Source: Microvirga lotononidis
GTDB lineage: Bacteria; Pseudomonadota; Alphaproteobacteria; Rhizobiales; Beijerinckiaceae
NCBI RefSeq assembly: GCF_034627025.1
Contig: NZ_CP141048.1
Location: forward strand, 806,001-870,000
Reading direction: 5' to 3'
DNA length: 64,000 bases
Both the position numbers and the translations under genes were made by a program. Below are positions 1-64,000 of this stretch, piece after piece; the stretch's first letter is position 1, and every line of letters begins with the position of its first letter. The notes under the pieces are model-generated. The model saw only the letters and a list, made by a program, of their open reading frames with translations, searched no databases and was not told where the DNA came from.

Positions 1-2
1 TT

Positions 3-485
3 CTGACCGGATTGTCCCCGGCCGCGCTCAAGGCCGATGATGGGGGCGGCGGGGTCGTTCCGCCTGCCCAGTATGCCAGCCTGCCGTCCGATAATGGCCT
101 CGACGATGCCGACGTCACCGGAAGTCTGCCGGATGCCAAAGCGCTCTCCCGCTTCACGTCCTTGGTAGCTCATGGAACGATCACCCTGCGCGACAGCGCT
201 CCGACGGACTGCATCCCCGGTCACCTGCGCGAAGTGGTCGCCTCCGTGGCCGAGAAGTTCGGCCCCGTCAGCGTCGAGTCGACCCATCGCAGCCGCGGTC
301 GCAACTGGCGGGCCGGAGGAGCCCGCCATTCCCTGCATCTCGCCTGCCGTGCCGTCGATTTTCGCGTGCATGCCCGAGCGCGGGGCGTCATGGCCTATCT
401 GCGGGGGCTCCCCCAGGTCGGCGGCCTTAAGATCTATCGAAACGGCATCATCCATATCGATAACGGCGAACGTCGTTCCTGGTGA
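3..485 (+). CDS. Peptidase M15-like (YcbK/DUF882-type) protein, C-terminal part
   Basis: The frame is open to the left edge of the window, so the N-terminus is missing; the TTG at 12 is the first usable start inside the window but need not be the true one. The C-terminal 75 residues match the D-Ala-D-Ala carboxypeptidase-like fold: SLHLACRAVDFRV carries the His-x6-Asp metal pair and IIHIDNGERRSW the last His. The visible N-terminal part is low-complexity and probably a linker after a signal or membrane segment. The family trims or binds peptidoglycan outside the cytoplasm; the substrate here is inferred only. Confidence 0.7.
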   Translation: MTGLSPAALKADDGGGGVVPPAQYASLPSDNGLDDADVTGSLPDAKALSRFTSLVAHGTITLRDSAPTDCIPGHLREVVASVAEKFGPVSVESTHRSRGRNWRAGGARHSLHLACRAVDFRVHARARGVMAYLRGLPQVGGLKIYRNGIIHIDNGERRSW

Positions 486-516
486 CGACGAACGCCCGCT
501 CCGATACAACGGCAGA

Positions 517-1389
517 ATGTTCGAGAATTTCACCCATCGCCAAATCGAAACCTCCGGCGCGACCATCAACCTCCGCCACGGCGGGAACGGCCCGCCCGTC
601 CTTCTGCTGCATGGACATCCGCAGACCCATGTCATGTGGCACAAGGTGGCTCCGAAGCTCGCCGAGAGCTACACGATTGTCTGTGCCGATCTGCGCGGCT
701 ACGGCGACAGCGCGAAGCCGCCGACCACGCCCGACCATGAGCCCTATTCCAAGCGCGCCATGGCGCGCGATCAGGTCGAAGCGATGCGGGCCCTCGGCTT
801 CGAGCGCTTCGCTGTCGTCGGCCACGACCGCGGCGGGCGCTGCGCCTATCGCATGGCGCTCGATCACCCCGACCGGATCGTCGCACTGTCGGTTCTCGAC
901 ATCATTCCCACGGCCGAGCATTTCCAGCGCACCGACATGGCCTTCGCCATGGGCTATTGGCATTGGTTCTTCCTCGCTCAACCCCATCCCATCCCCGAGC
1001 GCCTGATCGCATCGGACCCGGACGTGTTCTATCTGCGCCGGGGACGCTCGCTCTTCGACGAAGCTGCGCTGGCCGAATATCGCCGCTGCTACACCAACCC
1101 CGAGACGATCCACGCCATGTGCGAGGATTACCGGGCCGGCGCGACCATCGACATGCGCCTCGACGAAGAGGACCAGAAGGCCGGGCGCCGAATCGCCTGT
1201 CCGGTGCAGGCCCTCTGGGGCCTGAAGAACGGGCTGGAGCGCTGGTACGACGTTCTCGCCGTATGGCGCGACTGGGCCGACCGCGTGGAAGGCCACGGCA
1301 TCGATTGCGGCCATTACCTCGCCGAGGAAGCGCCGGAGGAAACGCTGGCGGCGTTGGAGCCATTCCTGGCGAGAGCGTTCAAAGGCTGA
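517..1389 (+). CDS. Alpha/beta hydrolase, fluoroacetate/haloacetate dehalogenase type
   Basis: 290-residue alpha/beta hydrolase started at ATG 517, where homology begins; the frame is open further upstream only as a shadow of the preceding gene. Oxyanion motif HGHPQTH is at residues 32-38, nucleophile motif GHDRGGR puts Asp at 104, and the catalytic His is in DCGHYL near 266. Asp104, Arg105, Arg108, Asp128, His149 and Trp150 keep the spacing of the active site of known fluoroacetate dehalogenases (Asp110, Arg111, Arg114, Asp134, His155, Trp156), including the halide-pocket His-Trp. It should hydrolyse the C-halogen bond of haloacetates in the cytoplasm; an epoxide hydrolase is the main alternative. 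Confidence 0.8.
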   Translation: MFENFTHRQIETSGATINLRHGGNGPPVLLLHGHPQTHVMWHKVAPKLAESYTIVCADLRGYGDSAKPPTTPDHEPYSKRAMARDQVEAMRALGFERFAVVGHDRGGRCAYRMALDHPDRIVALSVLDIIPTAEHFQRTDMAFAMGYWHWFFLAQPHPIPERLIASDPDVFYLRRGRSLFDEAALAEYRRCYTNPETIHAMCEDYRAGATIDMRLDEEDQKAGRRIACPVQALWGLKNGLERWYDVLAVWRDWADRVEGHGIDCGHYLAEEAPEETLAALEPFLARAFKG

Positions 1390-1709
1390 AACACCCGCGA
1401 CTGCTGTTAGCCCTCACTCACCACAATACGCCGACGGCTCTCCTCCCGCCTGTGGGTTGGAGATGGAGGTGCGGGGTGAGCGATAGCCTATGCAGATGTT
1501 GCGCGACGATGCCGCAGCTTCACCTCTCCCATGGGGAGAGGTCGGACCGTCAGGTCCGGGTGAGGGGTTACGCCCTCTCCCTCAGGGAGAGGTAAACCCG
1601 TGCCACACGTGGCCAACCCAGCGCTGGCCCCCACCCTTGATCCTCTCACCAAGGGAGGGAAACACGCTATGTCCTCTCTGGGCGGGCCACTCAGGATGAG
1701 TTGAGAACT
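1390..1709. other. Intergenic stretch with palindromic repeats
   Basis: 320 bases between two convergent genes. No gene is supported. It holds the two CCTCTCCC-type stem-loops annotated separately, plus a degenerate third copy around 1640-1660, and no clear intrinsic terminator with a T-run. Confidence 0.6.
1522..1592. repeat. Two CCTCTCCC/GGGAGAGG extragenic palindromes
   Basis: ACCTCTCCC at 1522-1530 pairs with GGGAGAGGT at 1534-1542, and CCTCTCCCT at 1574-1582 pairs with AGGGAGAGG at 1584-1592. The same core occurs again at 54187-54210, so this is a dispersed extragenic palindrome family. Both copies lie in a convergent intergenic region, where they may also act as transcription roadblocks. 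Confidence 0.65.
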
Positions 1710-2480
1710 CTACGACCCAGCCTTCGCGAACGGCGCGATGGTGATGCCGTTCGCCTCCAGCTTCGCGCGAACCGTACGCGCCATCGCGACCGCGCTCGGC
1801 TCGTCGCCGTGCACGCAGATCGTGTCGATCTCGAGCGGGATCCGCTTTCCGGACACCGTCGTGATCGCCTTGTCCTGGACAGCCCGGAGAATGCGCTCGG
1901 CGGCGAATTCCGCATCGTGGAGCACGGCACCGGGCTTCTTGCGGCTGGTGAGCGTGCCGTCGTCCTCGTAGGTCCGGTCGGCAAAAATCTCGCGCGCGAC
2001 CTTCACGCCGATCTGCTCGGAAGCCTTTTCCATCAGAAGGCCGGGCATGCACACGTTGACGAGGCTGGCATCGACGCCCTTGATGGCGCGGGCGATGGCG
2101 AGCGCGAGATCCATGTCCTCGTTCGCCATGTTGTTGAGCGAGCCATGCGCCTTCACATAGGTGACCTTGTGCCCGGCAAGCGCCGCGAGGGCCTGCATGG
2201 CGCCGATCTGGTAGGCCACCATGCGCTCGATCTCGGCCGGGCTGTCGCCGCGGATGACGCGGCGGCCGAAGCCGTGCAGATCGTTGAAACCCGGGTGCGC
2301 CCCGATGGCGACGCCCTTCTGCTTCGCCATCTCGGCGGTGCGGAACATGATGGACGGATCGCCCGCATGATAGCCGCAGGCGATGTTCGCCGAGGAAACG
2401 ATGTCGAGCATCGCCTCGTCGTCCCCCATCGGCCAGGGGCCGAAGCCCTCCCCCATGTCGCAATTGAGATCGATGTTCAT
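1710..2480 (-). CDS. pxpA: 5-oxoprolinase subunit A (LamB/YcsF family)
   Basis: 256-residue LamB/YcsF protein beginning [14 protein letters not shown], the canonical start of the family, so ATG 2480 is preferred over the GTG at 2489 that overlaps the pncB stop. Conserved blocks [18 protein letters not shown] and VKAHGSLNN are present. PxpA works with PxpBC in ATP-dependent opening of 5-oxoproline to glutamate in the cytoplasm. No pxpB/pxpC is adjacent; instead the gene follows pncB with 5 nt between them, so the two are probably one transcript. Length is normal for the family. Confidence 0.9.
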
Positions 2481-2485
2481 GTCCG

Positions 2486-3778
2486 TCACACCAGAACCGG
2501 TTTGGCCGTCTGCTGGCCCACATGGAAGATGCGCTTGTAGCGCTCGATTTCCGCCTTCGGCCCCATGGCCTTGGTCGGATTGTCGGAGAGTTTCACCGTC
2601 GGCCTGTCATCGGCCGAGATGACCTTGCACACGATGGAGATCGGGTCGAGCGCGCCCTCGGGCGCAAGGCCGCGGAAATCGTTGGTCAGAAGCGTGCCCC
2701 AGCCGTAACCCATCCGCATGCGCCCGCGGAAATGCCGGTGGATCCGCTCGATCACATCCACGTCGAGGCCGTCGGAGAAGATCGCGAGCTTCTCCCTTGG
2801 ATTCTGCCCGCGTTGGCGCCACCACTCGATGGCCTCCTCGCCGCCCTCGATCGGGTCCTTGGAATCCACGCGGATGCCCGTCCACGACGCCACCCATTCG
2901 GGAGCGTTCTGCAGGAAATTCGTGGTGCCGTAGGTATCGGGCAGGATCACGCGCAGGTTGCCCTCGTAATCCTGCTGCCAATCCGCCAGCACCCGGTATG
3001 GCGCCTCGGCGAGTTCCTCGTCGCTGTCGGTAAGGGCCGCGTAGACCATCGGCAGCTCGTGGGCGTTCGTGCCCACGGCCTCGACCTCGCGCCGCATGGC
3101 GATGAGGCAGTTGGACGTGCCGAGGAAGGAAGCGCCCAGGCCCTCGATCATCGCCTGCACACACCAATCCTGCCACAGGAAGCCGTGGCGGCGGCGCGTG
3201 CCGAAATCGGAGATCGATAGATCGGGAAGCTGCTTGAGCCGCTGGATCTTCTCCCAGACCCGCGTCATCGCGCGGGCATAGAGAACCTGAAGCTCGAACT
3301 TGCCCATGCCCTTGAGCACGCCGCGCGAGCGCAGCTCGTTGAGAATGGCGAGAGCCGGGATCTCCCACATGGTGGTCTCGATCCAGCGGCCGTGGAAGGT
3401 CAGCACATATTGGCCGTCTTCCTTTTCGAGCAGGTATTCCGGAAAGCGGAAGGTCTCGAGCCAGTCCATGAATTCCGGCGAGAACATCTGCCGCTTGCCG
3501 TAGAAGGTGTTGCCGCGCAACCACGTGGATTCGCCGCGCGTCAGTGAGAGGCTGCGCACATGGTCGAGCTGCTCGCGCAGTTCACCGATGTCGATGATGT
3601 CGCCCAAGCGGATGCGGGTGGTGCGGTTATGGATGCCGAACGTGACCTGCACGTCCCGGTGGCGGCGAAAGATCGTCTGCGCCATCAGGAGCTTGTAGAA
3701 ATCCGTATCCAGGACGGACCGGACGATCGGGTCGATCTTCCAGGTATGGTTGTAGACCCGGGTCGCGATGTCCACCAT
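2486..3778 (-). CDS. pncB: Nicotinate phosphoribosyltransferase
   Basis: 430-residue enzyme that joins nicotinate to PRPP in the NAD salvage (Preiss-Handler) pathway. The N-terminal [14 protein letters not shown] and internal FGTRRRHG and GTSN motifs identify PncB. ATG 3778 is chosen because AAGGAG lies six bases upstream; a TTG at 3799 in frame lacks a ribosome site. It is the first gene of a two-gene unit with pxpA. Confidence 0.93.
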
Positions 3779-3871
3779 CGCCTGCTCCTTGCCACTCAAA
3801 GGAGGCGAGACAATAGCGAAGGGCCGTCCGGGATGAAAGAGTGCCGGCTACAAGACTTCCATGCAGCCCCG

Positions 3872-4201
3872 TCAGGGCGGCAGGACATCGACCTGGATCG
3901 AGGCGTAATAGGCCGCCACATCGGCGATATCCTCGTCCGACAGGTCTTTCGCTACAATGTTCATGGATTCGTTCTTGCGGTCGCCCGAACGATAGGCTTC
4001 GAGGCTTCTGACAAGATAGCTTTCGACCTGGCCGGCCAGATTGGGCGCTTCCGGGTTTTTCGAGAGCCCATCGAGACCGTGGCAGCCCTGACAGGTGGTG
4101 AGCTTCTGGCGTCCTGCCCTGGCATCTCCGGCAAGGGCTGGGTCGGCGGCGAGGCCGCCGAGGAGGAGACCCGCCAGGGCGAGGGCATGGATCGATGTCA
4201 T
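3872..4201 (-). CDS. Small class I cytochrome c, periplasmic
   Basis: 109 residues with a signal peptide (MTSIHALALAGLLLGGL, cleavage after the Ala-rich stretch near residue 24), one haem-binding CQGCH and a likely Met ligand in NESMNIV. ATG 4201 gives the signal peptide directly; longer in-frame starts do not. It lies 56 nt downstream of a sorbosone-dehydrogenase-like gene on the same strand, so it is the probable electron acceptor of that periplasmic enzyme (inference). Length is typical for a mono-haem cytochrome c of the c4/c5 type. Confidence 0.85.
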   Translation of the reverse strand: MTSIHALALAGLLLGGLAADPALAGDARAGRQKLTTCQGCHGLDGLSKNPEAPNLAGQVESYLVRSLEAYRSGDRKNESMNIVAKDLSDEDIADVAAYYASIQVDVLPP

Positions 4202-4257
4202 GACGGATGGTCCCAGGAGAAGCAGGCGCCCCGGATGAGGCGCCCGTCGAGAAGTGC

Positions 4258-5559
4258 TCAGCGTCCTTCGTAGGAGATGCGATAGATCGCTCCCGCCGTA
4301 TCGTCGGATATCAGGAGGGAGCCGTCGGGCAGCATGGCGACATCGACCGGGCGGCCGAGATATTCGCCGTTCTCCGTCAGCCACCCCTCCGCGAAGACCT
4401 GCGGCTTGTCCGCCGTGCCGTCCGCCTTGACCGGCGTGAACATGACCCGCGCGCCGATCGGCTTCGTGCGGTTCCAGGACCCGTGCTGGGCCGAGAAGAT
4501 GCCGCCCTGATAGGTCTGCGGGAACATCTTGCCCGTGTAGAACATCATGCCGAGATCGGCCGCGTGCGGATCCATCAAGGCCTGGGGGCCGATCACGCCG
4601 GCCGGAACCGGATCGTCCTTGTACTCGACCGTGTGGATGGTGCCGCCGCCATAATAGGGGAAGCCGAAGTTCTGCCCCATGCTGGCGATGCGGTTGAGTT
4701 CTCCGGGAGGCTGGTCGTCGCCCATGCCGTCGACCTGGTTGTCGGTGAACCAGAGCGACTTGTCGGCGAGATTGAAATCTATGCCGACGGAATTGCGGAT
4801 CCCCGTCGCATAGACCTCGCGGTTCTTGCCGTCCTGATCCATGCGGATGATGCCGCCGATGCCGAATTTCTTGTAGAGATCGAGCTTGTCTTTCGGCGGC
4901 ACGTTGAAGGGCTGTCCGAGGGCGATGTAGAGCTTGTTATCCGGGCCGATCCGGCAGACGCGGGCGGTGTGGTTGAAGCTTTCTTCCGCAGGTGGAATGA
5001 GATCGCCCTGCTTCACGACCTGGAAGATGGGAACGTCGGCGCCGCCCTCGTAGAAGAACTCGGCGGCCGGGAACTGGATCACCCGGTTCTGCTCGACGAC
5101 GTAGAGGATCCCGTCCGGTGAGAAGCAAACGCCGTTGGGGATCTTGAAGGTGACGGCAGCCCCGAACGGGACGACCTCGTCGGCCACGCGATCCTTGTCG
5201 CGATCCGTCACCGTGTAGACGTTGCTCTTGCGGGTTCCGACGAAAACGACACCGGCATTGGGGCCGACGGCCATATGGCGGGCATCGGGAACGACGGCGT
5301 AAAGATCGATCTTGAAGCCGTCCGGCAGTTTGATCTTCTCGAGATTGCGCCTGAGAGCGTCGGCCCTGCGGCCCTCCTGCGGAACCGGTTTGGGCGACGG
5401 CGTGTCGGTGGTGCGGAAGCCGCTCAGGCGCTCCAGGTTGCCGGTCGGCGATTGCGTCGCCGATGGTGTATTCGCGCCGCCTCCCTGGACAGCAGGCTGG
5501 GCAAAAGCCGAGGACGCAAGAACAACCGTTGAGACAGCAGCAAGCCAGATGAACTTCAT
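4258..5559 (-). CDS. Sorbosone dehydrogenase-like PQQ-type beta-propeller, periplasmic
   Basis: 433 residues starting at ATG 5559 behind GGAGGA, with a signal peptide (MKFIWLAAVSTVVLAS..AFAQ). The rest is a soluble six-bladed beta-propeller of the L-sorbosone dehydrogenase/PQQ glucose dehydrogenase family, with blocks such as PNGVCFSPDG, GIRNSVGIDFN, WFTDNQVDGMGDD and SAQHGSWNRTKPIGARV, the last being the classic His-containing signature. It should oxidise a sugar or aldehyde in the periplasm and pass electrons to the cytochrome c downstream. Exact substrate cannot be read from sequence. Confidence 0.88.
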   Translation of the reverse strand: MKFIWLAAVSTVVLASSAFAQPAVQGGGANTPSATQSPTGNLERLSGFRTTDTPSPKPVPQEGRRADALRRNLEKIKLPDGFKIDLYAVVPDARHMAVGPNAGVVFVGTRKSNVYTVTDRDKDRVADEVVPFGAAVTFKIPNGVCFSPDGILYVVEQNRVIQFPAAEFFYEGGADVPIFQVVKQGDLIPPAEESFNHTARVCRIGPDNKLYIALGQPFNVPPKDKLDLYKKFGIGGIIRMDQDGKNREVYATGIRNSVGIDFNLADKSLWFTDNQVDGMGDDQPPGELNRIASMGQNFGFPYYGGGTIHTVEYKDDPVPAGVIGPQALMDPHAADLGMMFYTGKMFPQTYQGGIFSAQHGSWNRTKPIGARVMFTPVKADGTADKPQVFAEGWLTENGEYLGRPVDVAMLPDGSLLISDDTAGAIYRISYEGR

Positions 5560-5738
5560 CGATTCCTCCGAGGGACTGCCCCTTATGATTTTGTCGTTGT
5601 CGTTCCGTGTTTGAATGCGCTCCCCAGCCAATTCTTAACATAGATCATATTCAAGCCACTTCCACGGCAGAAGGAGCGAATAAGAGCAAAGAAAAGGGGC
5701 CGCGCGCGGCCCCTGAATATTTCGCGCTGCAACAGACC

Positions 5739-6242
5739 TCAGCTCAAATTGACCTTGGCCTGATCGCCCGGCTTTGGCTGCTCGCCGGTAATCGCAGCCT
5801 TCGCGTAACCGTAGAGATGCACCAGGGTCGAGGACGGGCTGTCCCAGTATTCGCCCTTGGCCGGATGAACGCGGATCAGGGCGATCTGCGGATCGTCCAC
5901 GCCCTTCGGGAACCAGGCGCGCAGGGGCTCAGACCATTTCTTCTCGATCGTCGCCTTGTCGCGCACGATCTCGGCCTTGCCGGTTACAGACACGTAGGTC
6001 TGGCTGCTCGGATCGGAATAGGCGAGGTTGACCTCGTTGTCGCGGGAGAGTTCGGTCGTCTTGGGAGACTGGATCTGGGTGAAGAACCAGAGGTCGCCAT
6101 GCTCGTCCGCCTCCTGGTTGTGCATGGGCCGGCTGTGAAGCGTCCCGTCCGTATCGACGGTGGTCATCATGGCGATCTTCACGTCCTTGATCAGCTCATA
6201 GAGCTTTCCGGCATTCGGATCGTTATGGCCGTGCTGGTGCAT
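5739..6242 (-). CDS. Pyridoxamine 5'-phosphate oxidase-fold protein (general stress protein 26 type)
   Basis: 167 residues starting at ATG 6242 behind GAGGAGACGAGG. The split-barrel FMN-binding fold is indicated by IAMMTTVDTDGTLHSRPM, DLWFFTQIQSPK and AYSDPSSQTYVSVTG. Members of this group (COG3871) bind flavin and are linked to general stress rather than vitamin B6 synthesis. It is divergent from the mrp gene at 6462. The His-rich N-terminus (MHQHGHND) is unusual and could bind metal (inference). Confidence 0.82.
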   Translation of the reverse strand: MHQHGHNDPNAGKLYELIKDVKIAMMTTVDTDGTLHSRPMHNQEADEHGDLWFFTQIQSPKTTELSRDNEVNLAYSDPSSQTYVSVTGKAEIVRDKATIEKKWSEPLRAWFPKGVDDPQIALIRVHPAKGEYWDSPSSTLVHLYGYAKAAITGEQPKPGDQAKVNLS

Positions 6243-6461
6243 CCTCGTCTCCTCGATCTTGCATGACAGGTTCTCGGGAACGATCATCGAAGGCAGCGCC
6301 ACGACCGGTCGAACCGGCTCCCGAGGGGTCCGGTGAACAACGGACAAGGTGCAGTTTGGTTCGGGATATCGTACCCGGCCCATCGAGAGCGTCTTAACGG
6401 ACGCGCTCTTGGTCTATACATGAGGGTCTTGGAACCTCGGAGCCATTCAGGAGACTTCATC

Positions 6462-7589
6462 GTGGCAATAACCCGTGAGCACGTGCTGCAGGCTCTGTCG
6501 ACCGTTCCGGTCGATGCAGGCGGAACCAATCTCGTCGCATCGGGCCGCCTGTCCGACGTGGTGGTGGACGATGCGGGCCGCGTGATGTTCTCGATCACCA
6601 TCGAGCCGTCCGAGGCACCCGCCATGGAGCAGGTGCGCCAAGCCGCCGTCGCGGCCGTCCAGGGCCTGCCGACCGTGAAGGGCGTCTTCGCCAGCCTCAC
6701 CGCCGACCGGCCCGCCGGCTCCGGCGCGGCCGCCCCCTCCCCGACCGCGCAGCCGCATCCGAGAGCGGCGGCCCAGCCCAAGAACCAGCGCATTCCGGGC
6801 GTGCAGCATGTGATCGCCGTCGCCTCGGGCAAGGGCGGCGTCGGCAAGTCCACCACCGCGTGCAACCTGGCGCTCGGGCTGAAATCCCTCGGGTTGAGAA
6901 TCGGCCTGCTGGATGCGGACATCTACGGCCCCTCCATGCCGAAGCTTCTCGGCATTCACGGCAAGCCGCGCCTGCTGGAGAACCGCGTTCTCGAACCCAT
7001 GCAGGCCTACGGCCTCAAGGTCATGTCCATCGGCTTCCTCGTCGAGGAAGAGGCCGCCATGATCTGGCGCGGGCCGATGGTGATGTCGGCCATCACCCAG
7101 ATGCTGCGGGAGGTGGCCTGGGGCGATCTCGACGTGCTCGTCGTCGACATGCCGCCCGGCACGGGCGATGCGCAGCTCACCATGGCGCAGGCGACGCCCC
7201 TGGCCGGCGCGGTGATCGTCTCCACGCCGCAGGATCTCGCACTGATCGATGCGCGACGCGGCGTCTCCATGTTCAAGCGGGTCGAGATCCCGATCCTCGG
7301 CATCGTCGAGAACATGGCGACCTTCGTCTGTCCCCATTGCGGCCAGAGCTCCCACATCTTCGGGCATGGCGGCGCCCGCGAGGAGGCCAAGCGCCTGGGC
7401 GTGCCCTTCCTGGGCGAGGTTCCGCTCAACATGACGATCCGCGAGCTTTCGGATGCCGGCCGTCCCGTCGTCGTCACCGATCCCGACGGGCCGCATGCGA
7501 AGATCTACAAGGACATGGCGCAGCAGGTCTGGGCGTCCCTCGCGGGCGGCGCGGCCGCACGGCCTGCGCCGCGCATCGTGATCGAGTGA
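6462..7589 (+). CDS. apbC: Mrp/ApbC-type Fe-S carrier P-loop ATPase
   Basis: 375 residues. Residues 1-85 form a MIP18/DUF59 domain and residues about 110-355 the Mrp P-loop ATPase, with deviant Walker A GKGGVGKST, switch DADIYGPSMP, VVDMPPGTGD and the CPHCG motif that holds a bridging Fe-S cluster in the dimer. GTG 6462 is chosen because CAGGAG precedes it; an ATG at 6420 has no ribosome site. The family carries Fe-S clusters to apoproteins. The next genes, mobA and a tusA-like gene, also serve sulfur/molybdenum cofactor chemistry. Confidence 0.92.
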   Translation: MAITREHVLQALSTVPVDAGGTNLVASGRLSDVVVDDAGRVMFSITIEPSEAPAMEQVRQAAVAAVQGLPTVKGVFASLTADRPAGSGAAAPSPTAQPHPRAAAQPKNQRIPGVQHVIAVASGKGGVGKSTTACNLALGLKSLGLRIGLLDADIYGPSMPKLLGIHGKPRLLENRVLEPMQAYGLKVMSIGFLVEEEAAMIWRGPMVMSAITQMLREVAWGDLDVLVVDMPPGTGDAQLTMAQATPLAGAVIVSTPQDLALIDARRGVSMFKRVEIPILGIVENMATFVCPHCGQSSHIFGHGGAREEAKRLGVPFLGEVPLNMTIRELSDAGRPVVVTDPDGPHAKIYKDMAQQVWASLAGGAAARPAPRIVIE

Positions 7590-7600
7590 GAAAGTCCGGT

Positions 7601-8224
7601 ATGGTGCAGCCTCCCACTCTCGGCGCCGTACTCGCGGGAGGCCTTTCGCGGCGGATGGGAGGCGGCGACAAGACCCTCCTCAGCGTCGCTGGGCTCACGC
7701 TTCTCGAGCATGCGGCGCAGCGTCTTGCGCCGCAATGCGACGGCATGATCGTCAACGCGAATGGCGACATCTCTCGCCTCGGAACATCGCTCCATCCTGT
7801 CGTGCCGGACACGATTGAAGGTCATCTGGGGCCGCTGGCCGGTATCCTGACCGCCCTCGAATGGAGCGCTGTCCATCGTCCCGATATCGATTGGGTCGTC
7901 AGCGTTCCCGGCGATACGCCTTTCATTCCGGCGGATCTGGTTCGGCGGCTGCATGGCGCACGTATCGATTCGGGACAGCCCCTCGCCTGCGCATTGTCGG
8001 GCTCGCAGGTTCATTTCGCGGTCGGCCTCTGGCCTGTTTCCCTGCGAAACGATCTGCGTCAGGCGCTCCTGGACAAAGAGATCCGCAGCATCCGAGACTG
8101 GGTGCAGCTCCATGGATATGCAACGGCCTCATGGCCCGTCGAGCCGATCGATCCGTTCTTCAATGTCAATACGCCGGAGGATTTGACCGAGGCGGGCGTG
8201 CTGGCATTACAAAGGGGCGGATGA
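7601..8224 (+). CDS. mobA: Molybdenum cofactor guanylyltransferase
   Basis: 207 residues. The nucleotide-binding signature LAGGLSRRMGGGDK is near the N-terminus, followed by SVPGDTPF and the FFNVNTPEDL motif of MobA. The enzyme adds GMP to molybdopterin to make the MGD cofactor of DMSO-reductase-family enzymes. It starts 11 nt after mrp and its stop overlaps the next gene (ATGATGA), so the three genes are probably one operon. Length is normal. Confidence 0.92.
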   Translation: MVQPPTLGAVLAGGLSRRMGGGDKTLLSVAGLTLLEHAAQRLAPQCDGMIVNANGDISRLGTSLHPVVPDTIEGHLGPLAGILTALEWSAVHRPDIDWVVSVPGDTPFIPADLVRRLHGARIDSGQPLACALSGSQVHFAVGLWPVSLRNDLRQALLDKEIRSIRDWVQLHGYATASWPVEPIDPFFNVNTPEDLTEAGVLALQRGG

Positions 8225-8454
8225 TGACCGAGCTCGACCTATCCGGCCTGAAGTGCCCGCTGCCGGTGCTTCGCACACGAAAAGCGCTGCGCTCCATGGT
8301 GCCCGGCGAGACGTTGCATGTCATCTGCACGGATCCGCTCGCAGGGATCGATGTGCCGAACCTGATCCGGGAAACCGGCGATATTCTGGAAGAGCAGAAG
8401 CAGGAAGCCTCACGGATCACATTCCTGATCCGCAAGGCCGGTCACTCCAAATGA
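8221..8454 (+). CDS. TusA-family sulfur carrier
   Basis: 77-residue TusA/SirA fold with the active-site Cys in LKCPLPVLRTRKAL at residue 12. Two adjacent ATGs (8221 and 8224) overlap the mobA stop, giving translational coupling. TusA proteins accept persulfide from cysteine desulfurases for tRNA thiolation and molybdenum cofactor enzymes; the position after mobA favours a molybdoenzyme role such as sulfur delivery, but this is inference. Confidence 0.85.
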   Translation: MMTELDLSGLKCPLPVLRTRKALRSMVPGETLHVICTDPLAGIDVPNLIRETGDILEEQKQEASRITFLIRKAGHSK

Positions 8455-8457
8455 AAA

Positions 8458-8477
8458 GGCCCGGCATGCGCCGGGCC
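8458..8477 (-). terminator. Hairpin between tusA-like gene and csbD
   Basis: GGCCCGGC at 8458-8465 pairs with GCCGGGCC at 8470-8477 around a 4-nt loop. Read on the minus strand the stem is followed by TTTT, so it ends the csbD transcript; it may also slow the opposing mrp-mobA-tusA transcript. Confidence 0.7.
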
Positions 8478-8494
8478 CGTTCCATTGACCGCAA

Positions 8495-8671
8495 TCAAGG
8501 ATTCTTGCGCAGCGAATCCTTGATGCCGCCGACGGTGTTCTGGATCTTGCCTTCGGCCTTATCCATCTTGCCTTCGGCTTCCATCTTCGAATCGCCAAGA
8601 GCCTTGCCCAGGCCTTCCTTGATGCGGCCCTTCACGTTCTTCATGCTGCCTTCGGCGCGATCGTTATCCAT
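8495..8671 (-). CDS. CsbD-family stress protein
   Basis: 58 residues starting at ATG 8671 with AGGAG upstream. The hydrophilic, Lys/Glu/Gly-rich sequence with NVKGRIKEGLGKALGD and KMDKAEGKIQNTVGG is the CsbD repeat pattern. These small cytoplasmic proteins are abundant members of the general stress response in alphaproteobacteria; their molecular role is unknown. An EcfG-like promoter motif lies just upstream. Confidence 0.85.
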   Translation of the reverse strand: MDNDRAEGSMKNVKGRIKEGLGKALGDSKMEAEGKMDKAEGKIQNTVGGIKDSLRKNP

Positions 8672-8705
8672 GATGGTTCTCCTGAAACTGGACTTCAGCT
8701 GAGGC

Positions 8706-8730
8706 AACGCCGGTCTGGAAGGTTGGTTTC
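8706..8730 (-). promoter_or_regulatory. Possible EcfG-type general stress promoter of csbD
   Basis: On the minus strand GAAAC (8730-8726) is separated by 16 nt from CGTT (8709-8706). The alphaproteobacterial EcfG consensus is GGAAC-N16/17-CGTT, so there is one mismatch. It would place the start about 30 nt before the csbD ATG. Short motif, so only suggestive. Confidence 0.35.
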
Positions 8731-9135
8731 AACAAACCGCGGCCTGCGACGATTCCGACCGAAAGCGAGCTAAACGAATTATTTCGAGAGCAAATTTCTC
8801 ACACGAGCGGCATTAAATCCGCGCAGCCAGCGCAAAATCGATCGGAAAGCGCGCTTTACAGCCTATTTCCCGAACGGCTCTTCTTTTTAACGAACAAGAC
8901 ATTTTTCGGGGCGATTGCGACGCCTTACCGAACCCGTCCTATCTTGAGCACATCACTTCTCTCGCCCATCAGCCGGGAACGCCTTGGTCAGCCCCCAATG
9001 TCATCTAACACAATCTCGCGATTCATGCCTCCAAGGTGGGAACCCAAAGACGGGAAGGCCGGGATTGGAAATCACGATGCTTGTGCCGGGAACAACGAGG
9101 CGCGGTCATCCCGATGAACCTTCGTTTCGCGTCCT
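8731..9135. other. Intergenic stretch, nothing further recognised
   Basis: About 400 bases between csbD and the end of the glycerate kinase gene, locally AT-richer around 8760-8900. I see no gene with a ribosome site and no clear terminator for the minus-strand kinase gene's opposite neighbour. Confidence 0.5.
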
Positions 9136-10389
9136 TCAGGGGCGAATGAGAATGCACCGGAAATCGTTGACGTTCGTCAGAGTCGGGCCGGTCACGACGA
9201 GGCGGTCGAGCTGCGCGAAAGCCGTGTAGGCATCGTTCCTGTCCAGGTGTGCCGCCAGATCGATTCCCTTCGCGCGGGCATTCTCGAACAGGCTTGCGTC
9301 AAACCAGGCGCCCGCGTTGTCCTCGGAGCCGTCGATGCCGTCAGTATCGCAGGCGATGGCCGAGATTCTGCGCTCGCCCTTCAAGGACAGGACCAGAGCC
9401 AACAGGAACTCGGCATTGCGCCCGCCCCGCCCCTGCCCGCGCACGGTCACCGTCGTCTCACCGCCGGAGAGCAGGACGCATGGCGCTTTCGCGGGCTCCC
9501 CGTGCAGCAGCGCAGAACGGGCGATGCCGGCCATGACGCGCCCGACCTCCCTCGCCTCGCCTTCGAGCGCATCGCCCAGGATGAGCGGCGTCAGCCCCAG
9601 TTCACGGGCCTTTGTCGCAGCCGCGTCGAGCGCCATCTTGGGCGTCGACAGCATATGCACCGCGCCGCCGGCCACCGGCTCGGTGACGGCATTGGACCGG
9701 ATGGTCCGGAGGACATGGTCGGGCACGTCGATGCCGTATTTGCGCAGGATCTCGAGGGCCACGTCCGGATCGACGCGCTCGGGGATCGTCGGGCCGGACC
9801 CGATGCTGCCGGGATCGTCGCCGGGAACGTCCGAGATCAGATAGGTCACGAGCTTTGCCTTGCCGATGGCGGCCGCGAGCCTGCCGCCCTTGATGGCGGA
9901 GAGCGACTTTCGCACCAGGTTCATCTCCCCGATGGGAGCGCCTGATTTCAACAGCGCCCGGTTCAGATCCTGCTTGTCGGCGAGCGTCACCCCCTCGGCC
10001 GGCAGCGACAACAACGCAGAGGCTCCACCGGACATGAGGCACACGACGAGATCGTCGGGACCGGCCTCGCGAGCCAGGGTCAGGATGCGCCCGGCGGCCT
10101 TCAGCCCGGCTTCGTCCGGGACAGGATGAGCGGCCTCGACGATCTCGACGCTCCGCGTCGGCACCGCATGTCCGTACCGCGTGACCACGAGTCCCTCGCA
10201 GATTCCTCCCGCGCGGGTCCAGGCCTCCTCGAAGGCCGCCGCCATGCGGGCCGAGGCCTTTCCGGCGCCGAGGACGATCGTTCGTCCTTTCGGCCGAAGA
10301 GGCAGACGACCATCGAACTGTCCATCGGGAAGCGCCGCCTTGAGGGCGGCGTCGAACAGGGCGAGGAGAATTTCGGCATCGTTTGGCAT
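9136..10389 (-). CDS. Glycerate 2-kinase / TtuD-type (DUF4147-MOFRL)
   Basis: 417 residues in the two-domain DUF4147 plus MOFRL arrangement. Residues 1-240 hold KASARMA, CLMSGGASALL and NLVRKSLSAIKGG; the C-terminal MOFRL part has LLSGGETTVTVRGQGRGGRNAEF and CDTDGIDG. These class II glycerate kinases phosphorylate D-glycerate at O2 and were earlier called hydroxypyruvate reductase TtuD. ATG 10389 is the start. The gene stands alone, divergent from the HAD gene. Confidence 0.88.
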   Translation of the reverse strand: MPNDAEILLALFDAALKAALPDGQFDGRLPLRPKGRTIVLGAGKASARMAAAFEEAWTRAGGICEGLVVTRYGHAVPTRSVEIVEAAHPVPDEAGLKAAGRILTLAREAGPDDLVVCLMSGGASALLSLPAEGVTLADKQDLNRALLKSGAPIGEMNLVRKSLSAIKGGRLAAAIGKAKLVTYLISDVPGDDPGSIGSGPTIPERVDPDVALEILRKYGIDVPDHVLRTIRSNAVTEPVAGGAVHMLSTPKMALDAAATKARELGLTPLILGDALEGEAREVGRVMAGIARSALLHGEPAKAPCVLLSGGETTVTVRGQGRGGRNAEFLLALVLSLKGERRISAIACDTDGIDGSEDNAGAWFDASLFENARAKGIDLAAHLDRNDAYTAFAQLDRLVVTGPTLTNVNDFRCILIRP

Positions 10390-10551
10390 GGTGCCACTTT
10401 ACGTCAGAAATCCCGCACGTGAAGCCTCGAGCGGCAGATTGCACACAGGCGGCCCGTATCCCTGTCAAAGCCCTTGGACCTCACGGCAGGATCATGCTTA
10501 AAGGCAGGCAATTAGCCGCCTCACGATCTTCTCGCTCTCTCAAGGATGACC

Positions 10552-11352
10552 ATGACGCCCCTTTCACAGATGCCGCTGGAAACGGCACGCTCCATTCGTG
10601 TGGTTCTGACCGATATCGACGACACCGTCACGTCCGAAGGAATGCTGACGGCCTCGGCCTACGGCGCGCTGGAAGAGCTTCATCGCGCAGGCTTCCTCGT
10701 CATCCCCGTGACAGGTCGGCCGGCCGGATGGTGCGATCACATCGCCCGCATGTGGCCGGTCGATGCTGTGGTGGGAGAGAACGGCGCGTTCTATTTCCGC
10801 TATGACCGCGAACGCAAGACGATGCAGCAGCGCTTCTGGGCAAGCCCCGAGGAACTGAAGCGCAACCGCGCCAAGCTCGATGCCATCGAGGCGGAAGTGC
10901 TCGCGAGTGTCCCCGGTTCGGCGCTCGCCAGCGACCAGGCCTATCGCATGGCGGATCTCGCCATCGACTTCTGCGAGGATGTGCCCGCTCTGCCTGAGTC
11001 GGAGGTGGACAGGATCGTGTCCATTTTCGAGCGCGCGGGCGCGCAGGCGAAGGTCAGTTCCATTCATGTGAACGGATGGTTCGGGGACTACAACAAGCTG
11101 AGCATGGCCAGGACCCTTCTGTCCGACGTGTTCGGGATGGACTGGGACGAAGCGAAGAATGCCGTGGTCTATGCAGGCGACTCGCCGAATGACGAGCCGA
11201 TGTTCGCGGCCTTTCCCTTGAGCGTCGGCGTCGCCAATATCGAGGCCTTCGCGCATCGCCTGACCAGCAAGCCCGCCTATATCACGAAGGGCCATTCGGG
11301 CGACGGCTTCGCCGAACTCGCCCGCCTGCTGCTGGACGCAAGACGCGGATAG
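10552..11352 (+). CDS. HAD-superfamily type IIB phosphatase
   Basis: 266 residues. Motif I DIDDTVTS near residue 20, motif II TGRPAGW, Lys of motif III in YNKLSM and motif IV GDSPNDEPMF are complete, and the C2B cap lies between motifs II and III as in Cof/SPP-type phosphatases. ATG 10552 is preferred because AAGGA precedes it by five bases; another ATG at 10546 overlaps that site. The substrate is probably a phosphorylated sugar. It is 11 nt before an EEP-family gene, so the two are likely co-transcribed. Confidence 0.85.
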   Translation: MTPLSQMPLETARSIRVVLTDIDDTVTSEGMLTASAYGALEELHRAGFLVIPVTGRPAGWCDHIARMWPVDAVVGENGAFYFRYDRERKTMQQRFWASPEELKRNRAKLDAIEAEVLASVPGSALASDQAYRMADLAIDFCEDVPALPESEVDRIVSIFERAGAQAKVSSIHVNGWFGDYNKLSMARTLLSDVFGMDWDEAKNAVVYAGDSPNDEPMFAAFPLSVGVANIEAFAHRLTSKPAYITKGHSGDGFAELARLLLDARRG

Positions 11353-11363
11353 GACCGATCGCG

Positions 11364-12206
11364 ATGAAGCTCGTTACCTGGAACGTTCAATGGGGCCTGG
11401 GTTGCGACGGAAGGGTCGATCTCGCGCGCATCGTCGATGAGGCGCGCGCGTTCTGCGACGCGGACGTCTTCTGCTTCCAGGAGATCTCCCACGGCTTCGC
11501 CGCTCATGACGGCCATGACGATCAGCCTGCGCGGTTGGCGGCGCTCCTGCCGGACCATGCGGCAATCTTCCGCCCCGCCGTCGAGATGAGGGATCAAGAC
11601 GGCAGGCCGCAGGTCTTCGGCAACATGATCCTGTCGCGCCTGCCTGTCCTGCAGGTCACGAGCCACATGCTGCCCTGGCCCGCCAGCGAAGTGCGCAGCA
11701 TGCAGCGTCAGGCGCTGGAAGTGTTCGTCGCGACGGACGCAGGCCCGATCCGCGTCACCACCTGCCATCTCGAATATCATTCGCACGAGCACCGGCAGGC
11801 TCAAATCCAGCGCCTGCGGGACTTGTACGAGGATGCCGCTCTACGGGCACGGCTCGCGTTTCGGGAAATCTCGGACGGGCCTTACCGCACATTGCCGGCG
11901 CCCATCGGCTCCATCGTCTGCGGCGATTTCAATATCGAGCCGCACGATCCCCTTCATGCGGGCATGCAGCGACCCTTCTCATCGGATATTCCGGCCTTCT
12001 TGGACGCCTGGACGGCGCGGCACGGCACGATCCCGCATCCGCCGACCACCGGCGTCGCGGACCACCGGCAATGGCCCCAGGGACCGCATTCCCGCGACTA
12101 CATCTTCGTCTCGGAGGATCTCGCCCGTCGGATCGTGGATGTTCGGGTCGATGTCGAAACCACGGCATCCGATCACCAGCCGGTGGCGATCACGCTGAGG
12201 GGATAG
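11364..12206 (+). CDS. Endonuclease/exonuclease/phosphatase (EEP) family hydrolase
   Basis: 280 residues with the full EEP active site: TWNVQWG at the N-terminus, the metal Glu in CFQEI, DFNIEP in the CGDFN motif, RDYIFVS, and C-terminal SDHQPV. No signal peptide is seen, so the protein is cytoplasmic. EEP enzymes cleave phosphodiesters or phosphomonoesters in nucleic acids, lipids or sugars; the substrate is open. The partner HAD phosphatase upstream suggests a joint dephosphorylation step (inference). Confidence 0.85.
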   Translation: MKLVTWNVQWGLGCDGRVDLARIVDEARAFCDADVFCFQEISHGFAAHDGHDDQPARLAALLPDHAAIFRPAVEMRDQDGRPQVFGNMILSRLPVLQVTSHMLPWPASEVRSMQRQALEVFVATDAGPIRVTTCHLEYHSHEHRQAQIQRLRDLYEDAALRARLAFREISDGPYRTLPAPIGSIVCGDFNIEPHDPLHAGMQRPFSSDIPAFLDAWTARHGTIPHPPTTGVADHRQWPQGPHSRDYIFVSEDLARRIVDVRVDVETTASDHQPVAITLRG

Positions 12207-12238
12207 AAACGTTCGGCCTTGGACCGATCAGTTGAAAA

Positions 12239-12268
12239 GCCCGGCCGCTGTGAGCGGCCGGGCTTTTT
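12239..12268. terminator. Strong bidirectional intrinsic terminator
   Basis: GCCCGGCCGC (12239-12248) pairs perfectly with GCGGCCGGGC (12254-12263) around TGTGA and is followed by TTTTT; on the other strand the stem is followed by TTTT. It separates the EEP gene from the convergent semialdehyde dehydrogenase gene. Confidence 0.9.
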
Positions 12269-12275
12269 CTGTCGC

Positions 12276-13763
12276 TCAGAGACCGGCGAGGTTGATGTAC
12301 TTGATTTCGAGGAAGCCCTCGATGCCGTACTTGGATCCTTCGCGGCCCAGCCCCGACTGCTTCACGCCGCCGAACGGCGCCATCTCGTTGGCGAGCGCGG
12401 GCGTGTTCACCCCCACCATGCCGCTCTCCAGCGCCTCCGCCACGCGCCAGACGCGGGCCATGTCCTTGGCATAGAAATACGACGCCAGGCCGAACTCGGA
12501 GTCGTTCGCCATCGCGATCACGTCCGCCTCGTCCTTGAACGTGATGATCGGCGCCAAGGGCGCGAAGGTCTCTTCCTTCGTCACCTTCATCGCCTGCGTC
12601 ACACCGGTCATCACAGTCGGCTCGAAGAAGGTGCTGCCGAGATCCGAACGCTTGCCGCCCACCAGCAGCTTGCCGCCCTTGTCGAGCACGTCCCGGACGT
12701 GCTCCTCCATCTTGGCCACGGCGCGGTCGTCGATCAGCGGCCCCATGGTCACGCCGGCGTCCGTGCCCCGGCCGAGCTTGAGGCTTCCGGCCTTGGCGGC
12801 AAGCTTCTCGGCAAAGGCCTCGGCCACGCCCTCCTGCACGTAGATCCGGTTGGCGCAGACGCAGGTCTGGCCGGCATTGCGGAACTTGGACGCCATCGCG
12901 CCCTCGACGGCCGCGTCGAGATCGGCATCGTCGAACACGATGAAGGGGGCATTGCCGCCAAGCTCCAGCGACAGGCGCTTGATCCCGTCGGCGGCTTCCT
13001 TCATCAACCAGCGGCCTACGCCCGTGGAACCGGTGAACGTGATCTTGGCCACCTTCGGGTTATGGCAGAATTCCTCGCCGATGGGCTTGGCCTCGCCGGT
13101 GACCACCGAGAACGCCCCCTTCGGCACCCCGGCCCGCTCGGCTAGAACGGCGAGCGCCAGGGCCGACAACGGGGTCTGGGCGGCGGGCTTGAGCACCATG
13201 GTGCAGCCGGCGGCCAGAGCCGGTCCCACCTTGCGGGTGATCATGCCGTTGGGAAAGTTCCAGGGCGTGATCGCCGCGCACACGCCGACCGGCTGCTTGA
13301 GCACCACGATGCGCTGGGACGGTGTGGCCCCGGGAATGACGTCGCCGTCGATGCGCTTGGCCTCTTCGGCGAACCACTCGATATAGGCCGCGTTCGAGAT
13401 CACTTCGCCCTTGGCTTCGGCCAGCGGCTTGCCCTGCTCGGTGGTGAGGATGAGCGCCAGGTCGTCGGCATTGGCGACGATCAGGTCGTACCAGCGGCGC
13501 AGGATGGCGCTGCGCTCCTTGGCGGTGCGCTTGGCCCAGTCCTTCTGGACCGCGTGGGCCTTGTCGATGGCCCGCCGGGCGGCGTCGGGGCCGAGATCGG
13601 GCACTTCGAGGATGAGGGCGCCGTCGAAGGGATCGGTGACGGGAATGGTCTTGCCGTCCGGCGCGTCGATCCACTCGCCCGCCACATAGGCCTGCCCCAC
13701 CAGCAGCGAGGGGTCCTTCAGGTCCACAACGCGGCGATCCACAGGTTTCGCATGAACGGTCAT
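12276..13763 (-). CDS. gabD: NAD(P)-dependent succinate-semialdehyde dehydrogenase
   Basis: 495-residue aldehyde dehydrogenase. TEQGKPLAEAKGEV, NADP-fold FTGSTGVGRWLM, catalytic Glu in LELGGNAPFIV and catalytic Cys in NAGQTCVCANR are in the expected order and match the GabD branch. ATG 13763 starts the conserved region; the frame extends upstream without a ribosome site. The enzyme oxidises succinate semialdehyde to succinate, the last step of 4-aminobutyrate breakdown. No gabT is adjacent. Confidence 0.9.
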   Translation of the reverse strand: MTVHAKPVDRRVVDLKDPSLLVGQAYVAGEWIDAPDGKTIPVTDPFDGALILEVPDLGPDAARRAIDKAHAVQKDWAKRTAKERSAILRRWYDLIVANADDLALILTTEQGKPLAEAKGEVISNAAYIEWFAEEAKRIDGDVIPGATPSQRIVVLKQPVGVCAAITPWNFPNGMITRKVGPALAAGCTMVLKPAAQTPLSALALAVLAERAGVPKGAFSVVTGEAKPIGEEFCHNPKVAKITFTGSTGVGRWLMKEAADGIKRLSLELGGNAPFIVFDDADLDAAVEGAMASKFRNAGQTCVCANRIYVQEGVAEAFAEKLAAKAGSLKLGRGTDAGVTMGPLIDDRAVAKMEEHVRDVLDKGGKLLVGGKRSDLGSTFFEPTVMTGVTQAMKVTKEETFAPLAPIITFKDEADVIAMANDSEFGLASYFYAKDMARVWRVAEALESGMVGVNTPALANEMAPFGGVKQSGLGREGSKYGIEGFLEIKYINLAGL

Positions 13764-14079
13764 CTTGAAAGACTCCAATCTCGACAAGGGGAGGACGGGA
13801 CGCTTCAGCGAGATATAGGGGCTAGACCCGGCCCTGTGAACCACAGGAGATGCGGAGCAGGATTGCCGGCCTTGCGGCCGAGGCTCGTCGGCCGACCAGA
13901 TGGAAATGCCTGAAAATAAGGCAGAAACAGGAGAATAGCTGCGACTTAAGGATGACCCCATATCGCATTGCACAAGACAGAAGTCTCTATACCTTTCTGA
14001 CCACCGCCGACCGCATTCTCATGCGGCGGCCCGAACGATGGCTGGATCAACCAGCTCCAGAAGGAAGGGAAGGAAATCG
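13764..14079. other. Divergent intergenic region, gabD / ABC importer
   Basis: 316 bases holding the promoters of both divergent genes. I see a small perfect hairpin, CCGCAT (14013-14018) with ATGCGG (14023-14028), in the probable leader of the binding-protein gene, and an AAGGAA ribosome site at 14071. No operator repeat is convincing. Confidence 0.5.
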
Positions 14080-15288
14080 ATGCGAGTTCTCAGTAAAGTT
14101 CTGTTCGCCCTCAGCTGCACCGTGGCCGCGCAGTCGGCCTACGCCCAGCAGGCCTCCGACGGCGTCGTCAAGATCGGCATCCTGAACGATCAATCTGGCG
14201 TCTATGCGGATTTCGGCGGCAAATCGTCGGTCGAGGCCGCCCGCATGGCCGTGCAGGATTTCGGCGGCAAGGTTCTTGGCGTGCCCGTCGAGATCGTCAG
14301 CGCGGATCACCAGAACAAGCCTGACGTAGCGGCAAGCATTGCCCGGCAATGGTACGACACCGAGAAGGTCGATGCCATCATGGAACTGACCACTTCGTCC
14401 GTCGCTCTCGCGGTCCAGGGTCTTTCCAAGGACAAGAAGAAGATCACCATCACCACCGGAGCCGCGACCACCGACCTCACCGGCAAGCAGTGCACGCCTT
14501 ACGGCTTCCACTGGGCCTACGACACCCACGCCCTCGCGGTCGGCACCGGCGGCGCGCTGGTGGAGAACGGCGGCAACAAGTGGTTCTTCCTCACGGCCGA
14601 TTATGCCTTCGGCTACTCCCTTGAAGGCGAGACCTCGAAGTTCGTGAAGTCGAAGGGCGGTCAGGTTCTCGGCTCCGTCCGCCATCCGCTGGCGGCCACC
14701 GACTACTCGTCCTTCCTGCTGCAGGCCCAGAGTTCCGGCGCCAACGTGATCGGCCTCGCCAATGCGGGTCTCGATACCGCGAACGCCATCAAGCAGGCGG
14801 CGGAGTTCGGCATCACCCAGGGCGGCACCCGTCTGGCGGCGCTGCTCTTCACTCTTGCCGAGGTGAAGGGCCTCGGCCTGAAGGCCGCACAGGGCCTGAC
14901 CCTGACGGAAGGATGGTACTGGGATCAGAGCGACGAGAACCGCGCCTTCGCCAAGAAGTTCCAGGAAAAGACCGGCCGCATGCCGAACATGATCCACATG
15001 GGCACCTACTCGGCCGTGACGCAGTACCTGAAGGCGGTCGACAAGGCCGGCACGGACGCGACCGAGCCGGTCGCCAAGCTCCTGCACGAAATGCCCGTCC
15101 AGGACGTCTTTGCCAAGAACGGCAAGGTTCTGCCCAACGGCCGCATGGTCTACGACATGTATCTGTTCCAGGTGAAGAAGCCGGAAGAGAGCAAGAGCGA
15201 CTGGGACATGTACAAGCAACTCGCCAAGGTTCCGGGCGATCAGGCCTATCTGTCCATGGCCGAGAGCGGCTGTCAGCTCACGCAGTAA
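14080..15288 (+). CDS. LivK-type periplasmic binding protein of an ABC importer
   Basis: 402 residues with a signal peptide (MRVLSKVLFALSCTVAAQS.YAQ) and a type I periplasmic binding fold: VKIGILNDQSGVYADFGG at the mature N-terminus and WFFLTADYAFGYSLEG in the second lobe. ATG 14080 follows AAGGAA; a longer in-frame start would spoil the signal peptide. It heads an importer operon with two ATPases and two permeases and a terminal GMC oxidoreductase. That neighbour argues for an alcohol or other non-amino-acid ligand (inference). Confidence 0.88.
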   Translation: MRVLSKVLFALSCTVAAQSAYAQQASDGVVKIGILNDQSGVYADFGGKSSVEAARMAVQDFGGKVLGVPVEIVSADHQNKPDVAASIARQWYDTEKVDAIMELTTSSVALAVQGLSKDKKKITITTGAATTDLTGKQCTPYGFHWAYDTHALAVGTGGALVENGGNKWFFLTADYAFGYSLEGETSKFVKSKGGQVLGSVRHPLAATDYSSFLLQAQSSGANVIGLANAGLDTANAIKQAAEFGITQGGTRLAALLFTLAEVKGLGLKAAQGLTLTEGWYWDQSDENRAFAKKFQEKTGRMPNMIHMGTYSAVTQYLKAVDKAGTDATEPVAKLLHEMPVQDVFAKNGKVLPNGRMVYDMYLFQVKKPEESKSDWDMYKQLAKVPGDQAYLSMAESGCQLTQ

Positions 15289-15407
15289 TCTCCAGGCTGC
15301 GCGGGCCGGTACAAGCCGCCCCGCTTCATCATCCGACAACGGCTGGTCTCGAGCCTCGCGCCCGAACCAGCCGTTGCATCCTCATCAAGAGAGTGTCGGA
15401 TCATTCA

Positions 15408-16166
15408 ATGGTCAGTACGCAACCTATCTTGAGCGCCACCGGCCTCACCATGGAGTTTCGGGGCTTCGTGGCCGTGAAGGACGTGACGCTGTCCGTCAAT
15501 GAAGGCACGATCCACGCCCTCATCGGCCCCAACGGCGCCGGGAAGACCACCGTCTTCAACCTGCTCACCAAGTTTCTCACGCCGACCCGCGGTCAGATCG
15601 CGTTCAAGGGTTCGGACATCACGAACCTGAAGCCCGCCGAGGTCGCGCGGCTCGGGCTCGTGCGCTCCTTCCAGATTTCGGCCGTGTTCCCGCACCTCAC
15701 GGTGCTCGACAACGTGCGCGTCGCCCTGCAGCGCCCCTCGGGCCTCGCGACGCAGTTCTGGCGCTCCGCTTCGTCCCTTTCGGCGCTCAATGATCGCGCC
15801 ATGGAGCTGATCGACGCGGTCGGCCTCAGGGCCTATGCGCATCTGCCGGCCGTCGAGTTGTCCTACGGACGCAAGCGCGCCCTCGAAATCGCCACCACCC
15901 TGGCCCTCGATCCCGCCATGCTTCTGCTCGACGAGCCCATGGCCGGCATGGGCCATGAAGACATCGGCCGCATCTCCGACCTGATCCGGCGCATCGCCCG
16001 CAACCGCACGGTCCTGATGGTCGAGCACAACCTGAACGTGGTGTCCGACCTCTGCGACCGCGTCACCGTTCTGGCACGCGGCGAGATCCTCTCCGACGGC
16101 TCGTACGACACGGTCAGCCAGGACCCGCGCGTGCGCGAAGCCTATATGGGAACCGAGCATGAGTAG
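15408..16166 (+). CDS. LivG-type ABC ATPase
   Basis: 252 residues with Walker A GPNGAGKTT, Q-loop region SFQIS, Walker B MLLLDEPMAGM and the EHN switch, typical of LivG. The ABC signature reads LSYGRKRALEIA, where most LivG proteins have SYGQQR, a tolerated variant. It energises the importer together with the following LivF-type ATPase, whose ATG overlaps its stop by 8 nt. Confidence 0.9.
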   Translation: MVSTQPILSATGLTMEFRGFVAVKDVTLSVNEGTIHALIGPNGAGKTTVFNLLTKFLTPTRGQIAFKGSDITNLKPAEVARLGLVRSFQISAVFPHLTVLDNVRVALQRPSGLATQFWRSASSLSALNDRAMELIDAVGLRAYAHLPAVELSYGRKRALEIATTLALDPAMLLLDEPMAGMGHEDIGRISDLIRRIARNRTVLMVEHNLNVVSDLCDRVTVLARGEILSDGSYDTVSQDPRVREAYMGTEHE

Positions 16167-16866
16167 CGCTCCTCTTCTCGAAGTCCGCGGGCTCAACGCC
16201 TGGTACGGCGAAAGCCATGTCCTTCATGGGGTCGATCTCGACATCCGCGAGGGCGAGACGGTGACCCTGCTCGGTCGCAACGGCGCGGGCAAGACGACCA
16301 CGCTGCGTGCCATCATGGGCATCCTGCGCCGTCGTGAGGGCGTCATCCGTCTGCGTGGAAAGGATCTCCTGGGATTGCCGCTCCACAAGGTCGCGCAGTC
16401 CGGCCTCGGCTACGTGCCAGAGGAGCGCGGCATCTTCGCGAGCCTGAACGTCTCCGAGAACCTGATGCTGCCGCCGACGGTGTCCGAAGGCGGCATGAGC
16501 GTGGAGGAGATCTATACTCTCTTCCCCAACCTGCACGAGCGCCGTTCGAGCCAGGGTACGAAGCTTTCGGGCGGCGAGCAGCAGATGCTCGCCATCGCCC
16601 GCGTGCTGCGCACCGGTGCACGGATCATCCTTCTCGACGAACCGACGGAGGGCTTGGCTCCCGTCATCGTCCAGCGCATCGGCGATGTGCTGGTCGCCTT
16701 GAAGAAGCGCGGCATGACCATCCTGCTCGTGGAACAGAACTTCCGCTTCGCGAAGAAAGTGGCTGATCGCTTCTACCTCATGGAAGATGGGCGTATGGTG
16801 AACTCGTTCCCCGGGCACGAGCTCGATGCGCGCATGGACGAACTCCACGAAGTTCTTGGGGTGTAG
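16159..16866 (+). CDS. LivF-type ABC ATPase
   Basis: 235 residues, the normal LivF length. Walker A GRNGAGKTTT, signature LSGGEQQMLAIAR, Walker B IILLDEPTEGL and the LVEQN switch are all present, as is the family-typical GYVPEERGIFA. It forms a heterodimer with the LivG-type protein on the cytoplasmic side of the permeases. It overlaps the upstream gene and is 6 nt from the downstream permease. Confidence 0.92.
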   Translation: MSSAPLLEVRGLNAWYGESHVLHGVDLDIREGETVTLLGRNGAGKTTTLRAIMGILRRREGVIRLRGKDLLGLPLHKVAQSGLGYVPEERGIFASLNVSENLMLPPTVSEGGMSVEEIYTLFPNLHERRSSQGTKLSGGEQQMLAIARVLRTGARIILLDEPTEGLAPVIVQRIGDVLVALKKRGMTILLVEQNFRFAKKVADRFYLMEDGRMVNSFPGHELDARMDELHEVLGV

Positions 16867-16872
16867 AGCATC

Positions 16873-17760
16873 ATGAGCACCATTTTCGGCATACCCGCCC
16901 CGGCCCTCTACGGGCAGATCCTCATCGGCCTGATCAACGGCTCCTTCTATGCCATGCTGAGCCTCGGCCTAGCAGTGATCTTCGGTCTGCTCCGGGTCAT
17001 CAACTTCGCCCACGGCGCGCAATACATGCTGGGCGCCTTCGCCGCCTACCTGCTCCTGAGCTGGCTCGGGATCGGCTATTGGCCGGCGCTCATCCTGGCC
17101 CCTCTGATCGTCGGCGCCATCGCGGTCGTGATCGAGAAGACGATGCTGAGCCGGCTCTACGGCGTGGATCCGCTCTACGGCCTTCTCCTGACCTTCGGCC
17201 TCGCCCTGATCCTCGAAGGCGCCTTCCGCTACTGGTTCGGCGCCGCAGGCCAACCCTATTCCCCTCCCCCGCAACTGACGGGAGCGATCAACCTGGGCTT
17301 CATGTTCATGCCGATCTATCGCGGCTGGGTGGTCATCGCGTCTCTGGTCATCTGCCTGGGCACGTGGCTTCTCATCGAGAAGACGCGCCTCGGCGCCTAT
17401 CTCCGCGCGGCGACGGAAAATGCCACGCTCGTCCAGGCCTTCGGCGTGAACGTGCCGCTGCTCCTGACGCTGACCTACGCCCTCGGCGCGGCGCTGGCGG
17501 GTCTCGCCGGCGTGCTGGCGGCGCCGATCTACCAAGTGAGCCCGCTCATGGGCTCGAACCTCATCATCATCGTGTTCGCCGTGGTCGTCGTCGGCGGCAT
17601 GGGCTCGATCCTGGGCGCCATCGTGACCGGCTACGTGCTCGGCGTTCTCGAGGGATTGACGAAGGTCTTCTATCCGGAAGCCTCGAGTATCGTTATCTTC
17701 GTGATCATGGCCATCGTTCTGCTCGTCAGGCCGGCGGGTCTCTTCGGGCGGGAGGAGTGA
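16873..17760 (+). CDS. LivH-type ABC permease
   Basis: 295-residue inner-membrane protein with about eight hydrophobic segments. The opening GLINGSFYAMLSLGLAVIFGL, RVINFAHGA and GMGSILGAIVTG are LivH hallmarks, and TENATLVQAFG corresponds to the cytoplasmic coupling loop. It pairs with the LivM-type permease 4 nt downstream. Gene order SBP-G-F-H-M is unusual only in placing the ATPases before the permeases. Confidence 0.9.
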   Translation: MSTIFGIPAPALYGQILIGLINGSFYAMLSLGLAVIFGLLRVINFAHGAQYMLGAFAAYLLLSWLGIGYWPALILAPLIVGAIAVVIEKTMLSRLYGVDPLYGLLLTFGLALILEGAFRYWFGAAGQPYSPPPQLTGAINLGFMFMPIYRGWVVIASLVICLGTWLLIEKTRLGAYLRAATENATLVQAFGVNVPLLLTLTYALGAALAGLAGVLAAPIYQVSPLMGSNLIIIVFAVVVVGGMGSILGAIVTGYVLGVLEGLTKVFYPEASSIVIFVIMAIVLLVRPAGLFGREE

Positions 17761-17764
17761 TATC

Positions 17765-18739
17765 ATGGCTGTAGGAACCCAGTATCTCGCACAACAGCCC
17801 CGGCTCCGCACATCCTCCATGGTTTTCGGAGCGGTCGCCATCGCGGCCCTGCTGGTGGCGCCCTTCGTCTTCTACCCCGTGATGCTGATGAGCGTGCTCT
17901 GCTTCGCGCTCTTCGCCTGCGCGTTCAACCTGCTCATCGGCTATGTGGGCCTTCTCTCCTTCGGCCATGCGGCCTTCTTCGGCGGCGCGGCCTATTTCAC
18001 CGCCCATGCGGCCAAGGTGTGGGGGTGGGAGCCCCTGACCGCTATCCTGCTAGGCGTGGCGGGAGCCGCCGCCATGGGGCTCGTGATCGGCTTCGTGGCG
18101 ATCCGCCGTCAGGGTATCTATTTCGCCATGATCACGCTCGCCCTGTCGCAGATGTTCGCCTTCATCTGCTTGCAGGTGCCCTTCACCCACGGCGAGGACG
18201 GCATTCAGGGCGTGCCGCGCGGCCATCTGCTCGGCTTCATCGACCTCAACCAGCCCCTGACCATGTATTACGTCACGCTGGCGATCTTCCTGTTCGGCTT
18301 CTTCTCCATCTGGCGTATCGTGAACTCGCCCTTCGGCAATATTCTCAAGGCGATTCGCGAGAACGAGCGGCGCGCCGTCTCCCTCGGCTACCGGGTCGAT
18401 CGCTACAAGCTCGGCGCTTTCGTGATGTCGGCCGCACTGGCGGGGCTGGCAGGCGGCACGAAGGCCATCGTGTTCCAGTTCGCGACGCTCACGGACGTGC
18501 AGTGGCAGATGTCCGGCGAGGTCATTCTCATGACCCTGCTCGGCGGTATCGGCACGATGATCGGCCCCATCGTGGGCGCCGGTCTCGTCATTGCCTTGCA
18601 GAATTATCTGGCGGCCTCCGCTTTCCCCGTGACGGTGCTGATCGGCATCATCTTCGTGATCTGCGTGCTCCTGTTCCGCCGGGGCATCGTGGGAGAGATT
18701 TTGGAATTGATGAGGCGCCGGACCAAGGGCGCTTCCTGA
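17765..18739 (+). CDS. LivM-type ABC permease
   Basis: 324 residues with multiple membrane segments, the conserved GYVGLLSFGHAAFFG block and the coupling helix region IRENERRAVSLGY. The ribosome site GGAGGAG lies inside the end of the preceding gene. It completes the translocation pore with the LivH-type subunit. The next gene, a GMC oxidoreductase, begins 63 nt later on the same strand. Confidence 0.9.
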   Translation: MAVGTQYLAQQPRLRTSSMVFGAVAIAALLVAPFVFYPVMLMSVLCFALFACAFNLLIGYVGLLSFGHAAFFGGAAYFTAHAAKVWGWEPLTAILLGVAGAAAMGLVIGFVAIRRQGIYFAMITLALSQMFAFICLQVPFTHGEDGIQGVPRGHLLGFIDLNQPLTMYYVTLAIFLFGFFSIWRIVNSPFGNILKAIRENERRAVSLGYRVDRYKLGAFVMSAALAGLAGGTKAIVFQFATLTDVQWQMSGEVILMTLLGGIGTMIGPIVGAGLVIALQNYLAASAFPVTVLIGIIFVICVLLFRRGIVGEILELMRRRTKGAS

Positions 18740-18802
18740 GAGCGACGAAAACTCTGCGGGCGCTCGATCCGACGAGCGCTCTCCTATTCATCGAGCCATG
18801 CC

Positions 18803-20443
18803 ATGTCGGACAGCGATACATTCGATTACGTGATCGTCGGTGCGGGTTCCGCCGGCTGCGTCCTGGCGAACCGTCTGTCCAAGGATCCGCGGAACTCGGT
18901 CTGCATTCTTGAAGCCGGCGGCAAGGACAACTGGATCTGGTTCCACATTCCGGTCGGCTATCTTTTCGCCATCGGCAATCCTCGGGCCGACTGGATGTTC
19001 AAGACCGAGGCCGAGCCGGGCCTGAACGGTCGCATCCTGAATTATCCACGCGGCAAGGTCCTGGGCGGCTGCTCGGCCATCAATGCGATGATTTACATGC
19101 GCGGCCAGCGCGAGGATTACGACAACTGGCGCCAGATGGGACTGACGGGCTGGGGCTGGGACGACGTGAAGCCGATCTTCCGGCAGCACCTCGATCACTA
19201 CCTGGGAGCCGGCGAGCACCACGGCGTCGGCGGCGAATGGCGCGTCGAGGCGCCTCGGACCCGCTGGGACCTGCTCGACACCTTCATCGAAGCCGCCGTC
19301 GAAGCCGGCATCCCCCGGGTCAGCGATTTCAATACGGGCAGCAACGAGGGAATTTCCTATTTCCATGTGAACCAGAAGAGCGGACGGCGCTGGTCCTCGG
19401 CGCGTGGCTTCCTCAAACCGGCCTTGTCGCGCCCCAATCTGAAGGTGGAGATCCAGGCTCACGCCACGCGCATCCTGTTCGAAGGCAAGCGCGCCGTCGG
19501 GGTCGAAATCCTTCAGAACGGCGCTCTGAAGCGCATTTTCGCTCGGAAGGAAGTTGTCCTTTCCGCCGGCGCCATCGCGTCCCCGAAACTTCTGCAATTG
19601 TCGGGGGTCGGGGACGGAGCATATCTCCAGCAGCACGGCATCGACGTGATCAACCACCTGCCGGGGGTCGGAGAGAACCTGCAGGATCATCTCCAGCTAC
19701 GCCCGATCTACAAAGTCCATGGGGTGCGAACGCTCAACGAGGATTACCGGTCCCTTCTCAAGAAGGCCCATATGGGACTGGAATATGCGCTCTTTCGCCG
19801 GGGTCCGCTGACGATGGCTCCCTCTCAACTGGGAGCCTTCACGCGTTCATCGCCCGAATATGCGACACCGAACCTCCAGTTCCATGTCCAACCCTTGTCG
19901 CTCGACAGGTTCGGAGAAGATCCGCATCCCTTCCCGGCCTTCACGGCGAGCGTCTGCAACCTGCGACCGACCAGCCGGGGCAGCGTCAAGATCCGCAGCG
20001 GCGCGGCGGACGATGCCCCCTTCATCCGGCCGAATTATCTGTCGACGTCGGAAGACCAGCGGGTAGCAGTGGATTCGCTGCGCCTGGTCCGGCGCATCGT
20101 ATCGATGCCCGCTCTTCAGAAATACCGGCCGGAGGAATACAAGCCCGGCGCTCAACTGACGACGGAAGAGGAGCTCCTGAACGGAGCACGGGACATCGGA
20201 ACCACGATTTTCCACCCCGTAGGTACCGCCAAGATGGGAATCGACAGCGATCCAATGGCTGTTACGGATTCGCGCCTGCGTGTGCGCGGCGTCGAGGGTC
20301 TGCGTGTCATCGATGCGTCCGTGATGCCGACCATCACGAGCGGCAACACGAACTCGCCGACCCTGATGATCGCCGAAAGAGGAGCCGCGATGATCCTGGA
20401 GGATCAATCGCATATCGCCGCGCCTGCCCGGCGTTCGGCATAG
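18803..20443 (+). CDS. GMC-family FAD alcohol dehydrogenase (choline dehydrogenase-like)
   Basis: 546 residues. The FAD-binding VIVGAGSAGCVLANRLS is at the N-terminus; GMC signature 1 (GKVLGGCSAINAMIYMRG) and signature 2 (VLSAGAIASPKLLQLSG) follow, and the catalytic His and Asn are in IFHPVGTAKMG and SGNTNSPTLMIAE. Family members oxidise primary alcohols such as choline or aromatic and polyglycol alcohols. It is the last gene after the LivKGFHM-type importer and presumably acts on the imported compound in the cytoplasm. The substrate is not determined by sequence. Confidence 0.88.
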   Translation: MSDSDTFDYVIVGAGSAGCVLANRLSKDPRNSVCILEAGGKDNWIWFHIPVGYLFAIGNPRADWMFKTEAEPGLNGRILNYPRGKVLGGCSAINAMIYMRGQREDYDNWRQMGLTGWGWDDVKPIFRQHLDHYLGAGEHHGVGGEWRVEAPRTRWDLLDTFIEAAVEAGIPRVSDFNTGSNEGISYFHVNQKSGRRWSSARGFLKPALSRPNLKVEIQAHATRILFEGKRAVGVEILQNGALKRIFARKEVVLSAGAIASPKLLQLSGVGDGAYLQQHGIDVINHLPGVGENLQDHLQLRPIYKVHGVRTLNEDYRSLLKKAHMGLEYALFRRGPLTMAPSQLGAFTRSSPEYATPNLQFHVQPLSLDRFGEDPHPFPAFTASVCNLRPTSRGSVKIRSGAADDAPFIRPNYLSTSEDQRVAVDSLRLVRRIVSMPALQKYRPEEYKPGAQLTTEEELLNGARDIGTTIFHPVGTAKMGIDSDPMAVTDSRLRVRGVEGLRVIDASVMPTITSGNTNSPTLMIAERGAAMILEDQSHIAAPARRSA

Positions 20444-20507
20444 ATGGTTGGAGCTGTTTCCACTTGCGTGGAAGCATCTCTTGTCTTTGTTGGGCCGCGT
20501 TTTTTAG

Positions 20508-20531
20508 CGGTGAACCGGATCCGCTTCACCG
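20508..20531. repeat. GGTGAA...TTCACC extragenic palindrome
   Basis: CGGTGAA (20508-20514) and TTCACCG (20525-20531) flank the inner palindrome CGGATCCG, followed by AAAAATGCTCTAG. This is a known-looking Hyphomicrobiales extragenic palindrome placed right after the GMC gene, where it could form a transcript-end hairpin. Confidence 0.65.
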
Positions 20532-21041
20532 AAAAATGCTCTAGCTCCCGTGCTTATACGCACGAAAGTTGGATTGTGTCCCGCGTGACACCGCTGGCGC
20601 AGGAAACTTGGCCAATGAAGTTATTTGCCAAGGCGCAAAGATGTGCACGATCAAGGGACCAAACTTTTTGCGTGACGCTCGATACTCGACAGGCGTATTT
20701 TCAAACATCCGTATCGCCGCAGAACACTTTCTGTCGAGCTCGATTGCTGGTTTATAATCCTCTAGTAGCCATAGTATCTTATGAAAAGATCGCACTCTAA
20801 GCTTTACGTGAGCTTTTTCTCACGGCGCCACGATGTTGCCTTATTCAGCTAGCAGAACACTATTAATGGTTATCGAGACGTTAAATTCGATATCCGAAGG
20901 GCTTCGAGCGTTTAGTTTCAGCACGCGGCCCCACCTATAAGTATACTGCGTTTTCCTCTTGCCGTCTTCCTGGCAATCTCTCCATATAAGTTCATATCTT
21001 TACTCAAAGGGCCCACTAAAGAGGCTCATTCAATTCGGGGC

Positions 21042-21303
21042 AGAACAAATGACACTGAGTTATTCTATCGCACCGAGCTGCACGACGTAAGCGGCAAGGG
21101 CATCACCGACTGGGCCTTCCAATCCGGCGGCTTCAGGTGTCGCCTAGAAGCGCGACGGCGCTTGCAGGCGACGATGCGGGTTGGTTGCCTCTCTCGGGAA
21201 ACCCGAGCTCTCTTTCTCCAACGTTTACATCACGTACGACACTAGGACGGAGATCATTTCACGAGGCGGGCGGTACGGGGTCTCGAGAATCCGACGTGAA
21301 TAG
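21042..21303 (+). pseudogene. Possible decayed coding fragment, unrecognised
   Basis: One frame reads LFYRTELHDVSGKGITDWAF across 21060-21120 and continues with GGF before quality drops; after a +1 shift another frame from 21148 reads KPELSFSNVYITYDTRTEI and ends at TAG 21301. Both look protein-like, with codon use nearer to coding DNA than the surroundings. I do not recognise the family. It may be the remnant whose transcript ended at the orphan terminator 125 nt downstream. Confidence 0.25.
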
Positions 21304-21427
21304 TGCGTTTGCACTTTTTAGGTCGAGAACCTCACCGAACCGACGCATCCGATTTCATCGTCATTGAATTGCGATTCCAATCATACTCTGTGAAAGCATT
21401 GCTCACAGTGTGTGGTTCGAACTCCCA

Positions 21428-21455
21428 AGGCCGGGATTGCATCCCGGCCTTTTTC
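21428..21455 (+). terminator. Orphan intrinsic terminator
   Basis: AGGCCGGGAT (21428-21437) pairs with ATCCCGGCCT (21441-21450) and is followed by TTTTTC on the plus strand only. No intact plus-strand gene precedes it, and it does not fit the minus-strand regulator beside it. Confidence 0.7.
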
Positions 21456-21494
21456 TTTGCGCGGTTTCCAGCATTTGCGGAAGAGAGAGCGGCG

Positions 21495-22199
21495 TCAACC
21501 CAATACCTCGATCCCGAGCCACCGCTTCTTCGATGCATCGAGATGAACCCGCATCGCAGCCTGAGCCAACAGAGGATCGGAACTCTCGAAGGCTGCATAA
21601 ATCGCCTCGTGTTCCAATAGCGCCGTGTGCCAGCCCTCGCGGCTGTCGAACCGGATCCGCATCTGGGAGGAGATCGGACTATGACGCTCGTCGAACAATT
21701 CGCGCACGATGCGCATGAGCACCGAATTGCCGGACAAACCCGCAATGGCGAGGTGAAATTGCCGATCCTGCTCAAGCGGATCGCGCCCACCCGCGATGTC
21801 AGCTCGCATCCCCTGGATCGTCGCCTGAAGGGAAGCGAGCCCTTCCGGAGTCATGCGGGCGCACGCAAGGGCTGCAATCGTCCCTTCAATGGCGGAACGC
21901 GCCTGCATGAGCTCGGAAGGGCTGTCGCCCATCGAATGCATCGTGCCGGCGGCGCGCTCGTCCGGGCCGCAGACATAGACCCCGGACCCGGACCGGATTT
22001 CGACGCTGCCATCGATCTCGAGGGCGATGAGGGCCTCGCGGAGCGATGGACGCGAAACGCCCAGCTGCTGCGCGAGGTCGCGCTCGGCGGGAAGTCGGCC
22101 TCCAGGCTGGAACTGGCCGCCTTGGATCAGGCTGCGGATCTGATCGGCAACCTGCTGATAAAGGCGCCGGGGCTCTGTTGATTTAAGAGAGAGGGACAT
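21495..22199 (-). CDS. FadR/GntR-type (FCD) transcription regulator
   Basis: 234 residues from ATG 22199. The winged helix is at residues 10-75 with RRLYQQVADQIRSLI, RLPAERDLAQQLGVSRPSLREAL and GSGVYV; residues about 90-225 form the FCD ligand domain with Asp/His metal ligands in EQDRQFHLAIA and HRQ-like EHEAIYAA. The sequence resembles LldR/PdhR-class regulators. It is divergent from the sugar operon at 22520 and the shared intergenic region carries two copies of a PdhR-like operator, so it probably represses both itself and that operon until the sugar-acid ligand appears. Confidence 0.88.
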   Translation of the reverse strand: MSLSLKSTEPRRLYQQVADQIRSLIQGGQFQPGGRLPAERDLAQQLGVSRPSLREALIALEIDGSVEIRSGSGVYVCGPDERAAGTMHSMGDSPSELMQARSAIEGTIAALACARMTPEGLASLQATIQGMRADIAGGRDPLEQDRQFHLAIAGLSGNSVLMRIVRELFDERHSPISSQMRIRFDSREGWHTALLEHEAIYAAFESSDPLLAQAAMRVHLDASKKRWLGIEVLG

Positions 22200-22214
22200 G
22201 GGCTGGAACCTGCA

Positions 22215-22229
22215 ATTGGCCTGACCATA
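22215..22229. promoter_or_regulatory. FadR-type operator, copy 1
   Basis: ATTGGCCTGACCATA, 16 nt before the regulator's ATG. It shares 13 bases with copy 2 at 22334-22348 and fits the PdhR/LldR-class pattern ATTGGT-N3-ACCAAT with few mismatches. Position suggests autorepression. Confidence 0.6.
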
Positions 22230-22333
22230 GACCCCGCTCCGATGCCTGACAATGCGGAGCGCACTTGTGATCTCTCCCCCCTCAATTTGACTTGACCGAT
22301 CGTCAGCACGAGCCATAATCCTATTGCTCCTGG

Positions 22334-22348
22334 ATTGGCCTGACCAAT
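22334..22348. promoter_or_regulatory. FadR-type operator, copy 2
   Basis: ATTGGCCTGACCAAT has perfect ATTGG/CCAAT arms and differs from the PdhR-class consensus at one base. It lies about 170 nt before the aldo/keto reductase gene and 135 nt before the regulator gene, between the divergent promoters. Confidence 0.65.
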
Positions 22349-22519
22349 TCAAGCGAAAGAGCCCTGCGAAGAAGGGGGCCACGCTGGGAGACAAGTCGCA
22401 GAGGGAGGAAGCATGCTCGGCGTAACGGCCCATCTCCACCATTGCACCGGCACGCCGGAACTGCCCGATGAGGCAGCGCGGCTGCCTGTCTTTCGTCGCG
22501 CGATGGCCTAGGGCATTCC

Positions 22520-23533
22520 ATGAAAGTCTCTGAGCGCCGCCCCCTCCCCCGCAGAGACCTGTCGCTCACGGTGCTTGGGCTCGGCAGCGCGCCCATGGGT
22601 GGGCTCTACAGCACCACGACCTTCGCGGAGGCTCAAGCGACGACCGACGCGGCGTGGGCTCACGGCATCCGCTATTTCGATACCGCACCCTATTACGGCT
22701 ACACGCGCTCCGAGCGCCGGCTCGGTGCCCTGCTGTGCGACCGCGAGCGGGACAGCTACGTACTCAGCACGAAGGCCGGGCGCCTGATGGAGCCCGATGG
22801 AAACGTCAGCGCCGGAGAGAACGGTTGGGTGCATCCTCTTCCGTTCCGTCCCGTCTACGACTACACCTACGACGCGATCCTGAAGTCCTTCGAGGACAGC
22901 CGGCAGCGTCTGGGCATTCTCAAGATCGACATCCTCTACATTCACGACATCGGCCGCTACACCCACGGCGACCGGCATGAGCATTACTGGCGCCAGCTGA
23001 CCGCCGGTGGCGGGTTCCGGGCTCTCCTGGAACTGCGCGACAGCGGGCATGTCACGGCCATCGGGCTTGGGGTCAACGAGGCCGAGGTAGTTCACGATGC
23101 CATGGGGGAAGCGGATCTCGACGTCGTCATGCTTGCGGGCCGCTACACGCTGCTGGAGCAGATGAGCCTTCCCCTGCTCGATAAATGCGCGCGTGCAGGA
23201 ACCGGGATCGTCATTGCCGGCCCGTTCAATTCCGGCATCCTGGTCGGCAACAACAAGTTCGATTACGCGGATGCGCCGCCGGATGTCGTCCGGCGCGTTC
23301 AGTCCCTGAAGGCGGTATGCGACGAGTTCGACGTCCCGCTCCCGGCCGCGGCTTTTCGCTTTCCCATGGCTCACCCGGCGGTCGTCTCCTGCGTGACCGG
23401 AGCCCGGGACGCGGAGCAGCTTCAGACCAATGTGGCCTGGTTCGAGAGACCCATTCCCGACGAACTCTGGGCGGCACTGCGGAGAGCCGGATTGCTCGAC
23501 GAAGCCGCCCCCCTCCCGCGTGAAAGTGAATAG
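22520..23533 (+). CDS. Aldo/keto reductase, L-fucose/aldose 1-dehydrogenase type
   Basis: 337-residue aldo/keto reductase. LGLGSAPMGGLY opens the barrel, FDTAPYYGYTRSERRLG carries the catalytic Asp and Tyr, and STKAGR the Lys. The His of the tetrad is in IHDIGRY. This subgroup oxidises the anomeric carbon of aldoses such as L-fucose, L-galactose or D-arabinose to a 1,5- or 1,4-lactone with NAD(P). The lactonase-type amidohydrolase starts 5 nt later, which supports an oxidative sugar pathway. The exact sugar is inferred from neighbours only. Confidence 0.85.
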   Translation: MKVSERRPLPRRDLSLTVLGLGSAPMGGLYSTTTFAEAQATTDAAWAHGIRYFDTAPYYGYTRSERRLGALLCDRERDSYVLSTKAGRLMEPDGNVSAGENGWVHPLPFRPVYDYTYDAILKSFEDSRQRLGILKIDILYIHDIGRYTHGDRHEHYWRQLTAGGGFRALLELRDSGHVTAIGLGVNEAEVVHDAMGEADLDVVMLAGRYTLLEQMSLPLLDKCARAGTGIVIAGPFNSGILVGNNKFDYADAPPDVVRRVQSLKAVCDEFDVPLPAAAFRFPMAHPAVVSCVTGARDAEQLQTNVAWFERPIPDELWAALRRAGLLDEAAPLPRESE

Positions 23534-23538
23534 GCTCC

Positions 23539-24375
23539 ATGCGGATCGATGCCCACCAGCACTTCTGGCTGATGCGCAACCGACAGGGCCAATGGCCGCC
23601 GCCGGACCTCGCTGACATTCATCGCGATTTCATGCCGCAGGACCTTGGACCCTTTCTGGAGGCATGCGGCATCGACGGCACGATCCTCGTGCAGTCGCTC
23701 CCCACGATGGCCGATACCGACTTCATGCTGAATCTGGCGGACCGCCACACGTTCATCCTCGGCGTCGTGGGCTGGGTCGATCTCAAGGCGGCCGATGCGG
23801 CAGGCCATGTCGCCCGGCTCGCGGCGCATCCGAAGTTGAAGAGCCTGCGGCCCATGCTGCAGGACATTCCGGATGTCGATTGGATCGCCGATCCGCACCT
23901 CGACCCCGCCATCACGGCCATGAAGGAAGCGGATCTATGCTTCGATGCCTTGGTGATGCCGCAGCATCTGAGAGCCTTGACCGCCTTCGCGGGGCGGCAC
24001 CCAGATCTCCCCATCGTCATCGATCATGGAGCGAAGCCTCGCATCGCGTCCGGAGAGATCGATTCATGGCGCGATGCCATGGCAAGGTTGGCCGCTCTCT
24101 CGAACGTTCATTGCAAGTTGTCGGGCCTTCTGACCGAAGCGGGCCAGCGGCGCGATGCGGGAGCGATCAGGCCCTATGCCGAGACTCTGCTCGAATTGTT
24201 CGGCCCGGAGCGCCTGATCTGGGGCAGCGACTGGCCGGTTCTGAGGCTTGCGGCGGACTACGAGGATTGGCTCGCGATGAGCGAGGCATTCGTGCCGCCT
24301 CGCCATCACGAGGCGGTTTTCGGCACGAATGCCATCCGCTTCTACAAGCTCGACCGAAAGGAGAATCGCGCATGA
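23539..24375 (+). CDS. Amidohydrolase-family sugar lactonase (COG3618)
   Basis: 278-residue TIM-barrel hydrolase beginning MRIDAHQHFWLM, whose HxH metal ligands mark the group of L-fucono-, L-rhamnono- and galactaro-lactonases. IVIDHGAKP and the C-terminal GSDWPV hold the further His and the catalytic Asp. It should open the lactone made by the preceding dehydrogenase. Spacing of 5 nt and same strand argue for one operon. Length is typical. Confidence 0.85.
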   Translation: MRIDAHQHFWLMRNRQGQWPPPDLADIHRDFMPQDLGPFLEACGIDGTILVQSLPTMADTDFMLNLADRHTFILGVVGWVDLKAADAAGHVARLAAHPKLKSLRPMLQDIPDVDWIADPHLDPAITAMKEADLCFDALVMPQHLRALTAFAGRHPDLPIVIDHGAKPRIASGEIDSWRDAMARLAALSNVHCKLSGLLTEAGQRRDAGAIRPYAETLLELFGPERLIWGSDWPVLRLAADYEDWLAMSEAFVPPRHHEAVFGTNAIRFYKLDRKENRA

Positions 24376-24495
24376 CGCCACTCATGCCTCTTCCCCCGAA
24401 GGTGCAGATGACATCGCCTGCGGTCCCGTGCTTAGATCAACCATGGCGCAAAGACGCCGCACAGGCGAAAGCCTGACATAAAGGGAGGAACGATC

Positions 24496-25236
24496 TTGTC
24501 ACTCCTCGTCCTGCAAGACGTCGGGAAGGAATTCGGCGCCATCCGAGCCTTGTCCCACGTCAATCTCACAATCAAACCCGGCGAAGTCGTCGGCCTGATG
24601 GGCGACAACGGCGCCGGCAAGTCGACCCTGGTGAAGATCATCGCCGGCAACTTCCCCCCCTCGCACGGCAAGGTTCTGTTCGAGGATCAGGAGGTCCATT
24701 TCACGAGACCGGTCGACGCCCGTTCTGTCGGCATCGAGGTCGTCTACCAGGACCTCGCCCTCGCCGACAACCTAACGGCCGCCGCCAACGTGTTTCTGGG
24801 GCGAGAGCTGCGGCGCAGGGTCGGCCCCTTCTCGTTCCTCGACCATGCCACCATGAACCACCGGACGGCAGCCCTCTTCCGCGAGCTCAAATCCGAAACA
24901 CGCCCCGACGATGTCGTCCGTGCCATGTCGGGCGGCCAGCGGCAGGCGGTCGCGATTGCCCGCACGCGCCTCGCCAAGGCCAAGCTCATCCTCATGGACG
25001 AGCCGACGGCGGCGATCTCCGTCCGACAGGTCGCCGAAGTTCTCGACCTCATCCGCCGCCTGAAGGATGCAGGCATCGCCGTGATCCTGATTTCACACCG
25101 CATGCCGGATGTATTCTCCGTCTGCGAACGGGTGGTCGTGATGCGACGCGGAACCAAGGTGGCGGACAAGCCCATCGACCAGTCGAGCCCCGAGGAAGTC
25201 ACCGCGCTGATTACGGGCGCCAAGGAAGCCGCGTGA
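24496..25236 (+). CDS. Single-domain sugar ABC ATPase (FrcA-like)
   Basis: 246 residues from TTG 24496, chosen because GGGAGG lies 7 nt upstream and the text aligns from here. Walker A GDNGAGKST, signature MSGGQRQAVAIAR, Walker B LILMDEPTAAIS and the SHR switch are intact. CUT2 sugar importers usually have a duplicated 500-residue ATPase; this one is half-size, as in the fructose system FrcA of rhizobia, and must act as a homodimer. It is followed by the permease with a 1-nt overlap. Confidence 0.88.
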   Translation: MSLLVLQDVGKEFGAIRALSHVNLTIKPGEVVGLMGDNGAGKSTLVKIIAGNFPPSHGKVLFEDQEVHFTRPVDARSVGIEVVYQDLALADNLTAAANVFLGRELRRRVGPFSFLDHATMNHRTAALFRELKSETRPDDVVRAMSGGQRQAVAIARTRLAKAKLILMDEPTAAISVRQVAEVLDLIRRLKDAGIAVILISHRMPDVFSVCERVVVMRRGTKVADKPIDQSSPEEVTALITGAKEAA

Positions 25237-26285
25237 TGAGCGAACTTTCTCCGGCAACAAGCTCCGACACGAGCGACTTCTCGAACGTGGGCCGGGCCCG
25301 CTGGTGGCGACGCGGCTTCTTCGCGAGCCAGACAGCCTATGTGGCGGCGGCGCTGATCGTCATCATGATCGTGATGTCGTTCCTGAGTTCGGCTTTCCTG
25401 AGCCCCGGCAACCTGGCCAACGTGGCGAAGAACTTCTCCTTCGTGGGCATCGTGACATTGGGCGTCACGCTCGTGATCGTCACAGGCGGCATCGATCTCT
25501 CCGTCGGGTCGACCATGGCCCTGTCGGCCATCACCTGCGCCATCGTCATGCAGGCCTTGAGCGGCACGGCGCTCGACAACATCCCGCTCGCCGGCATGCT
25601 GGTCTCCCTCGGCGCCGGTCTCGGGGTTGCGCTCCTGATCGGGCTGGCGAACGGCCTGCTCATCGCCCGCGTGGGCCTCTCGCCCTTCGTGACGACGCTA
25701 GGCATGCTGTCGATCGTCCGCGGCCTCGCTTATGCGGTCACGGAGGGACGCGGGCAGGCGCCGACTGGGCCGGACGTGAACCTCTTCTACGACATTACCG
25801 ACGGCAACATCGCCGGTGTTCCGGTGGCCATCATATATCTGCTCGTTCTCGCGGCGATCATCGGCGTCGTCCTTCATCACACGGCGTTTGGGCGCCACAT
25901 CTTCGCGCTCGGCGGCAACGAGAAGGCCGCGGCGCTCACGGGCGTCGCGGTCGAGCGGGTCAAGATCGCCGTTTATGTGCTGTCTGCCCTCTCGGCAGGA
26001 TTTGCCGGCATCCTGATGGTGGGATGGCTCGGTTCCGCGCCGGCAAACCTCGCGACGGGCTACGAGCTGACGATCATCGCCGCAGCGGTCATCGGCGGCG
26101 CGAACCTCAGCGGCGGCATTGGCGGGCCGGCAGGCGCGGTCATCGGCGCCCTTCTCATCGAAGTCATCCGCAACGGCCTCGTGCTCGCGGGCATCAACGC
26201 CTATTGGCAGATCGTCCTCGTGGGCGGGATCATCATCCTGGCGGTGCTGGTCGACCGACTGCGGACTCTGCGCATGACATCCTGA
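25236..26285 (+). CDS. CUT2-family sugar ABC permease (RbsC/FrcB-like)
   Basis: 349 residues with about ten membrane segments. VTLGVTLVIVTGGIDLSVGS is the RbsC-family signature, and FGRHIFALGGNEKAAALTG is the cytoplasmic coupling loop. ATG 25236 overlaps the ATPase stop (TGATG); a GTG at 25233 is the alternative. It forms the homodimeric pore of the sugar importer. Confidence 0.9.
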   Translation: MSELSPATSSDTSDFSNVGRARWWRRGFFASQTAYVAAALIVIMIVMSFLSSAFLSPGNLANVAKNFSFVGIVTLGVTLVIVTGGIDLSVGSTMALSAITCAIVMQALSGTALDNIPLAGMLVSLGAGLGVALLIGLANGLLIARVGLSPFVTTLGMLSIVRGLAYAVTEGRGQAPTGPDVNLFYDITDGNIAGVPVAIIYLLVLAAIIGVVLHHTAFGRHIFALGGNEKAAALTGVAVERVKIAVYVLSALSAGFAGILMVGWLGSAPANLATGYELTIIAAAVIGGANLSGGIGGPAGAVIGALLIEVIRNGLVLAGINAYWQIVLVGGIIILAVLVDRLRTLRMTS

Positions 26286-26401
26286 ACACCGTTGTCGGAG
26301 GCAAGGATGACCTGCCTCGAAAGCGGACATGGAAAGACCGGACGACAGAAGCCGGTCGCGAGACCCCAAACATGGGGCAAAGAACCAACCAGGAGGAAGA
26401 C

Positions 26402-27340
26402 ATGATGAAACGCCTGATCCTTGCCGCGGTCGCTGCCGCGGCACTCACCGCCCCGGCCATGGCGCAGCAGACCTACAAGTTCGCCATTGTGCCGAAGGCG
26501 ATGAACAATCCTTACTTCGACCTCTCCCGCGACGGATGCATGAAGCGCGCGAAGGAGCTCGGGAACGTCGAGTGCATCTACAAGGGCCCGGTGGAGCATG
26601 AACCGGCGAGCCAGGCCCAGATCATCCAGGACCTGATCAGCCAAAAGGTCGACGGCATCGCCATCTCCGTTTCCGATGCGGCGGCTGCCGTGCGCGTGAT
26701 CAAATCCGCACGCGACGCGGGCATTCCGGTGATCACCTTCGACGCCGATGCTCCGAACTCCGCGCGTCAGGCGCATGTGGGCACCGACAATCGGGCCATG
26801 GGCCGCGCCCTCGGCGAGGAGCTCCTGAAGCTGCGCCCCGAAGGCGGCAAATACGCCATGGTGTCCGGCGGTCCGGCGGCCGCCAACCTGAAGGAGCGTG
26901 TCGAAGGCGTGCGCGATGCGCTGAAAGGCTCGAAGTGGACGGAAGTCTCCGGTTCGCCCACCTATTGCAACGACGACCTCGCCCTCGCCGTGCAGCAGAT
27001 GCAGGACCTCAAGACGGCCAACCCGGATCTCGCGGCCATCGTACCGGTCGGCGGCTGGCCGATGTTCGTTCCCGAGGCCTACAAGAGCTTCGTCAACAAA
27101 AACAAGGAGGCCATGGATCAGGGCAAGTTCAGCCTCGTGGTGGCCGATACCTTGAAGGTGCAGCTCGAATTGCTGCGCGACGGCTATGCCAATGCCCTCG
27201 TCGGACAGCGTCCCTACGAGATGGGCGAGAAGGCCATGGACATCCTGATGCAGCTCAAGAAAGGCGAGAAGGTCCAGGACATCGTCTATGCGGGCATCGA
27301 CCGCGTGACGAAGGACAACGTCGCGTCCATGCTCAAATGA
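26402..27340 (+). CDS. CUT2-type periplasmic sugar-binding protein
   Basis: 312 residues starting behind AGGAGG, with a signal peptide (MMKRLILAAVAAAALTAPAMAQ). The mature part is a type I sugar-binding fold: FAIVPKAMNNPYFD, ISVSDAAAAVRVIKSARDAGIPVITFDAD and HVGTDNRAMG. It captures the sugar for the single-domain ATPase/permease pair upstream. As the last gene of the operon it is followed by a strong hairpin at 27369. Confidence 0.9.
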   Translation: MMKRLILAAVAAAALTAPAMAQQTYKFAIVPKAMNNPYFDLSRDGCMKRAKELGNVECIYKGPVEHEPASQAQIIQDLISQKVDGIAISVSDAAAAVRVIKSARDAGIPVITFDADAPNSARQAHVGTDNRAMGRALGEELLKLRPEGGKYAMVSGGPAAANLKERVEGVRDALKGSKWTEVSGSPTYCNDDLALAVQQMQDLKTANPDLAAIVPVGGWPMFVPEAYKSFVNKNKEAMDQGKFSLVVADTLKVQLELLRDGYANALVGQRPYEMGEKAMDILMQLKKGEKVQDIVYAGIDRVTKDNVASMLK

Positions 27341-27368
27341 GCTGACGCTTCAATCACTGGCGGACCCG

Positions 27369-27396
27369 CGCCCTGGAGAGGCCTCTCTCCAGGGCG
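27369..27396. terminator. Hairpin between convergent genes
   Basis: CGCCCTGGAGAG (27369-27380) pairs perfectly with CTCTCCAGGGCG (27385-27396) around GCCT. It has no long T-run, so termination strength is uncertain, but the position at the end of the sugar operon fits. Confidence 0.65.
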
Positions 27397-27416
27397 TCTG
27401 TCATGGAAGGGCGCCC

Positions 27417-28352
27417 TCAGCGGGCTGTCTCACTGGCCTCCACGGGCTTCGGTGCCGAAGATCGCAGGGCGCTGGCGGTATAAACCCCGAGAGCGATCCA
27501 GATCAGGCTGAACGCCATGCCGTCGATCCATCCGAAAGCCTCTTCGTAAACGAGAACGCCGAGAGCGAGCTGGCCGGACGGTGCCAGATATTGCAGCAGA
27601 CCGATGGTGGAGAGCTTGAGCCTTTGAGCGGCCGCTGCAAACCAGATCAGCGGCAATGCGGTGCTGAGCCCGGTGAGGATGAGAAGCGCGTCCAGGCGCA
27701 AATCGCCACGGAAGGCGACAGACTGGCCATCGGCCGCCATGAAGGTGAGATAGCCCAGGGCCAAGGGGGTGAGCAGAAGCGACTCGACGCAGAAGCCGAT
27801 GAGCGGAGCCACCGGCACGATCTTCCTGACGAGGCCGTAAAAGCCGAAGCTGGAGGCCAGCGCGAGTGCCACCCAGGGCATTTCGCCCGAGGAGATGGCG
27901 AGAACCAGCACACCCAGGGCTGCAATCAGGCAGGCGGCGACCTGCGCCGGGTTCAGTCGCTCACGGAGGAAAAGAACTCCGAGCACGACGTTCAGGAGCG
28001 GATTGATGAAATAACCGAGGCTCGTCTGAACGAGGTGACCCGAATTGACGGCCCAGATATAGATGAGCCAGTTGATCGCGATGAGGCCAGCCGACAGGCA
28101 CAGCAGCAACAGCCGACGCCCGGAGGTCAGCGCCTCGATGAGCTTGCGCCACTGCCAGCCCGCGAGGATCAACCCGAGGGCGAACACGCTTGCCCAGACG
28201 ATCCGATGAGCAAGAATCTGAAGCGCCGGCACAGCCGAAACGAGCTTGAAATGCAGCGGAACGGCCAAGCCCCACATGAAGAACGCCGCCAAGGCGTAAA
28301 AAACCCCGGAACGTGCCCGCTGTACCTCGGAAGGCGTTGCCGCTGTCACCAT
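27417..28352 (-). CDS. rarD: RarD-type EamA/DMT-superfamily permease
   Basis: 311 residues with ten predicted membrane helices in two EamA repeats. The N-terminal FFMWGLAVPLHFKLV, LAHRIVWA and NWLIYIWAVNSGH are RarD hallmarks. The family is named after chloramphenicol sensitivity but its true substrate is unknown; DMT proteins usually export metabolites. The gene is a single minus-strand unit. Confidence 0.88.
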   Translation of the reverse strand: MVTAATPSEVQRARSGVFYALAAFFMWGLAVPLHFKLVSAVPALQILAHRIVWASVFALGLILAGWQWRKLIEALTSGRRLLLLCLSAGLIAINWLIYIWAVNSGHLVQTSLGYFINPLLNVVLGVLFLRERLNPAQVAACLIAALGVLVLAISSGEMPWVALALASSFGFYGLVRKIVPVAPLIGFCVESLLLTPLALGYLTFMAADGQSVAFRGDLRLDALLILTGLSTALPLIWFAAAAQRLKLSTIGLLQYLAPSGQLALGVLVYEEAFGWIDGMAFSLIWIALGVYTASALRSSAPKPVEASETAR

Positions 28353-28957
28353 GTTTTAGCCTCTGACCTTGCCCGTTTCATGGAGGGCAGGCCTTGCGAG
28401 GTCTCCCGCTCGCCAAGCTCCTATGGCAATTCGCCGGAGCGGGATAGCCCCACCTTTGGTGTGACCCGGCCTGCGCTTCATGGCTGCTAAGACGCATTCC
28501 ACCTGGACGTATGGCTGGACCATGTCGGGAAACGGATTGTCACGCTTGGCTTTGACGCAAGCCCCGTCGAAGGAATAAAGCGCTAGATGCCGGCGCCTGA
28601 CCGAACCCATGGTCGATCAAACACCGCTGGAAAATCACGATATATCGGATGGAACAGCTAGAACAGCGATCCTCGCGGTTTGGAGTTGGATCGAAACCTC
28701 AGTCAAGAAAACCTACATTGTTCGACTCATCCGCATGACCTCCGTTTTCGTCCCGCCCTCGCATGATCGATCAGGACTTGCAAAGGACCCGTGTATTGGG
28801 AGACATCTCCGGTAGGAGAGCAGACTGCGAAGAGAGTCTTGGGCCGCATCGGCGAGGACGATATCCCTCAACGGGGCCCGCCAGTGCAGACGGGGCCCTT
28901 CGGTCACACATGTCCAGGTCAGAAGCCAAGGCAGACCGGCGGAGCCCCTATGCCGGA
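28353..28957. other. Intergenic stretch, nothing firm
   Basis: 605 bases upstream of rarD and downstream of the enolase-superfamily gene. I find no gene with a ribosome site. A GGGCCC inverted pair near 28877-28902 could serve as a weak end-of-operon hairpin for the minus-strand cluster, but there is no T-run. Confidence 0.5.
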
Positions 28958-30067
28958 TTAAGCGAGATATTTCTCGATGATATCCATCCGGGGTTCAACC
29001 CCTAGTCCGGGCGCATCCGGTAGTTGAGCGAAGCCATCCGTGATCTTGACGGGCTCGACCGCGAGGTTCTTCGAAAGCTCGCCGGGTTCGACGCAGTACT
29101 CCATGACGAGTGCGTTCTCGAGAGCACAGAGGAAATGGAGTGATGCGGCGGTATTGATGTCGGTGGTGAAGTTGTGGTTGCAGACCTTCCTGCGGCGGCT
29201 TGCTGCATAGTCGGCGATCCGCATCGCCTGTGTGAAGCCTGTCCGCGTCAGGTCGATCTGGACGACGTCGATGCCACCTTCATCGATCAGGCGCTCAAAT
29301 CCAACGACCGTACATTCCTCCTCACCCGCGGCGATCCGCTGAGAACAGCCTGCCGAGACCTTTCCATAACCGGCATAATCATCGGGGTGGAGCGGCTCCT
29401 CAATCCAGAACAGGTTGTAAGGTTCGAACAGCGAGGACCTGCGGATCGTCGTCTTCGCGTCCCAAATCAATCCGACATCGAGCATGAAATCGGTCTCGTC
29501 ACCGATCGCTCGTCGGATAGCTTCGACATACTTGAGGTCCATCGCCTCGCTTTGGCCGAAAGGTTCCCAACCAAACTTGACCCCGGTATGCCCGGTATCG
29601 ACGGCATGCTTTGCGCGGGCGACGGTATCCTCGACGCTGAACTGGAACATGTTGGACGAATAGACGCGCATCCGGCTCCGAATCGCGCCGCCGAGCAGCT
29701 CCACGATCGGCTTACCGAGTGCCTTTCCCTTGATGTCCCATAGGGCTATGTCAATGCCGGCCATTGCTTGCACGACCGCCCCGCCGCGGCCGTAGAACAG
29801 GGTCGCTCGATACATCTTATCCCAGAGCCGCCGCGTCTCGAGCGGGTTCTCGCCAATGAGCAGCGACTTCAGACCGGTAACGAGCGTATGGGAATAGGGG
29901 GCATCGATGATCGCCTTGACCACCGAAGGGCAACCGTCCACTTCGCCCCATCCCACGATGCCGGCATCGGTCGTGATCCTGATCAAAAGGGCATCTTGCG
30001 AGCTGTCGGTGCGAGCTTGAATATCGGGCAGGCGCAGGTTGAAGGCTTCGACATCTGTGATTTTCAT
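28958..30067 (-). CDS. Enolase-superfamily enzyme (mandelate racemase/muconate lactonizing type)
   Basis: 369 residues. The N-terminal capping domain leads to a barrel with metal ligands in FMLDVGLIWD (Asp), FWIEEPL (Glu) and AAGEEE (Glu), a catalytic Lys in TGVKFGWEPFG and a His in NHNFTTDIN. RLWDKMYRATLFYGRGG and GIDIALWDIKGKALGKP resemble acid-sugar dehydratase/cycloisomerase members of the MR subgroup. The family removes a proton alpha to a carboxylate, giving dehydration, racemisation or cycloisomerisation. Its ATG overlaps the regulator stop by 4 nt. Substrate unknown. Confidence 0.85.
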   Translation of the reverse strand: MKITDVEAFNLRLPDIQARTDSSQDALLIRITTDAGIVGWGEVDGCPSVVKAIIDAPYSHTLVTGLKSLLIGENPLETRRLWDKMYRATLFYGRGGAVVQAMAGIDIALWDIKGKALGKPIVELLGGAIRSRMRVYSSNMFQFSVEDTVARAKHAVDTGHTGVKFGWEPFGQSEAMDLKYVEAIRRAIGDETDFMLDVGLIWDAKTTIRRSSLFEPYNLFWIEEPLHPDDYAGYGKVSAGCSQRIAAGEEECTVVGFERLIDEGGIDVVQIDLTRTGFTQAMRIADYAASRRRKVCNHNFTTDINTAASLHFLCALENALVMEYCVEPGELSKNLAVEPVKITDGFAQLPDAPGLGVEPRMDIIEKYLA

Positions 30068-30825
30068 TTTCTGTTTCTTCTCTTCGCTGAAACTTTGGTA
30101 GTCGGAGTGGACGCGGAACGGCGCTTCGCGATGACCGTCTCGATATCGATGTCATGGGCCTGATCGAAGATGTGCTCGCGGACAGCTGCTTCCGTGGCAG
30201 CGACATCTCCCGAGAGGAAGACATCCCGCAGCATCGTATGCTCCGCTACGATCGCCTTCATCGACTTGCCCAGCGTGGCCAGGCCGAAAATGATGGTCAG
30301 CTGGCGTGCCAGCGATTCCCACAGAAAGCCCGTCACGGGATTTCGGGCAAAGCCGCAAAGTGTTCGATGAAATGCCGTATCGGCGAGACCGAAGGCATAA
30401 GCGTCGTTGTCCGCAGCCGCCTTGCGGAGGCCACGGATCGCCCCATCGAGTTCTCTGCGCTCCTGCGGGCCGATCCGGCCCTGCTCGATGGCACGGCGGC
30501 AGGCAAGTGTCTCCAGCGCGATCCGAACGTCTATGATGTGATCAAGACGTTCGTTGGTGACCTTCATAAGGCGGATGCCCTTATAGGGTTCGCTGGTCAC
30601 GACACCTTGGCTCTCCAACAGCCGAAGTGCTTCCCGAATGGGAACGCGGCTGATGCCGAGTTGACTGACGAGATCCGGTTCCGAGATGCGGTCCTCGGGA
30701 AGGATATGCCCACGAGCCGCGGCCGATATGATGGCGTCGACGGCGTGATCGACGAGTGTCCTCGGTCGAGTGATGCCCCAATTTTCATCGGTCTCGAGGA
30801 TGGAACTAGGATGGCTGGCAATCAT
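30064..30825 (-). CDS. GntR-family (FCD) transcription regulator of the catabolic cluster
   Basis: 253 residues from ATG 30825. The winged helix lies at about residues 20-85 with EDRISEPDLVSQLGISRVPIREALRLLE, followed by an FCD domain with DTAFHRTLCG and HTMLRDVF. It is embedded within the minus-strand cluster, overlapping the amidohydrolase gene by 20 nt and the enolase-superfamily gene by 4 nt. The best candidate target is the palindrome TCGTATACGA found before both transcription units of the cluster (inference). Confidence 0.88.
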   Translation of the reverse strand: MIASHPSSILETDENWGITRPRTLVDHAVDAIISAAARGHILPEDRISEPDLVSQLGISRVPIREALRLLESQGVVTSEPYKGIRLMKVTNERLDHIIDVRIALETLACRRAIEQGRIGPQERRELDGAIRGLRKAAADNDAYAFGLADTAFHRTLCGFARNPVTGFLWESLARQLTIIFGLATLGKSMKAIVAEHTMLRDVFLSGDVAATEAAVREHIFDQAHDIDIETVIAKRRSASTPTTKVSAKRRNRK

Positions 30826-32254
30826 GGTTTCCGCTTTCTGGATCTTGGACCACGGAGCCGGGGCTTGTCCGCAGCACCTCACGCCCAGTGTCAATCATTT
30901 GCCTGTGCTGGCCATCTTCGAAAATCGTCTTTCCACGCAAGATCGTTCGCACAACCTTCCCTTGGCACTGCCTTCCTTCAAAAGCGCTCCACTTGCCGTG
31001 TCCGAGGAATGTCCGGCCCTGGACCGTCCAATCCTGGTCTGGGTCGTAGAACACGAGATCGGCATCGAATCCGACGCTGATCGCACCTTTCCGTCCATAG
31101 AGCCCGAAGACCTTGGCCGGATTGGTCGCCGTCATTCGGGCAAATTGGACGAGCCCGACCCCTCGCGCCCGACAGGCGGAGAAGAAGAGCGGGACGGCTG
31201 TCTCGATCCCGGTCAACCCCATTCCGGCCTCCCAGATGGACGACCTGCCGCGCTCCTTGTCCTGGACCAGGTAAGGGCAGTGGTCGGACGCGAGGGTATC
31301 GATCAGGCCTTGCTTCAAAGCGGCCCAAAGCTCCTCGACAGTTCCGACGCTTCTCAGAGGCGGCCCGCAGCGCGCGAAAGGCCCGATCTCGGCAAGATCG
31401 TCTTCTGTCAGCAGCAAGTATTGCGGACATGTTTCGATGCTGACCCGAGCCCCTCGCTCACGATGCTGCACATCGGCGGCGGCCCGCGCCGAACTCAGGT
31501 GCACGATATGAGCGCGAACCCCAGCTTCCTGAGCCAGAAGCACGACGCGATTGACGGCCTCGATCTCGGCGATTTCAGGACCAGCGAGCGCGTGGGCGCG
31601 CGCATCGTGCCGGTCGTCGCGCCGCTGCCGTTGCCCGGCCGATTGCAGAAGATCGTGGTTCTCCGCGTGAATGCCGATAACGCAATCGTATCGAGCGATC
31701 ACTCGCATGGCCTTGAGAAGATCGCCGTCTTTGAGGCGAGGCAGGCCACTGGGGTCAGGTGCGTCGCCGCCGGGGTCCGGGCTGCACAGGAACGCCTTGA
31801 AGCCTGCCGCTCCTGCGTCGACAAGCGCCGGGATCTCATCGAGATTCGCCCCGGTCAGACCCGCCCAGAGGCCGAAATCGACAGCCGAGTGGTTGCTCAA
31901 CAGTTCTCGCTTCGCCAGGAAGCCTGCCAGCGTCGTCGCCGGAGGGTTGGAATGCGGCATTTCCAGATAGGTAGTCACTCCCCCGCGAGCAGCACCCTTC
32001 GTACCCTCCGACACCTCCTCTCTCGGGAACGGATTGGATCCCGTGAAGTGGGTGTGGGCGTCGATTGCGCCGGGAACGATGATGAGCCCTGTCGCGTCGA
32101 TGATCTCTTTGGCGGCTGGATGCAGCGACGTATCATCCAGGATGCCGACGATCCGGCCGTCCGTGATGGCTATCGTCAGGATCGATGCCCCCGTTTCCGT
32201 GACGACCGTGCCGCCGCAGACGAGCGTTTCATATCTCCGATCGGTCGTGGTCAT
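30806..32254 (-). CDS. Allantoinase/dihydropyrimidinase-like cyclic amidohydrolase
   Basis: 482 residues from ATG 32254. Metal site: HTH in GAIDAHTHFTG, carboxylated Lys in GFKAFLC, His in IHAEN and IVHLSSA, Asp in LASDHCPY. Overall likeness is to allantoinase AllB (GAARGGVTTYLEMP block) rather than dihydroorotase. These enzymes open cyclic amides such as allantoin, hydantoins or dihydropyrimidines in the cytoplasm. No other ureide-pathway gene is nearby, so the substrate may be a different cyclic amide. It starts inside the stop of the NMT1-like gene. Confidence 0.83.
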   Translation of the reverse strand: MTTTDRRYETLVCGGTVVTETGASILTIAITDGRIVGILDDTSLHPAAKEIIDATGLIIVPGAIDAHTHFTGSNPFPREEVSEGTKGAARGGVTTYLEMPHSNPPATTLAGFLAKRELLSNHSAVDFGLWAGLTGANLDEIPALVDAGAAGFKAFLCSPDPGGDAPDPSGLPRLKDGDLLKAMRVIARYDCVIGIHAENHDLLQSAGQRQRRDDRHDARAHALAGPEIAEIEAVNRVVLLAQEAGVRAHIVHLSSARAAADVQHRERGARVSIETCPQYLLLTEDDLAEIGPFARCGPPLRSVGTVEELWAALKQGLIDTLASDHCPYLVQDKERGRSSIWEAGMGLTGIETAVPLFFSACRARGVGLVQFARMTATNPAKVFGLYGRKGAISVGFDADLVFYDPDQDWTVQGRTFLGHGKWSAFEGRQCQGKVVRTILRGKTIFEDGQHRQMIDTGREVLRTSPGSVVQDPESGNHDCQPS

Positions 32255-33186
32255 TGATGCGCCTCTGCGAAGGACGTGTCGATGTTGGCCGCATAGTCGG
32301 CCGGTTCGGCGAGCCAGCCGATCTCCTGCAGAATGCCGCTGAAGCGATGAAACGATTCGGGAGGGATGAGGCTCTCCCTCGGCCAAGCGCCAACAGCGCG
32401 ATAGCGTTCGATCGCAAGCGTTAACGCGGGATGCGGGTAGCCGTCATAATAGGGTTTGAGCCACTGGGCGATCTCCTGCGGCGGAGCGTTCGCGATATCG
32501 GTGAGCGCACGTTCGATGGCCCGGGTAAATGCTTGGAAATCACCCCGTCGTTCAGCCAATATCCGAGGATCTGCGATGTAGGCGCTCCACGGCACCGGGC
32601 CGGTTGCGCCCGCAAGATCGGCCACCAACGCGAGTTTGGAGTTCGCAACGAGATGAGGCGCCAATCCATGCAAGGAATGAAGCGCATAGTCGACCTCACC
32701 GGTCAGGACCGATGCAAGGTCCCCAGCTTCATCGCGGCTCCCGGGCAGGATGGTCACACCCTTCACGTCGGCGGCTTTCAGAAGCCACCGGAAGCACAGA
32801 TTGGCCGTGGTGATGTTCGATATGTCGATGACGCGTTTGCCGGCCAGATCCGTCAGGTCGAAGCCGATGCAGGTCGATCGGCCCGCAAGAAACCACGGAT
32901 TCACGTTCACGGTCGCACAGAACGCGACAAGATGCGCCTCGTGGTCCTGTCGCATCCTCATGATGACCATCGGCCCACCGACGGTCAGATCTGCGGCACC
33001 TGAGACAATGGCCGGAATCTGCCCTCCTTGGACGGTTGTGCCGCCGGACGTGGTGGACGTGAAAATGACCTCGACGCCTTCTTCTGTGAAATATCCTCGG
33101 CTTTGAGCGACATAATGAGGAATGTAGTAGACGCGGCTCTCGCTGGGATCGCCGAGGTTCAGCTTGAGGGGGCGTTGGGATTTCAT
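32251..33186 (-). CDS. NMT1/THI5-like substrate-binding-domain protein without signal peptide
   Basis: 311 residues. The fold is that of type II binding proteins of the NMT1/SsuA class: SRVYYIPHYVAQSRGYFTEEG, SGAADLTVGG and GEVDYALHSL. The N-terminus (MKSQRPLKLNLGDPSESR) has no hydrophobic signal, and the start is fixed by a 4-nt overlap with the upstream gene, so the protein should stay in the cytoplasm. No SsuBC-like partner is in the cluster. It may be a ligand sensor, a carrier or an enzyme; function is open. Confidence 0.75.
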   Translation of the reverse strand: MKSQRPLKLNLGDPSESRVYYIPHYVAQSRGYFTEEGVEVIFTSTTSGGTTVQGGQIPAIVSGAADLTVGGPMVIMRMRQDHEAHLVAFCATVNVNPWFLAGRSTCIGFDLTDLAGKRVIDISNITTANLCFRWLLKAADVKGVTILPGSRDEAGDLASVLTGEVDYALHSLHGLAPHLVANSKLALVADLAGATGPVPWSAYIADPRILAERRGDFQAFTRAIERALTDIANAPPQEIAQWLKPYYDGYPHPALTLAIERYRAVGAWPRESLIPPESFHRFSGILQEIGWLAEPADYAANIDTSFAEAHQ

Positions 33187-34232
33187 CGTGAGTCTCGCTC
33201 GCAGTAAAGATGAGAACGGTCCAGGTCATGGGTTCGCTCGACCCCCATCCAGGCTGAGACTGCCGCGATCTCGTCCAGCCATGCCTGTATGACCTCCTCC
33301 ACCCCGCTCTGGCCCGCCGCCGCCAGAGCCGTCACGAAGGGGCGCACGGCCACGGCCATCGAGGCTCCTAGGCACAGGGATTTGATGACGTCCGTCCCTC
33401 TGCGGACACCGCCATCCAGGAGAAGCGGAACCTGCGCGACCTGCCCGGCCATCTCCTGCAGGGCGTCCGATGACCGAATCCATTCACCGGTCTGCCGCAG
33501 ACCGATGTTGGACACCATAATCGCGCCACATCCGGCTTCGCGAACCCGATGTGCATCACCGGTCGACAGAATGCCCTTTGCAACCACTTGAATGCCGCCG
33601 CGGCTGGCATGCGCCACGACAGACGTGAAATCCGCGTGGGACCATTGGGGAAATGACGGCAGCGCCATGACGCCGGGCCCATCGGAACCGATGGTGGTCC
33701 ATCCGCGCGCCTTGATCTCGGCTGCGATGCTGTACCCGCCCGGCTGCAGCCCGGGTCGCGGATGTGTCGGGGCCAGCACAGTCATGACGACAGTCTTGAC
33801 GCCGCAGCGCGCCGCTAGATCGATGAGGTCGAACGTACGACGAACAGGCCCGGCGGCGCGGACCTGGAACCAGGACTGGGGCCACACCTGCGTGATTTCC
33901 GAAAGAGGGGTTACGGTCTCTTCGGATACGATCAAGGGAAGCCGCGCCTTGGCGCAGGCACGGGCGAGCGGCAGGATGCCCTCCGCATGGAAAATCCGAT
34001 CGCCTGCGAAAGCCCCCACGGCGAGCGGCGCCGCAAAGGTCTGCTCAAGCAAATTCGTCTCCGTAGAGATGCCATTGGCACCTGTAAGGACATGCGGAAC
34101 GAGTCGATACGGCGCCAGAGCCTCCTGGTTCGCGTCGGCGCCTGTAGCCTGTTCCCCCTGTCGACCGAGAAGGTAGCTGAAAAGGGGATCCCCGAGCTTT
34201 TCGCGTGCGGCGCTCTCGAATGGCAGCGTCAT
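33183..34232 (-). CDS. FMN-dependent alpha-hydroxyacid oxidase homologue lacking the catalytic His
   Basis: 349 residues of the glycolate oxidase/lactate dehydrogenase (LldD) family. The FMN phosphate site LLLDGGVRRGTDVIKSL and the Lys in VVAKGILS are kept. The usual active-site SNHGGRQLD is replaced by SNIGLRQTG, so the proton-abstracting His is Ile while the substrate-binding Arg remains, and the Tyr of the FQLY motif is Arg (WFQVRA). The protein probably binds FMN but cannot use the standard mechanism. It overlaps both neighbours by 4 nt. Confidence 0.8.
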   Translation of the reverse strand: MTLPFESAAREKLGDPLFSYLLGRQGEQATGADANQEALAPYRLVPHVLTGANGISTETNLLEQTFAAPLAVGAFAGDRIFHAEGILPLARACAKARLPLIVSEETVTPLSEITQVWPQSWFQVRAAGPVRRTFDLIDLAARCGVKTVVMTVLAPTHPRPGLQPGGYSIAAEIKARGWTTIGSDGPGVMALPSFPQWSHADFTSVVAHASRGGIQVVAKGILSTGDAHRVREAGCGAIMVSNIGLRQTGEWIRSSDALQEMAGQVAQVPLLLDGGVRRGTDVIKSLCLGASMAVAVRPFVTALAAAGQSGVEEVIQAWLDEIAAVSAWMGVERTHDLDRSHLYCERDSR

Positions 34233-35749
34233 GGCGTCGCGTCCTGTAGGTGGTGGTCACGCTCCTGGCGAAGGAATGCCGCGAACTCGGCCGTCCGGGG
34301 AGACTGGAGGATATCCGGGCTCCCCTGCTCGATCAGCGTCCCGCCTTGCAGGAAGACGATGCGATCGGCGACGGTCGACGCAAAGGCGACGTCGTGGGTG
34401 CTGATGACCAACGTGATTCCTGTTTGAGCCAGCTTGCGAATGGTTTGATTCACCTCCCGCACGAGTTCCGGGTCGAGGGCCGATGTCGGCTCGTCGAAGA
34501 GGATGAGTTCGGGATTGGCTGCGAGAGCCCTTGCAATTGCGACACGCTGCTGCTGCCCTCCCGACAATTCGTGCGGCAGGTGATGCCTGAAGGCCGACAG
34601 ACCAACCGCTTCGAGAGCTGCACAAGCGGCCGCATGAGCTTCGTGATGCGACCTCTTCTGGACGATCCTCGGGATCGTCATGACGTTCTCCTCGGCGCTC
34701 AGATGGTCGAAGAGGGCAAAGTGCTGAAATACGATGCCGACCTTGGAACTTGCACGGTCGCGGGGAAGATGCCGTGCCGGAAGAGGATTGCCGTTGGCAT
34801 CCTTCCCAATCCGTTTGCCGCCGACGCGGATGTCACCGCTCTCGACGGGGGTCAGTGCAACGATCGACTTGAGCAGCGTGCTCTTCCCGGAACCTGACCG
34901 TCCGAGAAGGGCAACCACCTCGCCGCGGTCCACTTTTAGGGAGACATCCTTCAGGACAGTCTTGCCATTGTAGCCGATCTTCAGGTTCTGGACCGTCAGG
35001 GCTGGCGGGCCCGATGCCGACGACTTCCCTGTGATGACGGGCTTCGCGGTGGGAAGCGTGACGGCCCCGCGTTCCAATTTCCGCTTGACCCTGCGAGCCC
35101 GCATATCCAGGGCGAAACGGCTTTCCAGCCACCACTGGACACCCGCAATGCAGGTCGAAAGCGCGACATAGATCATGCCCGATGCCATCAGCACGGGTAT
35201 GAACAGGAAGTTTTCCGATACGATGGTCTGACTGCGCAGGGTCAGTTCATTCACGCCCACAACAGAGGCTTGGGCCGTTGATTTCAGAAGGCCGACCGCC
35301 TCGTTGCCGAGAGTCGGCAGAATGGCACGCAGAGCTTGAGGAAGGACCACGTGGGTCATCTCGGCCGTACGGCTGAACCCGAAGGCCTGCGCAGCCATTC
35401 TCTGGTTGCGATCAACCGATGAGATGCCGCCCCTGATGATCTCGGCGCAGTAGGCGGTTTCGTTGATCATGAGTGCCAAAAGGGCACTCATGAACGGCGA
35501 CAATCGAATGCCGAACTGTGGCAGGACGTTGAAGAGAAGGATCAGCTGCAGGAGGACAGGGGTTCCGCGCAGGAGATAGATATAGGCCTGTACGGGGAGC
35601 CGGATCCACGCATGCGGCGACAGGCTCGCGAGGGCGACAAAGAAGCCGATGACGACCCCGCCGACAAGTGCCCCGATCATCAATTGGATGGCCACGAGTG
35701 CGCCTTGCCAGAGGAACGGAAACGTCAGGTAGTGCAGGAACGTCTGCAT
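34229..35749 (-). CDS. Fused amino-acid-type ABC permease and ATPase
   Basis: 506 residues in two domains. Residues about 1-225 are a HisM/GlnP-type permease with five membrane segments and the EAA-like loop AAQAFGFSRTAEMTHVVLPQALR. After a linker (about 226-250), residues 251-506 are a GlnQ-type ATPase with Walker A GRSGSGKST, signature LSGGQQQRVAIAR, Walker B LILFDEPTSALD and a His switch. The family is usually encoded as two genes; the fusion fixes a 1:1 stoichiometry. It works with the binding protein 30 nt upstream. Confidence 0.9.
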   Translation of the reverse strand: MQTFLHYLTFPFLWQGALVAIQLMIGALVGGVVIGFFVALASLSPHAWIRLPVQAYIYLLRGTPVLLQLILLFNVLPQFGIRLSPFMSALLALMINETAYCAEIIRGGISSVDRNQRMAAQAFGFSRTAEMTHVVLPQALRAILPTLGNEAVGLLKSTAQASVVGVNELTLRSQTIVSENFLFIPVLMASGMIYVALSTCIAGVQWWLESRFALDMRARRVKRKLERGAVTLPTAKPVITGKSSASGPPALTVQNLKIGYNGKTVLKDVSLKVDRGEVVALLGRSGSGKSTLLKSIVALTPVESGDIRVGGKRIGKDANGNPLPARHLPRDRASSKVGIVFQHFALFDHLSAEENVMTIPRIVQKRSHHEAHAAACAALEAVGLSAFRHHLPHELSGGQQQRVAIARALAANPELILFDEPTSALDPELVREVNQTIRKLAQTGITLVISTHDVAFASTVADRIVFLQGGTLIEQGSPDILQSPRTAEFAAFLRQERDHHLQDATP

Positions 35750-35778
35750 CGTTCATCCAATCTCTACAGTTGCGGTGA

Positions 35779-36660
35779 TCAGCCGAAGATCTCAACCGGC
35801 CGCTCGGCGTGACCGCCTTGGCCCCATTTTTCGAGAAGCTTCTTCTCGACGCCCGTCGCTTGGAGAACCTTGAATGCGTCGCGAAGGGCATCCTTCAGTT
35901 CGGCGTTGTTCTTTGCGACGGGATATCCATTGCGGATGGGCAGGTCGACGTTGAACGCCAGCTCGAGTTTCGGGTCTCCGGCCACCAATGCTCTCGCGAC
36001 GGCCAGGGATGTCATGTGAATATCGGCTCGGCCGCTCTGCACGGTTTGAATTGCGTTGTCAGTATTCTGAACGAGAAGAAGCTCCACCTTCGGCTTGCCT
36101 TCCTTCTCGCAGAGAGCCGTCTGCTGCGGCACGACATTGACCGCTTCGTAGGTCCCAGCCGCAGCAGCCACCGTCACACCGCACAGGCTGTCCAGCGACG
36201 TCAGCTTCTTGGGGTTGCCGGACGGGACGACCGCGCCGTTAATCACCTGATAGGTGGAGACAAAGCTGACCTGTTGCATGCGCTGTTCGGTGACGTAGAG
36301 CGACGGGCCCATATCGACGCGGCCGCTCGCGATCGATGTCACGAGGACGTTGAACGAACCCATCTGGAAGTCATAAGTGAACCCAAGGCATGCTCCGATG
36401 CGGTCGAACAGGTCGGGATCGAGACCTTCGAGCTTGTTGGGATCGGCAGCAGTTGGGGATTGAAAGCCCTTGTTGTAGCCACCAAGGCCGATGATGAGCT
36501 TCTTCCCGGCCAGTGCAGGATACTTGGCCCGAAGAGCTTTACATTCGGGCATGGCCGCAAAGGCGGAAGCATCCGGCGTAATCGGCTCGGCTGCTGCGGC
36601 CACGAAAGCTCCCGACAATGTTGCTGCGAAGACGAAGAATGGGGTAACCAGCTTTTTCAT
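35779..36660 (-). CDS. Polar-amino-acid-type periplasmic binding protein
   Basis: 293 residues starting at ATG 36660 behind AGGAAAG, with a signal peptide (MKKLVTPFFVFAATLSGAFVAAA). The SBP_bac_3 fold is shown by GLDPDLFDRIGACLGFTYDF, SGRVDMGPSLYVTEQR and TDNAIQTVQSGRADI. Two Cys pairs (ECKALR/ACLGF and LCGV/ALCEKE) could form disulfides. It supplies ligand to the fused permease-ATPase. The gene begins the second transcription unit of the cluster, with a GntR operator 93 nt upstream. Confidence 0.88.
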   Translation of the reverse strand: MKKLVTPFFVFAATLSGAFVAAAAEPITPDASAFAAMPECKALRAKYPALAGKKLIIGLGGYNKGFQSPTAADPNKLEGLDPDLFDRIGACLGFTYDFQMGSFNVLVTSIASGRVDMGPSLYVTEQRMQQVSFVSTYQVINGAVVPSGNPKKLTSLDSLCGVTVAAAAGTYEAVNVVPQQTALCEKEGKPKVELLLVQNTDNAIQTVQSGRADIHMTSLAVARALVAGDPKLELAFNVDLPIRNGYPVAKNNAELKDALRDAFKVLQATGVEKKLLEKWGQGGHAERPVEIFG

Positions 36661-36752
36661 GACATGCTTTCCTGACGCGAGTTGAGGCCGCAAATGCGGG
36701 GCGTACGTGCGCCGACGCCGCCATCGAGGAGAAAGTGGGATTTTTCGTCTAA

Positions 36753-36762
36753 TCGTATACGA
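36753..36762. promoter_or_regulatory. GntR operator candidate TCGTATACGA, copy 1
   Basis: Perfect 10-bp palindrome with a GTATAC core, as in operators of FCD-type GntR regulators such as UxuR/NanR. It lies 93 nt upstream of the binding-protein gene. An identical copy precedes ridA. Confidence 0.65.
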
Positions 36763-36830
36763 AGCAAGCATCGTCCTTGATGGATTGTCGAGTGCATATT
36801 TTGAGCATTGATGCCTTCTAAGCCGGCACC

Positions 36831-37814
36831 TCAGTAACCAGCATGCCGATCAATCTCGTTGATGAGATCCTCACCACGGGCGAAGCGGCCGACGTTCTCG
36901 GCGAATATGTCGAGACAGGCGTTCATGTAGGTTGTGTGATCGTCGAGTGAGCAATGCGGCGTGATCACCAATCGCGGGCAATCCCATAGGGAGTGAGCGA
37001 CCGGCAGCGGTTCTTCGGGAAAGACGTCAAGGACAGCGCCGGATAGATCACCGGATCGCAAGCGGTCTTCGAGTGCCTGATAATCGATCACTCCTGCACG
37101 CCCGACATTGACGATTCCACAACCGGGTTTCAGACGGGCAAGCCTCTCCGCATTCATCAGGTTGCGCGTACCCGGAGTGAGCGGAAGCGTGCACACCACG
37201 AGGTCGGCCTGATCCAAGACCTGGTCGAGCCGTTCAATCGGATACGACTCGTTCAAATCGTTGTGCGGGGCGCCCGATCGCGTGATGCCGATGACGTAAG
37301 CCCCTTGGGACCGCAGCGCACGCGCGGCGGCAGAGCCGATGGATCCGACACCCAGCATCAGGACCTTTCGCTCGGCGATCGTTCCCCCGAACTTTGGAGC
37401 CCAGACGCAATGCTCCTTATCGGTCACGAAGTGGGGAATGCTGAAATTGAGCATGAGCGCAGCGCAGAGGATGAACTCAGCGCCCTTGGCGGCGTGAACC
37501 CCCGAGGCATTGGCGAGGGAAACATCCGCCGGCAAATGATCGAGATAAGCCTCGACGCCCGCTGAGATTGTCTGCACGAAGCGAAGGTTCGGGTTTGCGG
37601 CTTTTGCCTCGTCGATATTCAGTTTACGACAGGCGAGCAGGATATCGGCATTATGTCCGATGGACTCGCTTCGTCCCGTGCTATTGACGCTGATCGCCAC
37701 TGAGAGGCCCGGGATGGCATTCAAACGCTGCCGCAGCGCTTGCTCATCGAGCATCAGCGAGGGAGTGGCCGGATCGTTTTCGATGTGGATGCGCAAATTG
37801 GAATGCATCGTCAC
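36831..37814 (-). CDS. D-2-hydroxyacid dehydrogenase (NAD-dependent)
   Basis: 327 residues. The Rossmann signature VLMLGVGSIGSAAARAL lies mid-protein, with catalytic Arg in NVGRAGVID, Glu in FPEEPLP and His in ITPHCSLDD. The family interconverts 2-oxo acids and D-2-hydroxy acids. GTG 37814 overlaps the ridA stop; ATG 37808 is an equally good start two codons in. Next to RidA it may reduce an oxo acid freed from an imine (inference). Confidence 0.88.
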   Translation of the reverse strand: MTMHSNLRIHIENDPATPSLMLDEQALRQRLNAIPGLSVAISVNSTGRSESIGHNADILLACRKLNIDEAKAANPNLRFVQTISAGVEAYLDHLPADVSLANASGVHAAKGAEFILCAALMLNFSIPHFVTDKEHCVWAPKFGGTIAERKVLMLGVGSIGSAAARALRSQGAYVIGITRSGAPHNDLNESYPIERLDQVLDQADLVVCTLPLTPGTRNLMNAERLARLKPGCGIVNVGRAGVIDYQALEDRLRSGDLSGAVLDVFPEEPLPVAHSLWDCPRLVITPHCSLDDHTTYMNACLDIFAENVGRFARGEDLINEIDRHAGY

Positions 37815-38206
37815 ACTGCCACCGCGATGGCATCCATTTCAACGAGGAGGCTTGGATTGTTCAAGGTGATGCCCACCGTTGCGCGCGCAGGGAACGGCGC
37901 ATCGAAGAATTCTGCATAAACGGCATTCATCGTGTCGAAATCGGCAACGTCGGTGAGAAAGATACCGACCTTGCCGACATTCTTCATGGTCAGGCCGGCC
38001 GCTTCGACCAGCGTCTTGATATTTGTCAGAACCTGGTGCGTCTGCGTCGCGACATCGTCACCCACGATCGCTCCCGTTATCGGATCGATAGCGACCTGCC
38101 CCGAGATGAAGAGCGTGTTCCCCAAACGCACGGCAGGCGAGAGAGGCGCCGACCCCATCGGACGGTCCTCTTGTTTCGTTCCCGGATAAGTAATCGGCAC
38201 CCGCAT
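37811..38206 (-). CDS. RidA/YjgF-family enamine/imine deaminase
   Basis: 131 residues. LGNTLFISGQVAIDP, the catalytic Arg in FPARATVGI and the C-terminal VEMDAIAV are classic RidA motifs. RidA proteins hydrolyse reactive enamine/imine intermediates to oxo acids and ammonia. The gene is first in the cluster, 35 nt after an operator palindrome, and its stop overlaps the hydroxyacid dehydrogenase start. Its presence suggests that amino-acid oxidation or elimination occurs in the pathway. Confidence 0.9.
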   Translation of the reverse strand: MRVPITYPGTKQEDRPMGSAPLSPAVRLGNTLFISGQVAIDPITGAIVGDDVATQTHQVLTNIKTLVEAAGLTMKNVGKVGIFLTDVADFDTMNAVYAEFFDAPFPARATVGITLNNPSLLVEMDAIAVAV

Positions 38207-38240
38207 TACTCTTCATCCTCATCGTAGCCAATTCGTATGT

Positions 38241-38250
38241 TCGTATACGA
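38241..38250. promoter_or_regulatory. GntR operator candidate TCGTATACGA, copy 2
   Basis: Same perfect palindrome as at 36753-36762, here 35 nt before ridA, with a further half-like TTCGTATG immediately beside it. The location overlaps the expected promoter, consistent with repression. Confidence 0.65.
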
Positions 38251-38332
38251 TTCAGACACGGTTCCGAAGAAGCAATTGCAGTGAGATGCCTCTCACGACG
38301 TCAGTCGCTGCGCAAATTTCATGCAGGGAATT

Positions 38333-38348
38333 TGGCATGGCACTTGCT
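38333..38348 (+). promoter_or_regulatory. Sigma54-type promoter
   Basis: TGGCATGGCACTTGCT matches the -24/-12 consensus TGGCACG-N4-TTGCW with a single mismatch and exact GG-N10-GC spacing. It lies 30 nt before the ribosome site of the small frame at 38378. Confidence 0.55.
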
Positions 38349-38377
38349 TGAACCCGGCGGCTTCATTGGAGGTTTCA

Positions 38378-38545
38378 ATGCTGATAAAAGTACGCCGTTG
38401 GCTCGCTGCGCTGCTCCCGCCCGAGCATTCTGGCCGTGAGGAAAGATATACGTTGGCATCAGGTGGAGGCGTTTGCCTGGTCTGGCTTCACGACCGGGAT
38501 GGAGATGCAGAACCCACATCGCCTGGATCGCCATCAAGAGGATAG
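38378..38545 (+). CDS. Putative 55-residue protein behind a sigma54-type promoter
   Basis: Small frame starting at ATG 38378 with GGAGG seven bases upstream. The product begins MLIKVRRWLAALLPPEHSGR, a short amphipathic basic helix, and continues with SGGGVCLVWLHDRDG. I do not recognise a family. The combination of a good sigma54-type promoter and a strong ribosome site makes it more credible than the many chance frames here; the frame has no other support. Confidence 0.4.
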   Translation: MLIKVRRWLAALLPPEHSGREERYTLASGGGVCLVWLHDRDGDAEPTSPGSPSRG

Positions 38546-38928
38546 TTCCCCGCTGGAGGATTGCGCATGAAGGCTCGATCAGGGTCGAGCGGGACGCTGG
38601 CAAATCGAGTCGAGCTGAGCCGTTGCCCTGATTTCTGAAGGTCAGTTCGCCTTATGCTTGCGGGCTCGTCGGCAGCCGCGAGGACAGCTGGATTCGCGCT
38701 GCTTCGGTGTTCCGTTCTGCGACGCCGGAGGCGCGGAACGCGCGACATGGTTTCGACGAAGGTCCGCGCCGTTGCTCGATTACGGTAGTCGGGCCTGACA
38801 GCGCCGAGAAGCTGACTGCAAGGGGCTATCTGATCGTCCTCTTCGATCCATCCTGCCCATCGCCTTTCCCAACCGAGTACGTCGACCTAAGCTTGGCCCT
38901 CGTCCGCGCTCCGTCGACCAGCCTGCGT
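38546..38928. other. Intergenic stretch, nothing recognised
   Basis: About 380 bases downstream of the small frame and of the convergent pirin gene. No gene, terminator or repeat is convincing. Confidence 0.45.
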
Positions 38929-39843
38929 CTACTCAGGGAGGGGGATGAACTCCGTTTCATCCGGCACCGGGGCGAAGCGGCCGGTCCTCCAATCCTCCTT
39001 CGCCTGTTCGATGCGCTCCCGGCTCGAGGACACGAAATTCCACCAGATGTAACGTGGCCCCTCCAGTGCCGCACCACCGAGGAACATCAGACGCGAGGCG
39101 CGGACCGCCCGCACCGTGATGCGATCGCCCGGGCGGAAGATCAGAAGCCGTGGGCCAGTGAATCGATCGCCCGCCATCTGGATCTCGCCGTCCACCAGGT
39201 AAATGGCGCGTTCCTCATAGTCCGGGTCGAGCGGTGCGCTGGCGCCGGCCTCCAGCCTGACATCGACATAGAACCAGTCGGAAACGGTACGGACGGGCGC
39301 GGTCTCACCGAACGCGGACCCGGTGATGATCCGTGCCCGAACGCCGCGAGCCTCGACGACGGGGAGTATGTCCGCATCGAAATGCTGGAACGATGGGTCA
39401 ATTTCCTCCCGGCCGGCCGGAAGTGCGACCCAGCTCTGGATCCCCAGCATGGCTTGCCCGCTCACGCGCGCGGGTTCCGGCGTGCGCTCGGAATGGGCGA
39501 TGCCGCGTCCGGCCGTCATAAGATTCATGGCGCCGGGCACGATCTCCTGCACGTTGCCTGCGCTGTCCCGGTGCAGAATCCGGCCATCGAAGAGGTAGGT
39601 GACCGTGGCGAGGCCGATATGCGGGTGCGGTCGCACGTCCATGCCGCTCCCGGCCAGGAACTGCACCGGGCCCATGTGATCGAAGAAGATGAACGGCCCG
39701 ACCATCTGGCGTTTGCCGTGCGGCAGCGCCCGTCGGACCTCGAACCCGCCTAGATCGCGGACGCGCGGGATGATGATCAACTCGAGGGCGTCGCAGGATT
39801 TTGTGTCACCGAGGATGGGATCGTTCGACGGAAGCCAGCTCAT
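38929..39843 (-). CDS. Pirin-family bicupin protein
   Basis: 304 residues. The N-terminal cupin has FIFFDHMGPVQF and RPHPHIGLATVTYLFDG with the His/His/Glu iron ligands, and TAGRGIAHSE completes the site; the C-terminal cupin follows. Pirins bind iron and some act as quercetinases or as transcription cofactors. ATG 39843 is the start. It stands alone on the minus strand. Confidence 0.9.
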   Translation of the reverse strand: MSWLPSNDPILGDTKSCDALELIIIPRVRDLGGFEVRRALPHGKRQMVGPFIFFDHMGPVQFLAGSGMDVRPHPHIGLATVTYLFDGRILHRDSAGNVQEIVPGAMNLMTAGRGIAHSERTPEPARVSGQAMLGIQSWVALPAGREEIDPSFQHFDADILPVVEARGVRARIITGSAFGETAPVRTVSDWFYVDVRLEAGASAPLDPDYEERAIYLVDGEIQMAGDRFTGPRLLIFRPGDRITVRAVRASRLMFLGGAALEGPRYIWWNFVSSSRERIEQAKEDWRTGRFAPVPDETEFIPLPE

Positions 39844-40337
39844 GGGTTAATCCTCGCTTCGGGCGCCAGGCATTCAGTCTGTTTATACACCTGATCCGCC
39901 CTTCCATGACAGCGATCGGTCTCTGGTTAGGTCGATAGAGGTATCCAGGCGATCCGTCCTTTCGCCAATCAGGGCCGGGACGATGGCGCCCTTCCCGACA
40001 CGCGACCTCCGTCTGCTTCATCGTCGACAGGGGCCGGGCTCCTAGTTATCCGCCGAACCCCGATGGACGCTGCTGGTCGTGGAGCGGCCGCGGCGCTTGA
40101 CCTGGCTATCGGTCGATCGACCTGCGCCCGAGATTTCATCCGGGTTTACGGTTCTCCCCGCATGCCGGATTGTGGACCTTCCTCGCGATGTGCCGCCTCA
40201 TGACCAGGAGATCGGCCCGTGCAACAGTGAAATTTCCAGCCTTGGTCGCATTGAGCATTCTCGCTTCCTACGGGAACCTCGCTCAGCTCCGCATCAAGCA
40301 GCTCAGCAAGTTCCCGGAGCGTTTTGCAATGCAACGG
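39844..40337. other. Intergenic stretch, probably degenerate
   Basis: 494 bases between the pirin gene and a broken gene. Only short frames without ribosome sites or family likeness. It is part of a 1.7-kb gene-poor region that ends at the tRNA-Glu gene. Confidence 0.5.
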
Positions 40338-41065
40338 TTAGCTGTGGAACCGGAAGTCATCCGAATAAAGCCCCGGCAGCATCATGGAACGGTAAGGGCT
40401 GAACGGCGTTCCGTCCGCCTCTCCCCAGCCTCCGTCTGCTCCGGTTGCAGGATCGCCAGGCTCGTGATCCCAGCCTGACCGACTCTCGTTATCGTCCGAC
40501 GTGTCCCTATGGATGAGCATATGCGTCACACCAAAGTCGTCGATGTACCAGTGCCGGATGATCGCTCCGGTCGTGTCCTTTTCCTTGTAGTCATGAACGC
40601 CAAACGGTCCCATTCGCCCTCAATGCTGGGATCCACTTCGGGTTCGTCGAGCGTATTCAGCTGCCACGTCTCAAGCACCAGCCTATCGATGCCGACGAGG
40701 CTCTTGCCCGTGAAGTCGAAAACCGCGCCTCTCAGGACAATCTCATCCAGATGCGCTGCCGGGCTGGCGCCGCCGTTGAAGGTCGCGATCCCGGCGAAGA
40801 TGGTCTGATCGACGATGATCGTGTCATGCCGATCCGATCCGCGCACCGCCTCGATGCTCGAGATGCTCGAGCAGACGGCCGCATGCGTCAGATCGAATGT
40901 CCCGCCGCCGGTCAGTTGTAGGGTGTCCATATCCGCGCTGCCTTCGAGCGAAGCGCCGGCAAGCTCTATGGCCTCTTTGAAGGGGGCCCCATCCGCGCTG
41001 TACCCATGGTCTGCAAAGGCTTCGTCCGGCAACCCCCTTGGCCATGATGCCACGGAGCTGGACAT
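40338..41065 (-). pseudogene. Frameshifted fragment of a repeat-type (RTX/beta-roll-like) protein
   Basis: Two overlapping minus-strand frames read as one protein. The first (from 41065) contains DTLQLTGGGTFDLTHA, IEAVRGSDRHDTIIVD and ATFNGG, the cadence of calcium-binding beta-roll or similar secreted repeat proteins. Near 40600-40625 the sense passes into a second frame with HDYKEKDTTGAIIRHWYIDD and continues to a stop at 40338. A one-base shift explains this. The N-terminus also lacks a credible start. Either a decayed gene or a sequencing error. Confidence 0.5.
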
Positions 41066-41211
41066 TGATCTCTGTCATGTGTGCGGCTCACGGATCGGCA
41101 TCGTTGGCCAACGGCGGACAGGCCTTAGAGCGTTTAGGCTGCATCTGGCTGACACGTGGGAGGCGATCGTGGGCACCACCGGGGGCGATGCCGCACCGTG
41201 CGATTAGCTCA

Positions 41212-41391
41212 TCAATGGAGAGCGGCCGGAGATAGATTTCGCAACCTCCGCGCTTCATTCCGATTGCGGGTGCCAAGGCTCACGAAGACCTTATCGCTGC
41301 CGTAGGCTGCAACGATGTCCGTTGTAATCCGGATGTTGAGATAGTAGTTGCCGCCCTTTCCCCGCCGGCAAAGGTCTGCGTCTTTTGGCAT
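41212..41391 (-). pseudogene. N-terminal remnant of a tyrosine-type integrase (DUF6538-like)
   Basis: About 60 residues starting MPKDADLCRRGKGGNYYLN and continuing with FVSLGTRNRNEARRLR, the typical N-terminal SAM-like/DUF6538 segment of phage integrases (repeated 'lRrrg..YylRirvP.dl...fg...v..SLgT.d..eA'). The frame stops before any catalytic domain. It begins about 95 nt downstream of the 3' end of tRNA-Glu on the same strand, the usual location of an island integrase. Confidence 0.55.
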
Positions 41392-41486
41392 GAGGACCCC
41401 GCTCAGGTCTGACACCGTTGTGTGACAAGTTGAGCCGAGAATGCCTGATAGCTGAGGATATTAAGGCAATCTGCCTATCGAACCTT

Positions 41487-41562
41487 TGGCGCTCCCTAGG
41501 GGACTCGAACCCCTGTTTTCGCCGTGAGAGGGCGACGTCCTAGACCGCTAGACGAAGGGAGC
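41487..41562 (-). tRNA. tRNA-Glu (anticodon CTC)
   Basis: 76-nt cloverleaf on the minus strand. Acceptor arms GCTCCCT and AGGGAGC pair, the D-arm is the Glu-type GTCTAGCGGTCTAGGAC, the anticodon loop is CTCTCAC giving CTC, and the T-arm is GGGGTTCGAGTCCCC. Discriminator G and CCA are encoded at 41490-41487. Confidence 0.95.
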
Positions 41563-41657
41563 TAGCAAGGTGGAGGCCGCTCGTATAACCACCCTTCCGA
41601 ATCCCTTCAAGTCCTTTTGCTGAAAAAAGCGAACGGCTCAGGTAAAATGAGGATGCG

Positions 41658-42656
41658 GTGAACGACGCGACACGCCAGGAATGGCTCTTGGAAGACGATG
41701 TGCCGGCCGAACGGCTGGACCGGGTATTGGCACGATTGCAGGCCGACCTGTCGCGAAGCCGCCTGCAGGCGCTCATTCGCGACGGGCAGGCCACCGTCGA
41801 CGGCGTCCCGGTCCTTGATCCGAACCGGAAGGTCGGCGGCGGCGCCCGGATCGCCCTGACCGTGCCTGCCCCCGTCCCGGCCGAGCCGGCCGGCGAGGCG
41901 ATGGCGCTCGCCATCGTCTACGAGGACGACGATGTGATCGTCATCGACAAACCGGCAGGCCTCGTGGTGCACCCGGCGGCGGGTCACGATTCCGGCACGC
42001 TGGTGAATGCCCTCATCGCCCATTGCGGGGAGAGCCTGTCGGGGATCGGCGGCGTGAAGCGGCCCGGCATCGTCCATCGCCTCGACAAGGACACGTCGGG
42101 GCTTCTGGTGGTTGCCAAGAACGATCTCGCCCACCAGGGGCTCGCCGCGCAATTCGCCGACCATGGCCGGACCGGCCCCCTGGAACGTGCCTATCTGGCG
42201 ATCCTCTGGGGCGTGCCCGAGCGGCGTCGGGGGACCGTGGAGGCGGCGCTCGCCCGAAGCACGCACAACCGGGAAAAGATCGTCGTGGTGGGCGAGGATC
42301 GCGGCCGCTATGCCATCACCCATTACGAGGTTCTGGAGGGCCTGCCCCCGGCCCAGCCGATCGCCAGTCTCGTCCAATGCGAGCTGGAGACCGGACGCAC
42401 CCATCAGATCCGGGTTCACATGGCCCATCTCGGTCATCCCCTCTTGGGAGATGCGACCTACGGGTCCGGCTTCAAGACCAAGGCGAACCGCCTTTCGGAG
42501 CCGCAGAAAGAGGCGCTGACCGCCCTCGGCCGGCAGGCCCTGCACGCCGCGATCCTCGGGTTCGAGCATCCGCGCAGCGGGGAATTCCTGCGCTTCGAGA
42601 GCCCCCTGCCCCCGGATCTGGACAGGCTTCTCGCAGCCTTGCGGGTAGAGACTTAG
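41658..42656 (+). CDS. RluA-family 23S rRNA pseudouridine synthase (RluD-like)
   Basis: 332 residues from GTG 41658 with GAGG upstream. Residues 1-75 form an S4-like RNA-binding domain (RLDRVLARLQADLSRSRLQ) and the rest the catalytic domain with VIDKPAGLVVHPAAGH, catalytic Asp in GIVHRLDKDTSGLL and TGRTHQIRVHMAHLGHPLLGD. It isomerises uridines in helix 69 of 23S rRNA if it is RluD; RluC is the alternative. It stands 186 nt before rpoH on the same strand. Confidence 0.9.
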   Translation: MNDATRQEWLLEDDVPAERLDRVLARLQADLSRSRLQALIRDGQATVDGVPVLDPNRKVGGGARIALTVPAPVPAEPAGEAMALAIVYEDDDVIVIDKPAGLVVHPAAGHDSGTLVNALIAHCGESLSGIGGVKRPGIVHRLDKDTSGLLVVAKNDLAHQGLAAQFADHGRTGPLERAYLAILWGVPERRRGTVEAALARSTHNREKIVVVGEDRGRYAITHYEVLEGLPPAQPIASLVQCELETGRTHQIRVHMAHLGHPLLGDATYGSGFKTKANRLSEPQKEALTALGRQALHAAILGFEHPRSGEFLRFESPLPPDLDRLLAALRVET

Positions 42657-42842
42657 CGTCAATCGGTCGCAAAATCAGCTCACGCGGGCACCCTTGCGAG
42701 TCTGGAGCGTTCACCACGTCTTGAAGCCTGACGCCTCTATTCGGACACGGTTGAACCGCTTATATAGGGGGCAGGGCGGCCGGCCATGGAGGGGGCCGCC
42801 CCAGGCTTGCCTCGTGGTGAGGGAGCCAAAGGAGGAGAAAAG

Positions 42843-43733
42843 ATGGCTACAGCGCTTCCGGTGCTTGCCAATGAAGGGGGCCTTTCGCGCTATCTCGACG
42901 AGATCCGTCGCTTCCCCATGCTTGAGCCGCATGAGGAGTACATGCTCGCCAAACGCTGGCGCGAGCACGGAGATCGCGAAGCGGCCCATAAGCTCGTGAC
43001 GTCACATCTGCGCCTCGTCGCCAAGATCGCCATGGGCTATCGCGGCTACGGTCTGCCGATCGGCGAGGTCGTGTCGGAAGGCAATGTCGGCCTCATGCAG
43101 GCCGTCAAGCGTTTCGAGCCCGACAAGGGCTTCCGCCTCGCCACTTATGCCATGTGGTGGATCAAAGCGGCCATTCAAGAGTACATTCTGCGGTCCTGGT
43201 CCCTCGTGAAGATGGGCACCACGGCTAACCAGAAGAAACTGTTCTTCAACCTGCGCAAGGCGAAGGGCCGGATCTCCGCGTTCGAGGAAGGCGATCTGCG
43301 CCCCGAGCACGTGAAGCAGATCGCCACGCAGCTCGGCGTCACCGAGCAGGACGTGGTGGACATGAACCGCCGTCTCGGTGGCGACTCGTCCCTCAACGCG
43401 CCTTTGCGCGATGAGGGCGAAGGTGGCGGCGAATGGCAGGATTGGCTGGTCGACAACAGCCAGAGCCAGGAGCAGGTGCTCGTCGAGGAAGAGGAAGGCC
43501 AGAACCGCCTGAGCGCTCTCCGCTCCGCGCTCTCCGTGCTCAATCCGCGTGAGCGCCGCATCTTCGAGGCGCGCCGCCTGTCGGACGATCCGATCACTCT
43601 CGAGGAGCTCTCCACCGAGTTCGGCGTGTCCCGTGAACGGGTCCGTCAGATCGAGGTTCGGGCGTTCGAGAAGGTGCAGGAAGCGGTCAAGAAGAACCTG
43701 ACCCAGATCGAGACCTCGTCGGCCGAGGCTTAA
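42843..43733 (+). CDS. rpoH: RNA polymerase heat-shock sigma factor (sigma32)
   Basis: 296 residues from ATG 42843 with AAAGGAGG upstream. Region 2 has EPDKGFRLATYAMWWIKAAIQEYI cut by the usual spacing, the RpoH box reads QKKLFFNLRKAKGR, and region 4.2 has ELSTEFGVSRERVRQIE. It directs polymerase to chaperone and protease genes in heat stress; dnaK and grpE in this window carry matching promoter motifs. The leader between 42657 and 42842 holds an AT-rich TTATATA stretch but no promoter that I can assign. Confidence 0.95.
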   Translation: MATALPVLANEGGLSRYLDEIRRFPMLEPHEEYMLAKRWREHGDREAAHKLVTSHLRLVAKIAMGYRGYGLPIGEVVSEGNVGLMQAVKRFEPDKGFRLATYAMWWIKAAIQEYILRSWSLVKMGTTANQKKLFFNLRKAKGRISAFEEGDLRPEHVKQIATQLGVTEQDVVDMNRRLGGDSSLNAPLRDEGEGGGEWQDWLVDNSQSQEQVLVEEEEGQNRLSALRSALSVLNPRERRIFEARRLSDDPITLEELSTEFGVSRERVRQIEVRAFEKVQEAVKKNLTQIETSSAEA

Positions 43734-43748
43734 GCCTCGGGCCTCGGA

Positions 43749-43773
43749 CCCAAAAGTGGACACCACTTTTGGG
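43749..43773. repeat. CCCAAAAGTGG/CCACTTTTGGG palindrome
   Basis: Perfect 11-bp arms (43749-43759 and 43763-43773) with a 3-nt loop just after rpoH. The surrounding text (GGACAC... CCGATGC) resembles a widely dispersed Hyphomicrobiales extragenic palindrome. It may protect the rpoH mRNA 3' end. Confidence 0.6.
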
Positions 43774-43811
43774 ATTCATCCGATGCTTTAGCCGAGCCTT
43801 CGAGCCATTAA

Positions 43812-43840
43812 AAAAGCCGCGCAGGATGCGCGGCTTTTTT
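43812..43840. terminator. Bidirectional intrinsic terminator
   Basis: AAAAGCCGCGC pairs with GCGCGGCTTTT around AGGAT, with a T-run on either strand. It ends rpoH and the convergent membrane-protein gene. Confidence 0.9.
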
Positions 43841-43860
43841 GTTGTCGAAGATGAGCTGGA

Positions 43861-45054
43861 CTATTGCCATTGATTGAAGGCGTCGTTGAGGATTTGGGTG
43901 CCGGACCCGCCCTTTTCGAAGCTCAGGATGGCGCGTTGGCCGGAGGCCATGCGAACCGGCAGGTCGATCCAGTTGCGGCGCACGAACAGCTGGGTGTTGC
44001 GGGCGATATCGACCTGCAAGTTCGAAAGGCCGATCAGGAAGAGGTTCTCGCGCACCGGCACCGGCAGCCCGGCCACGGGCGTCCCACGAGCCGCTTCCTC
44101 ATCCTTGAACTGCAGCAATCCCACGTCCCGGATGACGCGGTTCGCATCGCCCTGGCGGGTGGTGAAGGTGAGTTCGACCGTGTGCGAGGCGGGCAGCGTG
44201 GTGTCGAGGTTGCGCCTCAGCACCATGCGCATGGTCAACCCGGCGTCGGGCACCTCGATCAGCGCGCTGACCGCCTTCTCGAGAGGCTGGCCCTGGCCGG
44301 GATTCACATCCTCCAGACGCCACGTGACGCGTCCCACCTGCGCCTTCGGAGTCTGCGGATTGGTCGGGTCCTCTTCATAGAACACCGCGCGCTGCACCGC
44401 GCCCGCCTCCTGACGGGGTGCCGTGGCGGGAGCGGTCGCGGGAGGAGCCTGGCCGCCGACACGCTCGTTGATCTTGGCATCGGCCGGAGGGGCCGGCTGC
44501 TGCGGCGCCTCGGCGACGGGGGCTTCGGGAGCGAGATTTTCCGGTCTGTCGCGCCACAGGAACGCGAAGGCCGCGATGGCCGCGATCACAAGCGCCAGCA
44601 CCGACCCGAAGATGATGGTCCGCGTCCGGCCCTTGTTCTGCATGGCCGGATGGGGACGGCTGTCGATTTTGGGACGCGCCACCGCAGGCTCGGCATAGGC
44701 CTCTTCGGCTTCTTCCTGTCCGGCAGCGTGGGGAGCGGGCGCACGCAGGCCGTGGACCGCGCCTGGCCCCCGGGCCCCCGCGGGGGCCGGCTGATCCTCC
44801 GCCAGCATGTCCGAGAAGGCGTCGGCGTCGAAACCGGCCGGCGGTGCATTGTAATCCGCCTCGACGCGGGTGATCGCCTCGTCCAGGGAACGGCTCTCCC
44901 GCTGGATCTCCGCCTCGCTCAGAGGCGGATTGAGGGAACGCAGCTGCGCGATCAGAGCCGTGCGGGCGCGCTCGTAGACGGCGCGCCGCTTATCGGGATT
45001 CTGCTCGGGCAAGCCTTCGACGGCTCTTGCGATGAGAGGGTAATAATCTGCCAT
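43861..45054 (-). CDS. Single-pass membrane protein of unknown function
   Basis: 397 residues from ATG 45054. The cytoplasmic N-terminal part begins MADYYPLIARAVEGLP and is helical; a low-complexity Ala/Pro linker follows; one membrane helix is at about 146-167 (IIFGSVLALVIAAIAAFAFLW); the periplasmic part ends with FVRRNWIDLPVRMASGQRAI and KGGSGTQILNDAF. I do not recognise a catalytic motif. It lies 34 nt after purA on the same strand, so it is probably co-transcribed. Confidence 0.75.
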   Translation of the reverse strand: MADYYPLIARAVEGLPEQNPDKRRAVYERARTALIAQLRSLNPPLSEAEIQRESRSLDEAITRVEADYNAPPAGFDADAFSDMLAEDQPAPAGARGPGAVHGLRAPAPHAAGQEEAEEAYAEPAVARPKIDSRPHPAMQNKGRTRTIIFGSVLALVIAAIAAFAFLWRDRPENLAPEAPVAEAPQQPAPPADAKINERVGGQAPPATAPATAPRQEAGAVQRAVFYEEDPTNPQTPKAQVGRVTWRLEDVNPGQGQPLEKAVSALIEVPDAGLTMRMVLRRNLDTTLPASHTVELTFTTRQGDANRVIRDVGLLQFKDEEAARGTPVAGLPVPVRENLFLIGLSNLQVDIARNTQLFVRRNWIDLPVRMASGQRAILSFEKGGSGTQILNDAFNQWQ

Positions 45055-45088
45055 TTCTCTCTGGGAATGACCCGCCGTGGCTCCGCCG

Positions 45089-46381
45089 TCAACCCTCAAA
45101 GGGGTTCTTCATGAGGATTGTGTCGTCACGCTCCGGCGAGGTCGAGAGCACGGCGACGGGCGCCCCGATCAGTTCCTCGATACGGCGGACATATTTGATG
45201 GCCTGCGCGGGCAGGTCGGCCCAGGAACGGGCCCCGGCGGTCGAGCCGCTCCAGCCCTCGATCTCCTCGTAGATCGGCTCGACGCGCGCCTGGGCGCCCT
45301 GGCTGGCCGGGAAGTAATCGATGGTCTCGCCATCGAGCTTGTAGCCGACGCCGATCTTGATCGTCTCGAAGCCGTCGAGGATGTCGAGCTTGGTGAGCGC
45401 GATGCCGTCGATGCCGGAGGTGCTGACGGTCTGGCGCACGAGCGTGGCGTCGAACCAGCCGCAGCGGCGCTTGCGGCCCGTGACCACGCCGAATTCCTTG
45501 CCCTTCTGGCCGATCAGTTCGCCGACCTCGTCGAACAGCTCGGTCGGGAACGGCCCCTCGCCCACGCGGGTCGTATAGGCCTTGGCGATGCCGAGCACGT
45601 AGCCGACGCCGCCCGGGCCCAGGCCCGAACCGGTCGCCGCCTGTCCGGCCACCGTGTTGGAGGAGGTGACGAAGGGATAGGTCCCGTGATCCACATCGAG
45701 CAGCGCTCCCTGCGCGCCCTCGAACAGGATGCGCTTGCCGGCGCGGCGCTGGTCGTCGAGCAGGCGCCACACGGCATCCATGTAGGGCAGCACCTTCGGA
45801 GCCACGGAGGCGAGTTCCTCGTAAATCGCGTCGGCGCTGAACTCGTCGAGGCCGAAGCCGCGGCGAAGCGCATTGTGATGGGTGAGCATGCGCTCGATCT
45901 TCTCCGGCAAGGACGAGAGATCGGCGAGGTCCATGAGGCGGATGGCACGGCGGCCGACCTTGTCCTCGTAGGCCGGGCCGATGCCGCGCTTGGTGGTGCC
46001 GATCTTCGTGCCGGCGCTGCCGCTTTCCCGCAGCGCGTCGAGCTCGCGGTGAACGGAGAGAATCAGCGTGGCGTTCTCGGCCACGCGCAGGTTCTCGCGG
46101 GTGATCGAGACGCCCTGCCCGGTGAGGCGCTCCACTTCGCCCGCCAGGGCATGCGGATCGAGCACGACGCCGTTGCCGATGACGGAGAGCTTGCCCGGAC
46201 GCACGACGCCGGAGGGCAGGAGCGAGAGCTTGTAGACCGTGCCGCCGATCACGAGAGTATGGCCGGCATTGTGCCCGCCCTGGAACCGCACGACCACGTC
46301 CGCCTGTTCGGACAACCAGTCGACGATCTTGCCCTTGCCCTCGTCGCCCCATTGGGCGCCCACGACAACCACGTTCGCCAT
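45089..46381 (-). CDS. purA: Adenylosuccinate synthetase
   Basis: 430 residues, the normal length. [17 protein letters not shown] (P-loop and catalytic Asp), [10 protein letters not shown] with the catalytic His, [36 protein letters not shown] and KLDILDG are all present. It makes adenylosuccinate from IMP, aspartate and GTP in AMP synthesis. ATG 46381 follows GAGG. A terminator-like hairpin with seven Ts lies only 16 nt upstream. Confidence 0.96.
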
Positions 46382-46397
46382 CGTTCAAGCCTCACAT

Positions 46398-46425
46398 AAA
46401 AAAACCCCGGCGCAAGGCCAGGGTT
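46398..46425 (-). terminator. Intrinsic terminator directly upstream of purA
   Basis: On the minus strand AACCCTGGC, loop CTTGC, GCCGGGGTT and then seven Ts (46404-46398). The stem pairs over nine positions with one G-T. It ends the candidate RNA described at 46398-46811 or acts as an attenuator in the purA leader. Confidence 0.8.
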
Positions 46426-46811
46426 GGGTCAAAAACCTTGCAAACCCTCATGGTGGATCGCGCGCCTCAGGTCAAGGCGGAATAAGCCTCGATCCCAACA
46501 TGATAGGCCGCACGCGCGGCGGGAATGTGTTTTCCGTTCTAAACCATGAAGCCAGCACCATCGGGCCCGCAGCTTGCGCTGCGAGCCGTCTGGTTCGAGG
46601 GAGGGTGCGTGGTGTCGCCCGGCTCGCTGTGAGTGTGAGAGTGGAAGAGCCGGACGGCGCCTCGCACGCGGTTCTTTTAGGCGTTGAGACTTGGACCAGC
46701 ACAGGGCTGCCAAGGGCCTCCGGCCGCAGGGGTGCGAAGCCCACGACCGGACCGCTTCCCGCCCCACACTGGCTGACGCCTCGCGAGCGCGCCCCTCGGC
46801 GGGCGGGAATG
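46398..46811 (-). ncRNA. Candidate structured RNA / long purA leader, about 410 nt
   Basis: The stretch lies between a good sigma70 promoter and an intrinsic terminator and has no credible coding frame. Internal pairing is dense: TTCCCGCCC (46756-46764) with GGGCGGGAA (46801-46809); GTGCG/CGCAC (46605-46609, 46663-46667) enclosing CCGGCTC/GAGCCGG (46619-46625, 46647-46653); and a six-base stem with a GCAA tetraloop at 46568-46583. I see none of the signature sequences of RNase P RNA, tmRNA, 6S RNA or SRP RNA. Class unknown. Confidence 0.5.
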
Positions 46812-46817
46812 CACAAC

Positions 46818-46846
46818 GATATAGCCAAGCCTATCCGCCCCGTCAA
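46818..46846 (-). promoter_or_regulatory. Sigma70 promoter for the purA-upstream RNA
   Basis: TTGACG (46846-46841), a 17-nt spacer and TATATC (46823-46818) on the minus strand. This is the best housekeeping-type promoter in the window; start of transcription is expected near 46811. Confidence 0.7.
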
Positions 46847-46890
46847 GAACAAAGTGAGAACATAACGTTCGCCCAGTCATGCTCTTCATG

Positions 46891-46996
46891 TCATCACCTC
46901 CCCGGACTCGATCCGGGGATCAGCGCCGGCGATCCCGATTGGACAAGCGCGGCGCTTCACAGCATCGGGATGGACGGGACAAGCCGGACCATGACG
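46891..46996 (+). repeat. Dispersed repeat element, copy 1
   Basis: Opens with CCCCGGA-CTCGA-TCCGGGG (46900-46918) and continues with GATTGGACAAGCGC and CGGGATGGACGGGAC to CATGACG. The reverse complement of 55789-55913 matches it along its length, so this is one family of roughly 105-125 bp. Confidence 0.75.
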
Positions 46997-47141
46997 TGGC
47001 GGGTGTCATCTCCAGGGCAACCAAATCACCTGTCCAATCGCCCCCACGAGGCTCCCCTGCGTCCTGCGCCTGGCGCCACAGAAATCGGGTGTCGCCCGCC
47101 TCACCGGCTCGCTAGGATGAGCGTCAATCAGGATGAGAGCC

Positions 47142-48050
47142 ATGCTGGATACGCTACGCGACATCACCATCGAACCCGGCGCGATCACCGTGCCGGACGA
47201 GCCGCATTCGGATTACGAGCGGGTGCGCCGGATCATCGCCTATATCTCCGAGCGCTGGCGCGATCAGCCCTCCCTGGAGGCGATCGCCGACCATGTGGGC
47301 CTCTCCACCACCCATGTGCACCACCTCTTCCGCCGCTGGGCGGGACTGAGCCCGAAGGCTTTCCTGCAGGCTCTGACCCTCGACAACGCCAAGGCGCTGC
47401 TGGCCGATTCCGCCAGCGTGCTCGACGCCACCTACGAGGTCGGCCTTTCGGGACCGGCCCGGCTGCACGATCTCTTCGTGACTCACGAGGCCATGACCCC
47501 GGGGGATTACCGGACGGGCGGCGCGGGCCTGACCATGCGCTACGGCTTCCACCCCTCCCCGTTCGGCGAGGCGGTTCTGATCGCCACCGAAAGGGGCCTT
47601 GCGGGACTCGGCTTCGTGGATGACGGCGACCGCCAGGCGGCGCTATCGGACCTGACCCGGCGCTGGCCCAAGGCTACCTATGTGGAGGACGAGGCCGCCA
47701 CCGCCCCGCTGGCGCGGCGCATCTTCAACCCGACGCAATGGCAGGCGGAGCAGCCTCTGCGGGTGGTCCTCATCGGGACGGATTTCGAGGTCCGGGTCTG
47801 GCAGACCCTGCTGCGCATCCCCCGCGACAAGGCCACCACCTATTCCGACATCGCCCGCCATATCGGAAAACCGTCGGCCTGCCGGGCGGTCGGCGCGGCC
47901 GTGGGCAAGAACCCGGTCTCCTTCGTGGTCCCCTGCCACCGGGTCCTCGGCCGTTCCGGGGCGCTCACGGGCTATCATTGGGGGCTCACCCGCAAGCAGG
48001 CGATCCTGGGGTGGGAAGCGGGGCAGACCCTGGGCGGGAAAGCGGCTTAA
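47142..48050 (+). CDS. AraC-Ogt fusion: O6-methylguanine-DNA methyltransferase with regulator domain
   Basis: 302 residues. Residues about 25-125 form an AraC-type helix-turn-helix domain (PSLEAIADHVGLSTTHVHHLFRRW); residues about 135-295 are an Ogt/AGT domain with alkyl-acceptor Cys in VVPCHRVLGRSG and the RAVGAAVGKNP helix. The N-terminal zinc/methylphosphotriester domain of full Ada is absent. ATG 47142 follows AGGATG; ATG 47133 is the alternative. It should remove alkyl groups from guanine O6 by suicide transfer; the DNA-binding domain may add regulation. Confidence 0.9.
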   Translation: MLDTLRDITIEPGAITVPDEPHSDYERVRRIIAYISERWRDQPSLEAIADHVGLSTTHVHHLFRRWAGLSPKAFLQALTLDNAKALLADSASVLDATYEVGLSGPARLHDLFVTHEAMTPGDYRTGGAGLTMRYGFHPSPFGEAVLIATERGLAGLGFVDDGDRQAALSDLTRRWPKATYVEDEAATAPLARRIFNPTQWQAEQPLRVVLIGTDFEVRVWQTLLRIPRDKATTYSDIARHIGKPSACRAVGAAVGKNPVSFVVPCHRVLGRSGALTGYHWGLTRKQAILGWEAGQTLGGKAA

Positions 48051-48451
48051 GGTTCGGCGGAACGGCCTTCTCCGCCCATGGCCTTCGGGTCGCTCCAAGC
48101 AGGGGAGCTGGACAGCCCCGCCGTGCTCGGCGGCAGCACCGCGCATTGCGTCACATGGAACACGCTGTTGTCGACCCTCTGGTAGGCACGGCCACACCAA
48201 TGCCCGCCGCCCGTCTGTCCGGCATCTCCGAGCAGGCTCCGGTACTGGATCGTGTAACCCGGGACCTCGACCCATTCCCCGTCGACGAGCATCTGCACGC
48301 CGGTCGGGGTCACCCGGTAGGGCGCCGGGCGGCAATCCTGTTCGCTGCAGCAGCTGTTGCCCCAGGAATCCAGCAGGTGGGAATAGATATCGTGGGCCTG
48401 GGCTGGGGAAGCCAATCCCATTGCGATCAGAGCAAGGACGATCTGGACCAT
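48047..48451 (-). CDS. Small secreted Cys-containing protein of unknown function
   Basis: 134 residues from ATG 48451, preferred over an in-frame TTG at 48466 because GGAAG lies upstream. A signal peptide (MVQIVLALIAMGLASPAQA) is followed by HDIYSHLLDSWGNSCCSEQDCRPA and later HWCGRAY and TQCAVLPP, giving five Cys that can form disulfides. Similar small proteins are common in this order but have no known role. The last four bases overlap the end of the convergent Ogt gene. Confidence 0.7.
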   Translation of the reverse strand: MVQIVLALIAMGLASPAQAHDIYSHLLDSWGNSCCSEQDCRPAPYRVTPTGVQMLVDGEWVEVPGYTIQYRSLLGDAGQTGGGHWCGRAYQRVDNSVFHVTQCAVLPPSTAGLSSSPAWSDPKAMGGEGRSAEP

Positions 48452-48820
48452 CGGCCGCTTCCACAAGGAGCAGGTACGCGGCGCTCGCGAGAAGGTCGGG
48501 GAACGCCACGAACCTCGATTCTACCGCAGGACCGGAGACGAGGATACCCGGCAAGTTCCGCCAGGAATTTGAGGAACTGCCGAGCTGCAAACCCTGGCCG
48601 CTCCTCCATTGCAGCCATGCAACAGACGCAGGATCCGACGAATTGAGGCATTCTAGCCTTCAGGATTGTCTTGCAGGCCCGAATGCCCCTTCTTATATCA
48701 GCGCCAGCATGGGGCACGGCTCGGGTTGAGCCGGTCCCGGCGTTCAGTCATCAACATGTAAGCCATGGGCCGGGCTGCTTTTAGGGCTCGGCGGTCTGCT
48801 TGAAAGTGAGGGATCCCGCC
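48452..48820. other. Leader region of dnaK
   Basis: About 370 bases between divergent genes. It holds the RpoH-type dnaK promoter (48670-48698) and an untranslated leader of roughly 115 nt. Nothing else is recognised. Confidence 0.5.
48670..48698 (+). promoter_or_regulatory. RpoH-type promoter of dnaK
   Basis: CTTG (48670-48673), 18 nt, then CTTATAT (48692-48698). The alphaproteobacterial heat-shock pattern is CTTGAAA with a CCTATNT-like -10. The grpE upstream region has the same arrangement with identical spacing. Confidence 0.55.
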
Positions 48821-50737
<1,917 letters not shown>

Positions 50738-50762
50738 AGCGATGCGCCTCTTCTGAAGAATT

Positions 50763-50794
50763 CGGCACCCGGTTTCGTGACCGGGTGCCGTTTT
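50763..50794 (+). terminator. Terminator between dnaK and dnaJ
   Basis: CGGCACCCGGT (50763-50773) pairs perfectly with ACCGGGTGCCG (50780-50790) and is followed by TTTT. It should cap most dnaK transcripts and leave dnaJ at a lower level. Confidence 0.85.
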
Positions 50795-50850
50795 CATGAA
50801 ACGAGCTTCAAACACCCATGACCAATCCACCGACCGCTTCCCGCGATGTT

Positions 50851-50879
50851 CTGGAAAAGGCTTCCAGAGCCTTTTCCAG
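50851..50879. repeat. Second inverted repeat in the dnaK-dnaJ gap
   Basis: CTGGAAAAGGC (50851-50861) and GCCTTTTCCAG (50869-50879) form 11-bp perfect arms without a T-run, about 65 nt before dnaJ. It may be a dispersed palindrome or an RNA element in the dnaJ leader. Confidence 0.55.
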
Positions 50880-50944
50880 TGCAGCGCATGCAAAGAGGTC
50901 CGGCACAATGATGGAGCCCATAGACGCTCCGAGGGGCGCCTGAC

Positions 50945-52096
50945 ATGTCCAAGCGCGATTACTACGAGGTTCTCGGCGTCGCGAAGACCGCGACCGAGGC
51001 GGAAATGAAATCCGCCTTCCGCAAGCTCGCGATGCAGTACCACCCGGACCGCAACCCGGGGGACCACGAGGCCGAGATCAAGTTCAAGGAAATCAACGAG
51101 GCCTACCAGACCCTCTCCGACGGCCAGAAGCGCGCGGCCTACGACCGCTACGGCCATGCGGCCTTCGCCAACGGCGGCGCCGGGGCCGGCGGCCCGGGCT
51201 TCGGCGGCGACTTCTCCGACTTCATGTCGGACATCTTCGAGAACTTCTTCGGCGATGCCACCGGACGCGGCGGCGGACGGGGCCGGGGCACGGGCGGGCG
51301 CGAACGCGGCGCCGACATGCGCTACAACCTGGAAATCTCCCTCGACGAGGCCTTCAACGGCAAGACCGCCGAGCTGAAGATCCCGACCTCCATCACCTGC
51401 GAGGCCTGTTCGGGGAGCGGCGCGAAGCCGGGCTCCAAGCCCAAGACCTGCCCCACCTGCGGCGGTGCGGGCCGGGTGCGGGCGACCCAGGGCTTCTTCT
51501 CCATCGAGCGCACCTGCCCCAACTGCCACGGGCGCGGCGAGGTCATCGACGACCCCTGCGGCCAGTGCGGCGGCGCGGGCCGCGTCACCCGGGAGCGCAC
51601 GCTCTCGGTCAACATCCCGGCGGGCGTCGAGGACGGCACGCGCATCCGCCTCGCGGGCGAGGGCGAGGCCGGCCTGCGCGGCGGGCCCGCGGGCGACCTC
51701 TACATCTTCCTGTCCCTGAAGCCTCATCCGTTCTACCAGCGCGACGGGGCCGACCTGTTCTGCCGGGTGCCGATTTCCATGGTGACGGCGGCACTGGGCG
51801 GCGAGTTCAGCGTTCCGACCCTGGGCGGCACCGATGCGCTCGTGAAGGTTCCCGAGGGCACCCAGACCGGCAAGCAGTTCCGCCTGAGGGGCAAGGGCAT
51901 GCCGGTGCTGCGCTCGCGGGACGTGGGCGACCTCTACATCCAGGTTGTTGTGGAAACTCCGCAGAAGCTCACCAAGCGGCAGCGCGAGCTGCTGACGGAG
52001 TTCGACCAGGAATGCTCCAAGGAAAACCATCCGGAGAGTTCGGGCTTTTTCTCCCGTTTCCGGGAGTTTATCGACGGGCTCGGTGGATCAACCTAA
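50945..52096 (+). CDS. dnaJ: DnaJ co-chaperone
   Basis: 383 residues. J-domain residues 1-70 with HPD in YHPDRNPGD, a Gly/Phe-rich linker, then four CxxCxGxG zinc motifs ([32 protein letters not shown]) and the C-terminal substrate domain. It delivers clients to DnaK and stimulates its ATPase. The ribosome site GAGGGG precedes ATG 50945. Confidence 0.96.
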
Positions 52097-52162
52097 CTTG
52101 ACGGTCGTTTTCTTTGGATTCTAAACAGCCCGTGTGATCGGCATGATCGAGGGGACAGCTTA

Positions 52163-52786
52163 GTGCTTCAGTCGTTTCAACGGCCAACGGCCCGGAAAAG
52201 TCCCCTCAAGAAGGATCGCTTCCAGGACGAAGCGCGATTCCTGCGCTCCTGGCTCGAACGCCCCCTCGTCATCGGGGCCGTGACCCCTTCGGGCAAGATC
52301 CTGGCCCGGACCATGGCGTCCTATGTGGACCCGCGCATTCCCGGCCCCGTCATCGAGCTCGGCCCCGGCACGGGGCCGGTCACCGATGCCCTGATCCGGC
52401 GCGGCGTGGCGCAGGAGCGGCTGGTCCTGATCGAGTTCAACCCCGAATTCTGCCAGCTCCTGAAGCGCCGCTTCCCGAAGGCTACGATCATCCAGGGCGA
52501 TGCCTACGATCTCAAGGAAACGCTCTCCGGCATCCTGAAGGAGCCCGCGGCCGCGACCGTGTCGAGCCTGCCGCTCTTCACCAAGCCCATGGATCAGCGC
52601 CTGGAGCTCTTGGAAACCGCCCAGGAACTGATGAACCCCAACGCTCCGTTCATCCAGTTCACCTACGCGGTGGTGCCGCCGATCCCGGCGCGCTCGCAAA
52701 GCTACAAGGCCAGGGCCTCCAACCGGATCTGGCGCAACCTGCCCCCGGCCCGCGTCTGGGTCTACAACAAGGTCAACCATCCATGA
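52163..52786 (+). CDS. pmtA: PmtA-type phospholipid N-methyltransferase
   Basis: 207 residues from GTG 52163 behind GAGGGGAC. SAM-binding motif I is [16 protein letters not shown], preceded by [20 protein letters not shown], which is typical of rhizobial PmtA. The enzyme methylates phosphatidylethanolamine stepwise to phosphatidylcholine at the membrane surface. Its stop overlaps the pyrF ATG by four bases. A related rRNA-dimethylase-like methyltransferase is the alternative. Confidence 0.8.
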
Positions 52787-53523
52787 GCGCCGCGATGTCT
52801 CTTCCGCCGAATCCCGTTCCCGCAGGAGACAGTCGCGACAAGCTCATCATCGGCCTCGATGTCCCCTCCGTCGCGGAGGCACGCGCCGTCATCGCGCGCA
52901 TCGGGGATGCGGGCACCTTCTACAAGATCGGTTACCAGCTCGCCTATGCGGGCGGCTTCGAGTTCGCCCGCGAGCTGATCGGCCAGGGCAAGAAGGTCTT
53001 TCTCGACCTCAAGCTCCACGACATCGGCAACACCGTTGAGGAAGGCGTGCGCTCGGTCGCCCGCCTCGGCGCCACGTTCCTGACGGTCCACGCCTATCCG
53101 CAGACCATGCGCGCGGCCGTGGCGGGGAAAGCGGGATCGTCCTTGAAGATCCTCGCGGTCACCGTGCTCACCTCCTACGACGACAATGATCTCGTCGAGG
53201 CGGGCTATGCCCCCGTGACGGCCGCGGAGCTCGTCGCCCGCCGCGCCGGGCAGGCCCGCGACCTCGGCATCGACGGCATCGTCTGCGCGGCCACGGAAGC
53301 CGAGCGCGTGCGCACCGTCGTCGGCCCCGACCGGCTCATCGTCACGCCGGGCATCCGGCCCGCCGGATCCGACGCGGGCGACCAGAAGCGCGTCGTGACG
53401 CCGGCGCAAGGCATCCGGCTCGGCGCCGACCATCTCGTGGTGGCCCGGCCCATCGTGAAGGCGTCCGACCCGCGCGCCGTCGCCGAGGCGATTGTGCGGG
53501 AAATCGCCGACGTGAAGGCTTGA
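52783..53523 (+). CDS. pyrF: Orotidine 5'-phosphate decarboxylase
   Basis: 246 residues. The catalytic Lys and Asp are in [13 protein letters not shown], with IIGLDVPS at the start and [23 protein letters not shown] binding the phosphate. It makes UMP in the last step of pyrimidine synthesis. It is coupled to pmtA by ATGA overlap and followed by two DUF1330 genes. Confidence 0.95.
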
Positions 53524-53578
53524 CGATAGGACGTCTCTGGCGTTCGCTGCGCCTCCCTGAAATCGAGAGGAGCGCCCC

Positions 53579-53866
53579 ATGCCCAAAGGCTATGTCATTG
53601 CCCGCGTGACCGTCACGAACCCCGAAGCCTACGCGGAATACGCCAAGGGCGCCACGGAGGCGATTCGCCAGTATGGCGGCCGGCCGCTCGTGCGCGGCGG
53701 CGCCTACGAGGCGCTGGAGGGCGATGCCCGGCCCCGCAACGTTGTGATCGAGTTCGACTCGGTCGAGCAGGCCCGGACCTATTATCATTCGCCGGAATAT
53801 CAGGCGGCCAAGGCCAAGCGCGAAGGCGCCTGCGTGGCGGAATTCGTTCTGGTGGAAGGAGCCTGA
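53579..53866 (+). CDS. DUF1330 protein, first of a tandem pair
   Basis: 95-residue dimeric alpha/beta-barrel protein of the DUF1330 family, with YVIARVTVTNPEAYAEYAKG, RGGAYEALEG and NVVIEFDSVEQARTYYHSPEY. Function unknown. The next gene is a paralogue 4 nt away. The ribosome site GAGAGGAG is strong. Confidence 0.88.
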   Translation: MPKGYVIARVTVTNPEAYAEYAKGATEAIRQYGGRPLVRGGAYEALEGDARPRNVVIEFDSVEQARTYYHSPEYQAAKAKREGACVAEFVLVEGA

Positions 53867-53870
53867 AGCC

Positions 53871-54173
53871 ATGAAAGGCTATTGGATCGGCCGCGTCGAC
53901 GTCTCGAACCCCGACGCCTACCAGAACTACGTGAAGGCCAATGCGGTCCCGTTCGCCAAGTACGGCGCGCGCTTCCTGGTGCGCGGCGGCGCGTACCGGG
54001 TGGCCGAGGGAGAGGCACGCGCCCGGAACGTGGTGATCGAGTTTCCGAGCTATCAGGCGGCCCTGGAGTGCTGGGACTCGCCCGAGTACCAGGCGGCCAA
54101 GGCGCATCGCGACGGCCACGCGGTTGCCGACATCATCATCATCGAGGGATACGAAGGCGCGCAGCCGGGTTGA
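53871..54173 (+). CDS. DUF1330 protein, second of a tandem pair
   Basis: 100 residues with YWIGRVDVSNPDAYQNYVKA, FLVRGGAYRVAEGEARARNV and SPEYQAAKAHRDGHAVADI, clearly paralogous to the preceding protein at roughly half of positions by eye. The two probably arose by duplication and may form a heterodimer (inference). Role unknown. Confidence 0.88.
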   Translation: MKGYWIGRVDVSNPDAYQNYVKANAVPFAKYGARFLVRGGAYRVAEGEARARNVVIEFPSYQAALECWDSPEYQAAKAHRDGHAVADIIIIEGYEGAQPG

Positions 54174-54186
54174 GATGCGCAACCTC

Positions 54187-54210
54187 CCCTCTCCCCTCTG
54201 CGGGAGAGGG
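54187..54210. repeat. CCCTCTCCC/GGGAGAGGG palindrome
   Basis: Perfect nine-base arms (54187-54195, 54202-54210) around CTCTGC, same family as 1522-1592. It separates the DUF1330 genes from dapB. Confidence 0.65.
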
Positions 54211-54281
54211 AAAGAATGCACGCCGCTTCTCAGCCCCATCCGAAGCGGCTATACCCTGAGCCCGGAAAACAGGAGAGCGGC

Positions 54282-55097
54282 ATGAGCGAGATGCGACTGG
54301 TCGTGGTGGGTGCCAGCGGACGCATGGGGCGCATGCTCATCAAGGCCGTGGCCGAGACGGAGGGCTGCACCCTCGTCGGCGCCATCGAGCGGGAAGGCTC
54401 CCCCGCGCTCGGGCAGGATGCCGGATTGCTCGCCGGGACCGGGCTTCTCGACGTGGACGTGACCGACGATCCACTCGCCGTCTTCGCTCAGGCCGACGGC
54501 GTGCTCGATTTCACCGCGCCCGCCGCCACCACGGCTTTCGCCGCGCTGGCCGCCCAGGCGCGCATCGTCCACGTGATCGGAACCACCGGCCTGCAGGAGG
54601 CCGATTTCACCAAGCTCGAGGCGGCCGCCCGCCATGCGCGCATCATCCAGTCCGGCAACATGTCGCTCGGGGTCAACCTGCTCGCGGGCCTCGTGCGCAA
54701 GGTCGCGGCGACGCTGGGCGAGGACTTCGACATCGAAATCCTCGAAATGCACCACCGCATGAAGGTGGATGCGCCGTCGGGCACCGCCCTCCTCCTCGGA
54801 GAGGCGGCGGCGGAGGGACGCAAGATCTCGCTGAAGGAACGCTCCGTGCGCAGCCGCGACGGCCACACGGGAGCCCGCAATCCGGGCGATATCGGCTTTG
54901 CCACCCTGCGCGGCGGAACGGTGGTCGGCGAGCATTCGGTGATCTTCGCGGGCGCCGGCGAGCGCCTGGAACTGTCGCACCGGGCCGAGGACCGCAGCAT
55001 CTTCGCCCGCGGCGCCGTGAGGGCCGCGCTCTGGGGCTTCGACAAGAAGCCCGGCTATTACACCATGGCCAATGTCCTTGGCCTCGATCAGCTCTAA
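54282..55097 (+). CDS. dapB: 4-hydroxy-tetrahydrodipicolinate reductase
   Basis: 271 residues from ATG 54282 behind AGGAGAG. NAD-binding [16 protein letters not shown], then [16 protein letters not shown] with catalytic His and Lys, and [15 protein letters not shown]. It acts in lysine and diaminopimelate synthesis. The downstream gene starts 39 nt later. Confidence 0.95.
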
Positions 55098-55136
55098 AAC
55101 ACGCCAACACCCCGTTATTACCGGAGACGCCAAGAC

Positions 55137-55757
55137 ATGAACCGCCTTCTCGTCCTTGCACGCCACGGCCAGAGCGAATGGAACCTCAAGAACCTGTTCA
55201 CCGGCTGGAAGGATCCGGGGCTGACCGAACTCGGCATCGAGGAGGCGCGGAATGCCGGCCGTCGCCTGAAGGAGATGGGTGTCCAGTTCGACATCGCCTT
55301 CACGTCGGACCTGTCTCGGGCTCAAGCCACCTGCAAGCTGATCCTGGAAGAGATCGGCCAGCCCAACCTGAAAACCATTGCGAGCCAGGCCCTGAACGAG
55401 CGCGACTACGGCGATCTCTCCGGCCTCAACAAGGACGACGCCCGCGCCCGCTGGGGCGAGGAGCAGGTCCATATCTGGCGCCGCTCCTATGACGTTCCCC
55501 CTCCCGGCGGCGAGAGCCTGAAGGACACGGTCGCCCGCGTCCTGCCCTACTACATCCGCGAGATCCTGCCCCGCGTCATGCGCGGCGAGCGCGTGCTGGT
55601 TGCCGCCCATGGCAATTCGCTCCGCGCCCTCGTGATGGTGCTCGACGGCCTGACCTCCGAGACCATCCCGAGCCTCGAACTCGCGACGGGCATTCCGCTG
55701 GTCTATGACCTCAACGACGACACGACCGTGGCCAGCAAGAAAGTGCTGGAGGGGTAG
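55137..55757 (+). CDS. gpmA: 2,3-bisphosphoglycerate-dependent phosphoglycerate mutase
   Basis: 206 residues. The phosphohistidine is in [10 protein letters not shown], followed by [14 protein letters not shown], the ERDYGDLSG block and the second His in [11 protein letters not shown]. It interconverts 3- and 2-phosphoglycerate in glycolysis. The length is that of the short alphaproteobacterial form. It probably shares a transcript with dapB. Confidence 0.94.
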
Positions 55758-55788
55758 AGACACGCTCCGCTAGGGATCACACCCTCTA

Positions 55789-55913
55789 CGTCATGGCCGT
55801 CCCCGGACTTGATCCGGGGATCAGTCCCGGCCATCCCGCGTCGGTGAGGCTCGGCGCTCTTCCAATCGAGATCATCGGCACCGATCCCCGGATCAAGTCC
55901 GGGGCGGTGATGA
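55789..55913 (-). repeat. Dispersed repeat element, copy 2 (inverted)
   Basis: Bounded by two CCCCGGA-N5-TCCGGGG palindromes (55801-55819 and 55886-55904). Its reverse complement follows copy 1 at 46891-46996 base for base over most of its length, including GATTGGA, AGCGC, TCAC, CGGGATG and CGGGAC. Confidence 0.75.
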
Positions 55914-55940
55914 CGACGGTGGCATGTGTCAGGATAGAAG

Positions 55941-56561
55941 ATGACCTCCATCACCCTCGCCCCCGGCCTCACCTACTACCCCGACTATCTCGACCGCCCG
56001 GCCCAGGAGCGGCTGCTCCAATCCCTGCGGGAGATCACACGTGAGGCCCCTCTGTTCACCCCACGCATGCCGCGCACGGGAAAGCCTTTCTCCGTTCGCA
56101 TGACCAATTGCGGGCCGCTCGGCTGGGTGTCGGACGTGGAGGGTTATCGCTATCAGCCGGTGCATCCTGAAACCCGCCGCCCGTGGCCCGCCATGCCGGA
56201 CCAGGTGCTGCGGTCGTGGGAGGAGCTGAGCGCGTATCCGCACCCGCCCGATGCCTGCCTGATCAACTTCTACGAGCCCACGGCCCGGATGGGCCTGCAC
56301 CAGGACAAGGACGAGGAGGAGTTCGCCGCGCCCGTCGTGTCGCTTTCCCTCGGAGACACGGCGCTGTTCCGCTACGGCGGCCTGGAGCGGAAGGATCCGA
56401 CGAAGTCCATCAGGCTGCGTTCCGGTGACGCAATCGTGTTCGGCGGGCCCGCACGGCTGATCTATCATGGGATCGACCGGCTGATTGAGGGAAGCTCGGA
56501 CCTGCTGCCGCAGGGCGGGCGGCTCAATCTCACCTTGCGCAAGGTGGGAAAGCCGCTTTAG
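55941..56561 (+). CDS. alkB: AlkB-type 2-oxoglutarate/Fe(II) DNA-repair dioxygenase
   Basis: 206 residues. Iron ligands HxD in MGLHQDKDE and His in LIYHGIDR; the 2-oxoglutarate Arg pair is in GGRLNLTLRKVG, and the substrate lid includes CLINFYEP. AlkB removes methyl groups from 1-methyladenine and 3-methylcytosine by oxidation. It follows the repeat element and is not linked to the Ogt gene at 47 kb. Confidence 0.93.
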   Translation: MTSITLAPGLTYYPDYLDRPAQERLLQSLREITREAPLFTPRMPRTGKPFSVRMTNCGPLGWVSDVEGYRYQPVHPETRRPWPAMPDQVLRSWEELSAYPHPPDACLINFYEPTARMGLHQDKDEEEFAAPVVSLSLGDTALFRYGGLERKDPTKSIRLRSGDAIVFGGPARLIYHGIDRLIEGSSDLLPQGGRLNLTLRKVGKPL

Positions 56562-56608
56562 CTTTCGACGATGTAATGACCTGCAATTTTCCTTTTGAAG
56601 AGGCATCC

Positions 56609-57547
56609 ATGAAAGGTTTTGCAGCCGCCGCTCTGGCCCTCATCCTGACGGCTCCCGTCGCTCTCGCGGCCGAGCCGGTTTTCCCGCCCGCCTCGCGGAT
56701 CGGCATCGTGCCCCCTGAGGACATGCTGGTCTCGAAGCGCTTCAGCGGCTTCGAGAGCGAGGAGAAGGCCGCCGCCATCAACTTCGTGGAGATGCCCGCG
56801 GCCGCCTACGGACAGCTGGTGAATGGGCTCACCAAGGAGGCCCTGAAGCGTCAGGGCATGAGTGAGACCTCCCGGGAGAGCCTGAAGCTCGGCACCCGGA
56901 CGGGCGTGCTCATCGGCGGCACCATGGCAGGGCCCGTGCAGGGCCGCAAATGGGTGATGGCCGTCAAGGACGAGGATCTCACCGCCCTCGTGATCGCCCA
57001 GGTCCGCGGCGGCCAGGACGGCTACAGCGAGACGCAGATGCGGGACGCTCTGAAGAGCATCGCCCTGCGCGGCCCGGTTTCCGTCGACGAGCAGGTATCC
57101 GCCCTGCCCTTCCGCCTCGGCGACAAGGCCGGTTTCCGACCGGTGCGGGTGATCTCCGGCAATTCGGCCCTGTTCACGGACGGCCCACAGGACACGATCA
57201 AGGCGGTGGAGCAGCCGATGGTCATCGTGGCCGCCTCTCTGAACGTGCCCATTCCGCCGCAGGATCGGCGCAGCCAGTTTGCTCGCGCGGCCCTGAATTC
57301 CAACCAGATCCTCAAGGACATCAAGATCGAGCGGTCCGAGTCCTTCCGGTTCAAGGGTCAGGACTGGCACGAGATCGTCGCCACGGCCGTGGAAGCCGAA
57401 TCCGGCCAGCCGATCGTGGTGATGCAGACGATCCGCTTCGAGTCCGACCGATACGTGCGCATGATCGGCCTCACCCGGGTTGAGCAGCGGGACCAGAACC
57501 TGCCCCGCTTCCGGACGATCATCGACGGGGTCGATATGAGTCTCTAA
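56609..57547 (+). CDS. Secreted protein of unknown function
   Basis: 312 residues from ATG 56609 behind GAAGAGG, with a signal peptide (MKGFAAAALALILTAPVALA). The mature protein begins EPVFPPASRIGIVPPEDM and contains FVEMPAAAYGQLVNG and SESFRFKGQDWHEIVATA; no Cys or metal motif stands out. I do not recognise a named family. It is probably periplasmic. Confidence 0.7.
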   Translation: MKGFAAAALALILTAPVALAAEPVFPPASRIGIVPPEDMLVSKRFSGFESEEKAAAINFVEMPAAAYGQLVNGLTKEALKRQGMSETSRESLKLGTRTGVLIGGTMAGPVQGRKWVMAVKDEDLTALVIAQVRGGQDGYSETQMRDALKSIALRGPVSVDEQVSALPFRLGDKAGFRPVRVISGNSALFTDGPQDTIKAVEQPMVIVAASLNVPIPPQDRRSQFARAALNSNQILKDIKIERSESFRFKGQDWHEIVATAVEAESGQPIVVMQTIRFESDRYVRMIGLTRVEQRDQNLPRFRTIIDGVDMSL

Positions 57548-57615
57548 CCCCGCTTCGGGAAGGTCGGCAGGGACCAGCCTCGCGGGAGGGCCATCACGGA
57601 TGTCCGCTTACGGCA

Positions 57616-57650
57616 TTTTCGGGCGAAACGGCTACCGCTCCGCCCGAAAA
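57616..57650. terminator. Inverted repeat between convergent genes
   Basis: TTTTCGGGCG (57616-57625) and CGCCCGAAAA (57641-57650) form perfect ten-base arms around a 15-nt loop, between the secreted-protein gene and grpE. There is no T-run outside the stem, so terminator function is probable from position only. Confidence 0.5.
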
Positions 57651-57667
57651 CCGGGGCGTGGCTCCGT

Positions 57668-58285
57668 TTACTGAGCCGTCGAGGAATTGTCCGTCGTCTC
57701 GGCCCCGTTGGCGGATGCCTTCGGGCCGCCCTTGGAAACGCCGACCAGGGCCGGGCGCAGGACGCGCTCGCCGATGACGTAGCCGGACTGGACCACCTGC
57801 AGGACCGTGCCGTTCGGGACCTCCGCATTGGGGATCTCGAACATGGCCTGATGCACGTTGGGGTCGAACTTCTGGCCCTGCGGGTCGAGTTTCTTGACGC
57901 CGTGGCGCTCGAGGGTCTTCAGGAGGTCGCGCTCGGTGAGGTCGATCCCCTCGATGAGGCCCTTGAAGGCGCCCTCGGCGGTGCTGCGGGCCTCGTCCGG
58001 GACGCTTTCGATGGCCCGGTGGATGTTGTCGGCCACGTTGAGCATGTCGCGGGCGAAGTTCGCCACCGCGTAGGTGCGAGCGTCCGCCACCTCGCGTTCC
58101 GTGCGGCGGCGCAGGTTCTCCATGTCGGCCATCAGGCGCAGAAGCTTGTCCTTCAGGTCCGCCTTCTCGGCCTCGAGAACGGTAATCGGATCGGCCTCGG
58201 GCGCGGAAGCCGCTTCGGCAGCGGCGTCAGTGGCGGGCTCGGCCTGGGGGGCCGCATTGTGGTTTTCCGTGTCGTTCGGATTCAT
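57668..58285 (-). CDS. grpE: GrpE nucleotide-exchange factor
   Basis: 205 residues. The N-terminal acidic tail and long coiled coil ([22 protein letters not shown]) lead to the beta-wing with [12 protein letters not shown] and [23 protein letters not shown]. It exchanges ADP for ATP on DnaK. The gene is unlinked to dnaK-dnaJ here and no hrcA is adjacent. An RpoH-type promoter lies at 58327-58355. Confidence 0.95.
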
Positions 58286-58326
58286 GGTCGATCAACTAAG
58301 GTGGGAGAAAGAAAGGTTCGGGCCAC

Positions 58327-58355
58327 ATATCAGGTCCCTGGCCCCACAAATCAAG
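58327..58355 (-). promoter_or_regulatory. RpoH-type promoter of grpE
   Basis: On the minus strand CTTG (58355-58352), 18 nt and CTGATAT (58333-58327), the same arrangement as before dnaK. It starts within the last codons of glnD and gives a leader of about 35 nt. Confidence 0.5.
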
Positions 58356-61101
58356 CGCTTCGCCTGTGGAGAGGCTCCGATTCCTCGGCCTTGAACACCT
58401 CGAGCAGGGTGCGGGTGATGGTGGCCTGGCGCCCCGCATGGGTGATCTTCGTGCCCGTCAGGTCGGTGACGTAGAACACGTCCACGGCCTTCTCGCCAAA
58501 GGTGACGATGTGGGCCGAGGCGATGTTCAGGTTGAGCTTCCCCAGGGCCGTCGTGAGGTCGTAGAGCAGGCCCGGCCGGTCGAGGCCTGAAATCTCGATC
58601 ACCGTCTGGCGGCTCGACAGGGAATTGTCGATATTGACCTCCGGCGGCACGTGGAACGCCTTGGAGCGTTCCTTGGCCGGGCGCTTGCCGTCCACGAGGT
58701 CGGCGATCTTCACCTCTCCCTTCAGGGCCCGTTCGATGGCCTTGGCGACCCGCTCGGCCCGGCGCAGCTCGTCCTCGTCCCGGTCGAAGGCGCGGGAGAG
58801 CACGATGGTGTCCAGCGCCATGCCGTCCGTGGTGGTGAAGATCTGCGCGTCCACGATGTTGCCGCCCGCCGCCGCACAGGCGCCTGTCACGATGGCGAGC
58901 AGGCGCGGATGGTCTGGCGACAGGATCGTCAGCTCCGTCACGCCCCGGAACTGGTCCGTCTCATAAGCCGTGGTCACCGTGCGCCCGCCCTTTTCGGCCT
59001 CGCGCAGGAGCCTTGCCTGCTTGGCCCGCCGGGTCTCGTCAGTCTTCAGCCAGTATCCAGGCGTATGCCGCGCGGCGAAGGCCTCGAACTCCGCATCGGT
59101 CCAGTCGGGCAGTTCGGAACGCAGCCGCTCCTGCGCCAGGCGGACGCGCTCCGACCGGGCGAGGTCCACCGCGCCGCCTCCGAGGATCACCTCCGTCTCC
59201 TGGTAGAGGTTGCGCAGGAGCTGCCCCTTCCAGCCGGTCCAGGTGCCCGGACCCACCGCCTTGATGTCCGCGATGGTGAGCACGAGGAGCAGCTTCAGGC
59301 GCTCCATGGTCTGCACCACCTCGGCGAAGCTCTTGATGGTGGCGGGATCCGACAGGTCGCGGCTCTGGGCCGTGTTCGACATGAGAAGATGGTGCTCGAC
59401 CAGCCACGCCACCGTCTCGGTCTCCGCCTCGGTAAGCCCGAAGCGCGGCCCGAGCTTGCGGGCGATCACGGCTCCGGCCTCGGAATGATCCTCCGGCCGG
59501 CCCTTGGCGATGTCGTGCAGGAACACCGCCACGTAGAGGGCGCGGCGGTTGCGGATGGAGGGAAAGATCTGATTGGCGAGCGGATGCTCGCTGCCGAGCT
59601 GTCCCGCCTCGATCTCGGTGAGCACGCCCACTGAGCGGATCAGGTGCTCGTCCACCGTGTAATGGTGATACATGTTGAACTGCATCATCGCGACGATGCG
59701 GCCGAAATCGGGAACGAAGCGCCCCAGCACGCCCGCCTCGTTCATGCGCCGCAGCACCACCTCGGGGGCGTTCTTGGAGGTGATGATCTCCAGGAACAGC
59801 TTGTTGGCCTCGGGGTCGGTGCGCAGGTTGTGCCCGATGAGCCTGAGCGAGCGGGTCGCAAGGCGCGTCGCGTCGGGATGAATGGCGAGGTTGCGGCGGT
59901 CGGCCAGCCAGAAGAGGCGGATCAGGTTGACCGGATCGCGCTCGAAGGCCTCCTCGTTCTCCACGTTGAGGCGGTTGTTGTCGATGATGAAGCCTTCGCT
60001 CACCAGCGCGCCGCCGCTGCGGCGGCGGAAGCGGCCGAACATCCGGTCGAGCATGGGGCGGCGCTTGGTCTGGCGCGCCTCCAGCTCCGCGCAGACGATC
60101 GCCGTGAGATCGCCCACGTCCTTGGCGATGAGGAAATAGGCCTTCATGAAGCGTTCGACCGCCGACAGGCCGCCGCGCGGCGCGAAGCCGATCCGCTCCG
60201 CGATGGTGCGCTGCAGGTCGAAGGTCAGGCGCTCCTCGGCGCGGCCGGTGGCGAAGTGCATGTGGCAGCGCACGCGCCACAGGAATTCCTCGCAGCGCGA
60301 GAAGAGATTGAACTCAGCCTGCGTGAAGAGCCTGGCCTTCACCAGTTCCTTGGGCTCCTTCACCCGGTAGACGTATTTGGCGATCCAGAAGAGCGTGTTG
60401 AGATCGCGCAGGCCCCCCTTCCCGTCCTTGACGTTCGGCTCGACGAGGTAGCGCGACGCGCCGGCCTTGGTCACGCGGGCATCGCGTTCCTTGAGCTTGG
60501 CATCGACAAATTCCGCCGCCGATGTCGCGACGATCTCCTGATCGAAGCGCTTTTCCAGGTTGTCGAAGAGTTCCCGGTCGCCGAAGAGGAAACGGGCTTC
60601 GAGCAGGGATGTGCGGATCGTCATGTCCGCATGGGCCTCGCGCAGACATTCCTCGACCGAGCGGGTCGCGTGCCCGACCTTCAGCTTCAGGTCCCAGAAC
60701 ACGTACAGCATCGCCTCGACGACGCTCTCGCTCCAGGCGGTCTGCTTGTACGGCAGCAGGAACAGGAGATCGACGTCCGAGCCCGGCGCCAGGGTTCCCC
60801 GCCCGTATCCGCCGGTCGCCACCACGGCGAGGCGCTCCCCCGCTGAAGGATTGGCCGCTGGATAGAGATGCTGGACCACGGCATCGTGGACGATGCGCAC
60901 CAGCTCATCCATCCGCTCGCAGAGATAACGGGCGCAGATGAACCCGTTCTGGCTCTCCTGGAGCTTGGCCTGAGCCTCCTCGTGACCTTCGTCGAGCAGC
61001 CTCCTCAACTCGGGCACGAGCCTGGCGCGCAGCTCCGCCGCATCGCGGATCGACTCGCCGCCGAGGGTTTTCAGGATGCTCTTGGGGGTGTGAAGGGTCA
61101 T
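58351..61101 (-). CDS. glnD: [Protein-PII] uridylyltransferase/uridylyl-removing enzyme
   Basis: 916 residues. Nucleotidyltransferase motif VVATGGYGRGTLAPGSDVDLL near residue 100, PII-UTase helper KDGKGGLRDLNTL, an HD domain with FLHDIAKG and EHHLL, and two C-terminal ACT domains (ELTILSPDHPRLL and EISGLDRPGLLYDL). It uridylylates PII when glutamine is low and removes UMP when glutamine is high, setting nitrogen control. Length is normal. Confidence 0.96.
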   Translation of the reverse strand: MTLHTPKSILKTLGGESIRDAAELRARLVPELRRLLDEGHEEAQAKLQESQNGFICARYLCERMDELVRIVHDAVVQHLYPAANPSAGERLAVVATGGYGRGTLAPGSDVDLLFLLPYKQTAWSESVVEAMLYVFWDLKLKVGHATRSVEECLREAHADMTIRTSLLEARFLFGDRELFDNLEKRFDQEIVATSAAEFVDAKLKERDARVTKAGASRYLVEPNVKDGKGGLRDLNTLFWIAKYVYRVKEPKELVKARLFTQAEFNLFSRCEEFLWRVRCHMHFATGRAEERLTFDLQRTIAERIGFAPRGGLSAVERFMKAYFLIAKDVGDLTAIVCAELEARQTKRRPMLDRMFGRFRRRSGGALVSEGFIIDNNRLNVENEEAFERDPVNLIRLFWLADRRNLAIHPDATRLATRSLRLIGHNLRTDPEANKLFLEIITSKNAPEVVLRRMNEAGVLGRFVPDFGRIVAMMQFNMYHHYTVDEHLIRSVGVLTEIEAGQLGSEHPLANQIFPSIRNRRALYVAVFLHDIAKGRPEDHSEAGAVIARKLGPRFGLTEAETETVAWLVEHHLLMSNTAQSRDLSDPATIKSFAEVVQTMERLKLLLVLTIADIKAVGPGTWTGWKGQLLRNLYQETEVILGGGAVDLARSERVRLAQERLRSELPDWTDAEFEAFAARHTPGYWLKTDETRRAKQARLLREAEKGGRTVTTAYETDQFRGVTELTILSPDHPRLLAIVTGACAAAGGNIVDAQIFTTTDGMALDTIVLSRAFDRDEDELRRAERVAKAIERALKGEVKIADLVDGKRPAKERSKAFHVPPEVNIDNSLSSRQTVIEISGLDRPGLLYDLTTALGKLNLNIASAHIVTFGEKAVDVFYVTDLTGTKITHAGRQATITRTLLEVFKAEESEPLHRRSA

Positions 61102-61168
61102 GGGGCAACCGCATACGGGGACGTGTCTGACTTAACACCTGAAAGGCCTCCGCCAAAGGGAGGGCTGG

Positions 61169-61192
61169 AACTATCCGACCGAACGGATAGTT
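61169..61192. promoter_or_regulatory. Operator-like palindrome in the glnD / importer gap
   Basis: AACTATCCG (61169-61177) and CGGATAGTT (61184-61192) are perfect nine-base inverted arms six bases apart. The site lies 160 nt before the binding-protein gene and 68 nt before glnD. It fits a dimeric repressor site; no regulator gene is adjacent. Confidence 0.45.
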
Positions 61193-61351
61193 TGTTCTTT
61201 ATAAGAGATAACGTTTGACATAAAAAACGACGAGTTCTATAAACCGGACACGCGCCGATTTGAGCATGCAGATTGCGGGCGCGAAACAAGTGCAGCTAAA
61301 GCGCCGGGTGCCTCGAAGAAGCTCCCATGCGCAAAACATGGGAAGAACACG

Positions 61352-62320
61352 ATGAGCCTGACGCGCCGCCTCCTGATCGCCGCCTCCCTCGCCACAGGCC
61401 TTGCCTCCTTCGCCACCGTCGCTTCCGCGCAGGTGAAGGAAATCCGCATCGACTATGCCACCTACAACCCGGTCAGCCTCGTTCTGAAGGACAAGGGCTT
61501 CCTCGAGAAGGAGCTGGAGAAGGACGGCATCAGCGTGCGCTGGGTGCAGTCGCTCGGCTCCAACAAGGCGCTCGAATTCCTCAATGCCGGGTCGATCGAT
61601 TTCGGCTCCACAGCCGGCGCAGCCGCCCTGATCGGCAAGATCAACGGCAACCCGATCAAGTCGATCTACGTCTATTCCCGGCCCGAATGGACCGCCCTCG
61701 TCACCCGCAAGGATACGGGCATCACGAAGGTCGAGGACCTGAAGGGCAAGCGTGTCGCCGTGACCCGCGGCACCGATCCGCACATCTTCCTCGTGCGCGC
61801 CTTGCAGGAAGCCAAGCTCACCGAGAAGGACGTGAAGCTCGTTCTGCTCCAGCATCCGGATGGCCGCACTGCGCTCGAGCGCGGCGACGTGGATGCCTGG
61901 GCCGGCCTCGACCCGCTGATGGCGGCGGCCGAAGTGGAAAGCGGCGCCCAGCTCTTCTACCGCAACGCCGGCGCCAACACCTGGGGCGTACTGAACGTCT
62001 CCGAGTCGTTCGCCAAGGACAATCCTGCTCTCGTGCAGCGCGTGCTCAAGGCCTATGAGGAAGCCCGCAAATATGCGCTCGCCAACAAGGACGAGCTGAA
62101 GAAGACCCTCGTCACCTACACCAAGCTGTCCGACGCGGTGATCGAACGCCAGCTCGAGCGCACGGAGCTGACCCATTCCAACATCGGCCAGCCTCAGGTC
62201 GATACGATCCTTGCCGCGGGTCTTGCCCTGCAGCAGGCCGGCGTGATCCCCGCCGACACGAACGTGCAGGCCGCCGTCGATTCCCTCATCGACCGCCGCT
62301 TCGCCACTGCGTCGCGCTGA
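61352..62320 (+). CDS. SsuA/TauA-type periplasmic binding protein
   Basis: 322 residues with a signal peptide (MSLTRRLLIAASLATGLASFATVASA). IDYATYNPVSLVLKDKGFLEKE, LEFLNAGSIDFGSTAGAAALIG and VEDLKGKRVAVTRGTDPHIFL are typical of aliphatic sulfonate or taurine binders. ATG 61352 follows GGGAAG. It heads a three-gene importer. No sulfonate monooxygenase gene is visible before the window ends, so the ligand is uncertain. Confidence 0.87.
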   Translation: MSLTRRLLIAASLATGLASFATVASAQVKEIRIDYATYNPVSLVLKDKGFLEKELEKDGISVRWVQSLGSNKALEFLNAGSIDFGSTAGAAALIGKINGNPIKSIYVYSRPEWTALVTRKDTGITKVEDLKGKRVAVTRGTDPHIFLVRALQEAKLTEKDVKLVLLQHPDGRTALERGDVDAWAGLDPLMAAAEVESGAQLFYRNAGANTWGVLNVSESFAKDNPALVQRVLKAYEEARKYALANKDELKKTLVTYTKLSDAVIERQLERTELTHSNIGQPQVDTILAAGLALQQAGVIPADTNVQAAVDSLIDRRFATASR

Positions 62321-63198
62321 TGACTTCATCGCGGGAGAGCGCCGTGACAGGCAACGCTGCAAGCCAAGCCTGGTCCTCCCATGAGGGTGCCGCCGCTCTC
62401 GCGGCCCCAACCTCCGCCGAGAAGCGACGCGCCTTCGACTGGCGCATCCTTCTCGGCTTTTTCTTGCCCATCGCGGTCGCTGTCCTTTGGGAAGGCGCCG
62501 TTCGTCTCGGCCTCGCGCAGGGACGCCTCGTTCCCCCGCCGAGCCGCATTCTCGCGACGCTCTGGGGCTTGGCCCAGAGCGGCGAATTGTGGACCCACAC
62601 CTGGATGACGCTGTGGCGCGTTCTCGTCGGCTTCGTGATCGGGGCCGCCGCGGGGATCGTGCTCGGCGCACTTTCCGGCTCGAGCAAGACCATCCGCCAG
62701 CTGCTCGACCCGACCCTGCAGGCCCTGCGTGCGATTCCGTCCATCGCCTGGGTGCCGCTCTTCATTCTGTGGCTCGGCATCTTCGAGGCCTCGAAAGTCG
62801 CGTTGATCGCCGTTGGCGTGTTCTTCCCGGTTTATCTTGGCATCGCCGGCGCCATCCTGTCCGTCGACCGCAAGCTCGTGGAAGTCGGTCATGTGTTCCG
62901 CCTCTCGCGCGTGCAGCTGGCGCGCCGCATCCTGCTGCCGGCGGTCCTGCCCGAAGCCGTGATCGCGCTCCGCTCGGGCCTCGGCCTCGGCTTCATGTTC
63001 GTGGTCGCGGCGGAATTCATGGGCGCATCGGAAGGCCTCGGCTATCTGCTCGTCGACGGCCAGCAGATGGGCAAGCCCGACCAGATCCTCGCGGCCATCA
63101 TCGCCTTCGCGCTCCTCGGCAAGATCGCCGACAGCCTGCTCGTCGCCGGCACCAAGCCGCTCGTGCGCTGGCAGGACACCGTGCGGGAGAGGCTGTGA
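62320..63198 (+). CDS. SsuC-type ABC permease
   Basis: 292 residues with six membrane segments after a cytoplasmic N-terminus of about 45 residues. The coupling loop is in EVGHVFRLSRVQLARRILLPAVLPEAVIALRSG, a BPD_transp_1 signature. The start overlaps the stop of the binding-protein gene (TGATG). Confidence 0.9.
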   Translation: MTSSRESAVTGNAASQAWSSHEGAAALAAPTSAEKRRAFDWRILLGFFLPIAVAVLWEGAVRLGLAQGRLVPPPSRILATLWGLAQSGELWTHTWMTLWRVLVGFVIGAAAGIVLGALSGSSKTIRQLLDPTLQALRAIPSIAWVPLFILWLGIFEASKVALIAVGVFFPVYLGIAGAILSVDRKLVEVGHVFRLSRVQLARRILLPAVLPEAVIALRSGLGLGFMFVVAAEFMGASEGLGYLLVDGQQMGKPDQILAAIIAFALLGKIADSLLVAGTKPLVRWQDTVRERL

Positions 63199-63986
63199 TG
63201 CTGAACCTCGAACATCTTTCCAAGACCTATGCCGACGGTACGCGCGCGCTGTCCGACATCAATCTCGTCGTGCAGGAAGGCGAGATCGTCTCGCTGATCG
63301 GCGGCTCGGGCTGCGGCAAGACCACGTTGCTGCGTCTCGTCGCGGGTCTCGACCCGGCGAGCGCCGGCCGGATCAGTCTCGACGACGAAGTCCTCTCGGG
63401 CCCTCATCCGGCCGTCGGCATCGTGTTCCAGGAGCCACGCCTTTTGCCCTGGCTGTCGGTGGCCGACAACATCGCCTTCGGGCTCGACGGACTGACTGCC
63501 GCCGAGAAGAAGGCGCGCGTCGCGCACGCCCTGGACAAGATCGGCCTGGCCGAACACGCCGACCGTTGGCCGCGCGACTTGTCAGGCGGGCAACAGCAGC
63601 GCGTCTCCATCGCCCGCGCCTTCGTGACGAACCCGAAGGTGCTGCTCCTCGACGAGCCCTTCTCGGCGCTCGATGCCTTTACCCGCGCGAGCCTGCACGA
63701 TCATCTGCTTGGGCTTTGGGAAGAGACGCGCCCGACCGTCGTGCTCGTGACCCACGACGTGCAGGAAGCGGTGACGCTCGCCGATCGGGCCGTCGTGATG
63801 CAGCCGAAGCCCGGCCGAATCTTCGACGAATTGCCGCTGACGCTTGCGCGGCCGCGCGACAAGGCGGGCCTTCCCTTCGAGACTTCCGTGCGCCGCATCT
63901 TGACGGCCTTGGACCATTCCCTCAAAGCACCGCAATCGCAGCCCCAGCGTGAACGCGACCGTCAGGCCGCTGCGTTGTGGTGGTAG
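63198..63986 (+). CDS. SsuB-type ABC ATPase
   Basis: 262 residues. Walker A GGSGCGKTT, Q-loop FQEPRLLPW (typical of SsuB/TauB), signature LSGGQQQRVSIAR, Walker B VLLLDEPFSALD and the THD switch are complete. ATG overlaps the permease stop. It powers the importer formed with the two genes before it. Confidence 0.9.
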   Translation: MLNLEHLSKTYADGTRALSDINLVVQEGEIVSLIGGSGCGKTTLLRLVAGLDPASAGRISLDDEVLSGPHPAVGIVFQEPRLLPWLSVADNIAFGLDGLTAAEKKARVAHALDKIGLAEHADRWPRDLSGGQQQRVSIARAFVTNPKVLLLDEPFSALDAFTRASLHDHLLGLWEETRPTVVLVTHDVQEAVTLADRAVVMQPKPGRIFDELPLTLARPRDKAGLPFETSVRRILTALDHSLKAPQSQPQRERDRQAAALWW

Positions 63987-64000
63987 GAACGAAAAGGACT

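Follow-up and report, generated by a model that had tools for sequence, protein, structure and literature searches.

We identified, directly upstream of purA in Microvirga lotononidis, a stretch of DNA that is almost certainly a copy of a new family of non-coding RNA and not a leader of purA. Taken as a whole, the evidence is best read as a self-dimerising RNA family, SOS-controlled in Microvirga and acting as a homo-oligomer, a reading which we consider likely. Coordinates refer to the window, the whole stretch of 64,000 nucleotides that was analysed. A previous, sequence-only reading had described here a single candidate structured RNA of about 410 nt, running from a promoter to an intrinsic terminator and possibly representing an unusually long leader of purA. 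Its promoter, TTGACG-N17-TATATC, is present on the minus strand (46841-46846 and 46818-46823, with a spacer of 17 nt; a promoter scan program listed none at this locus), as are its GCAA-capped hairpin (46564-46587) and its terminator (46403-46425). Nevertheless, the ~410-nt stretch splits in two, comprising a copy of an RNA gene and a single-copy purA leader to which the terminator belongs, such that both parts are real and their union into one unit is not. When positions 46382-46870 were searched against 61 genomes (its own, 36 of the same genus and 24 of the same order), query positions 1-321 recurred many times in the genome of M. lotononidis and in many of the same genus, whereas positions ~336-489 matched as the purA leader. 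The dispersed repeat spans about 46550-46870, with the RNA gene copy at 46564-46861 on the minus strand; its dispersed nature and the LexA box at 46847-46861 were overlooked in the earlier reading. The features of the locus are as follows.

46847-46861, minus strand: LexA (SOS) box, GTTCTCACTTTGTTC, immediately adjacent to the -35 element and kept in all 30 aligned copies from this genome
46818-46846, minus strand: promoter, TTGACG, 17-nt spacer, TATATC; the -35 and -10 boxes align across copies
46564-46812, minus strand: structured RNA, its start placed from the -10 box and its 3' end provisionally set at the terminal hairpin
46756-46809, minus strand: helix P1 and the domain closed by it; 9 bp, 46801-46809 with 46756-46764, covarying
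46775-46793, minus strand: conserved hairpin with the palindromic loop hexamer TCGCGA at 46781-46786, a candidate kissing loop
46724-46745, minus strand: helix P2 hairpin, among the pairs counted in the alignment
46690-46715, minus strand: variable hairpin, different or enlarged in the alignments of other species
46605-46667, minus strand: long hairpin P4, with a variable, G-poor apical loop at 46626-46646; pairs from the alignment count
46564-46587, minus strand: terminal hairpin P5 with GCAA loop, among the pairs counted in the alignment
46382-46535, minus strand: purA leader, single-copy, with terminator at 46403-46425; a unit separate from the RNA family
45089-46381, minus strand: purA, adenylosuccinate synthetase (PF00709, E 1.6e-175)

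The leader and its terminator are kept in 25 of 25 aligned Microvirga purA loci, 10 of which include an element match and 15 of which have none (two of the latter, L021 and L022, end at a contig edge). Conversely, among 30 element copies fetched from the M. lotononidis genome, a terminator-like hairpin lies 3' of the element at the window copy only, and the other 29 have no U-tract terminator behind them. Since the terminator occurs in every aligned purA locus and behind just one of these copies, we assign it to the purA leader. At this locus, a single transcript of ~415 nt from the LexA promoter to the purA terminator is possible. The leader terminator sits directly before the ribosome-binding site of purA, and a GCAAGG...CCTTGC pair, read by eye from the alignment of the leader, could serve as an antiterminator; purA may thus be controlled by attenuation. 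The suggestion that the RNA itself is a regulatory leader or riboswitch of purA draws on the co-directionality of the two, and on recurrence of the same arrangement in some related genomes (e.g. G035 and G014). Given at least 33 other matches in the genome, of which the 29 fetched adjoin other genes, and the purA loci without a match, we regard this suggestion as extremely improbable.

At least 34 matches to the element were identified in the M. lotononidis genome (from the best 40 of 70 candidates scored; three of the 34 cover part of the query), and a pattern search with the core motif returned 33. Among the matches listed, all 34 are located on contig C1, which accounts for 4.97 of 7.32 Mb (chance of such an outcome with placement by length, 1.9e-6), with no element found on the other three contigs. 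Gaps among these listed matches are also more even than random (CV 0.52 versus a mean of 0.96), and no random set out of 20,000 equalled this evenness; such spacing could result from selection, or from recombination removing close copies. No replication-strand bias was detected (17 of 34 copies, with dnaA as a proxy for the origin). REP-like palindromes of the type GGCCGGGACAGGCCCGGCCATGACG were observed to flank many copies, on one side or on both (e.g. L034, L041 and L056).

Closer examination of the promoter revealed that a perfect GTTC-N7-GTTC box lies immediately next to the -35 element in each of the 30 aligned copies from this genome, a form identical to the published LexA motif of Caulobacter (PMC12700426). 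A motif scan across genomes yielded at least 120 stretches, 117 from Microvirga and three from 'Rhizobiales bacterium YIM 77505'. Among the matches listed, 117 exact-motif copies have 140 nt or more of upstream sequence, and the box abuts the -35 in 112 of these; when Microvirga alone is considered, the figure is 112 of 114. The genomes scanned here overlap with the set of relatives' genomes, and the two sets are not independent. The five copies without the box comprise the three from YIM 77505, a Microvirga copy whose box is damaged (L161), and another with no recognisable promoter (L186). The box lies 58-67 bp before the core motif, and its N7 varies between copies. Upstream of the chromosomal recA of M. 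lotononidis we found a box of the same form together with a second, one mismatch from the element's box, and similar boxes are found ahead of ssb and of a Y-family polymerase. Two recA-like genes are present in this genome (L081 on C3 and L082 on C1), each preceded by SOS-type boxes. Several of ten box sites inspected in this genome have no evident SOS gene, and GTTC-N7-GTTC boxes number 241 genome-wide, compared with 162 for the reversed pattern. Because such boxes also arise by chance, the case for a LexA box rests on position and conservation, which together make LexA control of the element promoters in Microvirga very probable. Outside this genus, only one of 56 copies has a LexA box (L277, genus g53), placed inside the promoter spacer, with a sister copy, L285, likewise possessing one; the box does not characterise the family at large. 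Upstream of 17 of these 56 copies we found TTCCTA or TAGGAA (1.3 in shuffles; e.g. L272, L335 and L334), perhaps the site of another regulator.

An alignment of 45 copies, taken from M. lotononidis and related genomes, supports a common RNA structure comprising 47 base pairs in seven runs, formed in 95.2% of cells, compared with 35-44% in slid control alignments. Two-sided changes produced 145 covarying cells, versus 46 in shuffles, and 17 of the 47 pairs show changes on both sides. From this count we left out 11 close duplicates of copies in the M. lotononidis genome, L032, which is 98% similar to the window copy, and variants of greater length or unusual form (L011, L013, L017, L023, L072, L078 and L080). 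In several longer variants (L011, L013, L017 and L023, and copies in G198 such as L273), an extra internal domain replaces the variable hairpin. While the 416-nt stretch folds better than 100 of 100 dinucleotide shuffles (z -2.96), the folding energy of the RNA part alone is not exceptional (z -1.23; 22 of 200 shuffles equally low), and the structure is therefore based on covariation and not on folding energy. A covariance-model search against Rfam 15 identified no family at gathering score at the locus (weak sub-threshold matches appear with E up to 10), and matches at the element in 13 relatives and 10 distant relatives were likewise all below the gathering cut-off. RNase P, tmRNA, 6S, SRP, HEARO, group II intron, OLE, ROOL and GOLLD are presumably all represented among Rfam families. 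This search, proposed in the sequence-only reading together with a comparison with relatives, agrees with its report that no signature of RNase P RNA, tmRNA, 6S or SRP RNA is visible; the first of its two options, an unrecognised non-coding RNA, agrees with the lack of an Rfam match, the covarying helices and the relatives in other genera. Its failure to see a credible coding frame was also borne out, as no frame is common to the 45 aligned copies. The commonest start codon position is shared by 28 of the 45, but stops and lengths are scattered, and we rejected a protein-coding gene, small-protein gene or type I toxin. A pseudoknot between GAGGG in the P1 loop and a 3' CCCTC, suggestive in single copies, was also rejected, as only 8 of 54 copies outperformed 95 of 100 shuffles.

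The apical loop of P4 differs between copies, both within and between genomes, and contains very little G (4.3% across the 45 copies). Such a composition would be expected of an open seed, and is consistent with a family of trans-acting, base-pairing sRNAs in which the variable P4 loop recognises mRNAs and dimerisation is secondary. The absence of conservation in the loop at either level speaks against a seed, as does the location of the strongest constraint in the structured 5' hairpin, and we consider a base-pairing sRNA family rather unlikely.

In this 5' hairpin, the most conserved part of the element, a 5-bp stem closes a loop of roughly nine bases, which provides the argument for a self-pairing RNA. 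With a positional script, all 60 copies in the set, drawn from 21 genomes (40 fetched order-wide matches and 20 earlier loci), were found to have a hexameric palindrome in the loop; this script reads a fixed stretch of the match, skipping GCGCGC, and is looser than a second, hairpin-finding script, which placed the palindrome in 58 of 60 loops, compared with a mean of 5.9 and a maximum of 14 for shuffled loops. In the remaining two copies (L388 and L395), the second script drew another hairpin, with the palindrome located at the same place. Seven hexamers were identified (TCGCGA, TCATGA, TCTAGA, TCCGGA, CTCGAG, CTTAAG and CGCGCG), with GC, CG, AT and TA as their central dinucleotides. Two or more of them coexist in six genomes, and TCGCGA is found in 45 of 45 aligned Microvirga copies. 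Of 4545 hexamers located elsewhere than in the loop, 95 are palindromes, and a single fixed GGCGCC accounts for 34 of these. Detection bias works against the discovery of palindrome switches, given that model R2 (see below) was built from TCGCGA loops only. The stem varies yet pairs, with GGCGC, GACGC or GGCGT set against GCGTC or ACGTC. The loop thus switches in sequence while remaining self-complementary, a feature of OLE, ROOL and GOLLD. Since adjacent bases cannot pair inside one hairpin, the constraint is most simply intermolecular, and from this pattern the RNA probably forms a kissing-loop homodimer. Alternatively, the palindrome might be kept for another reason, for example as the DNA site of a dimeric protein, all seven hexamers being two-fold symmetric as DNA. 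The free exchange of sequence under a constant symmetry, and the placement of the palindrome in a hairpin loop above a stem that is variable yet paired, render this explanation quite unlikely.

Phylogenetically, the element extends beyond Microvirga. Model R1, representing the 3' half, matched 4 of 149 family genomes. Model R2, representing the 5' part, matched 44 of 397 genomes, comprising 37 of 45 Microvirga genomes (the remaining eight having no R2 match) and seven from three other genera; among genomes of the order, R2 matched 7 of 397. A broader model, R3, matched 14 of 397 order genomes in six families, the element's own included, a total containing a single weak match in G517; 9 of these 14 genomes have two or more matches. 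At most 23 (R1) or 10 (R2 and R3) candidates were scored per genome, and copy numbers there are lower bounds; outside Microvirga, the models cover the first ~96 nt of the RNA. The window copy had no match in 72,556 plasmid or 50,697 phage records, two distant relatives of the element had none in plasmids, and an exact 21-mer of the core motif was absent from viral contigs. Two viral contigs fitting a looser pattern have a non-palindromic loop and coding-like sequence, with one weak model match of 21 bits, and were taken as chance.

From three related genomes, 20 loci were compared with the M. lotononidis copies: nine match one of these copies on both flanks, four on one flank and six on none, and L235 joins the flanks of two sites, as would be expected from recombination between copies. 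At the nine shared sites, the partner RNA copies are 69-84% identical; at eight of them, each of the two is closer to some other copy in its own genome (best 83-99%), a pattern whose underlying tree is unsettled in bootstrap, with L231 (83.6% to its site partner and 77.8% to its best own-genome copy) as the exception. This pattern is that of concerted evolution among copies. Gain and loss may also be followed at the aroC site (L035; 30 Microvirga loci), where 11 of the 27 loci whose upstream sequence is complete carry the element and the upstream flanks differ among sites without it; presence and absence inside one genus make it a ready system for such studies.

A dispersed family of this kind might also represent a mobile or selfish repeat of the non-autonomous type, with a copy number explained by self-propagation and not by a function in the cell, and with a LexA promoter that would time its activity to DNA damage. 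All 30 copies fetched from the M. lotononidis genome are intergenic, as judged by ORF scoring, and the next downstream gene runs in the same direction in 15 and in the opposite direction in 15; these dispersed sites, together with the patchy presence across Microvirga genomes and aroC loci, would suit a selfish repeat. Against this, the 59 proteins adjoining the 30 copies include one tyrosine recombinase and neither a transposase nor a reverse transcriptase, and two copies that were checked have no long terminal inverted repeats (at least 10 nt) spanning their ends. Further, sites are common to species, as at the nine loci shared on both flanks, and the element is lacking from the genome's other contigs (among the matches listed) and from plasmid and phage records. 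Selection on an RNA is instead indicated by the LexA box and by a palindrome that switches in sequence. On balance, we consider a selfish repeat unlikely.

Returning to a self-pairing, SOS-linked RNA, we propose the following mechanism. LexA would repress each Microvirga copy at its own promoter, as suggested by the box, and DNA damage would fire many copies together, resulting in a large pool of RNA of ~250-300 nt. The 5' hairpin hexamers of two molecules would then join through a kissing-loop contact, as their covariation implies, and the pool would most likely act as homodimers or larger homo-oligomers, providing the DNA-damage response with a scaffold or a protein-binding RNA rather than regulating purA. 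Many gene copies would provide dosage, and gene conversion might account for the observed likeness among copies. Any one functional proposal beyond a new family, LexA control and a kissing homodimer is tentative, and more doubtful than true. For example, the self-complementary loop, the even spacing on one replicon of the M. lotononidis genome and the LexA boxes led us to consider that nascent RNAs from ~34 evenly spaced loci might kiss and so bridge these loci, forming an SOS-switched nucleoid scaffold with the palindrome as a matching code; several such codes would coexist in some other genomes. We offer this last idea as a distinctly unlikely one.

Titles and abstract openings returned by searches of one open-access library gave no description of such an RNA, and the family lies outside Rfam despite at least 34 copies in one genome and matches in six families of the order. 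If correct, our reading would mean that a chromosome carries dozens of genes for a self-pairing RNA, placed in Microvirga under the DNA-damage repressor, with the loop hexamer providing an easily tested pairing code. The nine-base loop of HIV-1 SL1 has a 2+6+1 geometry, which is shared by 37 of 58 element loops. With this dimer initiation hairpin the element has in common a six-base palindrome in a hairpin loop (PMC5106843), an analogy only, as organism and RNA are unrelated. Like the damage-induced sRNAs of Caulobacter, the element would be an alphaproteobacterial non-coding RNA tied to DNA damage; none of nine mitomycin-induced sRNAs is reported there to have an SOS box (PMC6237742), whereas this box is the rule among Microvirga copies, and the element would thus introduce LexA-controlled non-coding RNA genes to the Alphaproteobacteria. 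Resemblance was also found to naRNA4 of Escherichia coli, an RNA from a repeated extragenic element that has been proposed to connect DNA segments; naRNA4 is, however, REP-derived, and the parts of its description consulted mention neither a LexA promoter nor a palindromic kissing loop (PMC6907758). Also comparable are OLE, ROOL and GOLLD, structured non-coding RNAs with self-complementary loops that switch palindromes, a covariation which, for OLE and GOLLD, has been argued to indicate intermolecular contact (PMC12286853). Having no Rfam match, the element is no member of these families, and it differs from them in its many copies per genome and LexA promoter in Microvirga, and in an oligomer deduced here from sequence. 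By analogy, it may work like OLE or GOLLD, and natural homo-oligomeric RNAs would then extend beyond OLE, ROOL and GOLLD.
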